A stretch of 64,000 bases of DNA from an uncultured Ferrovum sp. Its GTDB lineage: Bacteria; Pseudomonadota; Gammaproteobacteria; Burkholderiales; Ferrovaceae. The stretch is taken from contig CAIVUX010000019.1 of NCBI GenBank assembly GCA_903909215.1, positions 1-64,000 of the forward strand, read 5' to 3'. Under the pieces are notes generated by a model. That model did not search any database. It was given only the letters and a program-made list of their open reading frames with translations, and was not told the origin of the DNA. Positions 1-64,000 of this stretch are shown piece after piece (position 1 is the first letter of the stretch; each line of letters starts with the position of its first letter). The position numbers were made by a program, and so were the translations under genes.

Positions 1-618
1 AGCGGCCAATACCACTTCACGATCGGGTGCGTCAGCAACGGGGTCAGTATTGGGGTTAGTATTGGGGTCAGACCCCTGGGGGGGTCTGACCCCAATACTA
101 ACCCCAATACTGTTACCAAGGTCGGTGGCTGGGTTCTGTAAACGATCGGAGAGCTCATCGTTTAATACCACATTCAAGCCGACCCCCATTACAGCACCCA
201 CAGTGCCGTCACCCGCATCAGAAATTTCGACCAACACACCAGCCATTTTACGGCCATGACGCAATAAGTCGTTGGGCCACTTAAGCGTGACACCCTCCAC
301 CTGTAGTGCCTCCAGCGCGCGCGTCACACCCAACGAAACCGCTAATGCCAAGCCCGTCAATTGTGCAACGCCACCCTTAAAACGCCACAGCAAAGAAAAA
401 GTAAGAGAACCCTTGGCATCAGACAACCAGGGCCGTCCCTGCCGCCCACGCCCCGCTGTTTGTTGTTGTGCTACCAAACAAAGACCGCTCTTCGCCCCTT
501 GGTCGGCCCGCATTAAAAGATGCTGATTGGTAGAATCAATTCTCTCCACCAACTCCAATTGGATCTTTGCAGCGTCAGCACCTAAGAGAGAAAGAATGCG
601 TGCGTCATTAAGTGGCAT
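1..618 (-). CDS. birA: Biotin--[acetyl-CoA-carboxylase] ligase, C-terminus cut by window edge
   Basis: Biotin protein ligase: makes biotinyl-AMP and attaches biotin to the carboxyl carrier protein of acetyl-CoA carboxylase in the cytoplasm. Read on the minus strand, the frame is open from 618 to base 1 (206 codons). It shows the substrate-binding segment IDSTNQHLL near residue 34, the biotin-binding loop TAGRGRQGRPW, and the catalytic motif LKWPNDLLRHGRKMAGVLVE. The first recognisable motif comes so early that the N-terminal DNA-binding helix-turn-helix of E. coli BirA is missing, so this should be an enzyme without repressor function. The start at 618 (MPLNDARIL) overlaps the end of the HAD gene by 11 bases; an in-frame ATG at 639 is the alternative. 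Residues about 169-192 are encoded by an inserted palindromic repeat (see repeat 45-112). Confidence 0.9.
   Translation of the reverse strand, partial: MPLNDARILSLLGADAAKIQLELVERIDSTNQHLLMRADQGAKSGLCLVAQQQTAGRGRQGRPWLSDAKGSLTFSLLWRFKGGVAQLTGLALAVSLGVTRALEALQVEGVTLKWPNDLLRHGRKMAGVLVEISDAGDGTVGAVMGVGLNVVLNDELSDRLQNPATDLGNSIGVSIGVRPPQGSDPNTNPNTDPVADAPDREVVLAA
45..112. repeat. Palindromic repeat inserted in frame in birA (R1)
   Basis: Perfect inverted repeat with 32-base arms (45-76 and 81-112) and a 4-base centre TGGG. The inner part of each arm is the 13-mer GGGGTC(A/T)GACCCC (64-76, 81-93). Outside it each arm carries two 12-base direct units of the type AGTATTGGGGTY. Read in birA it adds a peptide of the form SIGVSIGVRPPQGSDP followed by NTNPNTDP, with no stop. 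It falls between the conserved strand ending GVGLNVVL and the segment REVVLAA, a variable surface region in the family. Confidence 0.9.
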
Positions 619-1501
619 GTAGGTCGCCGTCAATGCCATGTTCGCCGTGACAGGCGGACACTTCGCGCTGGTAAGCAATACCCGAAATAATAGAATCCAG
701 CAGCAGCGTAACGCGCTTTGATAGTTTGCTTTCCGCGCGGTAATCGGCAGGGGCAATAAAATCAACACGCTTGGCTGCAAGCAAATCAATGCAGGTGTCG
801 CGGTCATGACGGTTGCGTGGGGGATATACCGCCAAGGGGTGCCCGCCATTTTTTTTAGTCAAGGCCATGCTGGGCACGTCGGTCATGCCATCGCCAATAT
901 AGATCATATTGTGAAAGGGGATGGGGCGCTCACCTTCCGGCATATGTTCGTTAATGGATTGCTCTAAAGTTTCCTTACCCTTGTTGACGCGAAATAAATA
1001 TTGCGTTTTGGTCGTGTCGGTAATCAGCAATTTTGGAAAGGTGGCGATGCCCTGAAAATTAAAATGATATTCAGAGGCATAAATTTGCTGAAAGTAGCGG
1101 CGAATGGAGATGCCTTCAAGTATTTCCTTCATGCCAGCCGAGATGATGTAATGTTGAACGCCCACCTGGCCGCCCCCTTTTTTCTTGACGTAGGCATTGA
1201 TGCGAGAAAACCAGCTCTGTACACCAGGAAAATATTCAATATTTTTTCCCATGGCCTGAAAGTCACTGCGGCTGATATTGATTTTGCGGGAATGGGCTTC
1301 TTCCAAAAGTAGGCGCATGTACACCAACATTTTTTCTGAGACTGTGTCGGCGGACTCCTGGTCCACCTGGCCCCAAAAGTCCTTGGGTTTAATGCCTAAT
1401 TTGGGAAGAACGGTATATTCCTGCATGGGCTGTGGCGAAAGAGTGCCATCAAAGTCATACACCATGGCAATGGTGTTTTGGAAGAAGGGTTTTGCAGACA
1501 T
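608..1501 (-). CDS. HAD-superfamily phosphatase
   Basis: Predicted cytoplasmic phosphatase of the haloacid dehalogenase superfamily (297 aa), phosphoserine-phosphatase-like; the substrate is not evident. HAD motif I is DFDGTLSP at residues 16-23 (nucleophile Asp and general acid Asp). Motif II is probably IISAGMKE, and the acidic motif IV is GDGMTDVPS near residue 205, so the Mg-binding set looks complete. The start at 1501 has GGAG about 10 bases upstream. It is transcribed ahead of birA, whose start overlaps its end, suggesting a two-gene unit. A divergent promoter region shared with glnS lies upstream and contains repeat R2. Family assignment is firm; function is open. Confidence 0.8.
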   Translation of the reverse strand: MSAKPFFQNTIAMVYDFDGTLSPQPMQEYTVLPKLGIKPKDFWGQVDQESADTVSEKMLVYMRLLLEEAHSRKINISRSDFQAMGKNIEYFPGVQSWFSRINAYVKKKGGGQVGVQHYIISAGMKEILEGISIRRYFQQIYASEYHFNFQGIATFPKLLITDTTKTQYLFRVNKGKETLEQSINEHMPEGERPIPFHNMIYIGDGMTDVPSMALTKKNGGHPLAVYPPRNRHDRDTCIDLLAAKRVDFIAPADYRAESKLSKRVTLLLDSIISGIAYQREVSACHGEHGIDGDLHAT

Positions 1502-1559
1502 GGCAGGCGCTCCATACAGGTGATTCTATTCTATCGTATTCGCGATCTTGGAGCCGAAC

Positions 1560-1608
1560 TTGGGGTCAGACCCCTGGGGGGGTCTGACCCCCCTAGGGGT
1601 CTGACCCC
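1560..1608. repeat. Triple palindromic 13-mer repeat (R2)
   Basis: Three copies of GGGGTC(A/T)GACCCC at 1562, 1579 and 1596, i.e. an exact 17-base period with spacers TGGG and CCTA. The first copy has centre A, the next two centre T. It lies in the 190-base gap between the divergent HAD gene and glnS; I see no convincing promoter hexamers in the rest of that gap. Confidence 0.9.
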
Positions 1609-1691
1609 TCCCTGTCACAACCCCTGTCACATAAGAGCCGCTTAAGGTAGAGTATGAGGTTACAAACAACCTTGGCACCGTGACCCCCGAA

Positions 1692-3368
1692 ATGTCCAAT
1701 CCAACCCCGATTCCTGCCGCCAACTTTATCCGCAATATTGTCGCTGAAGATTTGGCACAAGCCAAAAACGGCGACCGTGTGGCCACGCGTTTTCCGCCCG
1801 AGCCCAATGGCTACCTGCATATTGGGCATGCCAAATCCATTTGCCTCAACTTCGGCATTGCGCGCGACTTTAATGGCGTGTGCCATATGCGCTTTGACGA
1901 CACCAACCCGGCTAAGGAAGATACGGAATATGTGGATTCCATTCTCGATACAGTGCAATGGTTGGGCTTTGACTGGGGCAATCACCTCTATTACGCCTCT
2001 GATCATTTTGAAAAATGCTACGCCTATGCCGAGCAACTCATAAAAGCAGGTAAAGCGTATGTGGACAGCTTAAGCGCCGAAGACATTCGCAGCCACCGAG
2101 GCACGCTAACGGAACCTGGAAAAAACAGCCCCTTCCGCGAGCGCTCCAGCGCAGAAAGCACTGATCTTTTCCACCGCATGCGCGCCGGCGAGTTTGCCGA
2201 TGGCCAGCATGTATTGCGTCTAAAAATTGATATGGCCTCGCCCAATATGAACTTGCGCGACCCTGCCATTTATCGTATTCGTCACGTTCCACATTGGCGC
2301 ACGGGCAATACTTGGTGTATTTACCCCATGTACGATTATGCCCACGCCATCTCAGATGCCGAAGAACATATTACCCATTCTATTTGCACGCTAGAGTTTG
2401 AGGATCATCGTCCGCTCTATGATTGGGTGGTAGAGAACACAGCGGTACCCTCACGCCCCTATCAGTATGAATTTTCTAGGCTCAACCTGACCTACACGTT
2501 AATGAGCAAGCGTTTGTTGCTCGAGCTTGTTACGCAAGGCACAGTGTCTGGCTGGGATGACCCGCGTATGCCCACGTTGGTGGGATTGCGTCGGCGCGGT
2601 TACACGCCACAAGCCATCCGCCTTTTTTGCGATCGGATTGGTGTTTCGAAAGCCGATAGTTTGATTGATGTGTCGGTGCTGGAAGATTGCTTGCGCACTG
2701 ATCTTAACGAACGCGCCTTGCGGCGCGTGGCGGTATTAGACCCTGTGCGCCTTACCATCGACAATTATCCTGATGGTAAAACGGAAGAATGCGAAGCGCC
2801 CAATCATCCACAGCATCCAGAATGGGGCAAGCGTACCATTCCTTTTGCAAAAGAATTGGTGATTGAACGTGAGGATTTTATGGCAGAACCCACCAAAGGG
2901 TTCTTCCGCTTAACACCCGGTGGCGAGGTGCGACTGCGCTACGCATACATTATAAAATGCACCAGCTTTGAAACGGATGCTGCGGGACAAGTGACCGTCG
3001 TCCACGCTGATTATTTGCCCGATACACGCAGCGGCACACCCGGGGCGGACGCTCACAAGGTGAAGGGCAATATTCATTGGTTGTCGGTGGACCATTCGCA
3101 AACGGCTGAAGTGCGTTTGTATGACCGCCTCTTCACGCACGCTAATCCAGCCAGCGTGGAGAATTATCAAACGGTGCTGAATGCCAATTCTATTGAAGCA
3201 CGTAAGGAATGCCGGGTAGAGTCGGCACTGCTTTCAGCGCAAGTGGGCGAGCCTATTCAGTTTGAGCGTAATGGGTATTTTGCTGTAGATAGCCGCGACT
3301 CCAACGCCGGGCAACCGGTGTTTAATCGCGCGGTGACCTTGCGCGATTCTTCTGCCAAGCCCCGTTAA
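1692..3368 (+). CDS. glnS: Glutaminyl-tRNA synthetase
   Basis: Class I aminoacyl-tRNA synthetase charging tRNA-Gln with glutamine (558 aa, the bacterial length). The ATP-binding HIGH motif is in PPEPNGYLHIGHAKS near residue 36, and the KMSKS-equivalent is TLMSKR near residue 270. The C-terminal anticodon-binding beta barrels are present (segments FFRLTPGGEVRLRYAY and VHADYLPDTRSG). I chose ATG 1692 (MSNPTPIPAANF) over the GTG at 1680, which would add only MTPE. The gene is convergent with folE2, with the two stops directly adjacent. A GlnRS together with the tRNA-Gln(UUG) at 27.8 kb means Gln-tRNA is probably made directly. Confidence 0.97.
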   Translation: MSNPTPIPAANFIRNIVAEDLAQAKNGDRVATRFPPEPNGYLHIGHAKSICLNFGIARDFNGVCHMRFDDTNPAKEDTEYVDSILDTVQWLGFDWGNHLYYASDHFEKCYAYAEQLIKAGKAYVDSLSAEDIRSHRGTLTEPGKNSPFRERSSAESTDLFHRMRAGEFADGQHVLRLKIDMASPNMNLRDPAIYRIRHVPHWRTGNTWCIYPMYDYAHAISDAEEHITHSICTLEFEDHRPLYDWVVENTAVPSRPYQYEFSRLNLTYTLMSKRLLLELVTQGTVSGWDDPRMPTLVGLRRRGYTPQAIRLFCDRIGVSKADSLIDVSVLEDCLRTDLNERALRRVAVLDPVRLTIDNYPDGKTEECEAPNHPQHPEWGKRTIPFAKELVIEREDFMAEPTKGFFRLTPGGEVRLRYAYIIKCTSFETDAAGQVTVVHADYLPDTRSGTPGADAHKVKGNIHWLSVDHSQTAEVRLYDRLFTHANPASVENYQTVLNANSIEARKECRVESALLSAQVGEPIQFERNGYFAVDSRDSNAGQPVFNRAVTLRDSSAKPR

Positions 3369-4187
3369 CTAGGCCATTGGCTCGGTGAGTTTGTTGCGCT
3401 CAATGAGGGCGTAGGCAGAATGGTTGTGAATGGATTCAAAGTTTTCTGACTCCACTATGTAGGCATCAATGCGCGGTTCTAGGTTAAGCTTATGCGCCAC
3501 ATCGCGTACCATATCTTCCACGAATTTGGGATTATCGTAAGCGCGCTCGGTAACCCACTTTTCATCAGGACGTTTCAGCAAGCCAAATAATTCGCAAGAA
3601 GCCGATTCTTCTGCAATGCGAATGATTTCTTCAATCCAGATAAACGCATTGACGCGCGCGGTAATGGTGATGTGAGAGCGCTGATTATGTGCGCCATAAT
3701 CGGAGATACCTTTTGAGCATGGGCATAGGCTGGTTACAGGGACCAACACCTTAACAGTGAACGTTTGTACGCCATCAATAATTTCACCCACAAAAGTGAC
3801 ATCGTAATCAATGAGAGACTTCACCCCGGAGACCGGTGCGGACTTGTTGATGAAATAGGGAAAACTCATTTCAATGTTACCCATGCGCGCTTCTAGGCGT
3901 TCCATCATTTCAGATAGCATGGCACCAAAAGATTCCACAGAAATTTCCCGCTCTTCGCGATTAAGAATTTCTACAAAGCGCGACATGTGCGTGCCTTTAA
4001 AATCTTGCGGCAACTGAACATACATATTAAAAGTAGCGATAGTGCTCTGCGCGCCGCCTGCAGCGCGGTCGGATACCCGTATGGGGTGGCGAATGCCCTT
4101 AATCCCTACGCGATTAATAGCAATTTTGCGCGTATCGGGGGTAGCCTGTACATCCGGAATGGGATTCTGTGGGCCGGGTGCGTTCAT
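3369..4187 (-). CDS. folE2: GTP cyclohydrolase FolE2 (type IB)
   Basis: Converts GTP to 7,8-dihydroneopterin triphosphate, the first step toward folate and queuosine. It is the FolE2 (COG1469) form, unrelated in sequence to FolE (272 aa). Family hallmarks are [17 protein letters not shown] near residue 55, the Cys-containing metal-site segment [20 protein letters not shown], and [18 protein letters not shown] with conserved Glu/Cys. It is the last gene of a minus-strand run xseB-ispA-dxs-folE2, 35 bases after dxs. FolE2 can use metals other than Zn in studied relatives; nothing in this sequence indicates which metal is used here, and no Zur-type operator is visible in the short upstream gap. 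Confidence 0.95.
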
Positions 4188-4222
4188 GATAACTCCTGTG
4201 GAATGAATTAAAGTTGTAAGGT

Positions 4223-6112
4223 TTAGGCTTGGCTTACGCTATTGCGAAAGCCTGATGCAAAAATTTTCCGTTCTTCGATGGAGCGGCGAATACCAGCCGC
4301 ATCTAAACCGCATTCGGCTAATAGGCGGGCGGGTTCGCCTTGGTCCACAAAGCGATCGGGCAGGCCCAGCTGCAATAATGGCACGCTCAGCATTTCGCGC
4401 GCTAACAATTCTGCCACCGCACTACCTGCTCCCCCTTGAATGGTATTTTCTTCCACTGTCACCAGTAAATCGTGACTAAGCGCCAATTGAATCACCAATG
4501 CGTCATCCAAGGGCTTCACAAAACGCATGTTCACCACCGTGGCGTTTAGCGCCTCGCCAACCTCTAAAGCGGCGCTAAGTGGTGCACCAAAAGCCAGAAT
4601 TGCAACAGCGCGGCCTTGGCGCCGCACTTCGGCTTTGCCCACAGGCAGTGCGTCAAGCTGTTGGACAATGGAAACCCCAGGTCCGTTCCCGCGTGGATAA
4701 CGAACGGCGCTCGGGCCATTAATCCCAAAAGCGGTGGTCAGCATTTGATGGCATTCGTTTTCATCCGCCGGGGCCATGATGGTCATGTTGGGCAAACAGC
4801 GTAGGTAGGACAAATCAAAACTGCCTGCATGGGTGGCTCCATCGGCGCCCACCAAGCCTGCGCGGTCGATGGCCAGTACTACAGGCAAATTTTGCAACAC
4901 CACATCGTGAATCAGTTGGTCGTAGGCACGCTGTAAGAAGGTGGAATAGATGGCCACCACAGGCTTCAGTCCTTCGCAGGCCAATCCGGCTGCAAATGTA
5001 AGAGCATGTTGTTCGGCAATACCCACGTCAAAGTAGCGATCAGGATAGAGCTCGGAAAACTTAACCATACCCGAGCCTTCGCACATGGCCGGGGTAATAG
5101 CCACCAAACGTTTATCTGCTGCAGCCATAGCGCATAGCCAATCGCCAAATACCTGTGCGTAACTGGGTTTTGCTGGGGCCGCTTTAAGAACAATGCCCAC
5201 CTTAGGGTCGAAGGGCGATACGCCGTGATATAAGATGGGGTCGGCCTCCGCAGGTGCGTAGCCGTGTCCTTTGCGCGTCACCACATGGAGAAATTGCGGA
5301 CCTTTTAAGCGGCGCACGTTGCTTAATGTAGAAACCAGCGTATTGAGGTCATGGCCATCAATAGGTCCGATGTAATTAAAGCCAAATTCTTCAAACAAAG
5401 TGGAGGGTGGATTCACCATGCCCTTCATGTGTTCTTCCCAACGCTTAGCAAATTCTAAAATCGGTGGCGCCACGCCCAATACTTTTTCACTACCACGCCG
5501 CACGCTGTTGTACACCCGACCCGACATGATGCGTGCCAGATGATTTCTCAGCGCTCCCACAGGGTGTGAAATCGACATTTCATTGTCATTTAAAACAACC
5601 AACACATTGGCGCCTGTATTGCTGGCGTTGTTCATGGCTTCGAAAGCCATGCCGCCTGTAAGCGCGCCGTCACCAATAACCGCCACCGCACGCCGCTCGG
5701 GGTCAGTGTGTTTAAAAGTAGTAGCCATGCCCAACGTGGCACTAATAGAAGTGCTGGAATGCGCCGTACCAAAGGCGTCATATTCACTTTCAGAACGACG
5801 CGGAAACCCAGATAACCCGCCTTTCATGCGCAAGCGCGCCATGTCCTCGCGCCGACCAGTTAAAATTTTATGAGCATAGGTTTGGTGCCCCACGTCCCAT
5901 ACCAAACGATCCTCTGGGGTATTGAAGGTGTAGTGCAAGGCAATAGCCAATTCTACCGTGCCTAAATTGCTGGACAGATGGCCGCCGGTGCGAGCCACTG
6001 ATTCAATAATGAATTGGCGCAGTTCTGCCGCCAAGGGCTCTAACTCGTGCCGATCCAGGGCGCGCAATTGGTGCGGCCATTGAATCTGATCCAGCAGAGG
6101 AGTGTGGGACAT
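4223..6112 (-). CDS. dxs: 1-deoxy-D-xylulose-5-phosphate synthase
   Basis: Thiamine-diphosphate enzyme condensing pyruvate with glyceraldehyde-3-phosphate, the entry step of the MEP isoprenoid pathway (629 aa, full length). The TPP/Mg motif is [16 protein letters not shown] near residue 150, continuing to LNDNEMSIS. The pyrimidine domain carries DVGIAEQHA, with the catalytic Glu, and [15 protein letters not shown]. The C-terminal transketolase domain ends normally. It lies 12 bases after ispA, whose enzyme consumes the IPP/DMAPP this pathway makes; with ispE at 27 kb, at least two MEP genes are in the window. Confidence 0.97.
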
Positions 6113-6124
6113 GTGATGAGGCTC

Positions 6125-7027
6125 TTAACTGCGGCGGTTGATGATGAAATGGGTCAAATCTTCAAGGCGCGCGGCGCGCGGCCCTAATACAGCCAAAGCC
6201 TGACGTGCTGCTGCGTGAAGCTCCTGAGCAAAACCCTTCGCTTTTGACAGCCCCATTATACCCACAGTGGTGGCTTTATTGGCTGCGGCGTCTTTGCCGG
6301 CGGTCTTACCCAAAGTAGCGGTGTCCATTTCAGCGTCTAGGCAATCATCCACCACTTGAAACGCCAACCCCAAGGCTTCGGCAAAATCACATAAAGCCCG
6401 TTGCTGTTCTACCGGCAATGGGTCGCCGCAGGCTGCCCCCATTAGCAGAGAAGCGCGAATCAGGGCGCCGGTTTTCTTGAAATGCATGGATTTAATTTGT
6501 GCCAATGACACCGGCTGTTGGGTGCTTTCAAGATCGAGGGCTTGTCCGCCTGCCATGCCTTGCGCACCGCTGGCGTAAGACAACTGATGCACCAGTTCTA
6601 ATTGCCGCTCAGGTTGATTGGGAAAAAACGAAGGATCCGACAACCACTCAAAGGCCTGTGTCTGCAAAACATCACCCGTTAGAATGGCCACGGCTTCGCC
6701 AAACTGAATATGGCAAGTGGGCTTGCCACGGCGCAGTACGTCGTTATCCATAGCCGGCAAATCATCGTGTACCAGGGAATAGGCGTGAATGAGTTCGACG
6801 CTGCATGCCACTACAGTTAGTGATGAAGCGGGTGCTTGGCTCAGTTCGCCAGCGGCAAAACACAATAAAGGCCGCACGCGCTTTCCGCCTTGCAAAGTGG
6901 CATAGCGCATGGCTTCATGCAAACGCTGAGGAGGCAGCTGTGCTGAGGGTAAATGTTGGTCCAGAAACGACGCTACGCTGTTGCAAATGTCGTGCGACCA
7001 AAGATTGAAATCAGTCGGGTTGGTCAT
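6125..7027 (-). CDS. ispA: Polyprenyl (farnesyl) diphosphate synthase
   Basis: Head-to-tail prenyltransferase that condenses IPP with allylic diphosphates, most likely giving farnesyl diphosphate for quinones and undecaprenyl phosphate. The first Asp-rich motif is HDDLPAMDND, with the two-residue insertion typical of bacterial FPP synthases, and the second is DDCLDAEMD. About 300 aa from ATG 7027 (MTNPTDFNL). An upstream in-frame ATG at 7054 would give 309 aa, but conservation starts after 7027. It overlaps the end of xseB by 17 bases and precedes dxs, the common proteobacterial order. Product chain length is inferred from family, not proven. Confidence 0.93.
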   Translation of the reverse strand: MTNPTDFNLWSHDICNSVASFLDQHLPSAQLPPQRLHEAMRYATLQGGKRVRPLLCFAAGELSQAPASSLTVVACSVELIHAYSLVHDDLPAMDNDVLRRGKPTCHIQFGEAVAILTGDVLQTQAFEWLSDPSFFPNQPERQLELVHQLSYASGAQGMAGGQALDLESTQQPVSLAQIKSMHFKKTGALIRASLLMGAACGDPLPVEQQRALCDFAEALGLAFQVVDDCLDAEMDTATLGKTAGKDAAANKATTVGIMGLSKAKGFAQELHAAARQALAVLGPRAARLEDLTHFIINRRS

Positions 7028-7250
7028 TTCCGGAAAAGTCTTGAAGCTTTTCACCTTCTAGGACTTGGATGCGTTGTTGGGCATCCGCCAATTGCGCTTG
7101 GCAATAGTGCAGCAGTTCGGCGCCACGACCATAAGCCTCGATTGATTTTTCCAGAGGCAATTGCCCGCCTTCTAAGGCGACCAAGAGCACTTCCAGCTCT
7201 TTGAGAGCGGACTCGTAGTTTTCTGGCGTTTTTACGTTTGATTTGACCAT
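7011..7250 (-). CDS. xseB: Exodeoxyribonuclease VII small subunit
   Basis: Small subunit of ExoVII, which binds several-to-one to XseA to form the single-strand nuclease used in repair. At 79 aa with the typical helical pattern (YESALKELEVLLVALEGGQLP, then a coiled C-terminal helix with YGRGAELLHYCQAQL), it matches the family length. First gene of the minus-strand run xseB-ispA-dxs-folE2, an order shared by many proteobacteria. xseA is not in the window. Confidence 0.93.
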   Translation of the reverse strand: MVKSNVKTPENYESALKELEVLLVALEGGQLPLEKSIEAYGRGAELLHYCQAQLADAQQRIQVLEGEKLQDFSGNDQPD

Positions 7251-7327
7251 ACAATGGAAACAGTATCAAAGGCACAGGGTACAGGTCAAATCTTCAGTGA
7301 AAATGCTTATAAATCACTTGCCTCCCA

Positions 7328-7345
7328 TTTAACCCCCGGGTTAAA
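7328..7345. promoter_or_regulatory. Dyad upstream of the Rieske gene
   Basis: Inverted repeat TTTAACCC-CC-GGGTTAAA in the 184-base divergent gap between xseB and the Rieske oxygenase gene. It could be an operator or a small hairpin. No matching partner copy was seen elsewhere in the window, so a regulatory role is only a guess. The rest of the gap is A+T-rich without clear promoter hexamers. Confidence 0.3.
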
Positions 7346-7434
7346 ATTCCGCTCTTGGCCGTGAGTTTTAATAGATTCACGCAGTAAACGTTAATCCCCT
7401 ACATTCTTGTAGTTTTCGGGAGGGTGTGGACACT

Positions 7435-8547
7435 ATGACTCATCTGGGTTCTATCACGCAGCTTGCCACTGCTGAATCACAACTTCCTATTCGCTGGTAT
7501 TTCGATCCAGCCATTGCCGACATTGAGGCTCAAACTCTCTTCGCCCAGGGTCCCCGTTACGTGGGGCATGAGCTTATGGTGCCCAATGCTGGTGACTATT
7601 ACTCATTGCTTTGGCGCGACCATGGCCAAGTGTTGGTCAACAATGGCAGTTCTATCGAGTTGCTTTCTAATGTGTGTCGTCATCGCCAAGCCATTATGTT
7701 GGAAGGGCGCGGCAACACGCAAAATATTGTCTGCCCTCTGCACCGTTGGACTTATGATTTAAAAGGCCAATTGGCTGGTGCACCGCACTTTCCAGGCAAG
7801 CCCTGCTTGAATTTGGACAGCAGTCCCTTGAAGCGTTGGAATGGGTTGCTCTTTGATGGCCCGCGCAACATTGCCACCGACTTACAAAACTGCATGGCCG
7901 CCCGTGATCTTGATTTTTCAGGATACAGGCTCGATTCCGTCAAAACCGCCCACCATCACTTCAATTGGAAAACGTTTATTGAAGTGTATTTGGAGGATTA
8001 TCATGTGGTGCCATTCCACCCCGGGTTATCGGGCTTTGTTAATTGCGATGACCTGCGTTGGGAGTTGGGTGATTGGCACAGCGTGCAAACCGTCGGCGTA
8101 AAAGAACATCTGCGCCGCGCCGGTTCACCCGTCTACGAAAAGTGGCATGAGGTGGTGCGTCGCTATAACCGTGATGTAGATCCGCCTTTTGGCGCAGTGT
8201 GGATGGTGATCTATCCCAACATCATGGTGGAATGGTATCCCCACGTATTGGTGGTGAGTACAGTGTGGCCCGATGGACCTGAAAAATGCACCAATATTAT
8301 CGAGTTTTATTACCCGGAAGAAATTGCACTCTTCGAGCGCGAGTATGTAGAGGCGCAGCAAAAAGCCTATTTCGAAACAGCGTTAGAAGATGACGAAATT
8401 TGCGAACGCATGGCACGCGGACGCCGGGCTTTGATTGAGCGGGGCTTAGATGATGCAGGCCCCTATCAGTCACCCATGGAAGATGGCATGTTGCATTTCC
8501 ATGAGTTTGTGCGTCGCAGTGTTGAGCTGCTGCTGCCCCCGCTGTAA
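7435..8547 (+). CDS. Rieske non-heme iron oxygenase, alpha-subunit type
   Basis: Predicted ring-hydroxylating type oxygenase (370 aa); the substrate is unknown. The N-terminal Rieske domain carries Cys81-x-His83 and Cys100-x2-His103 for a [2Fe-2S] cluster. The catalytic domain carries LEDYHVVPFH, with His190 and His195 as mononuclear-iron ligands. I chose ATG 7435 (MTHLGSITQ) because GGGAGG lies about 9 bases upstream; a GTG at 7426 is possible. No beta subunit, ferredoxin or reductase gene is adjacent, so electrons must come from elsewhere. It is followed 5 bases later by a DMT exporter and then a sulfurtransferase, apparently one transcript. Related genes often sit next to xseB-ispA-dxs in betaproteobacteria, which argues for a housekeeping rather than a catabolic role (inference). 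Confidence 0.88.
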   Translation: MTHLGSITQLATAESQLPIRWYFDPAIADIEAQTLFAQGPRYVGHELMVPNAGDYYSLLWRDHGQVLVNNGSSIELLSNVCRHRQAIMLEGRGNTQNIVCPLHRWTYDLKGQLAGAPHFPGKPCLNLDSSPLKRWNGLLFDGPRNIATDLQNCMAARDLDFSGYRLDSVKTAHHHFNWKTFIEVYLEDYHVVPFHPGLSGFVNCDDLRWELGDWHSVQTVGVKEHLRRAGSPVYEKWHEVVRRYNRDVDPPFGAVWMVIYPNIMVEWYPHVLVVSTVWPDGPEKCTNIIEFYYPEEIALFEREYVEAQQKAYFETALEDDEICERMARGRRALIERGLDDAGPYQSPMEDGMLHFHEFVRRSVELLLPPL

Positions 8548-8552
8548 TAGCA

Positions 8553-9431
8553 GTGTTTTCATTGCCTCCTTTAAAATCGGGTTGGATGTTGGTGGCGGGG
8601 TTCAGTTTTTCCATCATGGGGTTATTTGTTAAACTGGGCGCCCCCTATTTTTCAGCCGCTGAGCTGGTCTTCTATCGTTCTTTCATCAGTTTGCTGCCCC
8701 TCATTGTTTTGGCGTTTTATCAGCGCCAGCCTCTCGGTACCGCGCACTGGCGTTTGCATCTCACGCGCAGCATTTCAGGTCTTATTTCACTCTGTCTTTT
8801 TTTCTACGCCATCACACAGTTGCCACTGGCTACAGCCATTACGCTGAATTACACCTCACCGCTTTTCTTGGCGTTATTGATTACCGTGTTGGCGCGAGAA
8901 AAACTCAACCCCCCTTTATTGATTGCCTTGTTGTGTGGCTTTGTGGGAATTATCTTGGTGCTTAAGCCGCATTTCAGTCCAGACCAATGGTTTGCAGGGT
9001 TAATGGGACTGCTGTCCGGGTTTGGTGCGGGGGTGGCGTATTTAAATGTGCGCACCATGGGAGCGTTAGGCGAGCCGGAATGGCGCATTGTGTTGTACTT
9101 CACCGCGCTCTCCGCAGCGGTACTGGGCGTTTACTGTTTGTTTGTACCGATGCACCCTATTACGCTGAGTAATAGCGTCATCTTAGTGGGCATGGCCTTG
9201 TCGGCCACCGTAGGGCAGTTGGCCATGACGCGTGCGTATCGCATGGGCTCTACCCTATTGGTGGCTAATTTTGCCTATAGCGCCATTGTGTTTTCAAGTC
9301 TTTGGGGCATTTTGTTTTTTAGTGAATGGATTACCCCGTGGGCATGGTTGGGTGTTGCTGTGGTCATGGTGTCGGGGGCCAGCGCTTCGCTTCTTGTACG
9401 TCGAGTGCCATTTCAACCGGAGGGTTTATGA
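8553..9431 (+). CDS. DMT-family (EamA) membrane transporter
   Basis: Predicted inner-membrane exporter of the drug/metabolite transporter superfamily (292 aa), with about ten hydrophobic helices in two EamA repeats (roughly residues 8-135 and 145-280). Characteristic segments are ELVFYRSFISLLPL in the first half and ATVGQLAMTRAYRMG in the second. The substrate cannot be predicted. The start is GTG 8553, five bases after the Rieske gene. Its stop overlaps the start of the sulfurtransferase gene (ATGA), indicating translational coupling. Confidence 0.88.
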   Translation: MFSLPPLKSGWMLVAGFSFSIMGLFVKLGAPYFSAAELVFYRSFISLLPLIVLAFYQRQPLGTAHWRLHLTRSISGLISLCLFFYAITQLPLATAITLNYTSPLFLALLITVLAREKLNPPLLIALLCGFVGIILVLKPHFSPDQWFAGLMGLLSGFGAGVAYLNVRTMGALGEPEWRIVLYFTALSAAVLGVYCLFVPMHPITLSNSVILVGMALSATVGQLAMTRAYRMGSTLLVANFAYSAIVFSSLWGILFFSEWITPWAWLGVAVVMVSGASASLLVRRVPFQPEGL

Positions 9432-10270
9432 CTCATCACGCTTTAGTATCGCCTCAGCAATTGGCCTTGCATTTAAAAGAATATGTGGTGGTGGATTGTC
9501 GGCATTCCTTGCAAGACCCTAGTGCTGGAGCGCGTCTCTATAAAGAGGGACATATTCCGGGCGCCATTTTTATGCACCTAGATCACGATCTGTCCGGGCC
9601 CATGACGGGCACCAATGGCCGCCACCCCTTACCCACGCCGGAGGCCTTGGCAGCCACCTTGGGGGCTGCAGGCATTGATCGAGATTCAACCGTGGTGGCC
9701 TACGATGATATGGGAGGCCCTTTTGCCGCCCGTTTATGGTGGTTATTGCGCTGGATGGGCCACGACGACGCGGCCATTTTAGATGGCGGTTTACCGGCTT
9801 GGCAGGCCACAGGCGGCACCCTTGAGGCTGGGATAAACAGTCCGGGCGCCAAGCCTGCCTTAGAGTGGGGTCTGACCCCAAACGTCACCGTGGATGTCCA
9901 ATTTGTTCTGGCACACCTTAATAACCCCACTGTGCGACTGGTGGACGCCCGGGCGCCGGACCGATTCCGTGGCGAAAACGAAACCATCGACCCCGTAGGT
10001 GGCCATATTCCCGGCGCTATCAATCGGTTTTTTAAGGATAATTTGGGTCCAGACGGATATTTTAAGCCCTCCCAGCGGTTGCGCCAAGAGTTTGAAGCCT
10101 TATTACAGGGACTAAAACCCTCCGCCTTGGTCAGTCATTGTGGTTCTGGGGTGACCGCCTGCCATAACCTGTTGGCCCTAGAGTTGGCGGGTTTACCTGG
10201 AGCGCGGCTCTATGCGGGCTCTTGGAGCGAATGGTGCAGCAGCCCCGAGCGACCTGTGGCACAGGGCTAG
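9428..10270 (+). CDS. sseA: Thiosulfate/3-mercaptopyruvate sulfurtransferase
   Basis: Two-domain rhodanese (280 aa) that moves a sulfane sulfur from 3-mercaptopyruvate or thiosulfate to an acceptor. The inactive N-terminal rhodanese domain spans about residues 8-125. The C-terminal domain has the active-site loop HCGSGVTACHN with catalytic Cys238; the CGSGVT form resembles mercaptopyruvate sulfurtransferases rather than the CRKGVT of classical rhodaneses. The start ATG 9428 overlaps the exporter stop; in-frame codons further upstream lie inside that gene. Residues 147-151 (WGLTP) are encoded by a single copy of the window's 13-base palindrome. Confidence 0.92.
   Translation: MTHHALVSPQQLALHLKEYVVVDCRHSLQDPSAGARLYKEGHIPGAIFMHLDHDLSGPMTGTNGRHPLPTPEALAATLGAAGIDRDSTVVAYDDMGGPFAARLWWLLRWMGHDDAAILDGGLPAWQATGGTLEAGINSPGAKPALEWGLTPNVTVDVQFVLAHLNNPTVRLVDARAPDRFRGENETIDPVGGHIPGAINRFFKDNLGPDGYFKPSQRLRQEFEALLQGLKPSALVSHCGSGVTACHNLLALELAGLPGARLYAGSWSEWCSSPERPVAQG
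9867..9879. repeat. Single 13-mer repeat inside sseA (R3)
   Basis: GGGGTCTGACCCC, an exact copy of the repeat core, lies in frame in the linker between the two rhodanese domains of the sulfurtransferase. No second copy occurs at the 17-base spacing, so this may be a remnant or a chance match. Confidence 0.7.
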
Positions 10271-10278
10271 ACACAGAT

Positions 10279-10312
10279 TTGGGGTCAGACCCCCCATGGG
10301 GTCTGACCCCCA
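10279..10312. repeat. Inverted pair of 13-mer repeats (R4)
   Basis: GGGGTCAGACCCC at 10281 and GGGGTCTGACCCC at 10298 (17-base period, spacer CCAT) form a 30-base inverted repeat. It sits between the sulfurtransferase stop and the rpsP promoter, where its hairpin could end upstream transcription. Confidence 0.9.
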
Positions 10313-10323
10313 CCACCAATCCC

Positions 10324-10353
10324 TTGATTATTTAGGGTGATCCGAGCTATAAT
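10324..10353 (+). promoter_or_regulatory. Sigma-70 type promoter for the rpsP operon
   Basis: TTGATT (10324-10329) and a perfect TATAAT (10348-10353) separated by 18 bases, about 57 bases ahead of the rpsP start. Strong hexamers fit a ribosomal-protein operon. Confidence 0.7.
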
Positions 10354-10410
10354 CATCGGCTTTTTCCGCCTCAGGATTTCCCCGGGGCTAAATGATAAAG
10401 GTTGAGAAAC

Positions 10411-10668
10411 ATGGTTGTGATCCGACTGTCCCGTGGTGGTGCTCGTAACCGCCCGTTTTACAATGTGGTGGTAGCCGATTCCCGTAATCGCCGCGATGGC
10501 CGTTTTATTGAACGCTTGGGTTTTTACAACCCCGTTCGCCCAGATGATGCCGATGGCTTCCGTCTGGATTTGGCCCGCGTAGAATTTTGGAAAAGTCGTG
10601 GCGCACAAGCGTCTGACGCCGTAGAGAAGCTCATCAAACGTGCCCCCAAGGGAGCGCCCGCTGCCTAA
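10411..10668 (+). CDS. rpsP: 30S ribosomal protein S16
   Basis: Small-subunit ribosomal protein (85 aa, normal length) that binds 16S rRNA during 30S assembly. Typical N-terminus [20 protein letters not shown] followed by [12 protein letters not shown] chose ATG 10411; the TTG 9 bases earlier would add MRN. First gene of rpsP-rimM-trmD-rplS, the classical operon linking ribosomal proteins to 16S maturation and tRNA methylation. Confidence 0.97.
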
Positions 10669-11161
10669 GTGGGTGGTGATGGGGCGGGTCGCCGCCCCGT
10701 ACGGCGTGCGCGGTGGGTTTCATGTGCAAACCTTCACCGAGGCGCTTGATGGCTTAGCGGATTATCCGCGTTGGTGGTTGGGCCATGGGTCCGACCTCAA
10801 AGAATATGCTGTGGCCGAATGCCGCATTCACAGTGGTTCGTTAATTGCCCGCTTAGAGGGCATCACGGACCGCGAAGTGATGAATGCATTACGAGGAAGC
10901 GATATCGCCATACCGCGCGACGAGCTGCCTGAGCCTGATGAAAACGAAGTGTATTGGTCCGATCTTGTGGGGTTAGAAGTGCGTAACCTGCAAAATGAGG
11001 TTGTGGGGCGAGTCACTGAAATGATTGAAACCGGCGCCAATGATGTCATGGTGGTAGAGGGGCCGCAAGGCAAAACCCTGATTCCTTATGTGGAGGGGGT
11101 GTTGCAGTCGGTGAGCGTGGCGCAGGGGCAAGTGGTTGTGGATTGGGGTCTAGATTACTAA
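10640..11161 (+). CDS. rimM: Ribosome maturation factor RimM
   Basis: Assists maturation of the 30S head and binds S19; about 173 aa. N-terminal RimM barrel begins [18 protein letters not shown]; the C-terminal PRC-barrel holds [11 protein letters not shown] and [11 protein letters not shown]. The start is uncertain: GTG 10640 overlaps rpsP by 29 bases, while in-frame GTG 10673, GTG 10676 and ATG 10679 lie just after the rpsP stop and close to where conservation begins, but without a clear ribosome-binding site. The stop overlaps the trmD start by one base. Confidence 0.94.
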
Positions 11162-11925
11162 TGGCGTATGCCTTTGATGTGGTCTCGCTGTTTCCGCCCA
11201 TGTTCGATGCCCTCACCCAACATGGGGTGACGCGTCGAGCGCTGGAACAGCAATTGTGGAATTTCACGGTGTGGAATCCACGTGATTTCACCACCGATAA
11301 TTACCGGACCGTGGATGATCGCCCGTATGGGGGCGGACCTGGAATGGTGATGCTGGTACATCCGTTGGCGTTGGCCCTAAAAGCCGCGCGCGAACACCAG
11401 CAAACGTTGGGCATTGAGCGAACACAGGTGGTGTATTTAAGCCCACAAGGAAAACCGCTCACCCACCAACGCGTAATGGATTATGCAGCCCAACCCGGCC
11501 TTATTTTATTGGCCGGGCGTTACGAGGGGGTGGATCAACGCTTACTCGAAATGGAAGTGGATGAAGAAATTTCAATTGGTGATTATGTGCTGTCTGGAGG
11601 CGAACTCCCAGCCATGGTTCTGATGGATGCAGTGTTGCGGCAGTTGCCCGGCGTATTGGGCGACGCGCAATCCGTAGAACAAGAATCTTTTGTTGACGGA
11701 ATGCTGGACACGCCCCATTTCACCCGACCTGAGGTGTATGAGGGAATGCCAGTGCCAGCGGTTTTAATGTCGGGGCATCATGCCGACATTATGCGGTGGC
11801 GTCGTAAGCAAGCACTGGGTATGACCTGGCAAAAACGTCCGGATATGTTGGCACGCCAACCTCTTTCCGGGGAAGATCAAAAACTGTTGGACGAGTTCAA
11901 AGCCGAGCTCACTGTAAAGGAATAG
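11161..11925 (+). CDS. trmD: tRNA (guanine37-N1)-methyltransferase
   Basis: SPOUT-class enzyme that methylates G37 next to the anticodon and so prevents +1 frameshifting. 254 aa from ATG 11161 ([15 protein letters not shown]). The trefoil-knot SAM site is visible as [24 protein letters not shown] and [11 protein letters not shown]. Its start shares one base with the rimM stop and it precedes rplS by 3 bases. Confidence 0.97.
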
Positions 11926-11928
11926 ATC

Positions 11929-12339
11929 ATGGATATCATTGCGCAACTGGAAAAAGAAGAAATCGCCCGTCTGGGCAAAACCATTCCCGCCTTCGCCCCG
12001 GGCGATACGGTAGTGGTCAACGTTAATGTAGTGGAAGGTGAACGCAAACGGGTTCAGGCCTTTGAAGGCGTGGTGATTGCAAAGCGCAATCGCGGACTGA
12101 ATTCATCGTTCATCGTTCGCAAAGTGTCTTCCGGCGAAGGCGTTGAGCGCACCTTTCAATCCTACTCACCCTTAATTGCCAGTATCGAAATTAAGCGTCG
12201 TGGTGATGTGCGTCGTGCCAAGCTGTATTACCTTCGTGATCGTTCGGGTAAATCTGCACGGATTCGCGAAAAACTGGTGGCCCGTGCCGTGGCTCCTGCA
12301 GCCGTTGCCGCAGCCGCAGCAGAACCCGCCGCCGAGTAA
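11929..12339 (+). CDS. rplS: 50S ribosomal protein L19
   Basis: Large-subunit protein at the 30S/50S interface. 136 aa; the conserved core ends near residue 117 ([19 protein letters not shown]) and is followed by an Ala-rich tail ([16 protein letters not shown]) longer than in E. coli L19. The TAA stop (12337-12339) is in the same frame as the xerD coding sequence that follows immediately. Confidence 0.97.
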
Positions 12340-12342
12340 ACC

Positions 12343-13248
12343 ATCAATCCCGCCGAGCGCGAGATTCTCGATCGTTTTTGCGACAGCCTATGGCTGGAAT
12401 ATGGGCTGTCGCGCAATACCCTTGAGAGTTACCGCCGCGATCTGGCGCAGTTTTCTGATTGGTTGAGCCTTCAAGAGAAGGCTCCCAGCTTTTACCAAGT
12501 AGACGGAGCCTTCATCCAATCATGGTTGGCCCACCTCTACACCGTTCGTCATCTCAAAACCCGTAGTGCCGGTCGCGCGCTTTCAGCACTGCGGCGTTTT
12601 TATCAGCATGCGCTGCGTGAAGGGCGCATGAGTGTCGACCCCACGCTGCGTATTGATTCTCCCCGCCTACCGCGCACCTTGCCCACTAACCTATCTGAAG
12701 CGGATGTAGAAGCGCTCTTGGCAGCGCCCGATACCAACACAGACTTAGGGTTGCGCGATCGCACCATGTTGGAGATGCTCTATGCCAGTGGGCTGCGTGT
12801 ATCGGAATTGGTGGGGTTGCGCATGGCGCAAGTATCGCAAGACAGCGGCGTGGTGCAAGTGGTGGGGAAGGGCAACAAAGAACGTTTAGTGCCCATCGGT
12901 GAAACCGCATTGGATTGGTTGCAACGTTACTTAACCAGCGCACGCGTCAATCTTATGGATGGGTACCCTCATGAAGCGTTGTTTGTGACGCGTCGCAAGG
13001 CCCCCATGAGCCGTCAAGCGTTTTGGTACGTGGTGCGCCGCTATGCTAAAAAAGCGGCATTGAAAGGCAGTTTATCGCCGCACACCTTGCGCCACGCCTT
13101 TGCCACCCACTTGGTCAATCACGGTGCCGATTTGCGTGTGGTGCAATTGCTGTTGGGGCATGCGGACATTTCCACCACGCAAATTTACACCCATGTGGCG
13201 CGTGAGCGCCTGCGCCAACTGCACGAACGCCACCACCCCCGTGGCTGA
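12343..13248 (+). CDS. xerD: Tyrosine recombinase XerD, start codon unclear
   Basis: Site-specific recombinase that acts with XerC at dif to resolve chromosome dimers. The N-terminal SAM-like domain begins near EILDRFCDSLWLEYGLSRNT (from about 12361). The catalytic set is complete: Arg in SGLRVSELVGL, Lys in GKGNKERLVP, HxxR in PHTLRHAFATH, then LLLGHADISTTQIYTHV with the nucleophile Tyr, ending HERHHPRG. The first ATG/GTG/TTG in frame is TTG 12463, which would delete about 35 conserved residues. The frame is open up to the rplS TAA at 12337. Possible starts are therefore ATC 12343 or ATT 12364, or reinitiation/readthrough from rplS. The start given here is provisional. Confidence 0.88.
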   Translation: MNPAEREILDRFCDSLWLEYGLSRNTLESYRRDLAQFSDWLSLQEKAPSFYQVDGAFIQSWLAHLYTVRHLKTRSAGRALSALRRFYQHALREGRMSVDPTLRIDSPRLPRTLPTNLSEADVEALLAAPDTNTDLGLRDRTMLEMLYASGLRVSELVGLRMAQVSQDSGVVQVVGKGNKERLVPIGETALDWLQRYLTSARVNLMDGYPHEALFVTRRKAPMSRQAFWYVVRRYAKKAALKGSLSPHTLRHAFATHLVNHGADLRVVQLLLGHADISTTQIYTHVARERLRQLHERHHPRG

Positions 13249-13269
13249 TTCCGTTTATACTTTCCTCCT

Positions 13270-13875
13270 ATGATTGCAATTATTCTGGTGGCGATGGCTG
13301 CTTATCTTTTGGGGTCCGTGTCTTTTGCGGTGGTCGTCAGTCGCCTCATGCACTTGCCTGATCCACGCACCTTCGGTTCAAAAAATCCGGGAGCCACCAA
13401 CATGCTGCGTGGCAGCAGTCGCTTGGCCGCCGCTTTGGTGTTGTTGGGTGATGCGCTGAAAGGTTGGCTGGCGGTGTGGCTGACCACTAGCGTGGCGCTA
13501 CCCATGGGGGCACCCGTGGAATGCATTATGGTGGCGGCCTTGGCGGTTTTCTTGGGCCATGGCTATCCCATCTTTTTTGGCTTTAAGGGGGGCAAAGGGG
13601 TGGCCACGGCCTTAGGGGTATTGTTGGCCTTAAGTCCAGTGCTGGGGCTGTGCGTGGCCATTGTTTGGCTGTCGGTGGTGGGAGTTACACGCATTTCATC
13701 ACTCTCCGCACTCGCCTCATCGGTGTCAGCGCCCCTACTGGGCTGGGTGTTTTTACAGAGTTTGCAATTAAAACTGACCGTGCTCATCATGGCGCTTATT
13801 TTGTTGGCGCACCATCACAGCAATATTCGCAAATTATTAGAAGGTCAGGAAACCGTCTTTCGCAAACGTGATTAA
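13270..13875 (+). CDS. plsY: Glycerol-3-phosphate acyltransferase PlsY
   Basis: Inner-membrane enzyme that transfers an acyl group from acyl-phosphate to the sn-1 position of glycerol-3-phosphate, starting phospholipid synthesis. 201 aa with several membrane helices. Family motifs are LLGSVSFAVVVSRL, GSKNPGATNMLR (phosphate-binding loop) and FFGFKGGKGVAT. It lies 21 bases after xerD. Its stop overlaps that of ffh on the other strand (shared TTAA at 13872-13875). plsX, the acyl-phosphate maker, is not in the window. Confidence 0.96.
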   Translation: MIAIILVAMAAYLLGSVSFAVVVSRLMHLPDPRTFGSKNPGATNMLRGSSRLAAALVLLGDALKGWLAVWLTTSVALPMGAPVECIMVAALAVFLGHGYPIFFGFKGGKGVATALGVLLALSPVLGLCVAIVWLSVVGVTRISSLSALASSVSAPLLGWVFLQSLQLKLTVLIMALILLAHHHSNIRKLLEGQETVFRKRD

Positions 13876-15224
13876 TGAAGCCCGGGCATCATGCCCTTCA
13901 TGCTGCGCATCATCTTGGCCATCCCTCCCTTCGCCATCATCTTCATCATTTTTTGCATCTGTTCAAATTGCGTTAGCAGTTTATTAATTTCTTGCACCGG
14001 TACACCCGCACCCGCTGCAATGCGACGCTTGCGTGAGGCTTTTAACAAATCTGGAAAGCGACGCTCTTGAGGCGTCATGGAATTAATGATGCCTTCCAGA
14101 CGCGCAATGCTGCGATCATCCACGCCGCCTTTGGCGGGTAAGCCGCGCGTCAGTTGCGCTGGCAATTTATCCATCATGGCGGCCACGCCACCGGAGTTTT
14201 TCATCTGCACCAGCTGCATTTTAAAATCTTCTAAATCGAATCCCTGACCCTTTTTAATTTTAGTGGCCAGTTTTTGTGCTTCCGCATGGTCCACATTGCG
14301 ATGCGCTTCTTCAATTAACGACAGCACATCGCCCATGCCCAGAATGCGTGAGGCCATGCGCTCGGGATGGAAGGGCTCCAGGCCGTTTAATTTTTCACCC
14401 ACACCCACAAACTTAATGGGTCGCCCCGTTACCTGACGTACAGACAGTGCGGCACCCCCCCGTGCATCACCATCAAGCTTGGTGAGCACCACGCCGGTTA
14501 AGGGCAGCGCTTCACCAAAGGCGCGTGCGGTGTTCACCGCATCTTGGCCTTGCATGGCATCCACCACAAATAAGGTTTCGATGGGGCTCAATGCTGCATG
14601 CAGCGCCTTAATTTCTGCCATCAAAGTTTCGTCAATGGCCAGGCGACCGGCTGTATCCACAATCAACACATCATGAAAATGACGGCGGGCGTAGTCTACG
14701 GCCGCCAACGCAATGGCGACCGGCTGTTGGTTAGACTCGGAGGGAAAAAAATCCACTCCTACAGATTCTGCCAAGATGCGCAGCTGCTCAATGGCTGCGG
14801 GGCGATAGATATCACAACTCACCAGCAGCACTTTTTTCTTGTGCTGCTCGTGCAGCAGTTTGGCCAATTTACCCGAGGAGGTGGTTTTACCAGAACCTTG
14901 CAAACCCGCCATTAAAAAAATCGCCGGCGGCACCGTAGCAAAATTGAGTGCCGCGCTGTCCTGCCCCATTAAGCGCGTCAGTTCTTGATGCACCACCCCC
15001 ACCAGGGCTTGGCCGGGGGTGAGGCTTTGCATCACCGATTGTCCCAAGGCTTGGTCGCGTACCGCTTGAATAAAGTCTTTCACCACCGGCAGGGCCACAT
15101 CGGCCTCTAAGAGGGCGATGCGCACTTCGCGCAGGGCGTCTTGAATGTTTGATTCCGTCAGCCTGGATTGGCCGCGCAGGGTCTTAATGACGCCCGACAG
15201 GCGTTCGGTTAGGTTGTCCAACAT
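13872..15224 (-). CDS. ffh: Signal recognition particle protein Ffh
   Basis: SRP54 homologue (450 aa) that binds signal peptides and 4.5S RNA and delivers ribosomes to FtsY. N domain up to about residue 85; G domain with GLQGSGKTT, DTAGRLA and TKLDGDARGG; Met-rich M domain at the C-terminus (FEQMQKMMKMMAKGG). I chose ATG 15224 (MLDNLTERLSGV) over a longer in-frame start at 15269, which adds a non-conserved 15 residues. It is divergent from the cytochrome-assembly-like gene with a 46-base gap. Its receptor gene ftsY is also here (22.4 kb). Confidence 0.97.
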   Translation of the reverse strand: MLDNLTERLSGVIKTLRGQSRLTESNIQDALREVRIALLEADVALPVVKDFIQAVRDQALGQSVMQSLTPGQALVGVVHQELTRLMGQDSAALNFATVPPAIFLMAGLQGSGKTTSSGKLAKLLHEQHKKKVLLVSCDIYRPAAIEQLRILAESVGVDFFPSESNQQPVAIALAAVDYARRHFHDVLIVDTAGRLAIDETLMAEIKALHAALSPIETLFVVDAMQGQDAVNTARAFGEALPLTGVVLTKLDGDARGGAALSVRQVTGRPIKFVGVGEKLNGLEPFHPERMASRILGMGDVLSLIEEAHRNVDHAEAQKLATKIKKGQGFDLEDFKMQLVQMKNSGGVAAMMDKLPAQLTRGLPAKGGVDDRSIARLEGIINSMTPQERRFPDLLKASRKRRIAAGAGVPVQEINKLLTQFEQMQKMMKMMAKGGMAKMMRSMKGMMPGLH

Positions 15225-15270
15225 AGAGCGTGCTGTTCCTTGGGGGTTGAGATGGTAAACTAGCCTCATT

Positions 15271-16086
15271 ATGGTCGATGTCCGCCTCTATTTTATCACT
15301 GCCGCCCTCTATCTTTTGCTGGGTTTTGGTATGTTTCGCTTGCGAAGTCGCGCAACGGCCGTGCCGATACTGCTAGAGCACCTGCTTCAGGCATTAATTT
15401 TGGGTGCTTTGGTAATCCATGGGCTATTGTTACAGCAAGCCATTTTCGTCGGGGACCAGCTCGATTTGTCCTTAGGACATGCGGTGTCCTTAATTGCGGC
15501 TATTACCGTGGCCATGTATTGGTTGGTCAGCTTCCGTCACCGTATGGGGGTGTTACAGCCCCTCATTCTTATGCTCTCCGCCGCCGTGGTGTTGGTGCCT
15601 CTGGTGTTGCCATCTGATAAACCGGTGTCTTACAGCGGACTTTTGGCGTTTAAGGTGCATTTGGTGGTGTCGCTCATGGCCTATAGCTTATTTGCCATCG
15701 CCGCCTTGCAAGCCATTCTGATGGGGGTCATCGAACGGCGGCTGCATAACCACCAAGTTTTGCAGGCAGGTCTTTGGCCATCTTTGGTGGCCATGGACTC
15801 ACTCTTATTTCAAATGATTTTGGTGGGTTTCTTGCTGCTCACCGCCACCTTGGCCAGCGGTGTTTTCTTTTCCGAAGAATTATTTGGCAAACCACTGGTC
15901 TTTAATCATAAGGTTTTGTTCTCATTCATCGCTTGGTTTATCTACGCAGGCTTGCTGGCTGGGCGCCATATTTGGGGTCTGCGCGGCCGCCGTGCGGCCC
16001 GTTGGGCCTTGGTTGGGTTCGCTATGCTGTTGGTCGCTTATGTGGGCAGTAAGTTTGTATTGGAAGTGATTCTGCACCGTTCGTGA
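15271..16086 (+). CDS. CcsA/YpjD-like cytochrome c assembly family membrane protein
   Basis: Polytopic inner-membrane protein (271 aa, about eight hydrophobic segments) of the CcsA/YpjD family, which is related to the heme-handling subunit of system II cytochrome c maturation. Family-like features are conserved His residues in the late membrane segments, for example FNHKVLFSFIAWFIYAGLLAG and RHIWGLRGRRAA. In proteobacteria this gene typically sits beside ffh, as here, and its role there is not established; there is no ResB-like partner next to it. Followed 21 bases later by the CorC-like gene. Confidence 0.8.
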   Translation: MVDVRLYFITAALYLLLGFGMFRLRSRATAVPILLEHLLQALILGALVIHGLLLQQAIFVGDQLDLSLGHAVSLIAAITVAMYWLVSFRHRMGVLQPLILMLSAAVVLVPLVLPSDKPVSYSGLLAFKVHLVVSLMAYSLFAIAALQAILMGVIERRLHNHQVLQAGLWPSLVAMDSLLFQMILVGFLLLTATLASGVFFSEELFGKPLVFNHKVLFSFIAWFIYAGLLAGRHIWGLRGRRAARWALVGFAMLLVAYVGSKFVLEVILHRS

Positions 16087-16107
16087 TACTCGTGAACACC
16101 CTCTATC

Positions 16108-17406
16108 GTGAATGATCTCTCCTTAGGCGCATTGCTGGCCATCTTGGCCGTATTGCTGGTGCTGTCTGGCTTTTTTTCTATGGCCGAGACCAGCATGATG
16201 GCGCTCAATCGTTTTCGTCTAAAACATTTGGTATCGCAAGGGCATCGCGGTGCGCGACTCACTGCGCGTTTGCTGGCGCATACCGATCGCTTACTGGGGG
16301 TGCTATTACTGGGCAACAACTTTATCAACGCCGCCGCCGCCGCGCTGGTGACGGTGGTGGCGGTGCGTTTGCTGGGCGCTGGCGAAATGGCGCTCACTCT
16401 CAGCACTGTATTTGTCACGGTGGTGATTTTAATTTTTGCCGAGATTACACCCAAGGTGTTGGGCGCTGCTTATTCAGAAAAAATTGCCCTCAACGTCAGT
16501 TACGTCCTCACGCCGTTGTTGCGGGTGCTCTATCCCATTATTTGGTTCATTAATTTATTTGTGAAAGGGCTGTTGTGGATTACGCGCTTGCAGCCCAAAA
16601 CGGATGGACTCAACCCCACGCTGTCCTTGGAAGAATTGCGCATCTTGGTTCTGGAGGGGGGTAATTTTATTCCCGCCAAGCACCATAATATTTTACTCAA
16701 CTTGTTTGGCCTAAAAGATGTCACCGTAGATGACGTGATGACCCCGCGCAGCCAAATTGAAGGCATTGATTTAGAGGCGCCTATTGAAGAGATCCAAAAT
16801 CAATTGGCCACTTCTAACCATACTTTGCAGTTGGTTTATACCGGCGACCCCGATCAAGTGGTGGGCATTGTGCATGTGCGCAAAGTGTTCAACCAAGCGC
16901 ATTCAGGCGAGCTGACCTACGACACCCTGAAAGCCATTATGAAGCCTGCCTATTTCATTCCTGAGGGCACGCCATTGCTTACACAATTGCAAAATTTTCA
17001 AGAGAACCGCCGTAAAATTGCTTTGGTGGTAGATGAATATGGTGAGCTATTGGGCTTGGTTACCGTGGAAGATATTCTGGAAGAAATTGTCGGTGAATTT
17101 AGCGGCCAAACACCACATCACCAAGATTACTTCACGCCCGAGTCTGAGGGTGTAGTGCTGGTGGAAGGGGTCTGTCCCTTGCGCGATTTAAATCGCAAAC
17201 TGGGTACGCATTTTCGCCTGGATGGCCCGCGCACCCTCAACGGCTTAATTTTAGAAACTTTCGAAGATATCCCAGAGCCTGGTATGGCGCTTAAAATTGA
17301 CGGCTATCCGGTGGAAATTGTTCAAACTCAGGACCGTATGGTGAGGGTGGCGCGCGTGACCTTGCAACCCGTGTTGGAACAACGTGCCGTGGATGGAGGT
17401 TTTTGA
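16108..17406 (+). CDS. CNNM/CorC-type transporter with CBS domains
   Basis: Membrane protein of the HlyC/CorC family (432 aa), implicated in Mg/Co resistance in relatives. Domain order: N-terminal DUF21/CNNM membrane domain (about residues 5-190, with GFFSMAETSMMALNR and GNNFINAAAAA), a CBS pair (about 205-330, with DVMTPRSQIEGID and LVTVEDILEEIVGEF), then a C-terminal CorC_HlyC domain. Start GTG 16108. Its stop lies 2 bases before the ATG of the prepilin peptidase. Transported ion is inferred from family only. Confidence 0.9.
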   Translation: MNDLSLGALLAILAVLLVLSGFFSMAETSMMALNRFRLKHLVSQGHRGARLTARLLAHTDRLLGVLLLGNNFINAAAAALVTVVAVRLLGAGEMALTLSTVFVTVVILIFAEITPKVLGAAYSEKIALNVSYVLTPLLRVLYPIIWFINLFVKGLLWITRLQPKTDGLNPTLSLEELRILVLEGGNFIPAKHHNILLNLFGLKDVTVDDVMTPRSQIEGIDLEAPIEEIQNQLATSNHTLQLVYTGDPDQVVGIVHVRKVFNQAHSGELTYDTLKAIMKPAYFIPEGTPLLTQLQNFQENRRKIALVVDEYGELLGLVTVEDILEEIVGEFSGQTPHHQDYFTPESEGVVLVEGVCPLRDLNRKLGTHFRLDGPRTLNGLILETFEDIPEPGMALKIDGYPVEIVQTQDRMVRVARVTLQPVLEQRAVDGGF

Positions 17407-17408
17407 CA

Positions 17409-18017
17409 ATGATCAACCCCCTTTGGTTTTGGGTGGTCCTGGCCGCAGTACTGGGCGCCCTAGTGGGGCATTGGCTCAATCGCCCGACACAATATCCTTC
17501 AGTTGCCCTGATCAGCGCAGTATTGTCGGCGCTGTTGGTGGCTTTTATGGGTCCCCAATCTTTAACTCTATGCGCTTTGTCACTGCTATGGGCCCTGCAG
17601 GCCTTGGTGTTAATCGATTTAAAAAGTCAGCTCTTGCCCGACCGAATAACATTGCCGCTAATTTGGGCGGGCCTACTGGTTAATTCTGTGGGAGGATTTA
17701 CCGATCTGCACAGTGCGCTGTGGGGTGCTGTAGCAGGCTATGGTTTTTTATGGGCGCTGTACTGGGTGTATTGGTGGTTAACGCGTCGCGAAGGCATGGG
17801 GTTTGGTGACTTTAAGCTGATGGCGGCTTTGGGAGCTTGGTTGGGTTGGCAGGCATTGCCCTCCATATTGCTCATAGCCTCCCTAAGCGGTGTGCTGGTG
17901 GGCGGCTTTTGGTTGTGGCGCCGCGGCCAAGTCTTGGCCACCCCGATTCCCTTCGGGCCGTTCATTGCAGCGGCTGGATATGGTGCTATGCTTATGCGCA
18001 AAGGAGGTCTGTGGTGA
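17409..18017 (+). CDS. pilD: Prepilin peptidase, short form lacking the N-terminal domain
   Basis: Aspartic inner-membrane peptidase of the type IV prepilin family (A24). 202 aa; E. coli/Pseudomonas type enzymes are about 270-290 aa. The two catalytic Asp motifs are present: VLIDLKSQLLPD and GMGFGDFKLMAALGAWLG. The cytoplasmic N-terminal domain, with its Cys pairs and N-methyltransferase activity, is absent; the protein starts directly with a membrane helix. I chose ATG 17409 (a TTG 6 bases earlier adds two residues). Followed by coaE and zapD, the usual betaproteobacterial neighbours, but pilB and pilC are not upstream. Whether it still methylates prepilins is doubtful. Confidence 0.85.
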   Translation: MINPLWFWVVLAAVLGALVGHWLNRPTQYPSVALISAVLSALLVAFMGPQSLTLCALSLLWALQALVLIDLKSQLLPDRITLPLIWAGLLVNSVGGFTDLHSALWGAVAGYGFLWALYWVYWWLTRREGMGFGDFKLMAALGAWLGWQALPSILLIASLSGVLVGGFWLWRRGQVLATPIPFGPFIAAAGYGAMLMRKGGLW

Positions 18018-18619
18018 ATAAATTTATCGTTGGAGTAACGGGTGGAATCGGCTCAGGAAAGTCCACAGTAGCGGCACTCTTTGCCGCCTTGGGGGCAGGT
18101 GTGGTGGATACCGATGCTATTTCTCGTCAACTGACCGGCCCCGGCGGTGCGGCCATCCCCGCCATTCGCGAAAAATTTGGCGATGACTTTATTAATGAAG
18201 ACGGCAGCCTTAGCCGAACCGTCATGCGCGAGCGCGTCTTTAACCATCCGCCCGCCCGCAAACAATTGGAAGCCATCATGCATGGCCGCATTCAAGACGC
18301 CGTGATGGCTGCGCTGGAGGCCGCCACCGAGCCCTATGTGTTGTTGGTGGTACCGCTTCTGATTGAAGTGGGCAGCTATCGTCCAATACTGTCGCGCGTT
18401 CTGGTGGTGGATTGCGAAGAAGAGAATCAAATTAAGCGCGCTTCAATCCGTGCCGGCATGACTCCCACTGCTGTGCGCGCCATTATGGCCGCACAAACCG
18501 ATCGCAAAACACGCCTGCGTGTGGCCGATGATGTCATCGAGAACAATGCTGATTTGGCCAGTCTTGAAACAGTGGTCCGCCAACTGGATCGCCAATACCG
18601 CACCATGGCCAGTGTGTAA
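18014..18619 (+). CDS. coaE: Dephospho-CoA kinase
   Basis: Last step of CoA synthesis: ATP-dependent phosphorylation of the 3'-hydroxyl of dephospho-CoA. 201 aa with P-loop GGIGSGKST at residues 9-17. GTG 18014 (MNKFIVGVTGG) is the start: it overlaps the pilD stop and is preceded by AAGGAGGT (18001-18008), a perfect ribosome-binding site. coaD, the preceding pathway step, is at 23.9 kb. Confidence 0.96.
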   Translation: MNKFIVGVTGGIGSGKSTVAALFAALGAGVVDTDAISRQLTGPGGAAIPAIREKFGDDFINEDGSLSRTVMRERVFNHPPARKQLEAIMHGRIQDAVMAALEAATEPYVLLVVPLLIEVGSYRPILSRVLVVDCEEENQIKRASIRAGMTPTAVRAIMAAQTDRKTRLRVADDVIENNADLASLETVVRQLDRQYRTMASV

Positions 18620-18620
18620 A

Positions 18621-18652
18621 TGGGGTCAGACCCCGGGTGGGGTCTGACCCCA
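18621..18652. repeat. Inverted pair of 13-mer repeats (R5)
   Basis: GGGGTCAGACCCC at 18622 and GGGGTCTGACCCC at 18639 (17-base period, spacer GGGT), two bases after the coaE stop and 38 before the zapD start. Confidence 0.9.
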
Positions 18653-18689
18653 AAATTAACCAAAATGACCAAAACCAGAGTGCGATTAG

Positions 18690-19445
18690 GTGATTAGCTA
18701 CGATTACCCTCTCAGCGAGCAAATCCGAATCCTCCTGCGCCTGCGGGATTTGTTTCGTCGCACCTTTCACTTTATCGAATTAGAAGATTACCGTGATCAT
18801 CACGCCGCGCTCATGGCGTTGTTTGAAATTTTAGACATTACTGCGCGCTCTGATGTGAAATCGGATTTGCTGGTGGCCCTGGAGCGGCAGCGTTTGGCAC
18901 TAACTCCGCTGCGAGAAAACGCGGCAGTGGCACAGGAGCCCCTAGAAAAAGCTCTGGCTGATATTCAATCCGCTGCGCAGGATTTGCATGGCACCAAAGG
19001 AAAGTTTGGCGAGCATCTGCGCAATCACGAATGGCTCATGTCCATTAAACAGCGCGCGGCTGTACCTGGTGGACTGTGTGATTTCGATTTACCGAGTTAC
19101 CATTTTTGGTTATCGCGTAGTTGCGCCGTGCGTCGTCAAGATTTAAATAATTGGGTTGAGCCCATGCTCTCCACCTACCGTGCGCTGCGCGTTCAGCTGA
19201 CCTTGTTGCAAGACAGCGGTAAGGCGCAAAAATACTTGGCCGCACGCGGTGTGTTTCAACATGGAAAAGTAGGGCCTGAGGTGCGCTTGCTGCGTGTGTC
19301 GCTAGACGAGGGTGCGATATGTGTGCCTGAAATTAGCGCCAATAAGTATTTACTGAACATTCGTTTTCTGGAAGTGGGCGAAGCAACAAAAGGGCGCCTG
19401 TGCAACACCGATATTCCTTTTACGTTGACCTTCTGCAGTCTATAG
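18690..19445 (+). CDS. zapD: Cell division protein ZapD
   Basis: Cytoplasmic Z-ring-associated protein that cross-links FtsZ filaments (251 aa, normal length). Recognised from the N-terminus YDYPLSEQIRILLRLRDLF, the middle segment HEWLMSIKQRAAVPGGLCDFDLP and the C-terminal RFLEVGEATKGRLCNTDIPF. Start GTG 18690. Co-directional with pilD-coaE; separated from coaE by repeat R5. Converges on the folB-like gene with a 6-base overlap. Confidence 0.93.
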   Translation: MISYDYPLSEQIRILLRLRDLFRRTFHFIELEDYRDHHAALMALFEILDITARSDVKSDLLVALERQRLALTPLRENAAVAQEPLEKALADIQSAAQDLHGTKGKFGEHLRNHEWLMSIKQRAAVPGGLCDFDLPSYHFWLSRSCAVRRQDLNNWVEPMLSTYRALRVQLTLLQDSGKAQKYLAARGVFQHGKVGPEVRLLRVSLDEGAICVPEISANKYLLNIRFLEVGEATKGRLCNTDIPFTLTFCSL

Positions 19446-19835
19446 CTCGTCGCGCTGAGCGATCAATGCGGCCCAATCGGCACGGGTGGTAACAAGGCCT
19501 ACCCCCACTTCATCAGCGTAATCAAAAATAGTGGTTTTGCGAATAGAGGCTTCAACAGAGGCTACCCGTGCATCGTCAAAGCAATGGCCCACCAATTCGT
19601 GCAGCAGGTCTTCAATAAGCTCCACATGGTCGCGGGCAGACCAGCTTTCAATGAAGCGGTAAATGGGTTCGTAATCCACTGTGTCGTGCAAGGATCGGAT
19701 GCGGCGCATGGCACCAAAGGGAACGTGCAGAATGACGGACACCAAAACCTCTTGGGGCGCTATTTTTTCAAAATCGTAAACACCCAAGCGAACCGCACAG
19801 CGGACGTTTTTAACAATGCATTGGTAGTGGCTCAT
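19440..19835 (-). CDS. Dihydroneopterin aldolase family protein
   Basis: FolB/FolX-family protein (131 aa), predicted to act on dihydroneopterin or its triphosphate in pteridine metabolism. The T-fold shows IVKNVRCAVRLGVYDFEK near residue 7, including the aldolase-type start of the fold, and DTVDYEPIYRFIE. The usual substrate Glu/Lys positions are hard to place by eye, so FolB versus FolX cannot be settled. Its ATG overlaps the rpoH stop (ATGA), so it appears to be co-translated with rpoH. Confidence 0.8.
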   Translation of the reverse strand: MSHYQCIVKNVRCAVRLGVYDFEKIAPQEVLVSVILHVPFGAMRRIRSLHDTVDYEPIYRFIESWSARDHVELIEDLLHELVGHCFDDARVASVEASIRKTTIFDYADEVGVGLVTTRADWAALIAQRDEL

Positions 19836-20695
19836 GCCGTAGATTCAATGGCGGCACGTAGTTTTTGTAAGGCGCGGGCTTCAATTTGACGGACGCGTTC
19901 TGCTGAAACGCCCAATTCGGCAGATAGTTCATGCAAAGTGGCCGCAGCGCTCTCGCCTTGTAGCCAGCGCGCGGTAATAATGCGGCGGCTGCGCTCATCA
20001 AGGCTCACCAATGCCTGGCGTAGGCCCTCAGTACTCAAGCGCTCTTCTTGAAGAGCCTGTAGCTGTTGGGCGGGTTCGGCGCCCTCATCGCTTAAGTAGG
20101 CGATCGGGCTGACCCAATTCTCGTCTTCATCGTTAATGGGTTGTAAGGAGATGTCCTGACCTCCTAAGCGCATTTCCATTTCGCTGACATCCTCCGGACG
20201 CACCCCCAATTGGCGCGCCACTTCTAGGGTTTCGCGCGGGGTTAAGGAGGCAAAGCCTGTTTTGTGACTGCGCAGACCAAAAAACAGCTTGCGCTGGGCT
20301 TTGGTGGTGGCAATTTTGACCAAGCGCCAGTTGCGCAGCACATATTCGTGTATTTCGGCCTTAATCCAATGCAGGGCGTAAGACACCAGACGCACACCGC
20401 GTTCGGGGTCGAAGCGCCGCACGGCTTTCATGAGACCCACATTGCCTTCTTGAATAAGGTCTGCCTGAGGAAGGCCATAGCCGCTGTACTGACGGGCGGT
20501 GGAGACCACCAACCGCAGATGAGAGAGAATCATGCGTTGCGCGGCTTCAAGGTCGTTGTGATCGCGCAGGCGACGGCCCAAGTCCAACTCTTCCTCAGCG
20601 GTAAGCATGGGAAAGCGGGAAACGGTTTGAATGTAATGCTCCAAGCTGCTGGCATTGGCCAGAACGGGCAAGGGCAGGCTAATTCCATCCATCAT
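19832..20695 (-). CDS. rpoH: RNA polymerase sigma-32 (heat-shock sigma factor)
   Basis: Sigma factor that directs RNA polymerase to heat-shock promoters (287 aa from ATG 20695). Region 2 is DLIQEGNVGLMKAVRRFDPE, the RpoH box is QRKLFFGLR, and region 4 holds AELGVSAERVRQIEARAL. GGGAG lies 7 bases before ATG 20695; a TTG at 20713 is less likely. Follows ftsX in the ftsYEX-rpoH arrangement also known in E. coli, but has its own promoter overlapped by a CIRCE operator (20725-20751), pointing to HrcA control. No hrcA gene is in the window. Confidence 0.97.
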   Translation of the reverse strand: MMDGISLPLPVLANASSLEHYIQTVSRFPMLTAEEELDLGRRLRDHNDLEAAQRMILSHLRLVVSTARQYSGYGLPQADLIQEGNVGLMKAVRRFDPERGVRLVSYALHWIKAEIHEYVLRNWRLVKIATTKAQRKLFFGLRSHKTGFASLTPRETLEVARQLGVRPEDVSEMEMRLGGQDISLQPINDEDENWVSPIAYLSDEGAEPAQQLQALQEERLSTEGLRQALVSLDERSRRIITARWLQGESAAATLHELSAELGVSAERVRQIEARALQKLRAAIESTA

Positions 20696-20721
20696 TCTTC
20701 TACTCCCTAACAAGAGATTTT

Positions 20722-20751
20722 ATTTTAGCACTCTAAAGATTGGAGTGCCAA
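20722..20751 (-). promoter_or_regulatory. rpoH promoter overlapped by a CIRCE operator
   Basis: Read on the plus strand: TTAGCACTC (20725-20733), nine bases, GAGTGCCAA (20743-20751). The CIRCE consensus is TTAGCACTC-N9-GAGTGCTAA, so 17 of 18 arm positions match. On the minus strand TTGGCA (20746-20751) and TAAAAT (20722-20727), 18 bases apart, make a sigma-70 type promoter for rpoH. HrcA bound to the dyad would cover its spacer and both hexamers. The operator ends 29 bases before the rpoH start. Confidence 0.88.
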
Positions 20752-20778
20752 TTCTCTCAATAGTTCAGAAAAAAATCT

Positions 20779-21681
20779 TTAACGGGACCGTGGTAAGTAA
20801 GCGGTTACTGACACGTAAGCGGCTATCCAACCGAGAATTCCTGTAATCGCTTCGCAGAGCAGAAGCTCTTTAAGGGCAAAGGGCTGCAAGTGAAAATCAA
20901 GACCAAAAAGAGGGGTTAGGTCTGTCAATAGGCCGTTTAAAAGGTGAATACCTAGGGTTGCAAGGCCTAAGGCTGCAGCGGCTCCCAAAAGACCTTGTAG
21001 AAAACCAAAGTACAAAAAGGGGCGGCGAATGGTGGTGCGGGTGGCCCCCATAAGGTGCGACACCTCCAGCTCATCCCGCGCTGATAATATTTGCAGCCGA
21101 ACGGTATTCACAATAACGGCCCATAAGGCCAAGCCCATCACCAGTGCCACGCCCATCACCAAGTGTTGACCAAAGACCAGCAAGGCCGCTAAACGGTGTG
21201 CCCATTCGCTATCCAATTGCACCCGTTCCACTTTGGCCCAGCCCGAGAACTCTTGACGCAAAGCCTCTAGTTGGTTGGGGTCAGCGCTTTTGGCCGTCAC
21301 CACGAAAGTATGGGGCAATGGGTTTTTATCCAACACGCTAAGGGCCTCTGCCAAACCGGGTGCAGCCTTCATTTCAGCCAAAGCCTCCTCACTGGAAATG
21401 TAGCGCACAGACTGCACGCCGCGCTGGGCTTGCAAGGAGTCCCAGGTGCTGCGAACCGTTATCAAGTCGGCGTCCTGGGCCATGAATATCGTGATATGAG
21501 GCTCATGCAGCACGCTGCGCCCCAGAGTTCCGGCTTCATTAATGGCGTGGTACAGCCCCACGGGCAGGCAGAGGGTGGCGCCAATCACCAAGATGGCCAA
21601 CAAGCTTCCCACGGGAGAGCGGGACAGCCGCGTGAGGGCGTTGCGCAAGGCCCGGCCATGCTGAATAAACCAAGACATCAT
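20779..21681 (-). CDS. ftsX: Cell division protein FtsX
   Basis: Permease-like partner of FtsE; the complex sits at the septum and activates peptidoglycan hydrolysis through periplasmic partners. 300 aa with an N-terminal cytoplasmic stretch, one helix near residue 25 (SLLAILVIGATLCLPVGLY), a periplasmic domain (about 50-165), and three further helices after residue 170. Overlaps ftsE by 4 bases. Two adjacent start codons (MMSW); the first is used here. Confidence 0.95.
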   Translation of the reverse strand: MMSWFIQHGRALRNALTRLSRSPVGSLLAILVIGATLCLPVGLYHAINEAGTLGRSVLHEPHITIFMAQDADLITVRSTWDSLQAQRGVQSVRYISSEEALAEMKAAPGLAEALSVLDKNPLPHTFVVTAKSADPNQLEALRQEFSGWAKVERVQLDSEWAHRLAALLVFGQHLVMGVALVMGLALWAVIVNTVRLQILSARDELEVSHLMGATRTTIRRPFLYFGFLQGLLGAAAALGLATLGIHLLNGLLTDLTPLFGLDFHLQPFALKELLLCEAITGILGWIAAYVSVTAYLPRSR

Positions 21682-22364
21682 GTGGCAAACTCCGCGGAAT
21701 TGGTTTCAGAGTCGCCACCCAAGCGTCCGTCCTCCAGATGGAGAATACGAGTGGCGTAATGCGATAAGGCCACTTCATCATGACTTGCGATGACCAGCGT
21801 GACGCCGGCTTGATGAAAAGAGCGAAAAATATCCAAAATAATGCGTGCGTAGTGCGGATCTAGCCCCCCTGTGGGTTCGTCGGCCAGCACCAAACGGGGG
21901 CGGTTTACAATGGCGCGTGCAATACAGACCCGTTGCTGCTCACCGCCGGAGAGCGTAACGGGGTTGGCTAGCGCCTTATCGCTGAGACCGACTTTTTCTA
22001 GGGCGGCCCCCACGCGGCGCTTCATATCATCGCCATAACTCCCAGCCAAGGTTAGGGGCGATGCGACGTTCTGCCAGACGTTGCGATCAAACAGCAGGCG
22101 ATGATCTTGAAACACCAGACCAATATTTTGACGCAAGCGAGCCAAAGCCGTATTGCTCAGCTGACGCAAGTTTTGACCATTAAGCAACACCGCCCCTGAG
22201 CTCGGTCGTTCAATGCCCGCCATCAGTTTGAGCAGCGTGCTTTTTCCAGCACCCGAGTGTCCGGTGACAAATACCATCTCACCGGCTTCAATATCTAAAC
22301 TCACCCCACTTAAGGCCTCATGGCCATCGGGGTAGCGTTTAACAACGGCATCCAGACGAATCAT
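21678..22364 (-). CDS. ftsE: Cell division ATP-binding protein FtsE
   Basis: ABC-type ATPase (228 aa) that drives FtsX. Walker [10 protein letters not shown] at about residues 35-43, signature [14 protein letters not shown], Walker [13 protein letters not shown], and switch His in [10 protein letters not shown]. It overlaps ftsY by 4 bases upstream and ftsX by 4 bases downstream, so the three genes are tightly coupled. Confidence 0.96.
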
Positions 22365-23320
22365 TCGATGAGGGCGTCCACAAAATCTTGCGCGTTAAAA
22401 GGATGGAGATCGGCCAGCGCCTCACCCACTCCCACAAAATATACAGGTACCGGGCGCTCACCGGCTATAGCCGCCAACACACCGCCCCGCGCTGTGCCGT
22501 CTAATTTGGTCACCACCAGTCCGGTCAGCTGTAAGGCCTCATCAAAAGCGTTTACCTGGGCCAAGGCATTTTGTCCGGTGTTGGCATCTAACACCAACAA
22601 CACTTCGTGTGGCGCCGTAGCATCCGCTTTGGTAATAACCCGCTTCACCTTGCGGATTTCTTCCATTAAGTGCAATTGGGTGGGTAAACGTCCCGCCGTG
22701 TCCGCCAACACCACATCAATGCCGCGCGCACGGGCCGCTGCGATGGCATCAAAAATAACCGCAGCCGAATCCCCCTTTTCTTGGGTAATCACCGTGACTT
22801 GATTGCGCTCACCCCATTCCACCAGCTGCGCCACAGCGGCAGCACGAAAGGTGTCGCCTGCGGCCAGTAATACAGAATGGCCCTGGTTTATGAGGTGCTG
22901 GGCCAGTTTGCCAATGGTGGTGGTTTTGCCTGCCCCATTCACGCCCACAAACAAAATAACGTAAGGCTGATGACCTTGCGGACTCAACGTGCGTTGCATC
23001 GGGGTTAAAAGGTGCACCAAAGCCTCTTTTAGCAAAGGTCTGAGGGCCGAAGCCTCCTGAATAGACTGCTCCTTGGCGGCTAGGCGCAATTGAGCAATGA
23101 GTGCGCTGCTGGTTTTAACCCCCACATCCGCTGAAATTAAGGCATCCTCTAAGGCTTCAAACCAAGCGTCGTCTAGCGGCGCACCAAATAGGCCTTTTAA
23201 GCTGTCTTGTAGTTTTTTGCGGCTGTGGCTCAATCCGCTGCGCAGGCGATGCACCCAGCCCGCGGCGGATGCTGTGCTGGCGGCTGGGGGTTTGGGGGAT
23301 TTCGTGAAGATGCCAAACAT
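22361..23320 (-). CDS. ftsY: Signal recognition particle receptor FtsY
   Basis: SRP receptor GTPase (319 aa) that meets Ffh-ribosome complexes at the membrane. NG domain with GVNGAGKTTTIGKLA, DTAGRLPTQ and TKLDGTARGG. The acidic A domain of E. coli FtsY is missing; only about 20 residues precede the N domain, as in many non-enteric bacteria. First gene of ftsY-ftsE-ftsX-rpoH-folB on the minus strand; divergent from rsmD. Confidence 0.96.
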   Translation of the reverse strand: MFGIFTKSPKPPAASTASAAGWVHRLRSGLSHSRKKLQDSLKGLFGAPLDDAWFEALEDALISADVGVKTSSALIAQLRLAAKEQSIQEASALRPLLKEALVHLLTPMQRTLSPQGHQPYVILFVGVNGAGKTTTIGKLAQHLINQGHSVLLAAGDTFRAAAVAQLVEWGERNQVTVITQEKGDSAAVIFDAIAAARARGIDVVLADTAGRLPTQLHLMEEIRKVKRVITKADATAPHEVLLVLDANTGQNALAQVNAFDEALQLTGLVVTKLDGTARGGVLAAIAGERPVPVYFVGVGEALADLHPFNAQDFVDALIE

Positions 23321-23389
23321 CGGACAATGACACTCTTGAGGATGCGGGAACGAGAGTAGATTTTAACCCATGACAACCAAGGAAAGGGA

Positions 23390-24703
<1,314 letters not shown>

Positions 24704-24719
24704 TTAAGGCGCCTATCCC

Positions 24720-26384
24720 ATGTGTTTATTTTTTCGCCGAGTAGCGCTGGCTTTAGCGCTGGTTGCATTTGCCGCTCAAAGTTCGGAGCTACCCAATCAA
24801 GAGCTTACCCCACGCCTAATGTATCAATTACTGTTGGGCGAAGTAGCGGTGCAGCGTGATCACTTAAATCTGTCGGTTAAAACCTATATGGAATTGTTGC
24901 GCACCACTCATGACCCGCGCATCGCACAGCGTGCCGCGGAAATTGCGCTCTACGCTCACCAACCCCGCGAAGCCATTGAAGCCATTAATGTGTGGATACA
25001 ATACGAGCCTCATTCCGCAGAAGCACGCGAGTTATTGGCCTCTATTATGATGGGGGCAGGGCAATCCACGGACGTGCGCGAAACATTGACCCATCTTTTG
25101 GCGAGCAATAAAACCGATGTGGGCGATGATTTTCGTACCTTAAGCGCGGTGTTTGCGCAGCTGACCGACCACGCGGCGGGTTTGGTGTTGGCTGAAGAAT
25201 TGGCCAAACCTTATCCGCAATTGCCCGAAGCCCATTATTTGGTGGCATCGGCTGCCTATATTGCAGGAAGTAGTGACCGCGCCCTCAAGGCCGCGCGCCG
25301 CGCCCTTGAGCTGCGCCCGGGCTGGGAACCGGCTGCTTTATTAGAAGCGCGTCTTTTGCAAGAACGCGACCCGGTTTTGGCGCGTGCATTTTATCTGGAT
25401 TTTTTAAATCAGTATCCACAGGCGCGTGATGTGCGTTTGTTGTATGCGCGTGATCTGGTGGAAAGTAAAGAATACGTCTTGGCGCGCCAACAGTTCAACG
25501 TCATTCTGGAATCGGCGCCCGATAATCCCGATATCGCTTTTGCAGTGGCACTGCTCACTATTCAATTAAAAGATTTGGCCAGTGCCGAACCTTTGTTGCA
25601 AAAGGCATTGGATAACGGTTTTCACGATCAAGACTTGGTGCGCTTTTATTTAGGACAAGCAGCAGAAGAACAAAAACAATGGGCCCGTGCGGCGCAATGG
25701 TATGGTGCGGTGGCTGCGGGCGAGCAGCTGAATGTGGCGCGCATTAGGCTGGCGCTGATGACAGCACACGTGAGCGGTTTACAAAAAGGGCTTGAATTGC
25801 TGCAAGCCACGGAAGATAAAACACCGGAACAAAAATTAATAAAAGTGCTGGCCAATGAACAAATGCGACGTGAAGCGGGTGACTTTAGCGGAGCCTACAC
25901 CGTATTGACGGAGGCCTTGCGCAGCACACCCGATTCCGCTGATTTACTGTATGAGCGTGCCATCGTGGCAGAAAAGCTCGATAAATTAGATGTGGTGGAG
26001 CAAGACTTACGTCAAGTGATTGCGTTGCGCCCTGATTACGCACACGCTTATAACGCCTTGGGTTACAGCTTTGCCGATCGCGCAGTTCGTTTAGATGAAG
26101 CCTTGGCACTGATACAAAAAGCATTGTCCTTGTCGCCCAGCGATCCGTTTATTTTGGACAGTTTGGGATGGGTAGAATTTCGTATGGGACAAATGCCCGA
26201 ATCCATTAAATTTTTAAAGCAGGCCTACAGTTTGCAAGAAGACCCTGAAATTGCCGCGCATTTGGGTGAAGTCTTGTGGAAGTCGGGCGATCAGCGTGCG
26301 GCACGCAATGCTTGGGAAGAGAGCCTTAAAATAAATCCCGATAACGAAGTGTTGCGCGCCACCATGCACCGTTTCGTGCCGTAA
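24720..26384 (+). CDS. Exported TPR-repeat protein upstream of lolB
   Basis: 554 aa protein with an N-terminal hydrophobic segment (RVALALALVAFAAQ) that looks like a signal peptide, followed by tetratricopeptide repeats along most of its length. The clearest repeats are DYAHAYNALGYSFADRAVRL and SDPFILDSLGWVEFRMGQ near the C-terminus. TPRs act as protein-binding scaffolds; no enzyme motif is visible. It sits 5 bases before lolB, and comparable proteins precede lolB-ispE in many betaproteobacteria, suggesting an envelope-related role (inference). Confidence 0.85.
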   Translation: MCLFFRRVALALALVAFAAQSSELPNQELTPRLMYQLLLGEVAVQRDHLNLSVKTYMELLRTTHDPRIAQRAAEIALYAHQPREAIEAINVWIQYEPHSAEARELLASIMMGAGQSTDVRETLTHLLASNKTDVGDDFRTLSAVFAQLTDHAAGLVLAEELAKPYPQLPEAHYLVASAAYIAGSSDRALKAARRALELRPGWEPAALLEARLLQERDPVLARAFYLDFLNQYPQARDVRLLYARDLVESKEYVLARQQFNVILESAPDNPDIAFAVALLTIQLKDLASAEPLLQKALDNGFHDQDLVRFYLGQAAEEQKQWARAAQWYGAVAAGEQLNVARIRLALMTAHVSGLQKGLELLQATEDKTPEQKLIKVLANEQMRREAGDFSGAYTVLTEALRSTPDSADLLYERAIVAEKLDKLDVVEQDLRQVIALRPDYAHAYNALGYSFADRAVRLDEALALIQKALSLSPSDPFILDSLGWVEFRMGQMPESIKFLKQAYSLQEDPEIAAHLGEVLWKSGDQRAARNAWEESLKINPDNEVLRATMHRFVP

Positions 26385-26389
26385 CGCTT

Positions 26390-26995
26390 ATGCACGCCGT
26401 TCTGCGCGCCGTATTGTTATCGTCAATAGTCCTAGGCGGTTGCGCACTTATTCCCATAAACAATGTTCCGGCAGACCAATCGGTGGGTCACGGTGAGTTT
26501 GCCCAGGTGGCGTTTTCAGGCCGCATCGCTGTGCGACAAAATGAGAGCAGTGATAGTGGCAAAATTGAATGGCAGGGCAACACCACAGAGCAACATGTGG
26601 AATTGCTCTCGCCCTTAGGAAATACCGTAGCCACCTTGGACCATTCGGCACAGCGCGTGCAGTTGATCACGGCCGATCATCAGGAGTTTAGCGCCGCCAA
26701 TCCACAGCAGCTCACGCAAAAAATATTGGGCTATGCCTTGCCCTTGGACGGTCTGCCTTGGTGGGTTGTGGGGCAAGCGGCTCCTGCGGATGTTCCACTT
26801 ATGGAACCGGCTGTAATGGTGCGCAACGAAAAAGGTGAATTGCTCACGTTGACCCAAGCGGATTGGCGTATAGAGTATGGGGCTTGGCGCCACGTAGGGG
26901 ACCAACAACTGCCGGGCTCATTGCAGCTGCAACGAGGCTCTCTCACCATTCGTATAATCATAGACCGCTGGAATGTGCAGGGTGCTACCCCATGA
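26390..26995 (+). CDS. lolB: Outer-membrane lipoprotein receptor LolB
   Basis: Accepts lipoproteins from LolA and inserts them into the outer membrane; itself a lipoprotein. 201 aa with a signal peptide ending in the lipobox VLGGC near residue 18. The LolB fold is recognisable from FSGRIAVRQN, GKIEWQGN and the SPLGNTVATLD segment; LPLDGLPWWVVGQ is the family's GLPLxxLxxWxxG-like motif. Its stop overlaps the ispE start (ATGA), a conserved proteobacterial pairing. Confidence 0.93.
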   Translation: MHAVLRAVLLSSIVLGGCALIPINNVPADQSVGHGEFAQVAFSGRIAVRQNESSDSGKIEWQGNTTEQHVELLSPLGNTVATLDHSAQRVQLITADHQEFSAANPQQLTQKILGYALPLDGLPWWVVGQAAPADVPLMEPAVMVRNEKGELLTLTQADWRIEYGAWRHVGDQQLPGSLQLQRGSLTIRIIIDRWNVQGATP

Positions 26996-27825
26996 ACGGC
27001 GCCATCTTAGGTGCCCCAGCCCCTGCCAAGCTCAATTTGTTTTTGCACGTTACAGGGCGCCGCGCGGATGGTTATCACACGTTGCAAACGGTCTTCACTT
27101 TTATCGATTATGGCGATACCTTGGATTTTGTAGCCACCCAGGACGGCCGCATTACGCAGCGCGCGCCCTTGGTGGGCATTACGCCGGAAGAGGACTTATG
27201 CTTAAAGGCAGCGCACGCCTTGCAGCGTGCCAGTGACTGTGAGCAAGGCGTGGTGATTGGATTAAATAAACGCATTCCCTTGGGCGGGGGTTTGGGCGGT
27301 GGCAGCTCGGATGCCGCCACTACCTTATTGATTTTAAATAAATTATGGGGTCTTTCTTGGCCCCGCCAAGCGCTTTTGGCGTTGGCCGCGACCTTAGGTG
27401 CCGACGTACCGGTTTTTGTGGCAGGAAGCGCCGCATTTGCCGAAGGAGTGGGCGAAATTTTAACCCCCATGGTTCTGCCAACCCCTTGGTACCTGGTGGT
27501 AGACCCTCAAATCAACGTTTCCACCCGTGAAATCTTCGAAGCCCCTGATTTGACAAGGAGTTCGATCCCGGTCAAAATGTGCGACTTTTCAATGGAATTT
27601 GGGCGAAATGACCTCCAACCCGTGGTCTGTCGCCGTTATCCGCAGGTAGCCCGACTGCTTGATGCCCTGAATCGCCTGGGCCCGGCTCAAATGACAGGTT
27701 CAGGCGCTTGTTGTTTTGTGCCGTTTGAGCGGGAATCTGATGCGCAGATTGCCTTGCGACAAATTCCAATGGACTGCAAAGGTTTTATTGCCCGCGGGAT
27801 AAACCACCATCCGCTGCGGGATTAA
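26992..27825 (+). CDS. ispE: 4-diphosphocytidyl-2-C-methylerythritol kinase
   Basis: MEP-pathway kinase that phosphorylates CDP-ME (277 aa). GHMP-kinase fold with the N-terminal APAKLNLFLHVTGRRADGYH and the ATP loop PLGGGLGGGSSDAATTL. ATG 26992 is the start because homology begins there and it overlaps the lolB stop; the frame is open further upstream inside lolB. Next to tRNA-Gln and prs, a common proteobacterial order. Confidence 0.96.
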   Translation: MNGAILGAPAPAKLNLFLHVTGRRADGYHTLQTVFTFIDYGDTLDFVATQDGRITQRAPLVGITPEEDLCLKAAHALQRASDCEQGVVIGLNKRIPLGGGLGGGSSDAATTLLILNKLWGLSWPRQALLALAATLGADVPVFVAGSAAFAEGVGEILTPMVLPTPWYLVVDPQINVSTREIFEAPDLTRSSIPVKMCDFSMEFGRNDLQPVVCRRYPQVARLLDALNRLGPAQMTGSGACCFVPFERESDAQIALRQIPMDCKGFIARGINHHPLRD

Positions 27826-27832
27826 GGGTCGT

Positions 27833-27907
27833 AGGGGAGTCGCCAAGTGGTAAGGCACCGGATTTTGATTCCGGCATTCGTAGGTTCGATCCCTACCTCC
27901 CCTGCCA
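27833..27907 (+). tRNA. tRNA-Gln (anticodon UUG), CCA encoded
   Basis: Cloverleaf built by hand: acceptor arm AGGGGAG (27833-27839) pairs with CTCCCCT (27897-27903). Anticodon stem CCGGA/TCCGG encloses the loop TTTTGAT with anticodon TTG at 27865-27867. T arm GTAGG-TTCGATC-CCTAC; discriminator G, then genomic CCA at 27905-27907. Gln identity fits the anticodon. Located between ispE and prs. Confidence 0.97.
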
Positions 27908-27939
27908 GTATTGAAGGCGATTAACAAACCAGGAGTTCC

Positions 27940-28890
27940 ATGTCTTCTGACAACCTGATGGTGTTCACCGGTTCCGCCAACCCCAAGTTGGCCAGCGAGG
28001 TGGCGTCACATCTGAATATTGCCGTAGGACGGGCCACTGTGGGCCGTTTTAGTGACGGTGAAGTGATGGTGGAGATTATGGAAAACGTGCGCGGTCGAGA
28101 TTGCTTTATTTTGCAATCCACCTGCGCCCCCACCAATGATCACTTAATGGAGGTGATGGTGATGTGCGATGCCCTGCGGCGCTCTTCCGCCGCACGCATT
28201 ACGGCAGCCATTCCGTATTTTGGCTATGCCCGTCAAGATCGCCGACCCCGTTCAGCGCGGGTGGCGATTTCGGCCAAGGTAGTGGCCAACATGTTGCAAG
28301 GTGCGGGCGTGAATCGGGTTTTGACCATGGACCTGCACTCCGATCAGATTCAAGGGTTTTTTGATATTCCCGTGGATAACGTGTATTCCACACCCGTATT
28401 GTTGGGGGATGTGTGGCGCACGGGGCATCAAAACCTGACCGTGGTTTCTCCTGATGTGGGAGGGGTGGTGCGCGCTCGTGCCATGGCCAAACGCCTAGAA
28501 GCCGATTTGGTCATTATCGATAAACGCCGCCCTAAACCCAATGTGGCGCAAGTGATGAATGTGATTGGCGATGTGGCGGGGCGAACTTGCCTGATCATGG
28601 ATGACATGGTGGATACCGCCAACACGTTGTGCGAAGCAGCTGCGGCATTAAAGTCACACGGCGCTGAAAAAGTATTGGCGTACATTACGCACCCGGTGTT
28701 ATCCGGAAGTGCGGTGGCGCGAATCACAGCCTCAGCCTTAGATGAACTGGTGGTAACCGACACCATTCCGTTATCTGCCGAAGCGGCGGCCAGCCCGCGT
28801 ATTCGGCAATTGAGTATTGCGGGTTTAATGGCAGAAACCATGCGTCGCATTAGCGATGCTGATTCGGTCAGCTCTTTGTTTATGGAATAG
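27940..28890 (+). CDS. prs: Ribose-phosphate pyrophosphokinase
   Basis: Makes PRPP from ribose-5-phosphate and ATP for nucleotide, His, Trp and NAD synthesis. 316 aa. [12 protein letters not shown] near residue 36, [27 protein letters not shown], and the PRPP loop [15 protein letters not shown] precedes ATG 27940. Just downstream of tRNA-Gln. pyrE, a PRPP user, is at 50.3 kb. Confidence 0.97.
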
Positions 28891-28955
28891 TTTTGCAGCA
28901 CCTCGTTGTCTGGTCGCGGACGGCGGGTTTTATTAATTGTTAATTAGGAAAAATC

Positions 28956-29645
28956 ATGGAAATTAATGTTACAGAACGAAACGTACAGGGCACCGGAGCG
29001 AGCCGCCGCCTGCGTATCAAGGGACGTGTTCCCGGCATTTTATACGGTGCTGGCAAAGACGCGTTGGCCATCGAGCTCGATCACAATGAGTTGTACCATA
29101 AGTTGCGTCAAGAATCGTTTCACGCCTCTATTCTGACCATCAAAATGGACGGCAATGATCAGCAAGCACTGTTGCGCGATGTGCAAATGCACCCCTTCCG
29201 CCAAATCGTGTTGCATGTGGATTTTCAGCGCGTAGACGCTAACCAGAAGATTCACATGAAAGTGCCATTGCACTTTATCAATGGTGATATCTCACCGGGG
29301 GTTAAACAATCGGGCGCCATTATCAGCCATATTCTCAATGAAGTTGAGATTGTGTGTCTGCCTAAAGATTTGCCTGAGTTTATTGAAGTGGACTTGAAAG
29401 ATCTGGCTCTTGGCCATCCGTTGCATTTATCGGGCGTTGTTGTGGTGGCTGGAATTGAATTTGCCGCCGTGATTAAGGGGGATAACCCTCCTGTTGCCGC
29501 AGCTGTTCTGCCACGCGCTGCGCGTGCTGAAGAAGATGCAGATGCGCCTGCGGTGTCTGTGGCAGATGTGCCTGCAGCCAATCAGAAAGCGCCTGCCACT
29601 GAAGATGCGGGCAAGGATGGCGGCAAGGACAGCAACAAGAAATAA
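28956..29645 (+). CDS. rplY: 50S ribosomal protein L25 (CTC form)
   Basis: Binds 5S rRNA. 229 aa: an N-terminal L25 domain (about residues 1-95, beginning INVTERNVQGTGASRRLRIKGRVPGILYG) plus the C-terminal TL5/CTC beta domain. It ends in a low-complexity Ala/Glu/Lys tail from about residue 190. The long CTC form is the usual one outside enterics. Order prs-rplY-pth-ychF is conserved in proteobacteria. Confidence 0.96.
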   Translation: MEINVTERNVQGTGASRRLRIKGRVPGILYGAGKDALAIELDHNELYHKLRQESFHASILTIKMDGNDQQALLRDVQMHPFRQIVLHVDFQRVDANQKIHMKVPLHFINGDISPGVKQSGAIISHILNEVEIVCLPKDLPEFIEVDLKDLALGHPLHLSGVVVVAGIEFAAVIKGDNPPVAAAVLPRAARAEEDADAPAVSVADVPAANQKAPATEDAGKDGGKDSNKK

Positions 29646-29706
29646 ATCTCTACCAACGCCGGCCGTTGCTGCAGCGGTCGGTGTTGGCCTAACCTGAGCC
29701 GAACCC

Positions 29707-30285
29707 ATGTCAGCACTGCGATTGATGGTGGGCCTCGGTAATCCTGGCCCCGAATACGAACAAACACGACACAATGCCGGCTTTTGGTTTGTGAACCGCG
29801 TGGCCCATGCCCATGGCGGGTCTTGGCATAGGGAGTCGCGTTTCCACGGAGATGTGGCGCGCATCTCCTTACCAAGCGGCGATTTGTGGTTGTTAAAACC
29901 CTCCACTTTTATGAACGAAAGCGGTCGTGCCGTTGCAGCCATGGCGCGTTTCTATCAAATGGTGCCATCAGAAATTTTGCTGGTGCACGATGAGTTGGAT
30001 TTAGAGCCGGGTGTGGTGAAGCTTAAAAAAGCGGGCGGCTCTGCCGGTCATAACGGCCTTAAAGATACAACTGCAGCATTAGGCTCTCCCGACTATTGGC
30101 GCATGCGTGTGGGCATTGGCCACCCGGGTGAGCGGCTTCCTGTGGCTGATTATGTATTGCGTCGTGCCACGCGTGATGAGCAAGAATCTATTGATACCGC
30201 ACTCGATCGTGCTGAAGAAGTGTTTCCACTCATTGGTGCGGGTGAAATGAACGCGGCGCTGTTAAAGCTGCATACAGCCAATTAG
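29707..30285 (+). CDS. pth: Peptidyl-tRNA hydrolase
   Basis: Recycles peptidyl-tRNAs that fall off the ribosome. 192 aa with VGLGNPGPEYEQTRHNAGFW (catalytic His near residue 24), KPSTFMNESGRAV, and VHDELDLEPG, plus the substrate-binding GSAGHNGLKD. Followed by repeat R6 and ychF. Confidence 0.97.
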   Translation: MSALRLMVGLGNPGPEYEQTRHNAGFWFVNRVAHAHGGSWHRESRFHGDVARISLPSGDLWLLKPSTFMNESGRAVAAMARFYQMVPSEILLVHDELDLEPGVVKLKKAGGSAGHNGLKDTTAALGSPDYWRMRVGIGHPGERLPVADYVLRRATRDEQESIDTALDRAEEVFPLIGAGEMNAALLKLHTAN

Positions 30286-30314
30286 GGGTCAGACCCCCCC
30301 AGGGGTCTGACCCC
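30285..30314. repeat. Inverted pair of 13-mer repeats (R6)
   Basis: GGGGTCAGACCCC at 30285 and GGGGTCTGACCCC at 30302 (17-base period, spacer CCCA). The first G is the last base of the pth stop codon (TAG), so the repeat abuts the gene exactly and may have created the present stop. Confidence 0.9.
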
Positions 30315-30347
30315 AAAACAACCCACTTTTATTGTGAAGATTAAATA

Positions 30348-31439
30348 ATGAGTCTTAAATGCGGTATTGTTGGCCTACCGAATGTAGGAAAATCCACCCT
30401 TTTTAACGCTTTAACCCGAGCGGGAATTGCGGCAGAGAATTACCCCTTCTGCACCATCGAGCCCAATGTGGGGGTAGTGGAAGTGCCCGACCCACGTTTG
30501 ACCGCTTTATCAGAAATTGTGCAGCCCGAGCGCGTGGTACCGGCCGTCACTGAGTTTGTGGACATCGCAGGATTGGTGGCCGGAGCTTCTAAAGGCGAAG
30601 GGTTGGGCAATCAGTTTTTGGCCAATATTCGTGAAACCGATGCCATTGTGCATGTGGTGCGTTGTTTTGAGGATGCCAATGTGATTCATGTGGCGGGGCG
30701 TGTAAACCCGGTGGATGACATTGAAACCATCAACACGGAACTGGCGCTGGCCGATCTGTCCACCGTAGAAAAAGCCATACATCGCACGCAAAAAATTGCC
30801 CGCGCCGGCGATAAAGACGCCATTGTGTTATTGGCTTTGTTGGAGCGCGTGCAAGCCCAGTTGGATCAAGGCAAACCCGTGCGCGCCATGAGCTTAGATG
30901 ACGATCAAATGGCATTGATTAAACCTGTCTGTTTAATCACCGCCAAACCCACCTTATATGTGGCCAACGTATTGGAAGGGGGTTTTACCGATAATCCTTT
31001 ATTACAGCAAGTTGAGGCTCACGCACGTGCCGAGGGCGCACCGGTGGTGGCTATTTGCGCTGCCATTGAGGCGCAAATGTCCGACTTAACCGATGAAGAC
31101 CGCACCATGTTTCTAACCGACATGGGGTTAACCGAACCCGGGCTTGATCGACTCATTCGTGCGGCCTACCGTTTGTTGGGTCTTGAAACCTACTTCACCG
31201 CGGGTGTTAAAGAGGTGCGTGCCTGGACAATTCACGTGGGCGATACCGCACCGCGCGCCGCGGCGGTGATTCACAACGATTTTGAACGTGGTTTTATTCG
31301 CGCGGAAGTCATTGCATTTGAAGATTTTATTGCCTGTAAGGGCGAACAAGGCGCGAAAGAAAATGGCAAGCTTCGCCTAGAGGGTAAGGAATACCGCGTG
31401 CAGGACGGTGATGTGATGCATTTCCGTTTTAACGTTTGA
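30348..31439 (+). CDS. ychF: Redox-regulated ATPase YchF
   Basis: Obg-related NTPase (363 aa) that binds ribosomes and prefers ATP; implicated in oxidative-stress response in E. coli. P-loop GLPNVGKST at residues 8-16, switch region [21 protein letters not shown], and ANVLE replacing the GTP-specific NKxD. The C-terminal TGS domain ends [14 protein letters not shown]. Order pth-ychF is conserved. Confidence 0.97.
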
Positions 31440-31459
31440 ATATCAGAGCATTAGAGATA

Positions 31460-31472
31460 GGGGTCAGACCCC
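31460..31472. repeat. Single 13-mer repeat (R7)
   Basis: GGGGTCAGACCCC between ychF and the hydrolase gene, without a second copy at the 17-base spacing. Confidence 0.75.
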
Positions 31473-31499
31473 ATGCAAAATGTAACAAAATATGACGCA

Positions 31500-31508
31500 T
31501 GTTATAAT
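31500..31508 (+). promoter_or_regulatory. Extended -10 promoter for the hydrolase-ACP-ketosynthase genes
   Basis: TGTTATAAT: a perfect TATAAT (31503-31508) with the extended -10 TGn element and no good -35 hexamer upstream. AGGAG follows at 31522-31526. Suggests the next three genes are transcribed apart from ychF. Confidence 0.55.
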
Positions 31509-31549
31509 ATCTCAGGTGAATAGGAGTAATAGCCGTCGATAGTATCCAC

Positions 31550-32383
31550 ATGATGGGTAAAGGACCGGGTGCTGTATTGCTGCTGCACGGGCTTTACGGA
31601 ACCCCCCAACAGATGCAGTACATTGGCCGTAAGCTTAATGTGCAAGGGGGGTATACCGTCCATATTCCCAATATTCGCGGCTATTCTGTCTTTAATGAAG
31701 CGGTGCCCAGCGAAACCACACCTTGGCATCACTGGGTAGAGCAAGTCGAGGCGCAGTTTGATGCTTTAAAACGCGAGCACGATCATGTGAGCGTGGGCGG
31801 TCTGTGTATTGGGGCCAATCTGTCGCTACAGTTGGGCGCTAAGCGCAGCCCTGACATCCATGCACTCTGCCTGTACTCAGCCCCTCTGCGCTATGATGGG
31901 TGGAATGTTACCTGGATGCGCTACTTCAAATTCATTGGTTATTACACTCCGTTACGATTCATGATGTCGCTGGCGGAAAAGCCGCCCTACGGCCTTAAAG
32001 ATGAGCGCATTCGCCAATGGGTGGCGCGCCAGATGGACGAACGCGGTAATTCTGCATTGGGTTCTAACTACTCCCCGCTGACGGGCGTATTAGAATCGGA
32101 GCGATTAATGAAAGAGGTGCGCAAAAATTTGCATAAAATTTCAGCGCCAACGCTTATAATGCATGCTATTGAAGATGATTTGGCCAGTCCTCGCAATGCG
32201 CAAATCATCGAAGAAAGCATTTCATCCACACAGATCAAAAAAGTGCTGTTGGATAATTGTTACCACATTATTACTATGGATTTTCAAAAGGAACGCGTGG
32301 CCCGAGAAACCCTAGGCTTTATTAAGCATCAAGCCTTAGGTGCATCGGTCCCCCAAGCAAAACATCTTCGCTTGGTGGGGTAG
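31550..32383 (+). CDS. Alpha/beta hydrolase with Cys nucleophile, in an ACP-ketosynthase cluster
   Basis: Alpha/beta-hydrolase fold protein (277 aa), carboxylesterase-like. The oxyanion segment is LLLHGLYGTPQQM. The nucleophile elbow reads GGLCIGAN, so the nucleophile is Cys86 rather than the usual Ser. Candidate acid Asp209/Asp210 (HAIEDD) and His239 (NCYHIITMD) complete a triad. A G-x-C-x-G elbow is known in PHA synthases and dienelactone hydrolases; beside an ACP and a ketosynthase it would fit acyl transfer as well as thioester hydrolysis (inference). The start is uncertain: AGGAG at 31522-31526 is 23 bases before ATG 31550, and the frame is open back to 31520 without ATG, GTG or TTG. Confidence 0.75.
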   Translation: MMGKGPGAVLLLHGLYGTPQQMQYIGRKLNVQGGYTVHIPNIRGYSVFNEAVPSETTPWHHWVEQVEAQFDALKREHDHVSVGGLCIGANLSLQLGAKRSPDIHALCLYSAPLRYDGWNVTWMRYFKFIGYYTPLRFMMSLAEKPPYGLKDERIRQWVARQMDERGNSALGSNYSPLTGVLESERLMKEVRKNLHKISAPTLIMHAIEDDLASPRNAQIIEESISSTQIKKVLLDNCYHIITMDFQKERVARETLGFIKHQALGASVPQAKHLRLVG

Positions 32384-32393
32384 CGTTAATAAT

Positions 32394-32663
32394 ATGACAA
32401 CATCATTGCCCGTAATTCAAAAAATGCTGGTGGAAGAGTTTGGACTGACCGCTGAGCAAGTGCACCCCGATTCAAAACTTGAAGAATTGGGTGTTGATTC
32501 CCTAGCCACCGTAGAATTTATGTTCATGTTGGAAGATAAATTTGAACTCAAAATGAGCGGCGAACCTGTTACCGTTAAAACGGTGGGCGACATTGCCCGC
32601 GAGGTGGACGTGGTGGCAGCGGCACAAGGCATTGACCTTAACGCAGGAATGCCGCCCCAGTAA
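32394..32663 (+). CDS. Acyl carrier protein, non-canonical
   Basis: 89 aa carrier protein with the phosphopantetheine site GVDSLATVEF (Ser36). It is acidic and has the four-helix ACP pattern. The tail beyond residue 75 (AAAQGIDLNAGMPPQ) and the DSLATVEF context differ from fatty-acid AcpP (typically DSLDTVELVMALEEEF), so it is probably a dedicated second ACP. ATG 32394 is chosen because homology starts there. It lies 10 bases after the hydrolase and 2 bases before the ketosynthase, so the three are likely one operon. Confidence 0.88.
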   Translation: MTTSLPVIQKMLVEEFGLTAEQVHPDSKLEELGVDSLATVEFMFMLEDKFELKMSGEPVTVKTVGDIAREVDVVAAAQGIDLNAGMPPQ

Positions 32664-32665
32664 CA

Positions 32666-33901
32666 ATGGCGCGCGTTGTCGTTACCGGAGTGGGGGCACT
32701 GACGCCATTGGGCGCTGATGCAGTAACTCTCGTTGAATTACTCAATCAGGGCCATTCGGGTATTCGCCCCCTAGTGTCCCCTTGGATCAAAAATCTCGTA
32801 TCGCCTCTGGCCGCACCGGTCCTCACTCCTCTCGAGAACCGCTTTTCAAAATTACGTCGTCTCATGTTAGACCGTGTGGCTCAAATGTCCTTATGGGCCA
32901 CCAGCGAAGCCATCGCGCAGGCGGGTTTAAATTTCGCCGAGGACATAGGGTTGGAGTGCGGCATATTTTGGGGTACCGGCATGGGTGGAGCCACCACACT
33001 GGAAGCGGCGTACGTCGAATCATTGCTCAACAATGCAGCGCGACCACGCCCCACCACCATCGTGATGCTCATGGCCAATGCGTCCACAGGGCAAATTGGC
33101 ATGGAATATAAAATTCGCGGACCCAGCACTACTTATTCATCTGCCTGCTCATCATCTGCAGTGGCTATTGGCGAAGCATTTTTGGCCATTCAATCGGGAC
33201 GCATTCGTTACGCCGTAGCCGGGGGAGCAGAGGCAATGCTCACACAGGGGGCAATGAAAGCCTGGGAATCGTTGCAAACCTTGGCCAAGGCCGACGCACA
33301 GCATCCTGAAACATCCTGTCGCCCTTTTTCAAAAGATCGCAGCGGATTTATTTTAGGTGAAGGCGCTGCTGCATTGATTTTGGAGGACGAGTCTTCGGCC
33401 CGTGCGCGTGGTGCCACTATTTTGGCAGAGCTGGTGGGTTACGGTAACACTACGGACGCCACGCATATTACGCAGCCCGATGTGGATGGCCAAGTGCGCG
33501 CCATGCGACAAGCCCTTAATCAAGCAAGGCTTAACCCCGATCAAGTGCATCACATTAACGCACATGGCACCGGAACCTTGGTGGGCGATGCGGTAGAAAC
33601 ACGCGCCATTAAAGCGATGTTTGGTGAGACTGCCAAACATATTCCCATTAGCGCCACCAAAGCCTTGCATGGGCATTTAATGGGCGCCACAGGGGCCGTA
33701 GAAATGGTAGCGTTATTGGGCACCTTGAATACGCGCATCGTGCCCCCCACAGCACATTTGATGCAACCTGACCCCGAGTGTGATTTGGATTATGTTAGCG
33801 AAGGTGCGCGCACGTTAAAAACGTTAGACGTGGTGATGAGCAATTCATTTGGGTTTGGCGGCAACAATGTGGTGCTGATAGCGCGGCGCTACCAGCCTTA
33901 A
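32666..33901 (+). CDS. Beta-ketoacyl-ACP synthase family protein
   Basis: Condensing enzyme of the FabB/FabF thiolase fold (411 aa). Catalytic Cys161 in SSACSSSAVAIGEAF, His300 in INAHGTGTLVGD and His337 in TKALHGHLMGATGA are all present, so it should be active. The SACSSSA nucleophile context differs from FabF (ACATGA), resembling ketosynthases of specialised pathways. No ketoreductase, dehydratase, malonyltransferase or phosphopantetheinyl transferase lies nearby; it must borrow them or perform a single condensation. Converges on lipA with a 14-base gap. The product is unknown. Confidence 0.87.
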   Translation: MARVVVTGVGALTPLGADAVTLVELLNQGHSGIRPLVSPWIKNLVSPLAAPVLTPLENRFSKLRRLMLDRVAQMSLWATSEAIAQAGLNFAEDIGLECGIFWGTGMGGATTLEAAYVESLLNNAARPRPTTIVMLMANASTGQIGMEYKIRGPSTTYSSACSSSAVAIGEAFLAIQSGRIRYAVAGGAEAMLTQGAMKAWESLQTLAKADAQHPETSCRPFSKDRSGFILGEGAAALILEDESSARARGATILAELVGYGNTTDATHITQPDVDGQVRAMRQALNQARLNPDQVHHINAHGTGTLVGDAVETRAIKAMFGETAKHIPISATKALHGHLMGATGAVEMVALLGTLNTRIVPPTAHLMQPDPECDLDYVSEGARTLKTLDVVMSNSFGFGGNNVVLIARRYQP

Positions 33902-33915
33902 AAACCCGGCAGGTC

Positions 33916-34851
33916 TTAATCGCTTGTCACGCCTGCCGCATGCGCTTGCTGGTCCGCGTGATAACTAGAACGCACCATGGCCCCACAGGCTGCATGTAAA
34001 AACCCCATAGCTCGCGCTTCTTCTTCAAATTGCACAAAACGCGCCGGTTCTACGTAACGCAACACGGGCAAATGATGTGCGGTGGGCTGCAAGTATTGGC
34101 CGATGGTGAGCATCTCCACATGATGGGCACGCAAATCACGCATCACCGATAAAATCTCCTCGTCCGTTTCCCCTAACCCCACCATCAGCCCGGATTTGGT
34201 AGATACACCGGGATGGGATTCTTTAAAGCGCTTAAGCAGCAAGAGCGAATGGGCGTAATCCGCGCCAGGCCGCGCTTGCTTGTATAAACGCGGCACAGTT
34301 TCTAAATTATGATTCATCACGTCGGGCAAAGCTTCCGATAAAATATTGAGAGCCACATCCAGGCGGCCTCTAAAGTCGGGAACCAATACTTCAATTTTTG
34401 TGTACGGGGATTGCTGTCTTATTTCGCCAATGCATTCCACAAAATGACCAGCGCCACCATCGCGCAAATCATCACGATCCACACTGGTCACCACCACATA
34501 GCGCAATTTCATTTTGGCAATGCTGGCGGCCAAATCGCGCGGTTCATTTGCGTTGAGCGGGTCGGGCAAGCCATGACCCACATCACAGAAGGGGCAGCGG
34601 CGGGTGCAGCGATCGCCCATAATCATAAAAGTAGCGGTGCCATTACTAAAACATTCGCCAATGTTGGGGCATGAGGCCTCTTCACACACAGAATGCAATT
34701 TTGCATCACGCAGAATGCCTTTAATTTCATTAAAGCGCGGACCGCTGGCGGTACGCACACGGATCCAATCGGGCTTGGGCAGACGCTCCTGCGCCACAAC
34801 TTTAATTGGGATACGTGCGGTTTTAAGCGCACCTTTTTCTTTTGTGTTCAT
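33916..34851 (-). CDS. lipA: Lipoyl synthase
   Basis: Radical-SAM enzyme that inserts two sulfurs into octanoylated lipoyl domains. 311 aa. Auxiliary-cluster Cys set [13 protein letters not shown] and radical-SAM motif [10 protein letters not shown] near residue 85, with the C-terminal RSSY segment (VRSSYHAD). Overlaps lipB by 4 bases; lipB makes its substrate. Both use octanoyl-ACP chemistry, a loose link to the ACP genes next door. Confidence 0.97.
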
Positions 34852-35501
34852 AAGTCGTGGGCTTGCCCGTTAAGACGGATGGTTAAGTGATCTGTTAATT
34901 GAGTTTGCAATTCTTCCAGAGTATCACAGATGCCTAAAGATTGGGTTTGCGTTACCGGCAGGTCGGCGTAGCCGCAAGGGTTGATGTTGGCAAAGGGTCT
35001 TAAATCCATATTAACGTTTAAAGAGAGGCCATGGGTGCTGCACCCTTTTTGTACGCGTAAACCCAAGGCGGCCACCTTAGACCCTTGCACATACACGCCT
35101 GGTGCGCCGTTTTGCAATTCACCCCGTACGCCATGGGCGGCCAATACATCCAGCAAGGTTTGCTCCATCAACCGAACCAAGCCCTTCACGGTAATGCCGC
35201 GCCGCCGCAGGTCAATGAGCAGATAGGCCACCAGTTGGCCGGGGCCATGATAGGTAATCTGTCCGCCGCGATCCACCTTAACCATGGGAATGCCATTATC
35301 TGTTAACCGATGGGACGCATCACCGGCTTGTCCCAAGGTATACACAGGAGGATGTTGCAGCAACCAAATTTCATCGGGCGTATCGTTTTGGCGTGCCTGT
35401 GTGAATTCTTTCATGGCCTGCCATGTGGCCTCGTATTCCGAGAGCCCGGGCATTCGGCGCACAGTAATGGCCTGAAGGCTGTGGTGCACAATCGCGTTCA
35501 C
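34848..35501 (-). CDS. lipB: Octanoyl-[ACP]:protein N-octanoyltransferase
   Basis: Transfers octanoate from ACP to lipoyl domains (217 aa). Active-site segments [29 protein letters not shown] with the catalytic Lys, and NINPCGY with the catalytic Cys. It overlaps the DUF493 gene by 4 bases and lipA by 4 bases. Confidence 0.96.
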
Positions 35502-35782
35502 AGCACCATCACCACCATGGGGTGGCCGGATAAGTTGCGATATAGGTCATCAAGTTGGGCGCGTGATACAGCGCGAATGGTGCAGGTTACGCTGAGATAT
35601 TTCCCGCCGCTGCTGGCACGCATTTCCATATGAGCGGGGTTAAAATCGGGGGCATGACGCAAGATAATTTCCATCACGGTTTGAGCGAAGTTGTCCACTG
35701 TGCGACCCATAATCTTAATGGGAAAGTCGCAGGGAAAGTCGAAAATATCCTCACTCCCGGCCTCAATAGGCAGATCGGTCAT
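35498..35782 (-). CDS. YbeD/DUF493 family protein
   Basis: Small ferredoxin-fold protein (94 aa from ATG 35782, MTDLPIEAGSEDIFDFP). Family members sit between dacA and lipB in many proteobacteria, exactly as here between dat and lipB; their role is unproven, though the context suggests lipoate metabolism or regulation. A longer frame to 35845 exists but lies inside dat and is not conserved. Confidence 0.9.
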   Translation of the reverse strand: MTDLPIEAGSEDIFDFPCDFPIKIMGRTVDNFAQTVMEIILRHAPDFNPAHMEMRASSGGKYLSVTCTIRAVSRAQLDDLYRNLSGHPMVVMVL

Positions 35783-36618
35783 GACGGCTTTAGTTCTTGA
35801 TAAAGAGCCAGCAGGTGTTTGAATACCGGTCCTGGTTGGCCGCATCCTACGGCCACATGATCAAGCAAGGTAATGGGGACGATCTCACGGGTGCTGGAGG
35901 TCATCATGACTTCAGAGGCGCGACGCAATTCCGCTTCGCTCACAGGGCGCTCGGCAAAGGGCACCCCCTTTTCTGTAGCCAACTCCAATACCAAGTCATA
36001 GGTAATGCCCGGCAGCAGCAAATGATTGCGCGGTGGCGCCAACAGCAGTCCATCCACCACCACCAGCGTATTGCTGGCGGCCCCCTCCGTGAGAAAGCCA
36101 TCCCGAAGCAGCAGGCATTCTGTGGCCCCGGCATCCACGGCCAATTGACGCAATAAGATATTGGCCAGCAAAGCAGTGGTTTTAAGATCGCACTTCAGCC
36201 AACGAAAATCCGCATGGGTAATGGCTTTAACACCCTGGGTAAGCCAAGCGGCGGGTACAGGGGGCATGGGTTTGGCCATGGCAAACACTGTGGGCGACAC
36301 GTTGGCAGGAAAAGCGTGGTCGCGCGGAGCCACGCCCCGCGTGATGTGAATGTAGAGCGATTGATCCTTTGCAGGCTCATTGGCAATGAGGCGGGACAGC
36401 AAATCGCGCCACTCCAACAGAGTGTATGGATTTTTTATGCGCACGCCGGCACAAGTGCGGTCTAAACGAGCCAAGTGACGCTCTAACCCTAAGGGCTGAT
36501 GGGCGTAGACGGGAATAACTTCATACACCCCATCACCAAAAATAAAACCGCGATCCATAACAGGAACGCGCGCTTCTTCCAGTGGCATAAACTGACCATT
36601 TAAATAAACGTTGCTCAT
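35779..36618 (-). CDS. dat: D-amino acid aminotransferase (class IV PLP)
   Basis: PLP aminotransferase of fold type IV (279 aa), predicted to interconvert D-alanine and D-glutamate or to act on branched-chain substrates. PLP-Lys in RWLKCDLKTTALLANIL, and N-terminal VMDRGFIFGDGVYEVIPVY. The context, between dacA and ybeD-lipB, matches the betaproteobacterial dacA-dat-ybeD-lipB order and suggests D-amino acids for peptidoglycan. It overlaps both neighbours by 4 bases. Confidence 0.9.
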   Translation of the reverse strand: MSNVYLNGQFMPLEEARVPVMDRGFIFGDGVYEVIPVYAHQPLGLERHLARLDRTCAGVRIKNPYTLLEWRDLLSRLIANEPAKDQSLYIHITRGVAPRDHAFPANVSPTVFAMAKPMPPVPAAWLTQGVKAITHADFRWLKCDLKTTALLANILLRQLAVDAGATECLLLRDGFLTEGAASNTLVVVDGLLLAPPRNHLLLPGITYDLVLELATEKGVPFAERPVSEAELRRASEVMMTSSTREIVPITLLDHVAVGCGQPGPVFKHLLALYQELKPS

Positions 36619-37775
36619 TTCATTAGCAACCGTACCGAATCCCAGGCGCGAGTAAAGAAATTACCCAAAGGAATATCCTCCAGCGCCAGCAGATCATGGG
36701 TGGCAATGACGTGGCCGTCATAAGAGACTTGCAATGAGCCTAATTTTTGTCCTGCGGCAATGGGCGCCACCACGGGTTGCATGGTGGTGAGGGATTGTTT
36801 GAAATGTGCGGTTTCACCAACCGGATGCGTCATCCAGATGTCTTGATAAAAACCGGCCTTTACTTCGCGGCCGTTGCCTTTAAATACTTCAAGAGTTTTA
36901 ATGGCGGTAGATTTGGCGAACAGTTTTTCTGATTCAAACGTTTGGAAACCCCAGTTTAATAATTTTTGACTTTCCACCGTTCGAGCGTTGTCGCTGGCCG
37001 TACCCAATACCACCGACAGTATGCGCCGCTCGCCACGATGTGCGGTGCTGATTAGACAAAAGCCAGCGCTGTTGGTGTGCCCGGTTTTCATACCATCCAC
37101 TGTGGCATCCATCCACAGCAAGCGGTTGCGGTTGGGTTGCGTGATGTTGTTGTAGCGATACTCTTTAATGGAATAGAGTGGGAAGTATTCGGGAAAATCG
37201 CGAATGATGGCGCTGGCAATAATGCTAAGGTCTTGTGCGGTGGTGTAATGCTGAGGATCGGGAAGACCGGTGGCGTTTACAAAGTGAGTACCCGTTAAAC
37301 CCATATCCGCACCTGTTTTGTTCATCAGCTGCGCAAATCCTTCTTCCGAGCCCGACACCGCTTCAGCCAATGCCGTGGTGGCGTCATTGCCTGACTGAAT
37401 AATCATGCCGTGCAATAACTCGTCCACGCTAACGGGCTTTTGTGGTTCGATGAACATGCGCGAACCTTCCGCCTTCCAGGCCCGTTGTGAAACGGGAACA
37501 GCTTGCGTGACGGATAACTTTTTATTGCGAATGGCTTGAAATACCAAATACGCCGACATGAGTTTGGTGAGTGAAGCCGGCTCTATCCGTTGGTCCGCGT
37601 TAAGAGCGGCCAGCGGCTGACCGCTTTCTGCTTCTAATAGGTAATACGAGCGTGCCGCCACATAGGGCGCGGTGAGGGGAGCTGCCTTATTTGCGGAAGC
37701 CGTAGGGGCGGCTGCGGGCTCGGCTTGAACGCTTAAGCTACACAGCAATACTAAAACAGAAAAAAGACGAATCAT
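36615..37775 (-). CDS. dacA: D-alanyl-D-alanine carboxypeptidase (PBP5/6 type)
   Basis: Periplasmic, membrane-anchored serine carboxypeptidase that trims the terminal D-Ala of peptidoglycan stem peptides (386 aa). Signal peptide MIRLFSVLVLLCSLSVQA from ATG 37775, active-site SLTK, SGN in IIQSGNDATTAL, and KTG in DGMKTGHTNSAGF. The C-terminal PBP5-type beta domain ends with an amphipathic helix (FFTRAWDSVRLLMK). dacA versus dacC is not resolvable by eye. The longer frame to 37820 is not used since the signal peptide starts at 37775. Confidence 0.93.
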   Translation of the reverse strand: MIRLFSVLVLLCSLSVQAEPAAAPTASANKAAPLTAPYVAARSYYLLEAESGQPLAALNADQRIEPASLTKLMSAYLVFQAIRNKKLSVTQAVPVSQRAWKAEGSRMFIEPQKPVSVDELLHGMIIQSGNDATTALAEAVSGSEEGFAQLMNKTGADMGLTGTHFVNATGLPDPQHYTTAQDLSIIASAIIRDFPEYFPLYSIKEYRYNNITQPNRNRLLWMDATVDGMKTGHTNSAGFCLISTAHRGERRILSVVLGTASDNARTVESQKLLNWGFQTFESEKLFAKSTAIKTLEVFKGNGREVKAGFYQDIWMTHPVGETAHFKQSLTTMQPVVAPIAAGQKLGSLQVSYDGHVIATHDLLALEDIPLGNFFTRAWDSVRLLMK

Positions 37776-37816
37776 GATTGTCAATGCACCAGAAAAAAAA
37801 CCATTATACTCTTGCT

Positions 37817-38383
37817 TCATTTTGGAAACAGCTGCTGCACCTCAACTTCGGCGCTGCCTGCATTTGCATAACCCAATTTCCAGGCGGCGGTGTAACTCAA
37901 ATCAATAATTCGATTGGAGCGAAATGGGCCGCGATCATTAATACGGATCACTACTGATTTGTGGTTGGTTAAATTGGTAACCCGCACGTAACAGGGGATG
38001 GGCAGCGTGGGGTGGGCGCCGGTCATGCCGTACATGTCGTAGAACTCGCCGCTGGAGGTTTTTTGGTTGTGATAGCGCTTGCCATACCAAGAGGCGATGC
38101 CGCGCGCCATGTAGGGTTTTCCTGATAAGTCGGGGGTGTACACCTGGCCCATGGCGGTGTAGGGCTTGTTGGCAAATTTATGCAGCGGTTCCGCACGTGG
38201 CACTGCATCGGGGATTTGTTCTAGGTGCTCAGGGGGTGACTCGCCCGGACCGTCATCCAAATAATAACCGCCATGGCCTGCGTTGCTGGTGGGTGCACTG
38301 TTGCTGCGAAACAGCGTGCCACAACCCGTCAATACAAAGGGCAGTAAGAGCAGCGTGATTAAATATAATAAACGAAAAGACAT
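37817..38383 (-). CDS. rlpA: Septal ring lytic transglycosylase family lipoprotein RlpA
   Basis: Outer-membrane lipoprotein (188 aa) with lipobox LTGC at about residues 18-21 and a double-psi beta-barrel domain: GIASWYGKRYHNQKTSSGE, MTGAHPTLP and IRINDRGPF with the catalytic Asp region. RlpA of Pseudomonas cleaves denuded glycan strands at the septum. The C-terminal SPOR domain usual in RlpA is absent here, so its recruitment to the septum must differ. Start codon shares one base with the rodA stop (TAATG). Confidence 0.92.
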   Translation of the reverse strand: MSFRLLYLITLLLLPFVLTGCGTLFRSNSAPTSNAGHGGYYLDDGPGESPPEHLEQIPDAVPRAEPLHKFANKPYTAMGQVYTPDLSGKPYMARGIASWYGKRYHNQKTSSGEFYDMYGMTGAHPTLPIPCYVRVTNLTNHKSVVIRINDRGPFRSNRIIDLSYTAAWKLGYANAGSAEVEVQQLFPK

Positions 38384-39483
38384 TATTGTTTTACCAACCG
38401 ACGGTGGTGATGCACGCTCATCAGTAAGCCAATACTAATAAACAAGGTAACCAGTGAGGTGCCACCATAGCTTAAGTAGGGCAGAGGCACGCCCACCACA
38501 GGCAGAATACCACTGACCATTCCCACGTTGACGAAGGTGTAGGTGAATAAAGTCATGGCCAGCGAGCCGGCCAACAGGCGGGCAAAGGGAGTGGAGCCTT
38601 CGGTGGCAATAAAAAAACCACGCGCAATGATGACGCCCATCAAAGCCAAAAATATCAATTCGCCCAGTAGGCCAAACTCTTCACCAAACACAGCAAATAT
38701 AAAGTCAGTGCTGTGCTCGGGTAAAAAATCCAAATGAGATTGCGTGCCTTGCAGCCAGCCTTTGCCAAAGATGCCGCCAGAGCCCAAGGCGATCATGGAT
38801 TGCAAGGTGTGGTAGCCCGCACCCAAGGGGTCCTGCGTGGGGTCGATAAGCGTCAGGATGCGTTTTTTCTGGTAGTCGTGCAAAAAATGCCACACCAAAG
38901 GCAAGGCGCTTAACACGGCCAGCACCAAGCCGCTAATGACGCGCCAAGAAAGACCGGCAAAATATAAGACATAAAACCCAGAAGAGGCGATCAAGAGCGC
39001 GGTGCCCAAATCGGGCTGACGTGCCACTAAGGCTACCGGTACTAATAATATTAAACCAGCGACTAAAAAATCGGCCCAATGTAAATCGCGACCGCGCCAT
39101 TCAAAGTAACCCGCCAACGCCAGGGGCAAGGCAATTTTCATTAATTCAGAGGGTTGAATGCGTATCGGCCCTAAAGCCAACCAGCGTCGTGCCCCGTGAC
39201 TGACTTCGCCAAATAATGCCACTGCCACCAAGGCGATCAGAGCCACACCAAAAACCGGAAACACCAAACGTTGAATTTTATGCGGAGGGATTACGGCAAT
39301 CACCCACATGGCGACAAAAGCAAAACCCAAATTGCGCACCTGACTCACCACTTTTGCCAAATCGGATCCGGTGGCGCTGTAGAGCACCACCAACCCCATG
39401 GCCATCAGCAATGCGCTGGCGTTAAATAGAGTGGGGTCCAGGGGGGCCAACAAGCGCGCGCGCAATGCTTTAATCGTTAACAT
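38383..39483 (-). CDS. rodA: Rod-shape peptidoglycan glycosyltransferase RodA
   Basis: SEDS-family polymerase (about 366 aa, ten membrane helices) that builds lateral-wall glycan with PBP2. Signature segments IQPSELMKIALPLALAGYF, GAGYHTLQSMIALGSGGIFGKG and HSTDFIFAVFGEEFG. The start MLTIKALR at 39483 is preceded by GGAGGGG; in-frame ATGs at 39486-39498 are alternatives. Overlaps the end of mrdA. Confidence 0.95.
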   Translation of the reverse strand: MLTIKALRARLLAPLDPTLFNASALLMAMGLVVLYSATGSDLAKVVSQVRNLGFAFVAMWVIAVIPPHKIQRLVFPVFGVALIALVAVALFGEVSHGARRWLALGPIRIQPSELMKIALPLALAGYFEWRGRDLHWADFLVAGLILLVPVALVARQPDLGTALLIASSGFYVLYFAGLSWRVISGLVLAVLSALPLVWHFLHDYQKKRILTLIDPTQDPLGAGYHTLQSMIALGSGGIFGKGWLQGTQSHLDFLPEHSTDFIFAVFGEEFGLLGELIFLALMGVIIARGFFIATEGSTPFARLLAGSLAMTLFTYTFVNVGMVSGILPVVGVPLPYLSYGGTSLVTLFISIGLLMSVHHHRRLVKQ

Positions 39484-41365
39484 CATCCCCTCCATCATCT
39501 TTCACGCCTTTTACTCCCTTGCCCAGCAAGTAGAAGTCCAATACCTGACGCGCAATAGGGGCGGCAACAGAGGCCCCGTGGCCACCGTTTTCTACCAATA
39601 CGGCCAGCGCAATGCGTGGCTTATCGGCAGGGGCAAACGCCACAAACAACGCATGATCGCGGTTGCGTTCTTGCGTGTGTGCTTCGTTATATTTCTCGCC
39701 TTGTTTAATGCCCACTACTTGCGCAGTGCCTGTTTTTCCGGCTATAGCATAAGTGGCGCCCGCGCCGGCTTGCGCGGCTGTGCCACCAGGCTTTAATACA
39801 TCCACCATGGCATCGCGCACAAAATCCATGTCTTCTTGGCGCAAGGGCAATGTGCGCACAGCCTCTAGTGGTGTGGTGCGCATAACGCCTGTAGCGCGCT
39901 CACGAATGGCGCGAACCAGGTGCGGGCGCATCATCACACCGTTATTGGCAAGAGTGGCCATGGCTTGTGCCAGTTGTAAGGGGGTGGCCAATACATAGCC
40001 TTGCCCAATTCCGCTGATCACGGTTTCGCCACCATACCAATCTTGATGGAAGCGCGCTTGCTTCCATTGGGGGGAAGGATACAGTCCGAGCGCTTCACCA
40101 TCCATATCAATACCAGTTTTTTGCCCAAAGCCGAAAAGAGTAAAGAAATCATGCATGGCATCAATACCCATGTCATTGGCCAGACTGTAATAGTAAGTGT
40201 CGCAGGATTGAATAATGGACAGGTGCATGTCTACCATGCCATGACCATGCTCACGCCAATCGCGGTAATGATGCGTACTACCAGGAAAAGCAAAGTAACC
40301 GGGATCAGAAATTTTGAAACTGGTGCTGCGTACCCCTGTGGTGAGGGCCGCCAAAGCCATTAATGGTTTAATGGTGGAGCCGGGTGGATATTGACCGCGC
40401 AGAGCGCGATTGTTAAGGGGTTTATCCGGCGAATTGTTGAGCGCATCCCAATTGCCTTGGTCAATGCCTTCCACAAACAAGTTGGGATCAAATCCAGGCA
40501 GGCTGACGAAGGCCAGTATTTCCCCAGTGGTAGGATCAATGGCCACCAAAGCGCCACGAAAATTTCCAAAAGCATGTTCGGCAGCGCGCTGCAAGGGGGC
40601 ATCAATGGTTAGGAAGAGATCGTTGCCGGCCATGGGTTCAGTGCGCGCCAAAGAGCGCACACCATGGCCCCCTGCATCGGTTTCTACTTGCTCGGCCCCC
40701 GTAACACCATGCAGTTCCTGTTCGTAGCGCGCCTCAATGCCTTGCTTGCCGATGTGATTGGTACCGCGATACGCCGCACTTAAGTCATTGTCATCCAGAC
40801 GGTCTTCATCGGCTTGTGTGATACGGCCAATGTAACCCACCAGATGAGAAGCGCTTTCGCCCAACGGATAGTTGCGTATGAGGCGCGCCTGAATTTCCAT
40901 GCCGGGAAAACGAAAACGGTTAACAGAAAAACGCGCAATTTCTATTTCTGTTAAACGGCTTCTAATCGCCACCGGTGCAATACCATGGGTTTCGTTCATC
41001 AGCTTGTGAAACAGTTTGCGGTCCGTTGGGCTGATGGCGATTACCGAACCCAGTTCATCGATAACAGTGTCCACATCACCGCTTTGACTGGGTGTAATTT
41101 CTAAGGTGTATGTGGAATTATTTTCCGCCATCACCACGCCATTGCGGTCTAAAATTAAACCGCGATTAGGCACGATGGGCACAATACCAATGCGGTTGGC
41201 TTCAGCCAAGGTGTGGTAGTACTGATGTGAAACCACTTGTAGCCATACCAGACGCAACAGCAGTACGGTGCATAGAGCAACAATCAGAATACCCAACACC
41301 TTCACGCGTAGGCGAAATTGCCAACGCTCCTCTTGTGGGTTGCGCAAAGGCCGATACCGCTTCAT
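39470..41365 (-). CDS. mrdA: Penicillin-binding protein 2
   Basis: Monofunctional class B transpeptidase of the elongasome (631 aa). One N-terminal membrane anchor (VLGILIVALCTVLLLRLVWL), a pedestal domain, then the transpeptidase with STIKP (Ser nucleophile), SCD and KTGTAQ. The C-terminus is Asp/Gly-rich (VKDDGGDDVND). It overlaps mreD by 4 bases. Confidence 0.96.
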   Translation of the reverse strand: MKRYRPLRNPQEERWQFRLRVKVLGILIVALCTVLLLRLVWLQVVSHQYYHTLAEANRIGIVPIVPNRGLILDRNGVVMAENNSTYTLEITPSQSGDVDTVIDELGSVIAISPTDRKLFHKLMNETHGIAPVAIRSRLTEIEIARFSVNRFRFPGMEIQARLIRNYPLGESASHLVGYIGRITQADEDRLDDNDLSAAYRGTNHIGKQGIEARYEQELHGVTGAEQVETDAGGHGVRSLARTEPMAGNDLFLTIDAPLQRAAEHAFGNFRGALVAIDPTTGEILAFVSLPGFDPNLFVEGIDQGNWDALNNSPDKPLNNRALRGQYPPGSTIKPLMALAALTTGVRSTSFKISDPGYFAFPGSTHHYRDWREHGHGMVDMHLSIIQSCDTYYYSLANDMGIDAMHDFFTLFGFGQKTGIDMDGEALGLYPSPQWKQARFHQDWYGGETVISGIGQGYVLATPLQLAQAMATLANNGVMMRPHLVRAIRERATGVMRTTPLEAVRTLPLRQEDMDFVRDAMVDVLKPGGTAAQAGAGATYAIAGKTGTAQVVGIKQGEKYNEAHTQERNRDHALFVAFAPADKPRIALAVLVENGGHGASVAAPIARQVLDFYLLGKGVKGVKDDGGDDVND

Positions 41366-41883
41366 GTCACCTGAGACGAAGAATCATTGAGCAGCTGGCG
41401 CTCCAGTAAGTAGGGCAGTGCCAACCACAGCAGCGCAGTAATGGGGCTTTGCAGCCACCACAGCCATAAGGGCAGAGGTTGATTCAATATCAACGCCACC
41501 ACGGCGGTGACGATTTGGCTGGCCAACAGAATGGGAAAAATATGCGCAGCTTGATTGGCGGCGTAAAAAGACAAAATGCGTGGGCGGTACGTGCTGGCTA
41601 AGAAATAAACCACAGAGTAACCCAGCGCGTGGACGCCTAAGGTACTGCTGTCGCTTACGTCTGCCAAAATGCCAATTACAAAAGCGATCCAACCTCCCAT
41701 AAGTTTGGGTTCGCGGATAGTCCAGTAAACCAGCAGCAGTACCATAAACTCAGGGCGTAATAAAAGACCCCAGCCATGCCAAGGCAACATCATCAAAATA
41801 AAGCCTACTACAAAAGACAGCACCACACCGCGCAAGCTGGCAGGCCGCCTTAAAACCTGTGACGCGTGCGGGGCGGCAATCAT
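41362..41883 (-). CDS. mreD: Rod-shape-determining protein MreD
   Basis: Polytopic inner-membrane protein (173 aa) of the elongasome. Five or six hydrophobic segments with the family segments LRPEFMVLLLVYW and GILADVSDSSTLGVHALGYSVVYF. It overlaps mreC and mrdA by 4 bases each, so the mreC-mreD-mrdA genes are translationally coupled. Confidence 0.93.
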   Translation of the reverse strand: MIAAPHASQVLRRPASLRGVVLSFVVGFILMMLPWHGWGLLLRPEFMVLLLVYWTIREPKLMGGWIAFVIGILADVSDSSTLGVHALGYSVVYFLASTYRPRILSFYAANQAAHIFPILLASQIVTAVVALILNQPLPLWLWWLQSPITALLWLALPYLLERQLLNDSSSQVT

Positions 41884-42800
41884 GGGCGCCCCTTAAGCTT
41901 TTTAAGAGCGCGCGCTGTGGGCGTTACTGCAGTGGCGTTATTCAGTCGATCAATATCCACCGCGAGGGGCTCTCTGGGGTCTAACACCAACACATAACGT
42001 GTGCTGGATACAGCGGCATTCGGCACGCAGGACACATGGGTAAAGGCAGAAGATTGATCGCGTTCTACAGTCATGAGTGTGGCCACCGACAGCCCTGCTG
42101 GGTAAATACCGTCTAAACCAGAAGTGACCAGCGCATCGCCCACTTGCAGATCGGCCCCCACGGGAACGTAGGGTAAAGAGAGCGCGCCGTTTTCACCCGT
42201 GCCGTAAGCGATGGCGCGCAAACCATTGCGCAGCACCATTACCGGCAGCGCTTGGTTTTTATCGGTAATCAGCGTGACTTCGCTGCTTAGCGGGCTTACG
42301 CGCGTTACTTGCCCTACTAAGCCGGCCGTAGAAATAACCGGCGAACCGGGTTTTATATCTTCGCTCAAGCCACGGCCAATAATCATTTTTTGTACAAACG
42401 GATTGCGTGACATGCCAATGATTTCAGCCACGATTTGATGGGTGGAGTAGGGTGGGCGCATTTCCATTAAGGCGCGCAGATTGTTGAAATCTTGTTTGAT
42501 GAATTGGCTTTGTTGCGCCAGATTGGCTTGCTGCATCAGTTGTAAACGCAGTGCGGCGTTTTCTTCGCGCAAGCCACGTTGAGATTCAAAAAGTTCTGAC
42601 AGTTTCTGGGTTATATATCCGGGAATATTGGCCACTTCCTGCAAAGGTTCAAGCAATATGGACACTGTGCTGCGCAGTGCATCCAACTGATGAAAACGGA
42701 AATCCACGGTGATGCAGGCAATTGCCAAGGCACAATAAAACACTTGGCGGGCCCACAGGGAAGGCCCTCGCGAAAACAGATTGGGCGCGCGTGTACTCAT
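41880..42800 (-). CDS. mreC: Rod-shape-determining protein MreC
   Basis: Periplasmic elongasome scaffold (306 aa) that activates PBP2. One N-terminal membrane anchor, a coiled-coil near residues 75-105 (LREENAALRLQLMQQ), then beta domains with GLVGQVTRVSPLSSEVTLITD and DALVTSGLDGIYPAGLSV, both classical MreC segments. 50 bases after mreB. Confidence 0.95.
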   Translation of the reverse strand: MSTRAPNLFSRGPSLWARQVFYCALAIACITVDFRFHQLDALRSTVSILLEPLQEVANIPGYITQKLSELFESQRGLREENAALRLQLMQQANLAQQSQFIKQDFNNLRALMEMRPPYSTHQIVAEIIGMSRNPFVQKMIIGRGLSEDIKPGSPVISTAGLVGQVTRVSPLSSEVTLITDKNQALPVMVLRNGLRAIAYGTGENGALSLPYVPVGADLQVGDALVTSGLDGIYPAGLSVATLMTVERDQSSAFTHVSCVPNAAVSSTRYVLVLDPREPLAVDIDRLNNATAVTPTARALKKLKGRP

Positions 42801-42850
42801 GTTATTCAGGCGCCGAAGAGGTTAAGGGGTAAGCTAAGCGCGTGGTTGGG

Positions 42851-43927
<1,077 letters not shown>

Positions 43928-43976
43928 TCAATAATACGCTATTAATCTTGGCTAAGCCATATAAGGAGCTTTGCTT

Positions 43977-44264
43977 GTGAGTCTTTCCGACAGCGATTTA
44001 GCCCGTCTGGCACGCTTGGCCCGGCTTCGCCTAGACCCCGCTGCGGGGGATGCGCTGAAGAGCCAATTAACCGGCATTTTGCACCTGATTGAAGAATTGC
44101 AGGCAGTGGACACCCAGGGGATTGAACCTTTGGCCCAATCCCCGCATCTGCAACTGCGTCTGCGCGAAGATCGGGTCACTGAAACCGACCGCCGGGCGGA
44201 TTTTCAAGCCATTGCCCCACAAGTGGAAAACGGGCTTTATTTGGTTCCGCGGGTTGTGGAATAA
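43977..44264 (+). CDS. gatC: Asp/Glu-tRNA amidotransferase subunit C
   Basis: Small subunit of GatCAB, stabilising the GatA-GatB complex (95 aa). Typical pattern LSDSDLARLARLARLRL at the N-terminus and LREDRVTETD in the middle. GTG 43977 is the start: AAGGAG lies about 8 bases upstream, whereas the TTG at 43971 would be too close. Divergent from mreB across an 82-base gap. Confidence 0.95.
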   Translation: MSLSDSDLARLARLARLRLDPAAGDALKSQLTGILHLIEELQAVDTQGIEPLAQSPHLQLRLREDRVTETDRRADFQAIAPQVENGLYLVPRVVE

Positions 44265-44267
44265 GCC

Positions 44268-45734
44268 ATGAATTTAGCCCACACCTCCTTGCGTCAGCTG
44301 GCCGCCGCGTTGCGCGCCAAAACCCTCTCCAGTCGTGAGTTGGCGCAAAGCTACTTGGACCGTATTGCCCGCATGGACCCCCAACTTAACAGTTTCATTA
44401 CGCTCGATGCACCACGCACCTTGGCCGCCGCCGATGCGGCTGATGTCCGTATTGCGCAGGGCGACACGGGCCCCCTGACCGGTATCCCCATAGCGCATAA
44501 AGATATTTTTTGCGCCAATGGGTGGCTCACCACTTGCGGGTCAAAGATGCTGTCCAATTTTGTCGCGCCCTACGATGCCCATGTGATTGAACAATTTCAC
44601 GCGGCGGGTTCCCCTCTATTGGGTAAAACCAATATGGATGAATTTGCCATGGGCTCCAGCAACGAAACCTCATACTTTGGGCCCGTAAAAAACCCTTGGG
44701 ATCTTGCCGCAGTACCCGGCGGCAGTTCCGGTGGCTCCGCTGCCGCGGTTGCTGCACGTTTAACCCCTGCAGCCACTGGCACGGATACGGGCGGCTCCAT
44801 TCGCCAACCCGCCTCTCTTTGTGGGATTAGTGGCATTAAACCGACCTATGGGCGGGTGTCGCGCTATGGCATGATTGCCTACGCCTCAAGCCTGGATCAA
44901 GGCGGGGTGTTGGCCCCCAGCGCAGAAGATTTGGCCTTGGTACTCAACACCATGGTGGGCTTTGATGCGCGCGACTCCACCTGCCTAGAGCGCCCCGCGG
45001 AAGACTTTACCGCAGGTCTGGATAAACCCTTGGCAGGTTTGCGCATTGGTTTGCCACGTGAATATTTTAGCGACGGCGTGAGCGCAGATGTGGCCAACGC
45101 CATTGAGGCCGCACTCAAAGAATACGAACGCTTGGGCGCCACGCGGGTGGATATCAGTTTGCCCAACACCAAGCTATCGGTCCCGGTTTATTATGTATTG
45201 GCTCCCGCCGAAGCCTCCAGCAATCTATCGCGTTTTGATGGGGTGCGTTATGGTTATCGCGCTAAAGATTATGGCGACCTTACGGACCTCTACGAGCGCT
45301 CACGCGCCGAAGGGTTTGGCCCAGAAGTGAAGCGACGCATTCTTACCGGCACCTATGTGTTGTCCAAGGGTTACTACGACGCCTATTATTTACAGGCGCA
45401 ACGCGTGCGCCGTCTTATACTAGACGATTTTCAACAAGCCTTTACGCGCTGCGATGTCATCATGGGGCCTTCATCCCCTACGGTCGCATTTAACATAGGC
45501 GAAAAAACCAGCGACCCCATTCAAATGTATTTATCCGACATCTTTACCATTAGTGTGAACTTAGCCGGCTTACCCGGTCTGTCAATTCCAGTGGGGTTTG
45601 GCGCACAACAGCGCCCTGTAGGCTTGCAGTTGATTGGCGATTATTTTAGCGAAGCGCATTTGCTTAACATTGCGCATCAATATCAGCAGGCCACCGACTG
45701 GCATGCACAGTCTCCCGCTTTGGCGAAGGCATAG
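44268..45734 (+). CDS. gatA: Asp/Glu-tRNA amidotransferase subunit A
   Basis: Amidase-signature glutaminase (488 aa) that frees ammonia from Gln for tRNA-bound Asp or Glu. Catalytic Lys in PIAHKDIF, and the Ser-cisSer region [16 protein letters not shown] with [14 protein letters not shown]. Starts 3 bases after gatC. Because glnS and tRNA-Gln(UUG) are also present, the likely target is Asp-tRNA-Asn (inference; asnS is not visible here). Confidence 0.97.
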
Positions 45735-45744
45735 GAAAAGCGCC

Positions 45745-47220
45745 ATGGAATGGGAAACCGTCATCGGACTTGAAACGCATACCCAGTTGCGCACCCTGTC
45801 TAAAATATTTTCCGGCGCCTCAACGGCCTTTGGTGCACAGCCCAATGCGCAGGCCAGCGCCGTGGATATTGCCTTACCCGGTGTACTGCCCGTCATGAAC
45901 CGCGCTGCCGTAGAACATGCCATTCGTTTTGGTTTGGCAGTGGGGGCCACCGTGGCAGCGCGCTCTATTTTTGCACGTAAAAATTATTTCTACCCCGACT
46001 TGCCCAAGGGTTACCAAATTAGTCAGTACGAAATTCCGGTGGTGTTGGGTGGCGCCGTGCGCGTTACTCTAGAGGGTGTTGAGCGCAGCATTCAACTTAC
46101 GCGCGCCCATTTGGAAGAAGACGCCGGCAAGTCATTGCATGAAGATTTTCATGGGTTATCGGGCATTGATTTAAACCGCGCCGGTACACCGCTTCTGGAA
46201 ATCGTAACCGAGCCTGATATGCGCAGCGCTGCTGAAGCAGTGGCCTATGCCCGTGCCCTGCATCGTTTGGTGATGTGGATTGGCATTTGCGATGGCAACA
46301 TGCAAGAAGGATCATTTCGCTGCGATGCCAATGTATCGGTGCGCCCACGCGGTCAAAAAGAATATGGCACCCGTTGCGAAATTAAAAATTTGAATTCTTT
46401 CCGATTCATGGAAAAAGCCATCGAGTTTGAAGTGCGTCGTCAGATTGCCCTGATTGAAGAGGGCGGTACAGTGGTGCAAGAAACGCGGCTTTATGATGCC
46501 GATCGCGATGAAACGCGACCCATGCGCTCTAAGGAAGACGCGCAGGATTACCGTTATTTCCCCGATCCTGATTTGCTGCCCTTGGTGATTGATGCGCAGT
46601 GGGTGGAACGGGTACGTGCCGCTTTGCCTGAATTGCCCGATGCTATGGCGCAACGTTTTCAATCTGTCTTAGGCTTGTCGGCGTATGACGCTGGTGTTAT
46701 TACCGCCAGCCGCCCCCTGGCGCAATATTTTGAGGCCTTGTTGCAAAATCCAAAATTGGGGTCAAGAGCTTCGGGGTCAGACCCCGAAGCGCTCTATCTT
46801 GATCCCAAACTCTGTGCCAACTGGCTGTGCGGTGAATTAAGCGCTGCCTTACATCGTGAAAATCTTGAAGTAGAGCACAGCCGTATTACTCCAGGCCAAC
46901 TGTCAGGCTTGCTGGTTCGCATTCAGGATGGCACCATCTCCGGTAAGACCGCCAAAGAGGTGTTTGAAGCGCTTTGGCAAGAGGGCGGAGAAGCCGATGC
47001 CATTATTGAAGCCAAAGGATTGCGGCAAATTTCTGATGACGGGGCCTTAGAAAAAATCGTGGATCAGTTGATTGCCGAAAATGCGGTGCAGGTAGCCGAA
47101 TACCGTTCGGGTAAAGACAAAGTGTTTGGCTTCTTTGTAGGCCGCGCCATGAAGGCCAGTGGCGGTCGCGCCAACCCCATTCAGCTTAATGACATCCTTA
47201 AAAAGAAATTGGCGCCCTGA
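45745..47220 (+). CDS. gatB: Asp/Glu-tRNA amidotransferase subunit B, with repeat-derived insert
   Basis: Kinase/amidotransferase subunit binding the mischarged tRNA (491 aa from ATG 45745, [17 protein letters not shown]). Conserved segments [27 protein letters not shown] and [19 protein letters not shown]. The C-terminal YqeY-like domain ends [11 protein letters not shown]. Between QYFEALL and [14 protein letters not shown] there are about 18 residues ([20 protein letters not shown] region, 333-352) partly encoded by repeat R8; this linker is short in typical GatB. The stop overlaps the metX start by one base. Confidence 0.96.
46768..46790. repeat. Palindromic repeat in frame in gatB (R8)
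   Basis: Contains GGGGTCAGACCCC at 46773-46785, extended to 11-base perfect arms (46768-46778 and 46780-46790) around a single A. A further TTGGGGTCA half-core lies at 46756. Encodes ASGSDPEA without a stop or frameshift, between the catalytic and helical parts of GatB. Confidence 0.85.
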
Positions 47221-48362
47221 TGAATGCTAAGGCCCGCTCCGTGGGCGATGTAACCCCCCTCACTGCGCATTTTAATCAAGCGCTGGTCTTGTCATCAGGC
47301 GCTGAACTGCCCGAGTTTGATTTGGTATACGAAACCTACGGCACGCTCAACACCAATCGCTCTAACGCCATTCTGATTTGTCATGCACTCTCCGGCACGC
47401 ATCATGTGGCCGGCACATATGGCGGAGACGCGCGCACGGCGGGTTGGTGGAACAACATGGTGGGGCCGGGTAAGCCCGTGGATACCAATCGTTTTTTTGT
47501 GGTGGGGGTTAATAACTTAGGTGGGTGCAATGGCTCCACGGGCCCTGCCAGCATTAACGCGCGCACCGGCAAGCCCTATGGCGCCAGCTTCCCTTTTGTC
47601 ACCGTGGAGGATTGGGTGCATGCGCAAGCGCGCTTAGCCGATCATTTGAACATCGACTGTTTTGCAGCCGTTATGGGCGGCAGTCTGGGGGCCATGCAAG
47701 CCCTGCAATGGGCGCTCACGTATCCCGCACGCTTGCGTCATGCGGTGGTGATTGCCGCAGCGCCCAAACTGTCCGCACAAAATATTGGCTTTAATGAAGT
47801 GGCTCGCCAGGCTATTACCACTGATCCCGATTTTCATGGAGGGGATTATTACGCGCATGGCGTGATTCCTTTTCATGGACTGCGCTTGGCGCGCATGCTG
47901 GGGCACATTACGTATCTTAGTGACGACGCCATGATGGAAAAATTTGGCCGCGAGCTGTTGGCGGGCAAGCATAAATTTTCCCTGGAAGTGGAATTTGAAA
48001 TTGAATCGTATTTGCGTTATCAAGGGGATAAATTTACTGAACGCTTTGATGCCAACACTTACCTCATTATGACCAAGGCGTTGGATTACTTCGACCCTGC
48101 CGCCAGTAGCGCTGGAAATTTATCAGCGGCCATGGCCAAAACAAAAGCCGCTACGCTGGTGGTGTCTTTCACCACCGATTGGCGCTTTTCACCGGCACGT
48201 TCGAAAGAAATTGTTAAATCATTGCTCGACAACGCCTTGCCGGTGACTTACGCCGAAATTGAATCCACTCAGGGGCATGATGCGTTCTTAATGGAAAATG
48301 AGCATTATTTTTCTGTGGTCAGAACCTACCTTAACCGAGTGGCGCAAGAGGTAAACGCTTAA
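47220..48362 (+). CDS. metX: Homoserine O-acyltransferase MetX
   Basis: Alpha/beta-hydrolase-fold enzyme activating homoserine for methionine synthesis (380 aa). Nucleophile Ser155 in [27 protein letters not shown] near residue 99, and the catalytic His in [11 protein letters not shown]. The acyl donor (acetyl- versus succinyl-CoA) is known to vary among MetX proteins and is not settled here. One-base overlap with gatB upstream and with metW downstream. Confidence 0.95.
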
Positions 48363-48937
48363 TGCGCGCCGACCTAAAAGCCATTTCAGAATTGGTGGCC
48401 CCGGGCACGCGTGTGTTGGATTTGGGTTGCGGTGATGGCGTGTTGCTGCGTCATTTGCAAGACAACTTGGGCGTGACGGGTTACGGCATTGAAATCGAAC
48501 CCGCCGGCGTGGTGGCCTCTATCGGTAATGGGATTAACGTGATTCAAATGAACTTAGAAGCGGGCCTTTCAGGTTTTGATGAACACTCATTCGATACCGT
48601 CATTTTGTCGCAAACGCTGCAAGCCATGAAACATACAGAGCCTCTGTTGCGCGATATGTTGCGCGTGGGGCGTGAATGTATCGTCACCTTCCCTAATTTT
48701 GGCTATTGGAAAAATCGTTTGCAGGTGCTGGCGGGGGTGATGCCCAAATCGTCAGATATGCCCTATGAGTGGTACAACACGCCCAACGTGCATCTGTGCA
48801 CCCTGCATGATTTTGAAGCGCTCTGCCAGCGTGTTGGCGCGCGCGTATTGCAACGAATCGTCATCAGCAATGGAAAACCCATTCATGCGCTGCCTAATTT
48901 ATTGGGCAGTTTGGCGGTCTATCGCGTTAGCGCTTAG
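48362..48937 (+). CDS. metW: Methionine biosynthesis protein MetW
   Basis: SAM-dependent methyltransferase-fold protein (191 aa) with VLDLGCGDGVLLRHL near residue 20 and the family segment EIEPAGVVASIGNGINVIQ. MetW is a partner of MetX required for its activity in several proteobacteria. Its start shares a base with the metX stop, consistent with equal expression. Confidence 0.95.
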   Translation: MRADLKAISELVAPGTRVLDLGCGDGVLLRHLQDNLGVTGYGIEIEPAGVVASIGNGINVIQMNLEAGLSGFDEHSFDTVILSQTLQAMKHTEPLLRDMLRVGRECIVTFPNFGYWKNRLQVLAGVMPKSSDMPYEWYNTPNVHLCTLHDFEALCQRVGARVLQRIVISNGKPIHALPNLLGSLAVYRVSA

Positions 48938-48952
48938 AGGAAAATGAAAATA

Positions 48953-48982
48953 GGGGTCTGACCCCTATAGGGGTCAGACCCC
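48953..48982. repeat. Inverted pair of 13-mer repeats (R9)
   Basis: GGGGTCTGACCCC at 48953 and GGGGTCAGACCCC at 48970 (17-base period, spacer TATA). Here the T-centred copy comes first, so the pair is reversed relative to most others. It lies between the convergent metW and ampG genes, where a hairpin could terminate both transcripts. Confidence 0.9.
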
Positions 48983-48994
48983 ACCCCCACCCCA

Positions 48995-50233
48995 TTAGAG
49001 CGCCAGCAGAAGCAACCGCAAGCGCCACACCAACCACACGCCGGGCAGTGAGGCGGCCACCGAAAACAAAAAGAATCCGCCCCAGCCCAACCCCGTTACC
49101 AATACCCCAGAGAGCGGACCCACATACACGCGCCCCACAGCCGAGAGCGCTGAAAGCAAGGCGAATTGCGTAGCCGTAAAGCGCGGGTTGCACAGCGCCA
49201 TGAGCAATGCGGTAAAGGCAGCCGTACCCATGCCCGAGGTAAAGTTTTCTAAAAACACACTCAGCACCATAAGGGATAGATTTTGTCCTTCTGTCGCCAG
49301 CAATGCGTAACCCAATGCAGCCAATCCTTGCAGCAGACCAAACCACAGCAATGCGTAATAAAGCCGCCAGCGCGTCATGACCAACCCCCCCACCAACGCG
49401 CCGCTTAAGGTGGCCAATAGCCCCACCCCTTTGTTTACTGTCCCCACTTCAACAATGCTAAACCCAACGCCTTTAATTAAAAAAGCAGTGGTCAGCGCTC
49501 CGGCAAAGGCGTCTCCCAATTTGTAGAGAACAATCAGGGCCAATAAGGGGCCAGCCTGGGAGCGCGATAGAAAATCCTTAAGGGGTAGCAACACCGCCTG
49601 CTTAAGCGTGGGGGGCGGTGCGCTGTGCACGGTGGGTTCGGGGCCCAATAAGGTGGCCATAAGCCCCACGCCCATGAAGGCCGCCATCACCATGTAGGTA
49701 GTGGACCAACCCCAAACAGAAGCCATCAATAGCGCCAACGCACCGGATACCAGCATGCCGATGCGATAGCCCAATACCGCCAACCCAGAGCCCAAACCGC
49801 GCTCATCAGCGAGCAGTAAGTCGGTGCGATAAGCGTCAATTACAATATCTTGCGAGGCGGATAAAAAAGCCACGCCAATGGCCATCCAGGCCAACCATCC
49901 CACAGACCCTGTGGCGGATAAGGACCCTAGTGCCGCTACGCTGCCCATAAGAGCCAATTGCGTAACCAGCATCCAACCCCGACGACGCCCCAGAAAGGGC
50001 ATTACAAAACGGTCCATGAAAGGAGACCATAAAAACTTCCAGGTATAGGGAATGCCGGCTAAGGTAAACAGGCCGATGGTGCGAATATCCACATTTTCTG
50101 TGGCCATCCAAGCTTGCAGCGTGCTGCCCGTGAGGGCCAGCGGTAAACCCGACGAGAAACCCAATAGCAAGACCACGCCCAAACGACGGGAGAAGAAGGG
50201 GGTTAAGATAAGGCGCAGGCGGTCCATGAGCAT
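48995..50233 (-). CDS. ampG: AmpG-family muropeptide MFS permease
   Basis: Inner-membrane major-facilitator protein (about 412 aa, 12 or more helices) predicted to import GlcNAc-anhydroMurNAc muropeptides for wall recycling. Family features: GFSSGLPLALTGSTLQAWMA near the N-terminus, SQDIVIDAYRTDLL, and ENFTSGMGTAAFTALLMALC in the second half. Start ATG 50233 or 50227; a longer in-frame start at 50266 would nearly meet pyrE. Fits the wall-synthesis genes just before it. Substrate is inferred from family. Confidence 0.88.
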   Translation of the reverse strand: MLMDRLRLILTPFFSRRLGVVLLLGFSSGLPLALTGSTLQAWMATENVDIRTIGLFTLAGIPYTWKFLWSPFMDRFVMPFLGRRRGWMLVTQLALMGSVAALGSLSATGSVGWLAWMAIGVAFLSASQDIVIDAYRTDLLLADERGLGSGLAVLGYRIGMLVSGALALLMASVWGWSTTYMVMAAFMGVGLMATLLGPEPTVHSAPPPTLKQAVLLPLKDFLSRSQAGPLLALIVLYKLGDAFAGALTTAFLIKGVGFSIVEVGTVNKGVGLLATLSGALVGGLVMTRWRLYYALLWFGLLQGLAALGYALLATEGQNLSLMVLSVFLENFTSGMGTAAFTALLMALCNPRFTATQFALLSALSAVGRVYVGPLSGVLVTGLGWGGFFLFSVAASLPGVWLVWRLRLLLLAL

Positions 50234-50276
50234 GCGATATGTTATCCTGATTCCGCACTGACTCACATCAGAGACT

Positions 50277-50927
50277 ATGGCCGACTTTCAAACGCGTTTT
50301 GTGGCATTCGCAGTTCAGCAACAGGTGATTCGCTTCGGTGAGTTTAAAACCAAGGCTGGAAGGCTGAGTCCTTATTTTTTTAACGCCGGGCTATTTAGCA
50401 CCGGTGCAGCCTTGCGTCAGCTCTCCAAGTTTTATGCCGATGCCATTGAGGCCACCGCGCCGTCCTTCGATTTTTTGTTTGGCCCAGCCTACAAGGGCAT
50501 CCCGTTGGTAGCTGGTATTGCCATGGCCATGGCAGAGCGCGGTCGCGACATTCCTTTTTGCTACAACCGCAAAGAAGCCAAAGATCATGGTGAAGGCGGT
50601 ATGTTGGTGGGCGCCCCCCCTTTGGGTCGTGCGCTGATTGTGGACGATGTTATTTCGGCAGGAACCTCCGTGCGCGAGTCGGTGGCCTTATTAACATCCG
50701 TAGGGGCACAGCCGGTGGCGGTGGTCACGGCCTTGGACCGGATGGAGCGCGGCAATGGCACGCTTTCTGCCACCCAAGAAGTGACAGCGCAATTCGGTAT
50801 TCCGGTATTGAGTATTGCCAGCCTGAATGACTTGATGCGTTTCTTGTCCGGGCATACTGAGTTGGCAGCGCATGCACAAGCGGTGGCGGCCTATCGAGAG
50901 CAGTATGGCGTGGATGCTATTGATTAA
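50277..50927 (+). CDS. pyrE: Orotate phosphoribosyltransferase
   Basis: Joins orotate and PRPP to OMP in pyrimidine synthesis (216 aa). Orotate-site segment GRLSPYFFNAGLF, FLFGPAYKGIPL, and PRPP loop LIVDDVISAGTSVRES. Divergent from ampG with a gap of about 43 bases that must hold both promoters. Convergent with ptsI, overlapping it by 11 bases. Confidence 0.97.
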   Translation: MADFQTRFVAFAVQQQVIRFGEFKTKAGRLSPYFFNAGLFSTGAALRQLSKFYADAIEATAPSFDFLFGPAYKGIPLVAGIAMAMAERGRDIPFCYNRKEAKDHGEGGMLVGAPPLGRALIVDDVISAGTSVRESVALLTSVGAQPVAVVTALDRMERGNGTLSATQEVTAQFGIPVLSIASLNDLMRFLSGHTELAAHAQAVAAYREQYGVDAID

Positions 50928-52644
50928 GGCGTTCAATTAACGCTGTTAGTTTTTCTGGATCGTATGTGTTTAATATTTTCTTAACCAGTGTTTGCAAATC
51001 CGGAATGCTGGTTTTTAAAATAACTTGTTTGATCGCGGGCAAGTGCGCCGGATGCATAGAAAACTCTCGCAAACCAAATCCCAGCAGCAAACGTGTAAAG
51101 GCCACATCCCCCGCCATTTCACCACACACCGCCACCGGTATACCGGCCTTTTGTGCCGTGCGGATGGTATGCGCTACCAAGTACAGCACCGCCGGATGAG
51201 CGGGGTTGTAGAGATGAGCCACCGCATCATCGGAGCGATCAATGGCCAGCGTGTACTGTATTAAGTCATTGGTCCCAATCGATAGAAAATCCAATTTACC
51301 AATAAATACCGGAAGGGCCAATGCGGAAGCCGGAATTTCAATCATGCCTCCCACCGGAATCGATTCGTTAAATGGAATACCTTCCGAGCGCAGTTCGGCT
51401 TTGGCCTGTTCAATAAGGGTTAGCACTTGATTGATTTCCGTGCCACTGCTCAGCATGGGAATGAGCAACTGCACATGACCAAAATGAGAGGCCCTCAGAA
51501 TGGCCCGCAGTTGTGTATTGAACAAACGCGGTTCAGTGAGGCAATAGCGAATAGCACGCAAGCCTAATGCGGGGTTGAGTGAATGCGCGGTGGGTGTTGA
51601 ATCCACGGGTTTATCCGCACCAATATCCAGCGTGCGAATGGTAATGGGCTGGCCGCGCAGTGCCGTAGCCACACGGCGGTAGGCGTTAAACTGCTCTTCC
51701 TCACCCGGTGTATCGCTGCGGTTCATGAAGAGAAATTCACTGCGGAACAAACCAATTCCTGTGGCACCGCTTTTTTTAACCGCTTCCACATCATCGGGCA
51801 ATTCAATATTGGCCCATAATTCGATGGGTGTACCATCCAAAGTATTGGCCGGTGTGGTGCGCAGACGCTTCAGTTTTTGCCGCTCAAGGTTCCATTGTTC
51901 TTGGCGCAGGCGATATTCAGAGAGTACCAATTTATCGGGATTAACGATAACAACGCCTGCCATGCCATCCACAATGATGGGTTCATCTTCGCGAATCATG
52001 GCCCAAGCGTGATGCAAAGCCACAACGGATGGAATGCCTAAGCTGCGCGCCAAAATGGCCGTATGGGAAGTAGCGCCACCCATGTCGGTAATGAAGGCGT
52101 GAAAAGATTGGTTCTTAAACACCATCATGTCGGCAGGGCTTAAGTCGTGCGCCACCAAGATGCTGTCTTCAGATGGTTTTAATGAAGAGGCCGATGCTAC
52201 CGGCTGACCCATCAGCGCTTTTAGTACGCGCTCTACCACTTGCATGACATCCTGTTTGCGTTCGCGTAGGTAGCTGTCTTCAATTTCCTCAAACTGCTCA
52301 ATAAGCAAGTCCATTTGCTGTTTAAGGGCCCATTCCGCATTGCACCCTTGTTGATGAATGAGCTGGGCGGGCACGGAGGCCAGAGTGACGTCGTTGAGAA
52401 TCATTAAGTGCAATTGTAAGAACGCAGCAAATTCAGGCGGTGAACCTGCGGGAATTTGGCCTTCTAGGTCTTGCAGCTCATTGCGCACCGTGGCGATGGC
52501 GGCATTGAAGCGCTCCACTTCTGCATCCAATTTGTTTTCGGCAACAGCATAGTGAGTCACGTCCAGTGAGGTCTGTGCAAACAGGTGTGCGCGACCAATG
52601 GCAATGCCACTGGCCACCGCAATACCATGAATAACAAAACTCAT
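50917..52644 (-). CDS. ptsI: Phosphoenolpyruvate-protein phosphotransferase (enzyme I)
   Basis: Takes phosphate from PEP and passes it to HPr (575 aa). Phosphohistidine His194 in MGGATSHTAILARSLGIPSV; PEP-binding barrel with LFRSEFLFMNR and GIGTNDLIQYTLAIDRSD. The N-terminal GAF domain of PtsP is absent, so this is an EI of the PtsI type. Starts 3 bases after ptsH. No sugar-specific EIIBC is present, so a regulatory PTS is likely. Confidence 0.95.
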   Translation of the reverse strand: MSFVIHGIAVASGIAIGRAHLFAQTSLDVTHYAVAENKLDAEVERFNAAIATVRNELQDLEGQIPAGSPPEFAAFLQLHLMILNDVTLASVPAQLIHQQGCNAEWALKQQMDLLIEQFEEIEDSYLRERKQDVMQVVERVLKALMGQPVASASSLKPSEDSILVAHDLSPADMMVFKNQSFHAFITDMGGATSHTAILARSLGIPSVVALHHAWAMIREDEPIIVDGMAGVVIVNPDKLVLSEYRLRQEQWNLERQKLKRLRTTPANTLDGTPIELWANIELPDDVEAVKKSGATGIGLFRSEFLFMNRSDTPGEEEQFNAYRRVATALRGQPITIRTLDIGADKPVDSTPTAHSLNPALGLRAIRYCLTEPRLFNTQLRAILRASHFGHVQLLIPMLSSGTEINQVLTLIEQAKAELRSEGIPFNESIPVGGMIEIPASALALPVFIGKLDFLSIGTNDLIQYTLAIDRSDDAVAHLYNPAHPAVLYLVAHTIRTAQKAGIPVAVCGEMAGDVAFTRLLLGFGLREFSMHPAHLPAIKQVILKTSIPDLQTLVKKILNTYDPEKLTALIERLNQ

Positions 52645-52647
52645 AGA

Positions 52648-52917
52648 CTATTCGGCCTCATCAAAACGATTGTTGATAAGTGCGACCATGGCAGCCATGG
52701 CTTTATCCGCTTCTGGTCCTGAGGTTTCTAAGGTAATGGTGCTGCCACGAGTAGCAGCCAGCATCATCACACCCATAATGCTTTTGGCATTCACTTTGCG
52801 CCCATTGCGGGCCACCGTCACGTCGCAGGGAAAGCTGGAAGCCACCTGAGTGAGTTTGGCGGAAGCGCGGGCATGAAGGCCTAGTTTATTGATGATTTCA
52901 ATTTCTTGAATGGGCAT
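52648..52917 (-). CDS. ptsH: HPr phosphocarrier protein
   Basis: Phosphocarrier between EI and EIIA (89 aa from ATG 52917, MPIQEIEIINKLGLHARAS). His15 is the phosphorylation site in GLHARAS, and Ser46 in NAKSIMGVMML is the position used by HPr kinase. In many betaproteobacteria an EIIA-Man gene precedes ptsH; here phoR does, 16 bases away, and no EIIA is in the window. Confidence 0.95.
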   Translation of the reverse strand: MPIQEIEIINKLGLHARASAKLTQVASSFPCDVTVARNGRKVNAKSIMGVMMLAATRGSTITLETSGPEADKAMAAMVALINNRFDEAE

Positions 52918-52933
52918 ATGTGGTCTTAAAAAG

Positions 52934-54259
52934 TTAAAGGTTAAGTGCTGATTGAGTGTGGGTTGCCGCAATGACGCGTGCCACAGGCATTCTTACCGAA
53001 AATATACTGCCCTGGCCGGGTTGGCTAGAAACTTCTAGCCTGGCATCGTGATGCAGTAGGACTTGTTTCACGATGGCCAACCCCAATCCGGTTCCTCCCG
53101 TCTCACGGGAGCGCGCAAGATCCACACGGTAAAAGCGCTCAGTTAAGCGTGGAATATGCTCGCTTGCAATGCCGATGCCTGTATCCTGAACAGAAAAAAC
53201 ACCTTCACCGCGCTCTAATTCCCACTGTAATGTAATTTTGCCACCTTCAGGCGTATAGCGCACGGCATTGGTCACCAAATTACCAAAAGCGCTCAGCAAT
53301 TCATTATCCGCACCCAGTATGATGTCCGGTGTTTTTAGAATGCCGCGCACTTCATGTCGGCCCTTGCTCAGTTGTTCAGCCATTTGCACCAGTTGGCGCA
53401 TCAGCAGATCTGCGGCAACGGGCGTTTCGGGTGCGGGGGTATGTTGCCCCTCCAAACGTGAGAGGGACAGCAATTCCTCCACCAAGTTTTGCATGCGCTG
53501 AGTTTGCGATTGCATGGTACCCAGCACCCGACGCAACAGGGCAGGCTCGAGGGTTTCGCCTTCCAATAAGGTTTCGATGAACCCGCCCACTACGGTAATG
53601 GGCGTGCGCAGTTCGTGGGATACATTGGCCACAAAGTCCTGACGTACACGTTCGTCTTTTTCTACTTGGGTAATATCGTAGCTTACCAACAGCCGTTGAT
53701 TGTTGCTGTAGGGCACCATTTGAATGGACAAAGACAAAGACGTACCCTGCATGCGCCGCAAAATGAGCGGGTCGTCATGCTGTGTTTGTGCCAAATACTC
53801 AACAAACTCTGGGCGACGAACAAGGTACGTCAAGCTCTGTTCGCGGTCTTGTTTAAGGTCAATGCCGAAATGAGTTTCGGCGCTGGGGTTGCACCATTGA
53901 ATGCGGTCGGACGCATCGATCACCACCACCCCATTGGGCAAGACGATTCCCGCCTGCTGAAAGCGTTCTAGGGCCTCTCTTAACTTGTTCTGCGTTTGTG
54001 CCGTATGTTTTTCTAAGCGAAACAGCTGGCTAAAGACCAGCCCCCAGGCACCGGTGGGGTGGGGCATGCTGCCCAATTCGTGGCGACGCAGCCAGCGGTT
54101 CAGTTCTTGTAATTGCCAGGCATCACGTGCAGCCACTGCTGCAAAGAAGGCGCAGAGTGTGACCAGCCCCCATAGAGGGCCTAAGATGGCCCACATCAAG
54201 AAGCTGACCGTCAATGCGCTGAGCAAGCCGCCCAAGACGTATCTTAAGAAATTCTTCAT
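52934..54259 (-). CDS. phoR: Phosphate regulon sensor histidine kinase PhoR
   Basis: Membrane sensor kinase (441 aa). Two N-terminal hydrophobic segments (about residues 5-45), a PAS domain (about 95-190, with LPNGVVVIDASDRIQWCNPS), HisKA with FVANVSHELRTPITVV, and HATPase boxes NLVTNAVRYTPEGG, DTGIGIASEHIPRLTERFYR and GGTGLGLAIVKQ. As in E. coli PhoR there is no large periplasmic domain; sensing goes through the Pst system. Separated from phoB by repeat R10. Confidence 0.94.
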   Translation of the reverse strand: MKNFLRYVLGGLLSALTVSFLMWAILGPLWGLVTLCAFFAAVAARDAWQLQELNRWLRRHELGSMPHPTGAWGLVFSQLFRLEKHTAQTQNKLREALERFQQAGIVLPNGVVVIDASDRIQWCNPSAETHFGIDLKQDREQSLTYLVRRPEFVEYLAQTQHDDPLILRRMQGTSLSLSIQMVPYSNNQRLLVSYDITQVEKDERVRQDFVANVSHELRTPITVVGGFIETLLEGETLEPALLRRVLGTMQSQTQRMQNLVEELLSLSRLEGQHTPAPETPVAADLLMRQLVQMAEQLSKGRHEVRGILKTPDIILGADNELLSAFGNLVTNAVRYTPEGGKITLQWELERGEGVFSVQDTGIGIASEHIPRLTERFYRVDLARSRETGGTGLGLAIVKQVLLHHDARLEVSSQPGQGSIFSVRMPVARVIAATHTQSALNL

Positions 54260-54294
54260 ATATGTAAAACCTGGTTAGCAGGTTAGGCAGGTTA

Positions 54295-54341
54295 GGGGTC
54301 AGACCCCGTAGGGGGTCTGACCCCCTACGGGGTCTGACCCC
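54295..54341. repeat. Triple palindromic 13-mer repeat (R10)
   Basis: Copies of GGGGTC(A/T)GACCCC at 54295 (A), 54312 (T) and 54329 (T): exact 17-base period, spacers GTAG and CTAC, which are reverse complements of each other. Sits in the 109-base gap between phoB and phoR, where alternative hairpins could affect how much phoR is made relative to phoB. Confidence 0.9.
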
Positions 54342-54368
54342 AAAATAGAGTACCAGAGTCGAAGGGGG

Positions 54369-55106
54369 TCAGGCGATTGCAGTGAGACGATACCCAGAGC
54401 CGCGTACGGTTTGCAGCAGATGGTCGGTATTGCTGGGCTCTAGGGCTGAGCGCAGGCGACGAATGTGCACGTCTACCGTCCGCTCTTCAATGAAGACATG
54501 GTCTCCCCACACCTGATCCAAAATCTGGGTGCGAGAATACACCCGCTCGGGGTGGGTCATAAAGAAATGCAGCAACTTGAATTCTGTGGGCCCCAGATCG
54601 ATCTCCTGGCCGTTGGCACTGGCCCGATGGGTGCCGGGGTCTAGGGAAAGGGCTTTAAAGACCACGCGATCTTCCGTCATTTGGGGTGCGCGCCGGCGCA
54701 GCACAGCCTTGATGCGGGCATTTAATTCTTTAATGGAAAAAGGTTTGGTGATGTAGTCGTCGGCGCCGGACTCTAGCCCCAAAAGCTTATCTGATTCATC
54801 CGCGCGAGCCGTGAGCATGATGATGGGCACGGTGCGGGTGCGCTCATTGGCGCGCAAGCGCTTCACCAGATCAATGCCGCTCATGGTGGGCAACATCCAA
54901 TCCACCAATACCAGGTCGGGCAAGGATTCGCGTACGGATTCCAAGGCCTCGGCGCCATCTGAGGCCAACTTCGGTTCATGCCCGGCTTGCTGAAGATTGA
55001 GGGCGATAAGTTCTTGAATCGCGCTCTCGTCCTCAACCACCAAAATGTTGGCTCCCAAATAAGCCTCCGTGGGTGGGGTGGGGGGTGAAGTATATGACGG
55101 TTCCAT
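54369..55106 (-). CDS. phoB: Phosphate regulon response regulator PhoB
   Basis: OmpR-class transcription factor (245 aa) for phosphate-starvation genes. Receiver domain begins at about residue 20 (ILVVEDE) with phosphoacceptor Asp69 (LVDWMLP) and Lys in TKPFS; winged-helix domain with SRTQILDQVWGDHVFIEERTV and TVRGSGYRL. The first 18 residues (Pro/Thr-rich) are extra relative to E. coli PhoB, so translation might begin further in, although no ATG occurs there. No clear Pho box seen in the 56 bases upstream. Confidence 0.93.
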   Translation of the reverse strand: MEPSYTSPPTPPTEAYLGANILVVEDESAIQELIALNLQQAGHEPKLASDGAEALESVRESLPDLVLVDWMLPTMSGIDLVKRLRANERTRTVPIIMLTARADESDKLLGLESGADDYITKPFSIKELNARIKAVLRRRAPQMTEDRVVFKALSLDPGTHRASANGQEIDLGPTEFKLLHFFMTHPERVYSRTQILDQVWGDHVFIEERTVDVHIRRLRSALEPSNTDHLLQTVRGSGYRLTAIA

Positions 55107-55162
55107 GACGAAACCTTATACTCGTTTGATGTGACGCCTATGTTACAGCACCTTTTCAAAGA

Positions 55163-56308
55163 TTAGCGGTTAGATCCCGAAACCAGCTTGATTTCAAACA
55201 AACGGCATTCCAGTGCGCCATTAAACAAGGGGGTGCGGCGTGACACTTTTAGGCGAATGCCTTTGGGTAATTGCATATCGGCACTTAAAAACCAAGCGGT
55301 CCAACCGGCATAGCGTTTTTTAAGGGTATCGCCTAATTTGGGGTAGAGCTCCGCCAGTTCCGCTTGCTCACCCAACCGGACCCCATAGGGGGGGTTGGTG
55401 ATTAAGTAGCCTTCAGGCGCAGGGGGGGAAGATTCCAGCATATTCACTTGCTTCCATTGGGCGCAGCCCACCAAATCGGCTGCCTCAAAGTTGGCCTCGG
55501 CGGCCACTAAGGCGTCCCCCTTTAAATCAAAGCCCCATAAGGGCAAGGGACGTGCGGGTTCCGCACGCGCTTCAGCTGCCGCTTTAATGGCGGGCCATGC
55601 ACTAAGATCCCAGCCCTTTAGATGCTCAAAACCGAACTGACGGTTAAGCCCCGCGGCACGGTTAAGCGACCATTCCGCGGCTTCCCATAAAAAGGTCCCG
55701 GCACCACAAAAAGGATCTAACAACGGAATGCCCGGACGCCAGCCTGCAATACGCAAAATGCCGGCCGCTAAGTTTTTTTTCAAAGGGGCTTCACCCGATT
55801 CCACACGTTCGCCACGCCGAAATAAAGCATCACCTGAGGTATCGAGGTAAAGAAAGAAATGGTATTCATCTAAAAATATTGAAATACGAATGTCTGGTGT
55901 GCGCGAATCCACCGAAGGCCGGCTGCCCACATGATTGCGAAAATGGTCACAGACCGCGTCTTTTACACGCAAAGTCACAAAATCCAGACTGCGCAGCGGA
56001 CAGCGTCGCGCATTGGTCTCCACCATGATGGTCTGTTCCACATCCATCCACTCGGACCACGGCAACGCCAGGGCCGCTTCATAGATGACCTGTTCGTTAT
56101 GATAAGGACCTGTGGCCACGCGCCATAAAATGCGACTGGCGATACGCGATTCCAAGTTAGCGTTCATGGCTAAGGCGGCATCACCTTCAAAGGCCACGCC
56201 CGCATCACCCGCCACAACCGACAGGGCACCCAGCTCTGTAAGCTCTTCGGCAAGCACCGTTTCCAGCCCGCGCGGGCAGGGTGCAAAAAAATGATGAGTG
56301 GTTTTCAA
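55163..56308 (-). CDS. rlmL: THUMP-domain class I rRNA methyltransferase (RlmL N-terminal type)
   Basis: SAM-dependent RNA methyltransferase (381 aa) related to the N-terminal, G2445-specific half of E. coli RlmL. N-terminal ferredoxin-like and THUMP domains (FFAPCPRGLETVLAEEL), then the methyltransferase with LLDPFCGAGTFLWEAA and catalytic NPPYGVRLG. The RlmK half is missing, as in many betaproteobacteria. Target site is inferred. Overlaps hemJ by 4 bases. Confidence 0.88.
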   Translation of the reverse strand: MKTTHHFFAPCPRGLETVLAEELTELGALSVVAGDAGVAFEGDAALAMNANLESRIASRILWRVATGPYHNEQVIYEAALALPWSEWMDVEQTIMVETNARRCPLRSLDFVTLRVKDAVCDHFRNHVGSRPSVDSRTPDIRISIFLDEYHFFLYLDTSGDALFRRGERVESGEAPLKKNLAAGILRIAGWRPGIPLLDPFCGAGTFLWEAAEWSLNRAAGLNRQFGFEHLKGWDLSAWPAIKAAAEARAEPARPLPLWGFDLKGDALVAAEANFEAADLVGCAQWKQVNMLESSPPAPEGYLITNPPYGVRLGEQAELAELYPKLGDTLKKRYAGWTAWFLSADMQLPKGIRLKVSRRTPLFNGALECRLFEIKLVSGSNR

Positions 56309-56727
56309 AAGGGTTTTAGTACGGCTAACAGAACGACGGGAATAAGGATAAGCACGGGCAATTCATTAAACCAGCGATACCACACATGGCTATGTGTATT
56401 GCAATCCAGTTTAAAGTTTTTCAGTATTTTCCCACACCAGATATGATAAATCACCAGCACCACCACCAGCATGATTTTAACGTGCAACCATTTGCCCATA
56501 ACGTCCAATTGCAGCACCATGGCTATTCCGAAAAGAATGGTCAGAATGGCGCCCGGCGTCATAATGCCCCAAAATAATTTGCGTTCCATGATTTTAAAAC
56601 GCGCACAACCGGCCGCATCATCTGCGGCCATGGCGTGATACACATACAAACGGGGCAGGTAAAATAATCCAGCAAACCAAGTCACCATAAACATAATGTG
56701 CAAGGCTTTTAATAAAGGGTACGACAT
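56305..56727 (-). CDS. hemJ: Protoporphyrinogen IX oxidase HemJ
   Basis: Inner-membrane enzyme of heme synthesis (140 aa, four hydrophobic segments). Characteristic N-terminus LLKALHIMFMVTWFAGLFYLP with the conserved His and the following RLYVYH, and later WLHVKIMLVV with conserved Lys. HemJ replaces HemG/HemY in many proteobacteria. It lies 15 bases after the hydrolase gene. Confidence 0.92.
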   Translation of the reverse strand: MSYPLLKALHIMFMVTWFAGLFYLPRLYVYHAMAADDAAGCARFKIMERKLFWGIMTPGAILTILFGIAMVLQLDVMGKWLHVKIMLVVVLVIYHIWCGKILKNFKLDCNTHSHVWYRWFNELPVLILIPVVLLAVLKPF

Positions 56728-56742
56728 AAATACTCCAAAAAT

Positions 56743-57348
56743 TTAAATACCACAGGCCAAGGTGACCCAGTCGCGAATCAGGTGCAAGCGCCGATGAAAA
56801 AAATGATCCGCACCGGGCACGACCACAATGGGCAAGTCTTGCGGCGTGGCCCAACGCAACACATCAGCCAAAGGAATCACATCATCCAACTCACCTTGAA
56901 TCACCAAAGTATTGGGGGCCACAGGGCCGAAGGGAAAGTTAATGACAGCAGGCCCCACCAGTACTAATTTTTCTACCGTGATGCGCTGCGCCACTTGGCT
57001 CATGACAAAGGCACCAAAAGAAAATCCGGCCAAAAAAGTAGGCAATTGTGGGTAGAAGCTTCTGGCATATTCGTGCACCGCCAACCAATCTTCGGTTTCG
57101 CCAACCCCCTCGTCATGCACGCCCTCTGAAGCCCCCACACCACGAAAATTCATCCGAAAGCTGACGCATCCCAAAGCGCTAAAGGTATTGGCCAATGTTT
57201 GCGCCACTTTGTTATCCAGCGTGCCGCCAAACAGGGGGTGCGGATGAGCCACCAAGGCAATACCGCGCGCCTCACCTGTGGGGAGGGTAACAACCGTTTC
57301 CAGCTGACCAATCGGCCCATCAATCATCACCGTGCTGTGTTTTTGCAT
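56743..57348 (-). CDS. Small alpha/beta hydrolase
   Basis: 201 aa alpha/beta-hydrolase, dienelactone-hydrolase-like group. Segments VAHPHPLFGGTLDNKVAQ, FRMNFRGVGASEG, nucleophile elbow AGFSFGAFV (Ser), ELDDVIPL (Asp) and GADHFFHRR (His) give a complete triad. This family is widespread in proteobacteria and of unknown substrate. Between the gamma-carbonic anhydrase and hemJ genes, all on the minus strand. Confidence 0.85.
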   Translation of the reverse strand: MQKHSTVMIDGPIGQLETVVTLPTGEARGIALVAHPHPLFGGTLDNKVAQTLANTFSALGCVSFRMNFRGVGASEGVHDEGVGETEDWLAVHEYARSFYPQLPTFLAGFSFGAFVMSQVAQRITVEKLVLVGPAVINFPFGPVAPNTLVIQGELDDVIPLADVLRWATPQDLPIVVVPGADHFFHRRLHLIRDWVTLACGI

Positions 57349-57356
57349 GTGGGAGA

Positions 57357-57893
57357 TTAGGCGTCAGGAGGGTCAGAGGAGAGGTGTAACTCAGCCCGGA
57401 ATAATTTGCTGCGGCGCACATAGCTTTCCGCATTGCCCTTCAGACCCTCTATTTCTTCTGTGGTAAGGGCGCGCACCACGCGACCGGGGCTGCCCATTAC
57501 CAAGGAACCCTCAGGAATAATCTTACCCTCAGTGATGAGGGCGTTGGCGCCAATCAGGCAATTACTGCCAATCACAGCGTGGTTCAGCACCACCGCCTTA
57601 ATGCCAATCAAGCTGTTCTCGCCCACAGTGCAGCCATGCAACATGGCCAAATGGCCCACGCTTACACCATCAGCCAAAGCCATGGGCACACCCGGATCCA
57701 CATGCAGCACGGCACCATCTTGAATATTGCAGCGCGCACCAATGGTGACCTTGGTGTTGTCCGCCCGAATTACTGCATTGCACCATACGGAGGACTCAGA
57801 CCCTAAAATAACCTCCCCCACCAAAATCGCGCCGGGGGCAATATAGGCAGTTGGCGCAATAATGGGCTTGCGACTTCCCAATTCGTAGATCAT
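57357..57893 (-). CDS. Gamma-carbonic-anhydrase-like hexapeptide protein
   Basis: Left-handed beta-helix protein (178 aa from ATG 57893, MIYELGSRKPII) of the gamma-carbonic anhydrase/YrdA family; possible CO2 hydration or another role. Hexapeptide repeats run from about residue 15 to 150. Metal-ligand His candidates are in AVLHVDPG and VGHLAMLHGC, matching the family's three His. A longer frame to 58028 exists but overlaps the regulatory region of the transporter operon and has no homology-like sequence. Confidence 0.88.
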   Translation of the reverse strand: MIYELGSRKPIIAPTAYIAPGAILVGEVILGSESSVWCNAVIRADNTKVTIGARCNIQDGAVLHVDPGVPMALADGVSVGHLAMLHGCTVGENSLIGIKAVVLNHAVIGSNCLIGANALITEGKIIPEGSLVMGSPGRVVRALTTEEIEGLKGNAESYVRRSKLFRAELHLSSDPPDA

Positions 57894-57964
57894 GTTGAGG
57901 TGGCCTTTGAACAATTTGTGCATGCGCATCATTTTCGCGCATAAATAGCGCCACTGTCTTAATG

Positions 57965-58003
57965 TTCGGGAAATATTTTCATCCCGAAATGTCGTGGTAG
58001 AAT
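57965..58003 (+). promoter_or_regulatory. Candidate promoter and operator of the transporter operon
   Basis: Dyad TTCGGGA-N10-TCCCGAA (57965-57988) overlaps a weak -35 (TTTTCA, 57976-57981), followed 16 bases later by TAGAAT (57998-58003). A second dyad, ATACCA-N6-TGGTAT, lies at 58022-58039 just before AGGAG and the livJ-like start. Possible regulator sites; the regulator is unknown. Confidence 0.4.
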
Positions 58004-58061
58004 CGGAATGCAATAAACCACATACCATAAAAGTGGTATCGCCAATCCATAGGAGAATAGC

Positions 58062-59270
58062 ATGCGCAATCTGTTTCCAAAGTGGGCCACTCCACTGCTA
58101 ATGACTGCATTGGTCGCTTTTTCGTTATCTGCCGCTGCCGCCGACCCCATTAAAATAGGTTTATCCGGACCCTTTACCGGCGGCTCCTCCCCAATGGGCA
58201 TTTCCATGCGCGATGGTGTCAGGCTTGCTGCGGATGAAATTAACAAAGCGGGTGGTGTATTGGGCCGCCCCATCCAATTAATTGAACGTGACGACGAAGC
58301 CAAGAACGAACGCGGCGTACAAATTGCACAAGAATTGGTGAACAAAGAAAAAGTAGTGGCCGATTTGGGCTTCATTAATACCGGCGTGTCTTTGGCCTCG
58401 CAACGTTTTTATCAAGAAGCCAAAATTCCTGTTTTGAATAATGTGTCCACTGGCTCAGCCGTTACCAAGCAATTCCTGCCCCCTGAATTTGCCGATAACT
58501 ACATTTTCCGCACCTCCGCCAACGACACCATTCAATCTGCCATGATTGTGGAAGAAGCCATTGTGAAGCGTAAATTTACCAAGGTGGCTATCTTGGCCGA
58601 CTCCACCAATTACGGCCAACTAGGCCGTGAAGATTTGGAAAAGGCATTGGCATCACGTGGCGTTACAGCGGTGGCGGTAGAAAAATTCAACATTAAAGAT
58701 ACCGACATGACCTCGCAATTGTTGAAGGCCAAAGAGGCGGGCGCACAGATTATCCTGACCTACGCCATTGGTCCTGAGTTAGCACAAATAGCCAACGGTA
58801 TGGCCAAGCTGGGTTGGAAAGTCCCCATGGTGGGCAGCTGGACGCTTTCAATGGGTAACTTTATTGATAATGCTGGGGCTAATAGTGAAGGCGCGCGCAT
58901 GCCGCAAACCTTTATTCAAGAACCCAATACCCCCAAACGCAAGGCATTCATTGATGCGTATTTAAAAGCCTACAATCCAGCAAACGGTCGCATTCCTTCG
59001 CCGGTATCTGCAGCGCAAGGGTATGACTCGGTGTACTTGCTGGCCGCGGCTATTAATCAAGCAGGCAGCACTGACGGCGCTAAAATTCGTGCGGCATTAG
59101 AAAACTTGAATAAGAAAGTGGATGGGGTGGTGACCAGTTACGACCACCCTTACACGCATGATAACCACGAAGCCATTGCGCCCAATGTTCCGGTGATAGG
59201 TGAAGTGAAGGGCGGTCATGTGGTGTATGCCTACGATGAAGATAAGAAAAACCCCGTTCATATTAAGTAA
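58062..59270 (+). CDS. ABC transporter substrate-binding protein, branched-chain amino acid type
   Basis: Periplasmic binding protein (402 aa) of the Leu/Ile/Val family. Signal peptide of about 26 residues ending SAAAA. Mature part begins DPIKIGLSGPFTGGSSPMG, with NKAGGVLGRPIQLIERDDE and the hinge segment KVAILADSTNYGQLG. The ligand may be a branched-chain amino acid, urea, an amide or an aromatic; sequence does not tell. First gene of a four-gene operon, followed by a strong terminator that should raise its level above the membrane subunits. Confidence 0.9.
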   Translation: MRNLFPKWATPLLMTALVAFSLSAAAADPIKIGLSGPFTGGSSPMGISMRDGVRLAADEINKAGGVLGRPIQLIERDDEAKNERGVQIAQELVNKEKVVADLGFINTGVSLASQRFYQEAKIPVLNNVSTGSAVTKQFLPPEFADNYIFRTSANDTIQSAMIVEEAIVKRKFTKVAILADSTNYGQLGREDLEKALASRGVTAVAVEKFNIKDTDMTSQLLKAKEAGAQIILTYAIGPELAQIANGMAKLGWKVPMVGSWTLSMGNFIDNAGANSEGARMPQTFIQEPNTPKRKAFIDAYLKAYNPANGRIPSPVSAAQGYDSVYLLAAAINQAGSTDGAKIRAALENLNKKVDGVVTSYDHPYTHDNHEAIAPNVPVIGEVKGGHVVYAYDEDKKNPVHIK

Positions 59271-59280
59271 GTAAAACCAA

Positions 59281-59312
59281 CGCGCCCCAACTCACATTGG
59301 GGCGCGTTTTTT
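59281..59312 (+). terminator. Intrinsic terminator inside the transporter operon
   Basis: Perfect 10-base stem CGCGCCCCAA / TTGGGGCGCG (59281-59290, 59297-59306), loop CTCACA, then six T. Placed between the binding-protein and permease genes, so partial readthrough probably sets subunit stoichiometry. Confidence 0.9.
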
Positions 59313-59341
59313 ATTAAACCCCATTCGGCTTAGGTTTAATC

Positions 59342-60232
59342 ATGGATATTCTGCTGCAGCTATTACTCAGTGGTATTGCGTTGGGTATGATCTATGCTGT
59401 CATTGCCTTCGGTTATCAATCCACATTCGCCACTTCCGGTACCCTTAACTTTGGTCAGGGTGATGCGCTCATGTTGGGGGCCATGGCGGGCTTAAGCCTT
59501 TCCGGTAGCATCATGGGTGGGCCCTATGTTAATTATTGGTTGATGGTGCCACTGGTATTGTTAATCGGTGCGTTTCAAGGTGTGGTTGTAGAATTTATTG
59601 GTGTGCGCCCAGCCATCAAAACAAAATCTGAATTCGGTTGGATTATGTCCACCATCGCGTTGGGTATTATTTTTCGCAACACCGCAGAAAATCTTTGGGG
59701 CCGTGACGACCTGCCTTTTCCTTCGCCGCTGCCCACTGAACCGCTCCATATTTTCGGCGCCAATGTGTTGCCCATGGAGTTGTTGGTGGTAGGCGGCGCC
59801 ATTCTGATGATGGTATTGGTGGAATTGTTTAATCGCCGCACTATTTATGGCAAAGCCGTAGTGGCCACCGCCAGCGATCGCGATGCGGCAGGCTTAATGG
59901 GAATTAATACCGGATTGGTGATTACCTTTTCGTACGCACTGTCTTCCATGTCAGCGGCCTTTGCTGGTGTGCTGATTGCCCCCATTACCTTAACCGGCGC
60001 CTCCATGGGAGCCGTGCTGGGATTAAAAGCATTTGCCGTGGCTATTATTGGTGGCTTAACTTCGGGCATGGGCGTTATTGTGGGCGGTCTGCTGTTGGGT
60101 ATCGCCGAGACCACCACGGGCTTCTACATTTCAACGGGCTACAAGGATGTGCCCGGCTTGGTATTGCTGTTGCTGGTTCTGGCCATCAAGCCCAGTGGCT
60201 TGTTTGGTAAAAAAGCCATCAAAAAGGTATAG
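59342..60232 (+). CDS. livH: ABC transporter permease, LivH type
   Basis: Inner-membrane permease (296 aa, about eight helices) of the branched-chain amino acid importer family. Family segments IAFGYQSTFATSGTLNFGQGD near the N-terminus and the coupling loop ATASDRDAAGLMGINTG. Lies 5 bases before the fused permease/ATPase gene. Confidence 0.92.
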   Translation: MDILLQLLLSGIALGMIYAVIAFGYQSTFATSGTLNFGQGDALMLGAMAGLSLSGSIMGGPYVNYWLMVPLVLLIGAFQGVVVEFIGVRPAIKTKSEFGWIMSTIALGIIFRNTAENLWGRDDLPFPSPLPTEPLHIFGANVLPMELLVVGGAILMMVLVELFNRRTIYGKAVVATASDRDAAGLMGINTGLVITFSYALSSMSAAFAGVLIAPITLTGASMGAVLGLKAFAVAIIGGLTSGMGVIVGGLLLGIAETTTGFYISTGYKDVPGLVLLLLVLAIKPSGLFGKKAIKKV

Positions 60233-60237
60233 GTCAG

Positions 60238-62172
60238 ATGAAACCGTTTCGTATTCTTTTAACCATAGGCGCTATTGCGCTGTTGGCGTTACTGCCCCAA
60301 GTCATTCACAACGAGTACTACATTCACCAGGTGGTGTTGATTGCCATTTACGCCGTGCTGTTGTTTGGGTTGGATATTGTGGTGGGCTATACCGGCGAAG
60401 TGTCGTTGGCGCATTCGGCGTTATTTGGAATTGGCGCTTACACGGCCGGAATTTTGAATTGGAAGTTGGGCGTCCCCTTTTACTTTGCAGTACCTGCCAG
60501 TATTTTTACCACAGCATTCTTTGGCTTGATATTGGCCTTGCCTGCGCTGCGCGTCACTGGACCTTATTTGGCCATGGTGACATTGGCCTTCGGAACCATT
60601 GCGCAAATTCTGATTAACGAAATGGATTTCCTCACCAACGGGCCTTTGGGCATCACCATCAAAAAGCCCATTCTATTTGGCTGGGTATTGCAAGAACAGC
60701 ATTACTACTATTTCGTCATGGTCGTTTTTCTCATGGCCATGCTGATGGTGAATCGCATTTTAAAATCCCATTTGGGACGCGCCTTCGAGGCCTTGCGCGG
60801 CAGCCCCGTAGCTTCTGATTGTATGGGGGTGAGCGTATACCGCTATAAAGTATTCGCCTTTGCTATCAGCGCAGGCCTGGCTGGGTTGGCAGGCGGGCTC
60901 TTTACCTTTAACGAGCTGTACATTGCCCCCAACACCTTTAACTTTGAGCTCACGGTGTTGTTCTTGCTGGCCATTATCATGGGCGGACGCAAAACACGCA
61001 TTGGCCCCGTACTGGGAGCCGCCATCGTGGTGCTGCTGCCCAATATGCTGGACGATATCGAATTATTCCGCGACTTGGCCTTGGTGGCAGGGGCCGGCAT
61101 GGCTTTTTATATGGTTCGACATTTTGTCAGTGGCAAGCGGTCCTTAAAACCTTTGGTGGTGCCTGTGTTGGCCGCAGCGGCTCTACTCACCAGCGCCTAT
61201 ACCCTGCAAGAAATGACCAACTGGCGCATTACCATTTTCGGTTTCTTGATTTTGTTTGTGGTGTATTACTTGCAAGAGGGCATTGTGGGGTGGGTGCGCA
61301 GCATGGTGGGACATTTCAAACCGCAATGGGTGGCGCGCGCAGCAGTGGTGGTCAGTAATTCTGCGGCTAACGCATGGGCCACACCTGATCACGCTCAGCA
61401 GCGCGGCGGCAAGATGTTAGAGGCCAAGCAAATCCTCATGCAGTTTGGTGGCTTGAAAGCCTTGAACAATGTGGACATTACCATCGCACAAGGCTCTATT
61501 CATGGCTTAATTGGTCCCAATGGTTCGGGCAAGTCCACCATGATGAATGTGCTGACCGGTATCTATACGCCCACCAGTGGCGCGGTGCACTTTAACGGAC
61601 AAGCCATTTCGGGTCAGACCCCTTCCAGTATTGCCCTGCAAGGCATTGCGCGCACCTTTCAAAACTTGCAACTGTTTGGCGAGATGACCGCTCTTGAAAA
61701 TGTCTTGGTGGGATTGCACCATACTTACCAATCCAATTTGTTGGATGTGCTGCTCAACACGCCACGCTATCAGCGTGAGGAAGCCGCGGCGCGCAGCCGT
61801 GCGGCCAGTATTTTGCGCTTTGTGGGGCTAGAAGCGTTCATTAACGAAGAGGCACGCAATCTGCCCTATGGGCGGCAACGCTTGCTGGAAATTGGCCGCG
61901 CCCTAGGCCTTAACCCAACATTGCTGCTGCTCGATGAGCCCGCCGCAGGGTTAACCTCACCCGAGATCAAAGATCTCATCGTGATTATTGAAAAAATTCG
62001 TGAGCACGGTATTACCATTGTGTTGATCGAGCATCACATGGACGTGGTGATGGGCATTTCAGATACCGTATCGGTGTTGGATTTTGGTCAAAAAATTGCC
62101 GAAGGTCGGCCCGCTGAAGTGCAGTCCAATCCCAAAGTGATTGAGGCTTACCTAGGCGGTCAGCCCGCCTAA
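60238..62172 (+). CDS. Fused ABC permease (LivM) and ATPase (LivG)
   Basis: 644 aa protein joining the second permease to an ATPase. LivM part: about residues 1-310 with QVVLIAIYAVLLFGLDIVVG, GYTGEVSLAHSALFGIGAY and coupling segment EALRGSPVASDCMGV. Then come two more hydrophobic segments (about 305-350) and a linker to about residue 395. LivG part: MLEAKQILMQFGGLKALNN, Walker A GPNGSGKSTM, the LivG-type signature LPYGRQRLLEIGRAL, and Walker B LLLLDEPAAGL. No stop or frameshift separates the halves, so one polypeptide is made. A GGGTCAGACCCC string at 61611 looks coincidental. Confidence 0.92.
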   Translation: MKPFRILLTIGAIALLALLPQVIHNEYYIHQVVLIAIYAVLLFGLDIVVGYTGEVSLAHSALFGIGAYTAGILNWKLGVPFYFAVPASIFTTAFFGLILALPALRVTGPYLAMVTLAFGTIAQILINEMDFLTNGPLGITIKKPILFGWVLQEQHYYYFVMVVFLMAMLMVNRILKSHLGRAFEALRGSPVASDCMGVSVYRYKVFAFAISAGLAGLAGGLFTFNELYIAPNTFNFELTVLFLLAIIMGGRKTRIGPVLGAAIVVLLPNMLDDIELFRDLALVAGAGMAFYMVRHFVSGKRSLKPLVVPVLAAAALLTSAYTLQEMTNWRITIFGFLILFVVYYLQEGIVGWVRSMVGHFKPQWVARAAVVVSNSAANAWATPDHAQQRGGKMLEAKQILMQFGGLKALNNVDITIAQGSIHGLIGPNGSGKSTMMNVLTGIYTPTSGAVHFNGQAISGQTPSSIALQGIARTFQNLQLFGEMTALENVLVGLHHTYQSNLLDVLLNTPRYQREEAAARSRAASILRFVGLEAFINEEARNLPYGRQRLLEIGRALGLNPTLLLLDEPAAGLTSPEIKDLIVIIEKIREHGITIVLIEHHMDVVMGISDTVSVLDFGQKIAEGRPAEVQSNPKVIEAYLGGQPA

Positions 62173-62190
62173 TAGCCCAGGAGACAGATT

Positions 62191-62919
62191 ATGTTGCAAG
62201 TAAAAGATCTCAAAGCCGCGTACGGACAAGTGCAAGTATTGCATGGCATTTCGCTGTCGGTGCCCAAGGGGCAAGTGGTCACCTTAATCGGTTCCAATGG
62301 CGCGGGTAAGAGCACCACCATGCGCGCCCTAAGCGGCATGCTAAAACCAACCGCAGGCACTGTGATGTTGGGCGGCCAATCCATTACGGGCCTGCCCGCG
62401 CACCGCATTACGCGCCGTGGTTTGGCTCATTCACCAGAAGGGCGGCGTGTGTTTCCTGCGCAAACGGTGCGTGACAATCTATTGCTGGGGGCTTTTACGC
62501 GCCTCACCATCGGGAGCAGTCGTGCGCGGGGTGATATTGAAGGAGACATGGATCGCTCACTGGATCTTTTTCCACGTTTGCGCGAACGACAACATCAATT
62601 GGCGGGCACGCTCTCTGGCGGCGAGCAGCAAATGTTGGCCATGGCGCGTGCGTTAATGTTAAACCCAGAGGTGCTGCTGTTGGATGAGCCCTCCATGGGT
62701 TTGGCGCCTATTTTGGTGGAGGAAGTGTTTCAGATTATTGGCCGCCTTAAAGCGCAGGGCATGACCATGCTGCTGGTGGAACAGTTTGCCGCCGCCGCTT
62801 TGGCAGTGGCCGATTATGGCTATGTGCTTGAAAATGGCCACATCGCGGTGCATGGCCCGGCCGAACAATTACGCAATGATCCTAAGGTGCGCGACGCCTA
62901 TTTGGGCAGCGCTCACTAA
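62191..62919 (+). CDS. livF: ABC transporter ATP-binding protein, LivF type
   Basis: Second ATPase of the importer (242 aa). Walker [10 protein letters not shown] near residue 37, LivF-specific [23 protein letters not shown], signature [15 protein letters not shown], and Walker [12 protein letters not shown]. With the LivG half of the preceding protein it would form the ATPase dimer. Last gene of the operon; converges on ubiB with a 4-base overlap. Confidence 0.94.
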
Positions 62920-64000
62920 GACGAGAGCATCAAGAACGCCAGCTCTACCCCCACCAACAACCCCAACGTTACCAATACTGCAGTCAGCCAGCGGGACAGC
63001 GTGCGCTGTTGCGCGCGCAGCTCAGATATTTCAGCCTGCAACATTGAAGCAGGGGGCGCGCTAAGCGCTTTATGAATTAAGCGCGGCAACTCAGGCATTA
63101 ATGTAACCCACTGACCACCTTCATTGCGCAACGAGCGCAGCAGGCCGCGCCAACCCACTTGTTCATTCATCCAACGTTCTAAATACGGCTTAGCGGTTTT
63201 CCACAAGTCCAGCTGGGGGTCAAGATCGCGACCCAAACCCTCCACATTCAGCAATGTTTTTTGCAACATCACCAGTTGCGGCTGAATTTCCATGTTGAAG
63301 CGGCGCGATACCTGAAACAGGCGCAGCAATACTTTGCCAAAAGAAATCTCACTCAAGGGTTTGTCAAAAATTGGCTCACACACCGAGCGAATGGCCGATT
63401 CAAATTCATCGGCGCGTGTATCGGCGGGAACCCAACCCGCCTCGATGTGTGCCATGGCCACACGGTGATAGTCGCGCTGAAAAAAAGCCAAGAAATTTTG
63501 CGCCAAATAACTTTTATCACTGTTGCCAAGGGTTCCGATGATGCCAAAATCCAGACCAATGTAACGGCCATCGGCGGCCACTTGAATGTTTCCTGGGTGC
63601 ATGTCGGCATGAAAGAAGCCATCGCGAAACACTTGGGTAAAGAAAATTTCAACGCCGTCGCGCGCCAGTTTGGGAATATCTACACCCATGCCGCGCAGTT
63701 TATCCACCTGACTGATGGGGGTGCCATGCATGCGCTCCATCACCATCACCGACACATCGCAGTAATCCCAAAACACTTCCGGAATAATCAGCAAGCGTTG
63801 GTCTTCAAAATTGCGACGCAACTGGCTGGCATTAGAGGCCTCTACCATGAGGTCCAGTTCATCAGCCAAATGCTTTTCAAATTCAGCCACCACTTCCACC
63901 GGGTGCAATCGGCGTGCTTCAGGAAACCAACGTTGAACGAGTCGTGCCAAGGTGTAGAGAAGCGCCACATCCCGTGCGATGTTGCGGTGTACGTTGGGGC
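62916..64000 (-). CDS. ubiB: UbiB-family ubiquinone biosynthesis protein, N-terminus cut by window edge
   Basis: Atypical kinase-like membrane protein needed for ubiquinone synthesis. The frame stays open to the right edge (reading [18 protein letters not shown] there), so the N-terminal part, including the KxGQ motif, is outside. Visible are [18 protein letters not shown], the kinase-like [11 protein letters not shown] and [11 protein letters not shown], and two C-terminal helices (about the last 25 residues, [19 protein letters not shown]). Ends overlapping livF. Confidence 0.94.

Follow-up and report, generated by a model that had tools for sequence, protein, structure and literature searches.

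A predicted HrcA off-switch within the putative promoter of the sigma-32 gene rpoH in an uncultured Ferrovum sp.

Heat-shock control is usually told either as the work of a repressor (HrcA, acting at its operator CIRCE) or as that of an alternative sigma factor (sigma-32, the product of rpoH). The closest described case of the two systems meeting is a CIRCE element predicted upstream of rpoH in Geobacter sulfurreducens, at position -51 (PMC545781, 2004, available to us in part). The P3 promoter of E. coli rpoH is sigma-E-dependent, and SigE of Bordetella bronchiseptica drives in vitro transcription from the fam (rpoH) promoter (both from the accessible part of PMC3490749). As to HrcA itself, GroE stimulates its binding in Campylobacter jejuni, and the C. 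jejuni protein loses binding on heating (PMC8533110, accessible in part). In the portions of the literature at hand, we found no description of CIRCE at rpoH in beta- or gammaproteobacteria, part of which may be reported by Permina and Gelfand (2003), a study of both groups by its title, nor of an overlap of CIRCE with sigma-70 and sigma-E elements at rpoH. CIRCE at rpoH was likewise not mentioned in the accessible parts of PMC10490939, PMC3135505, PMC3490749, PMC5493296 and PMC8533110, or in those of PMC11764788, PMC3989490, PMC3557214 and PMC9866376. In the stretch of DNA analyzed here (64,000 nucleotides, hereafter the window), a predicted HrcA operator appears to form an off-switch within the start site of rpoH.

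The rpoH gene lies on the minus strand (19832 to 20695, with the first in-frame ATG at 20695) and was identified by its match to TIGR02392 (387 bits; cut-off 323) and to PRK06596. Its upstream neighbor is ftsX (20779 to 21681, minus strand), the match of which to FtsX_Gneg fell just under the cut-off (252.5 versus 255 bits), preceded by an ABC ATPase gene (21678 to 22364) that we read as ftsE by eye from its translation; the order ftsE-ftsX-rpoH is that of E. coli. The 83 bases separating ftsX from rpoH (20696 to 20778) hold a probable Shine-Dalgarno sequence, AGGGAG, recognized by eye at 20703 to 20708 (minus strand), and a CIRCE dyad at 20725 to 20751. Read in the sense of rpoH, from 20751 to 20725 on the minus strand, the dyad is TTGGCACTC-CAATCTTTA-GAGTGCTAA, with a spacer of nine bases; on the plus strand it reads TTAGCACTC-TAAAGATTG-GAGTGCCAA. 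It agrees with the CIRCE form TTAGCACTC-N9-GAGTGCTAA at 17 of 18 arm bases and in spacing, and the dyad that the first-pass annotation had described in these terms, with one mismatch in 18, is thus real. The dyad was the sole CIRCE match at up to three mismatches within the 64 kb, where 0.01 would be expected, and shuffling of upstream regions (at most 300 nt long) gave 14 of 18 arm bases or more in only 2 of 2660 cases, against a score of 17 in the window; the two figures rule out a chance dyad. The assignment as an operator also draws on the presence of CIRCE before rpoH in 55 of 56 related genomes (see below).

A promoter scan of positions 20600 to 20900 returned a single candidate (0.2 expected), TTGGCA-N18-TAAAAT on the minus strand from 20751 to 20722, matching at 10 of 12 bases and carrying a TG before the -10. 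This agrees with the extended -10 form of sigma-70 promoters (a TTGACA-like hexamer, 16-18 nt, TGnTAnnnT). The -35 hexamer TTGGCA (20746 to 20751, minus strand) is made of the first six operator bases, while the extended -10 TGCTAAAAT (20722 to 20730, minus strand) takes its first six bases from the operator end and leaves AAT outside; in other words, the left arm supplies the -35 and the right arm the TG and TAA of the extended -10. The operator had earlier been placed in the spacer of this promoter, which is correct as far as it goes, but it extends over the entire -35 and into the -10, of which it takes in the first three bases. By its sequence, the operator is part of the putative rpoH promoter, beyond filling its spacer. 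The distance from the -10 to the first in-frame ATG is 26 bases, and not 27 as initially given.

The genome from which the window derives (1.53 Mb in 51 contigs, 99.85% complete) also encodes HrcA. A profile search for hrcA, one of the checks proposed by the first-pass annotation, found a single copy (202.6 bits for a cut-off of 22.2; E 5e-60) in an open frame of 342 residues. The second check, a search for further CIRCE sites, found one more, before groES-groEL, bringing the sites at up to three mismatches to two (groESL and rpoH); at the same stringency none was found at hrcA or dnaK in this genome. The gene order around hrcA is hrcA, a ferrochelatase-like gene, grpE, dnaK and dnaJ, all names besides hrcA being read from translations; the ferrochelatase-like gene occupies positions 3941 to 5047 of locus L005, by eye on its translation. 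Sigma-32-type promoter scores of 12 to 13 occurred nine times in loci L004 and L005, on both strands. One candidate, CTTGAAA-N12-CCCTTACA, precedes the groES CIRCE (L004, 2004 to 2031) with a score of 12 and is plausible by placement only. We do not claim autoregulation of rpoH by sigma-32, the best upstream match (12 of 15) lying inside ftsX. As a separate observation, a palindrome-like 13-mer, GGGGTCAGACCCC, recurs in 19 copies over the 64 kb (0 expected), for instance at 1562 to 1608, 18622 to 18651 and 54295 to 54341, and in many cases as inverted pairs 17 bases apart. Further copies stand before groES (L004, about 1938 to 1969) and before grpE (L005, about 5084 to 5115). The element looks like a REP-type repeat family.

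To score the site in other genomes, we called it present when a CIRCE with at least 14 of 18 matching arm bases lay within 300 nt upstream of an rpoH profile match. In a set of 61 genomes made of this one and 60 relatives, 56 had rpoH over the cut-off, and 55 of these, our genome included, carried the site. All 27 genomes of the same family with rpoH over the cut-off had the dyad, the conservation in near relatives that the first-pass annotation had set as a test. The exception among the relatives, G050, was without the site, hrcA, any exact-core CIRCE and any RpoE match. The site was also present in 77 of 80 named loci, the titles of which are mostly betaproteobacterial and in some cases 'Proteobacteria' only, and two of which (L066 and L067) seem to duplicate contigs of genomes G019 and G021 of the relatives set. 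Two Cupriavidus records, L071 and L078, are among those with the site. Of the three named loci without it, L120 holds only 63 bases upstream of rpoH, and in the two from Nitrosospira (L072 and L099) hrcA is present and a GGGAACTT box stands before rpoH, with CIRCE in degenerate form only. A class-wide sample comprised 85 genomes, ours and 84 from outside its order; of the latter, 76 were examined (75 with rpoH over the cut-off and G093, with a split match), the other eight having none over the cut-off, and 52 of the 76 had the site. The overlap of HrcA and sigma-32 control had been linked to betaproteobacteria; the arrangement described here is found there and reaches well past them. Outside the class, the site was present at none of the 28 rpoH genes examined, though 25 of the 28 genomes have hrcA; the 28 were drawn from 32 same-phylum genomes with a match over the cut-off, out of 68 searched. 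RpoH and HrcA of Agrobacterium, which stands outside the class, reportedly have 'differential and independent roles' according to the title of a paper; independent roles fit the absence of the site there. Two further genomes of the survey showed peculiar arrangements. Upstream of rpoH of G070 (L221), a second GAGTGCTAAAAT half stands just before the CIRCE, as if from overlapping operators or a duplication, and G092 has two rpoH genes over the cut-off (L204 and L206), one with a CIRCE matching at 17 of 18 bases and one without.

The site was mostly found together with the gene for its predicted repressor. In the relatives set it was found in 54 of 54 genomes with hrcA; hrcA was not detected in the other two, of which G031 (74% complete) carries the site and G050 does not. 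In the class sample it was present in 47 of 51 genomes with hrcA versus 5 of 25 without (Fisher's exact test, 3.6e-10, taking genomes as independent). The four genomes with hrcA and no site were G132, G086, G097 and G073; the five with the site and no hrcA comprised three incomplete genomes (G065, 62%; G098, 81%; G093, 86%) and two near-complete ones (G135, 99%; G076, 97%). Among 18 further members of the class drawn from the phylum sample, two of them from our genome's own order, the site occurred in 3 of 3 genomes with hrcA and 0 of 15 without. In a quickly built RpoH tree (77 rows), the state of hrcA changed at least six times and that of the site at least eight times; the tree omits 27 of the 76 class genomes (G065 as an incomplete genome, the others for want of a full-length sequence), and both states of its E. 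coli row were set by hand. The co-loss of hrcA and site was not significant on this tree once corrected for ancestry, since the starred branches leave one independent pair, with which a sign test cannot reach significance.

We compared the operators before rpoH with those before groES so as to tell promoter signals apart from HrcA signals. One rpoH site per genome was aligned with 20 bases on each side (107 sites, 55 from the relatives set and 52 from the class), against 49 groES sites from 48 of 70 screened loci, the 22 loci that lacked the GroES motif used for screening having been dropped. The rpoH sites read A-A-T just past the operator, and the T, the final position of a -10 hexamer that begins with the three terminal operator bases, was present in 105 of 107 rpoH sites (50/52 in the class, 55/55 in the relatives set) versus 7 of 49 groES sites (Fisher's exact test with genomes taken as independent, 3e-28), and in 76 of the 77 named loci. 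A GAAC starting at -15 or -16 relative to the operator was seen in 77 of 107 rpoH sites versus 0 of 49 groES sites (6e-20, same test and same assumption), and T and A stood together at operator positions 9 and 11 in 48 of 107 versus 0 of 49. The preference of HrcA alone was rejected as the source of this signature, spacer and flanks differing between the two kinds of site. Conversely, the dyad might have been kept for the promoter elements in its arms (TTRGCA and TGCTAA) and not for HrcA binding, a reading to which the survival of the -10 half in some genomes without hrcA (G116 and G137, for example) lends some support. We regard it as very improbable: the inner arm positions (6-8 and 18-20) belong to neither the -35 nor the -10, yet are 96-100% conserved in the 107 sites, only 5 of the 25 class genomes devoid of hrcA have the site, and none of the 28 rpoH genes from outside the class does.

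The GAAC box belongs to what may be a second promoter overlapping the operator. Sigma-E promoters have the form GGAACTT-N16-TCTGA. The window holds TGAACTA at 20761 to 20767 (minus strand), agreeing with GGAACTT at 5 of 7 bases and with its first base 16 before the operator, followed 16 bases later by TCCAA at 20740 to 20744 (minus strand), inside the operator, where the consensus of the set is TCTMA. This TGAACTA-N16-TCCAA is a weak copy, with a C as third base of its -10, of an element that is strong in the set; as a lone match TGAACTA is not above chance, but it sits at the conserved offset. When offsets from -60 to -7 of the rpoH sites were scanned, the mean match to GGAACTT rose to 4.4 of 7 at -16, compared with 2.8-2.9 at the neighboring offsets and 0.9-2.0 elsewhere, and operator positions 7-11, 16 bases past that box, read TC-T-(A/C)-A, of which positions 9 and 11 belong to the N9 spacer. 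The best sigma-E-like promoter was located at -16 or -17 in 20 of 77 named loci, at -28 to -31, ending just 5' of the operator, in 13 (Burkholderia-, Cupriavidus-, Bordetella-type and others), at -12 to -14 in 6 and elsewhere in 6; in the remaining 32 none reached the threshold of 9/11, which 3.9% of 300-nt shuffles attain. An rpoE gene is present in our genome (G000:C28:31555-32127; 317 bits, cut-off 236) and, over the curated cut-off, in 54 of the 61 genomes of the relatives set, ours included. Four of the other seven keep the GAAC box without RpoE over the cut-off (G013, G015, G016 and G024; 92, 65, 98 and 85% complete, respectively), which counts against the sigma-E reading unless rpoE was missed; G015 and G024 show short partial RpoE matches.

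HrcA might repress the sigma-70 promoter only, with the GAAC and TCTMA boxes a relic of an ancestral sigma-E promoter that is unused in our genome. The imperfect boxes of the window (5/7), the 32 of 77 named loci without a clear sigma-E-like promoter and the failure of the two boxes to covary significantly in the rpoH set (Spearman 0.17, p 0.08) speak for this restricted role, which we nonetheless hold to be unlikely given that the upstream box stands at one offset in many families, that rpoE is present and that the window has GAAC at the conserved place. We consider it likely instead that a composite promoter, about 46 bp long, lies between ftsX and rpoH, at which HrcA would gate sigma-70 transcription of rpoH and, where present, overlapping sigma-E transcription; gating of the latter is probable. 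From sequences, positions, conservation and gene presence, we infer HrcA binding, repression, the start sites and the use of RpoE. The interpretation first put forward, that of an HrcA operator acting on rpoH, is supported by the presence of hrcA and the conservation of the dyad in the family, repression itself being predicted.

At normal temperature, HrcA bound to CIRCE would cover the -35 of the sigma-70 promoter and the greater part of its -10, as well as, where it exists, the -10 and start region of the overlapping sigma-E promoter, so that both routes to rpoH would be shut. Upon titration of GroE by unfolded protein, or unfolding of HrcA itself, HrcA would leave, and rpoH and groESL would be freed together. 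Sigma-32 would then drive further heat-shock genes and raise the chaperones, GroE included, whereupon HrcA would be restored by GroE feedback. HrcA would thereby act on groESL both directly and via sigma-32, and in our genome, where neither hrcA nor dnaK has a CIRCE within three mismatches, rpoH would be its link to the DnaK machine.

E. coli rpoH is under the control of an RNA thermometer. If the same held here, rpoH would be controlled mainly after transcription and the part of HrcA would be minor, a reading that we judge improbable. The leader expected from the predicted promoters is short (about 20-38 nt), and the RNA from 20715 to 20500 folded no better than shuffles (z +1.44), in the absence of which unusual fold a thermometer at the 5' end was rejected.

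Some genomes without hrcA retain pieces of the composite promoter. In G137 the left arm is intact, the right arm shortened and TGCTAAAAT kept; in G062 a perfect GGAACTT-N16-TCTCA accompanies broken arms; in G116 the -10 half is kept. Judged on these sequences, the three look like operator decay over kept promoter boxes. The broader expectation that the sigma-E promoter was kept wherever hrcA was lost was not borne out: among 21 rpoH upstream regions with neither hrcA in the genome nor CIRCE, just 2 had a sigma-E-like promoter at 10/11 or better, and the mean best score was 8.0 versus 7.7 in shuffles. HrcA over a fused sigma-70/sigma-E rpoH promoter may have been the ancestral heat-shock wiring of Gammaproteobacteria in the GTDB sense (beta and gamma), the hrcA-less lineages, E. 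coli among them, being derived by loss of repressor and operator, and some (E. coli, G062 and G137) keeping the sigma-E promoter at its old place. We put the chances of this slightly below even, having reduced them because the sigma-E promoter is not generally kept in genomes without hrcA. Were these proposals true, chaperonin load (through HrcA), envelope stress (through RpoE) and housekeeping transcription would be read at a single site of 46 bp; the scheme known from E. coli would then be one lineage's simplification and not the type case.

Compared with the known systems, the arrangement is common in related bacteria and absent from E. coli. In the latter, tgaactt-N16-tctga stands between ftsX and rpoH with the spacing seen here and fits the sigma-E form, its placement as P3 in the E. 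coli locus (L339) being our own reading; the CIRCE arms, by eye, are absent, and E. coli was not among the control genomes matched by the HrcA profile. The B. bronchiseptica fam promoter offers sigma-E-dependent transcription of rpoH, in vitro, in a betaproteobacterium, although 'HrcA' does not occur in the text of PMC3490749 (as available to us in part); in a Bordetella locus (genomosp. 4, L100), the sigma-E-like promoter, at offset -28, stops immediately upstream of the CIRCE. HrcA control at groESL shares the operator sequence and N9 spacing, but there the conserved outside bases lie just upstream of the operator, with no conservation of the T downstream, whereas the rpoH operator is part of the predicted promoter. 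G. sulfurreducens has the same operator before the same gene, in a single deltaproteobacterium and with neither promoter layout nor sigma-E overlap described in the part of PMC545781 at our disposal. CIRCE at rpoH is already in print, and what is new, as far as the accessible parts of these sources go, is the composite layout and its spread: in genomes of many families a predicted repressor operator is placed on the putative promoter of the sigma factor itself, and in many of these genomes it overlaps a likely point of entry for the envelope-stress sigma factor.
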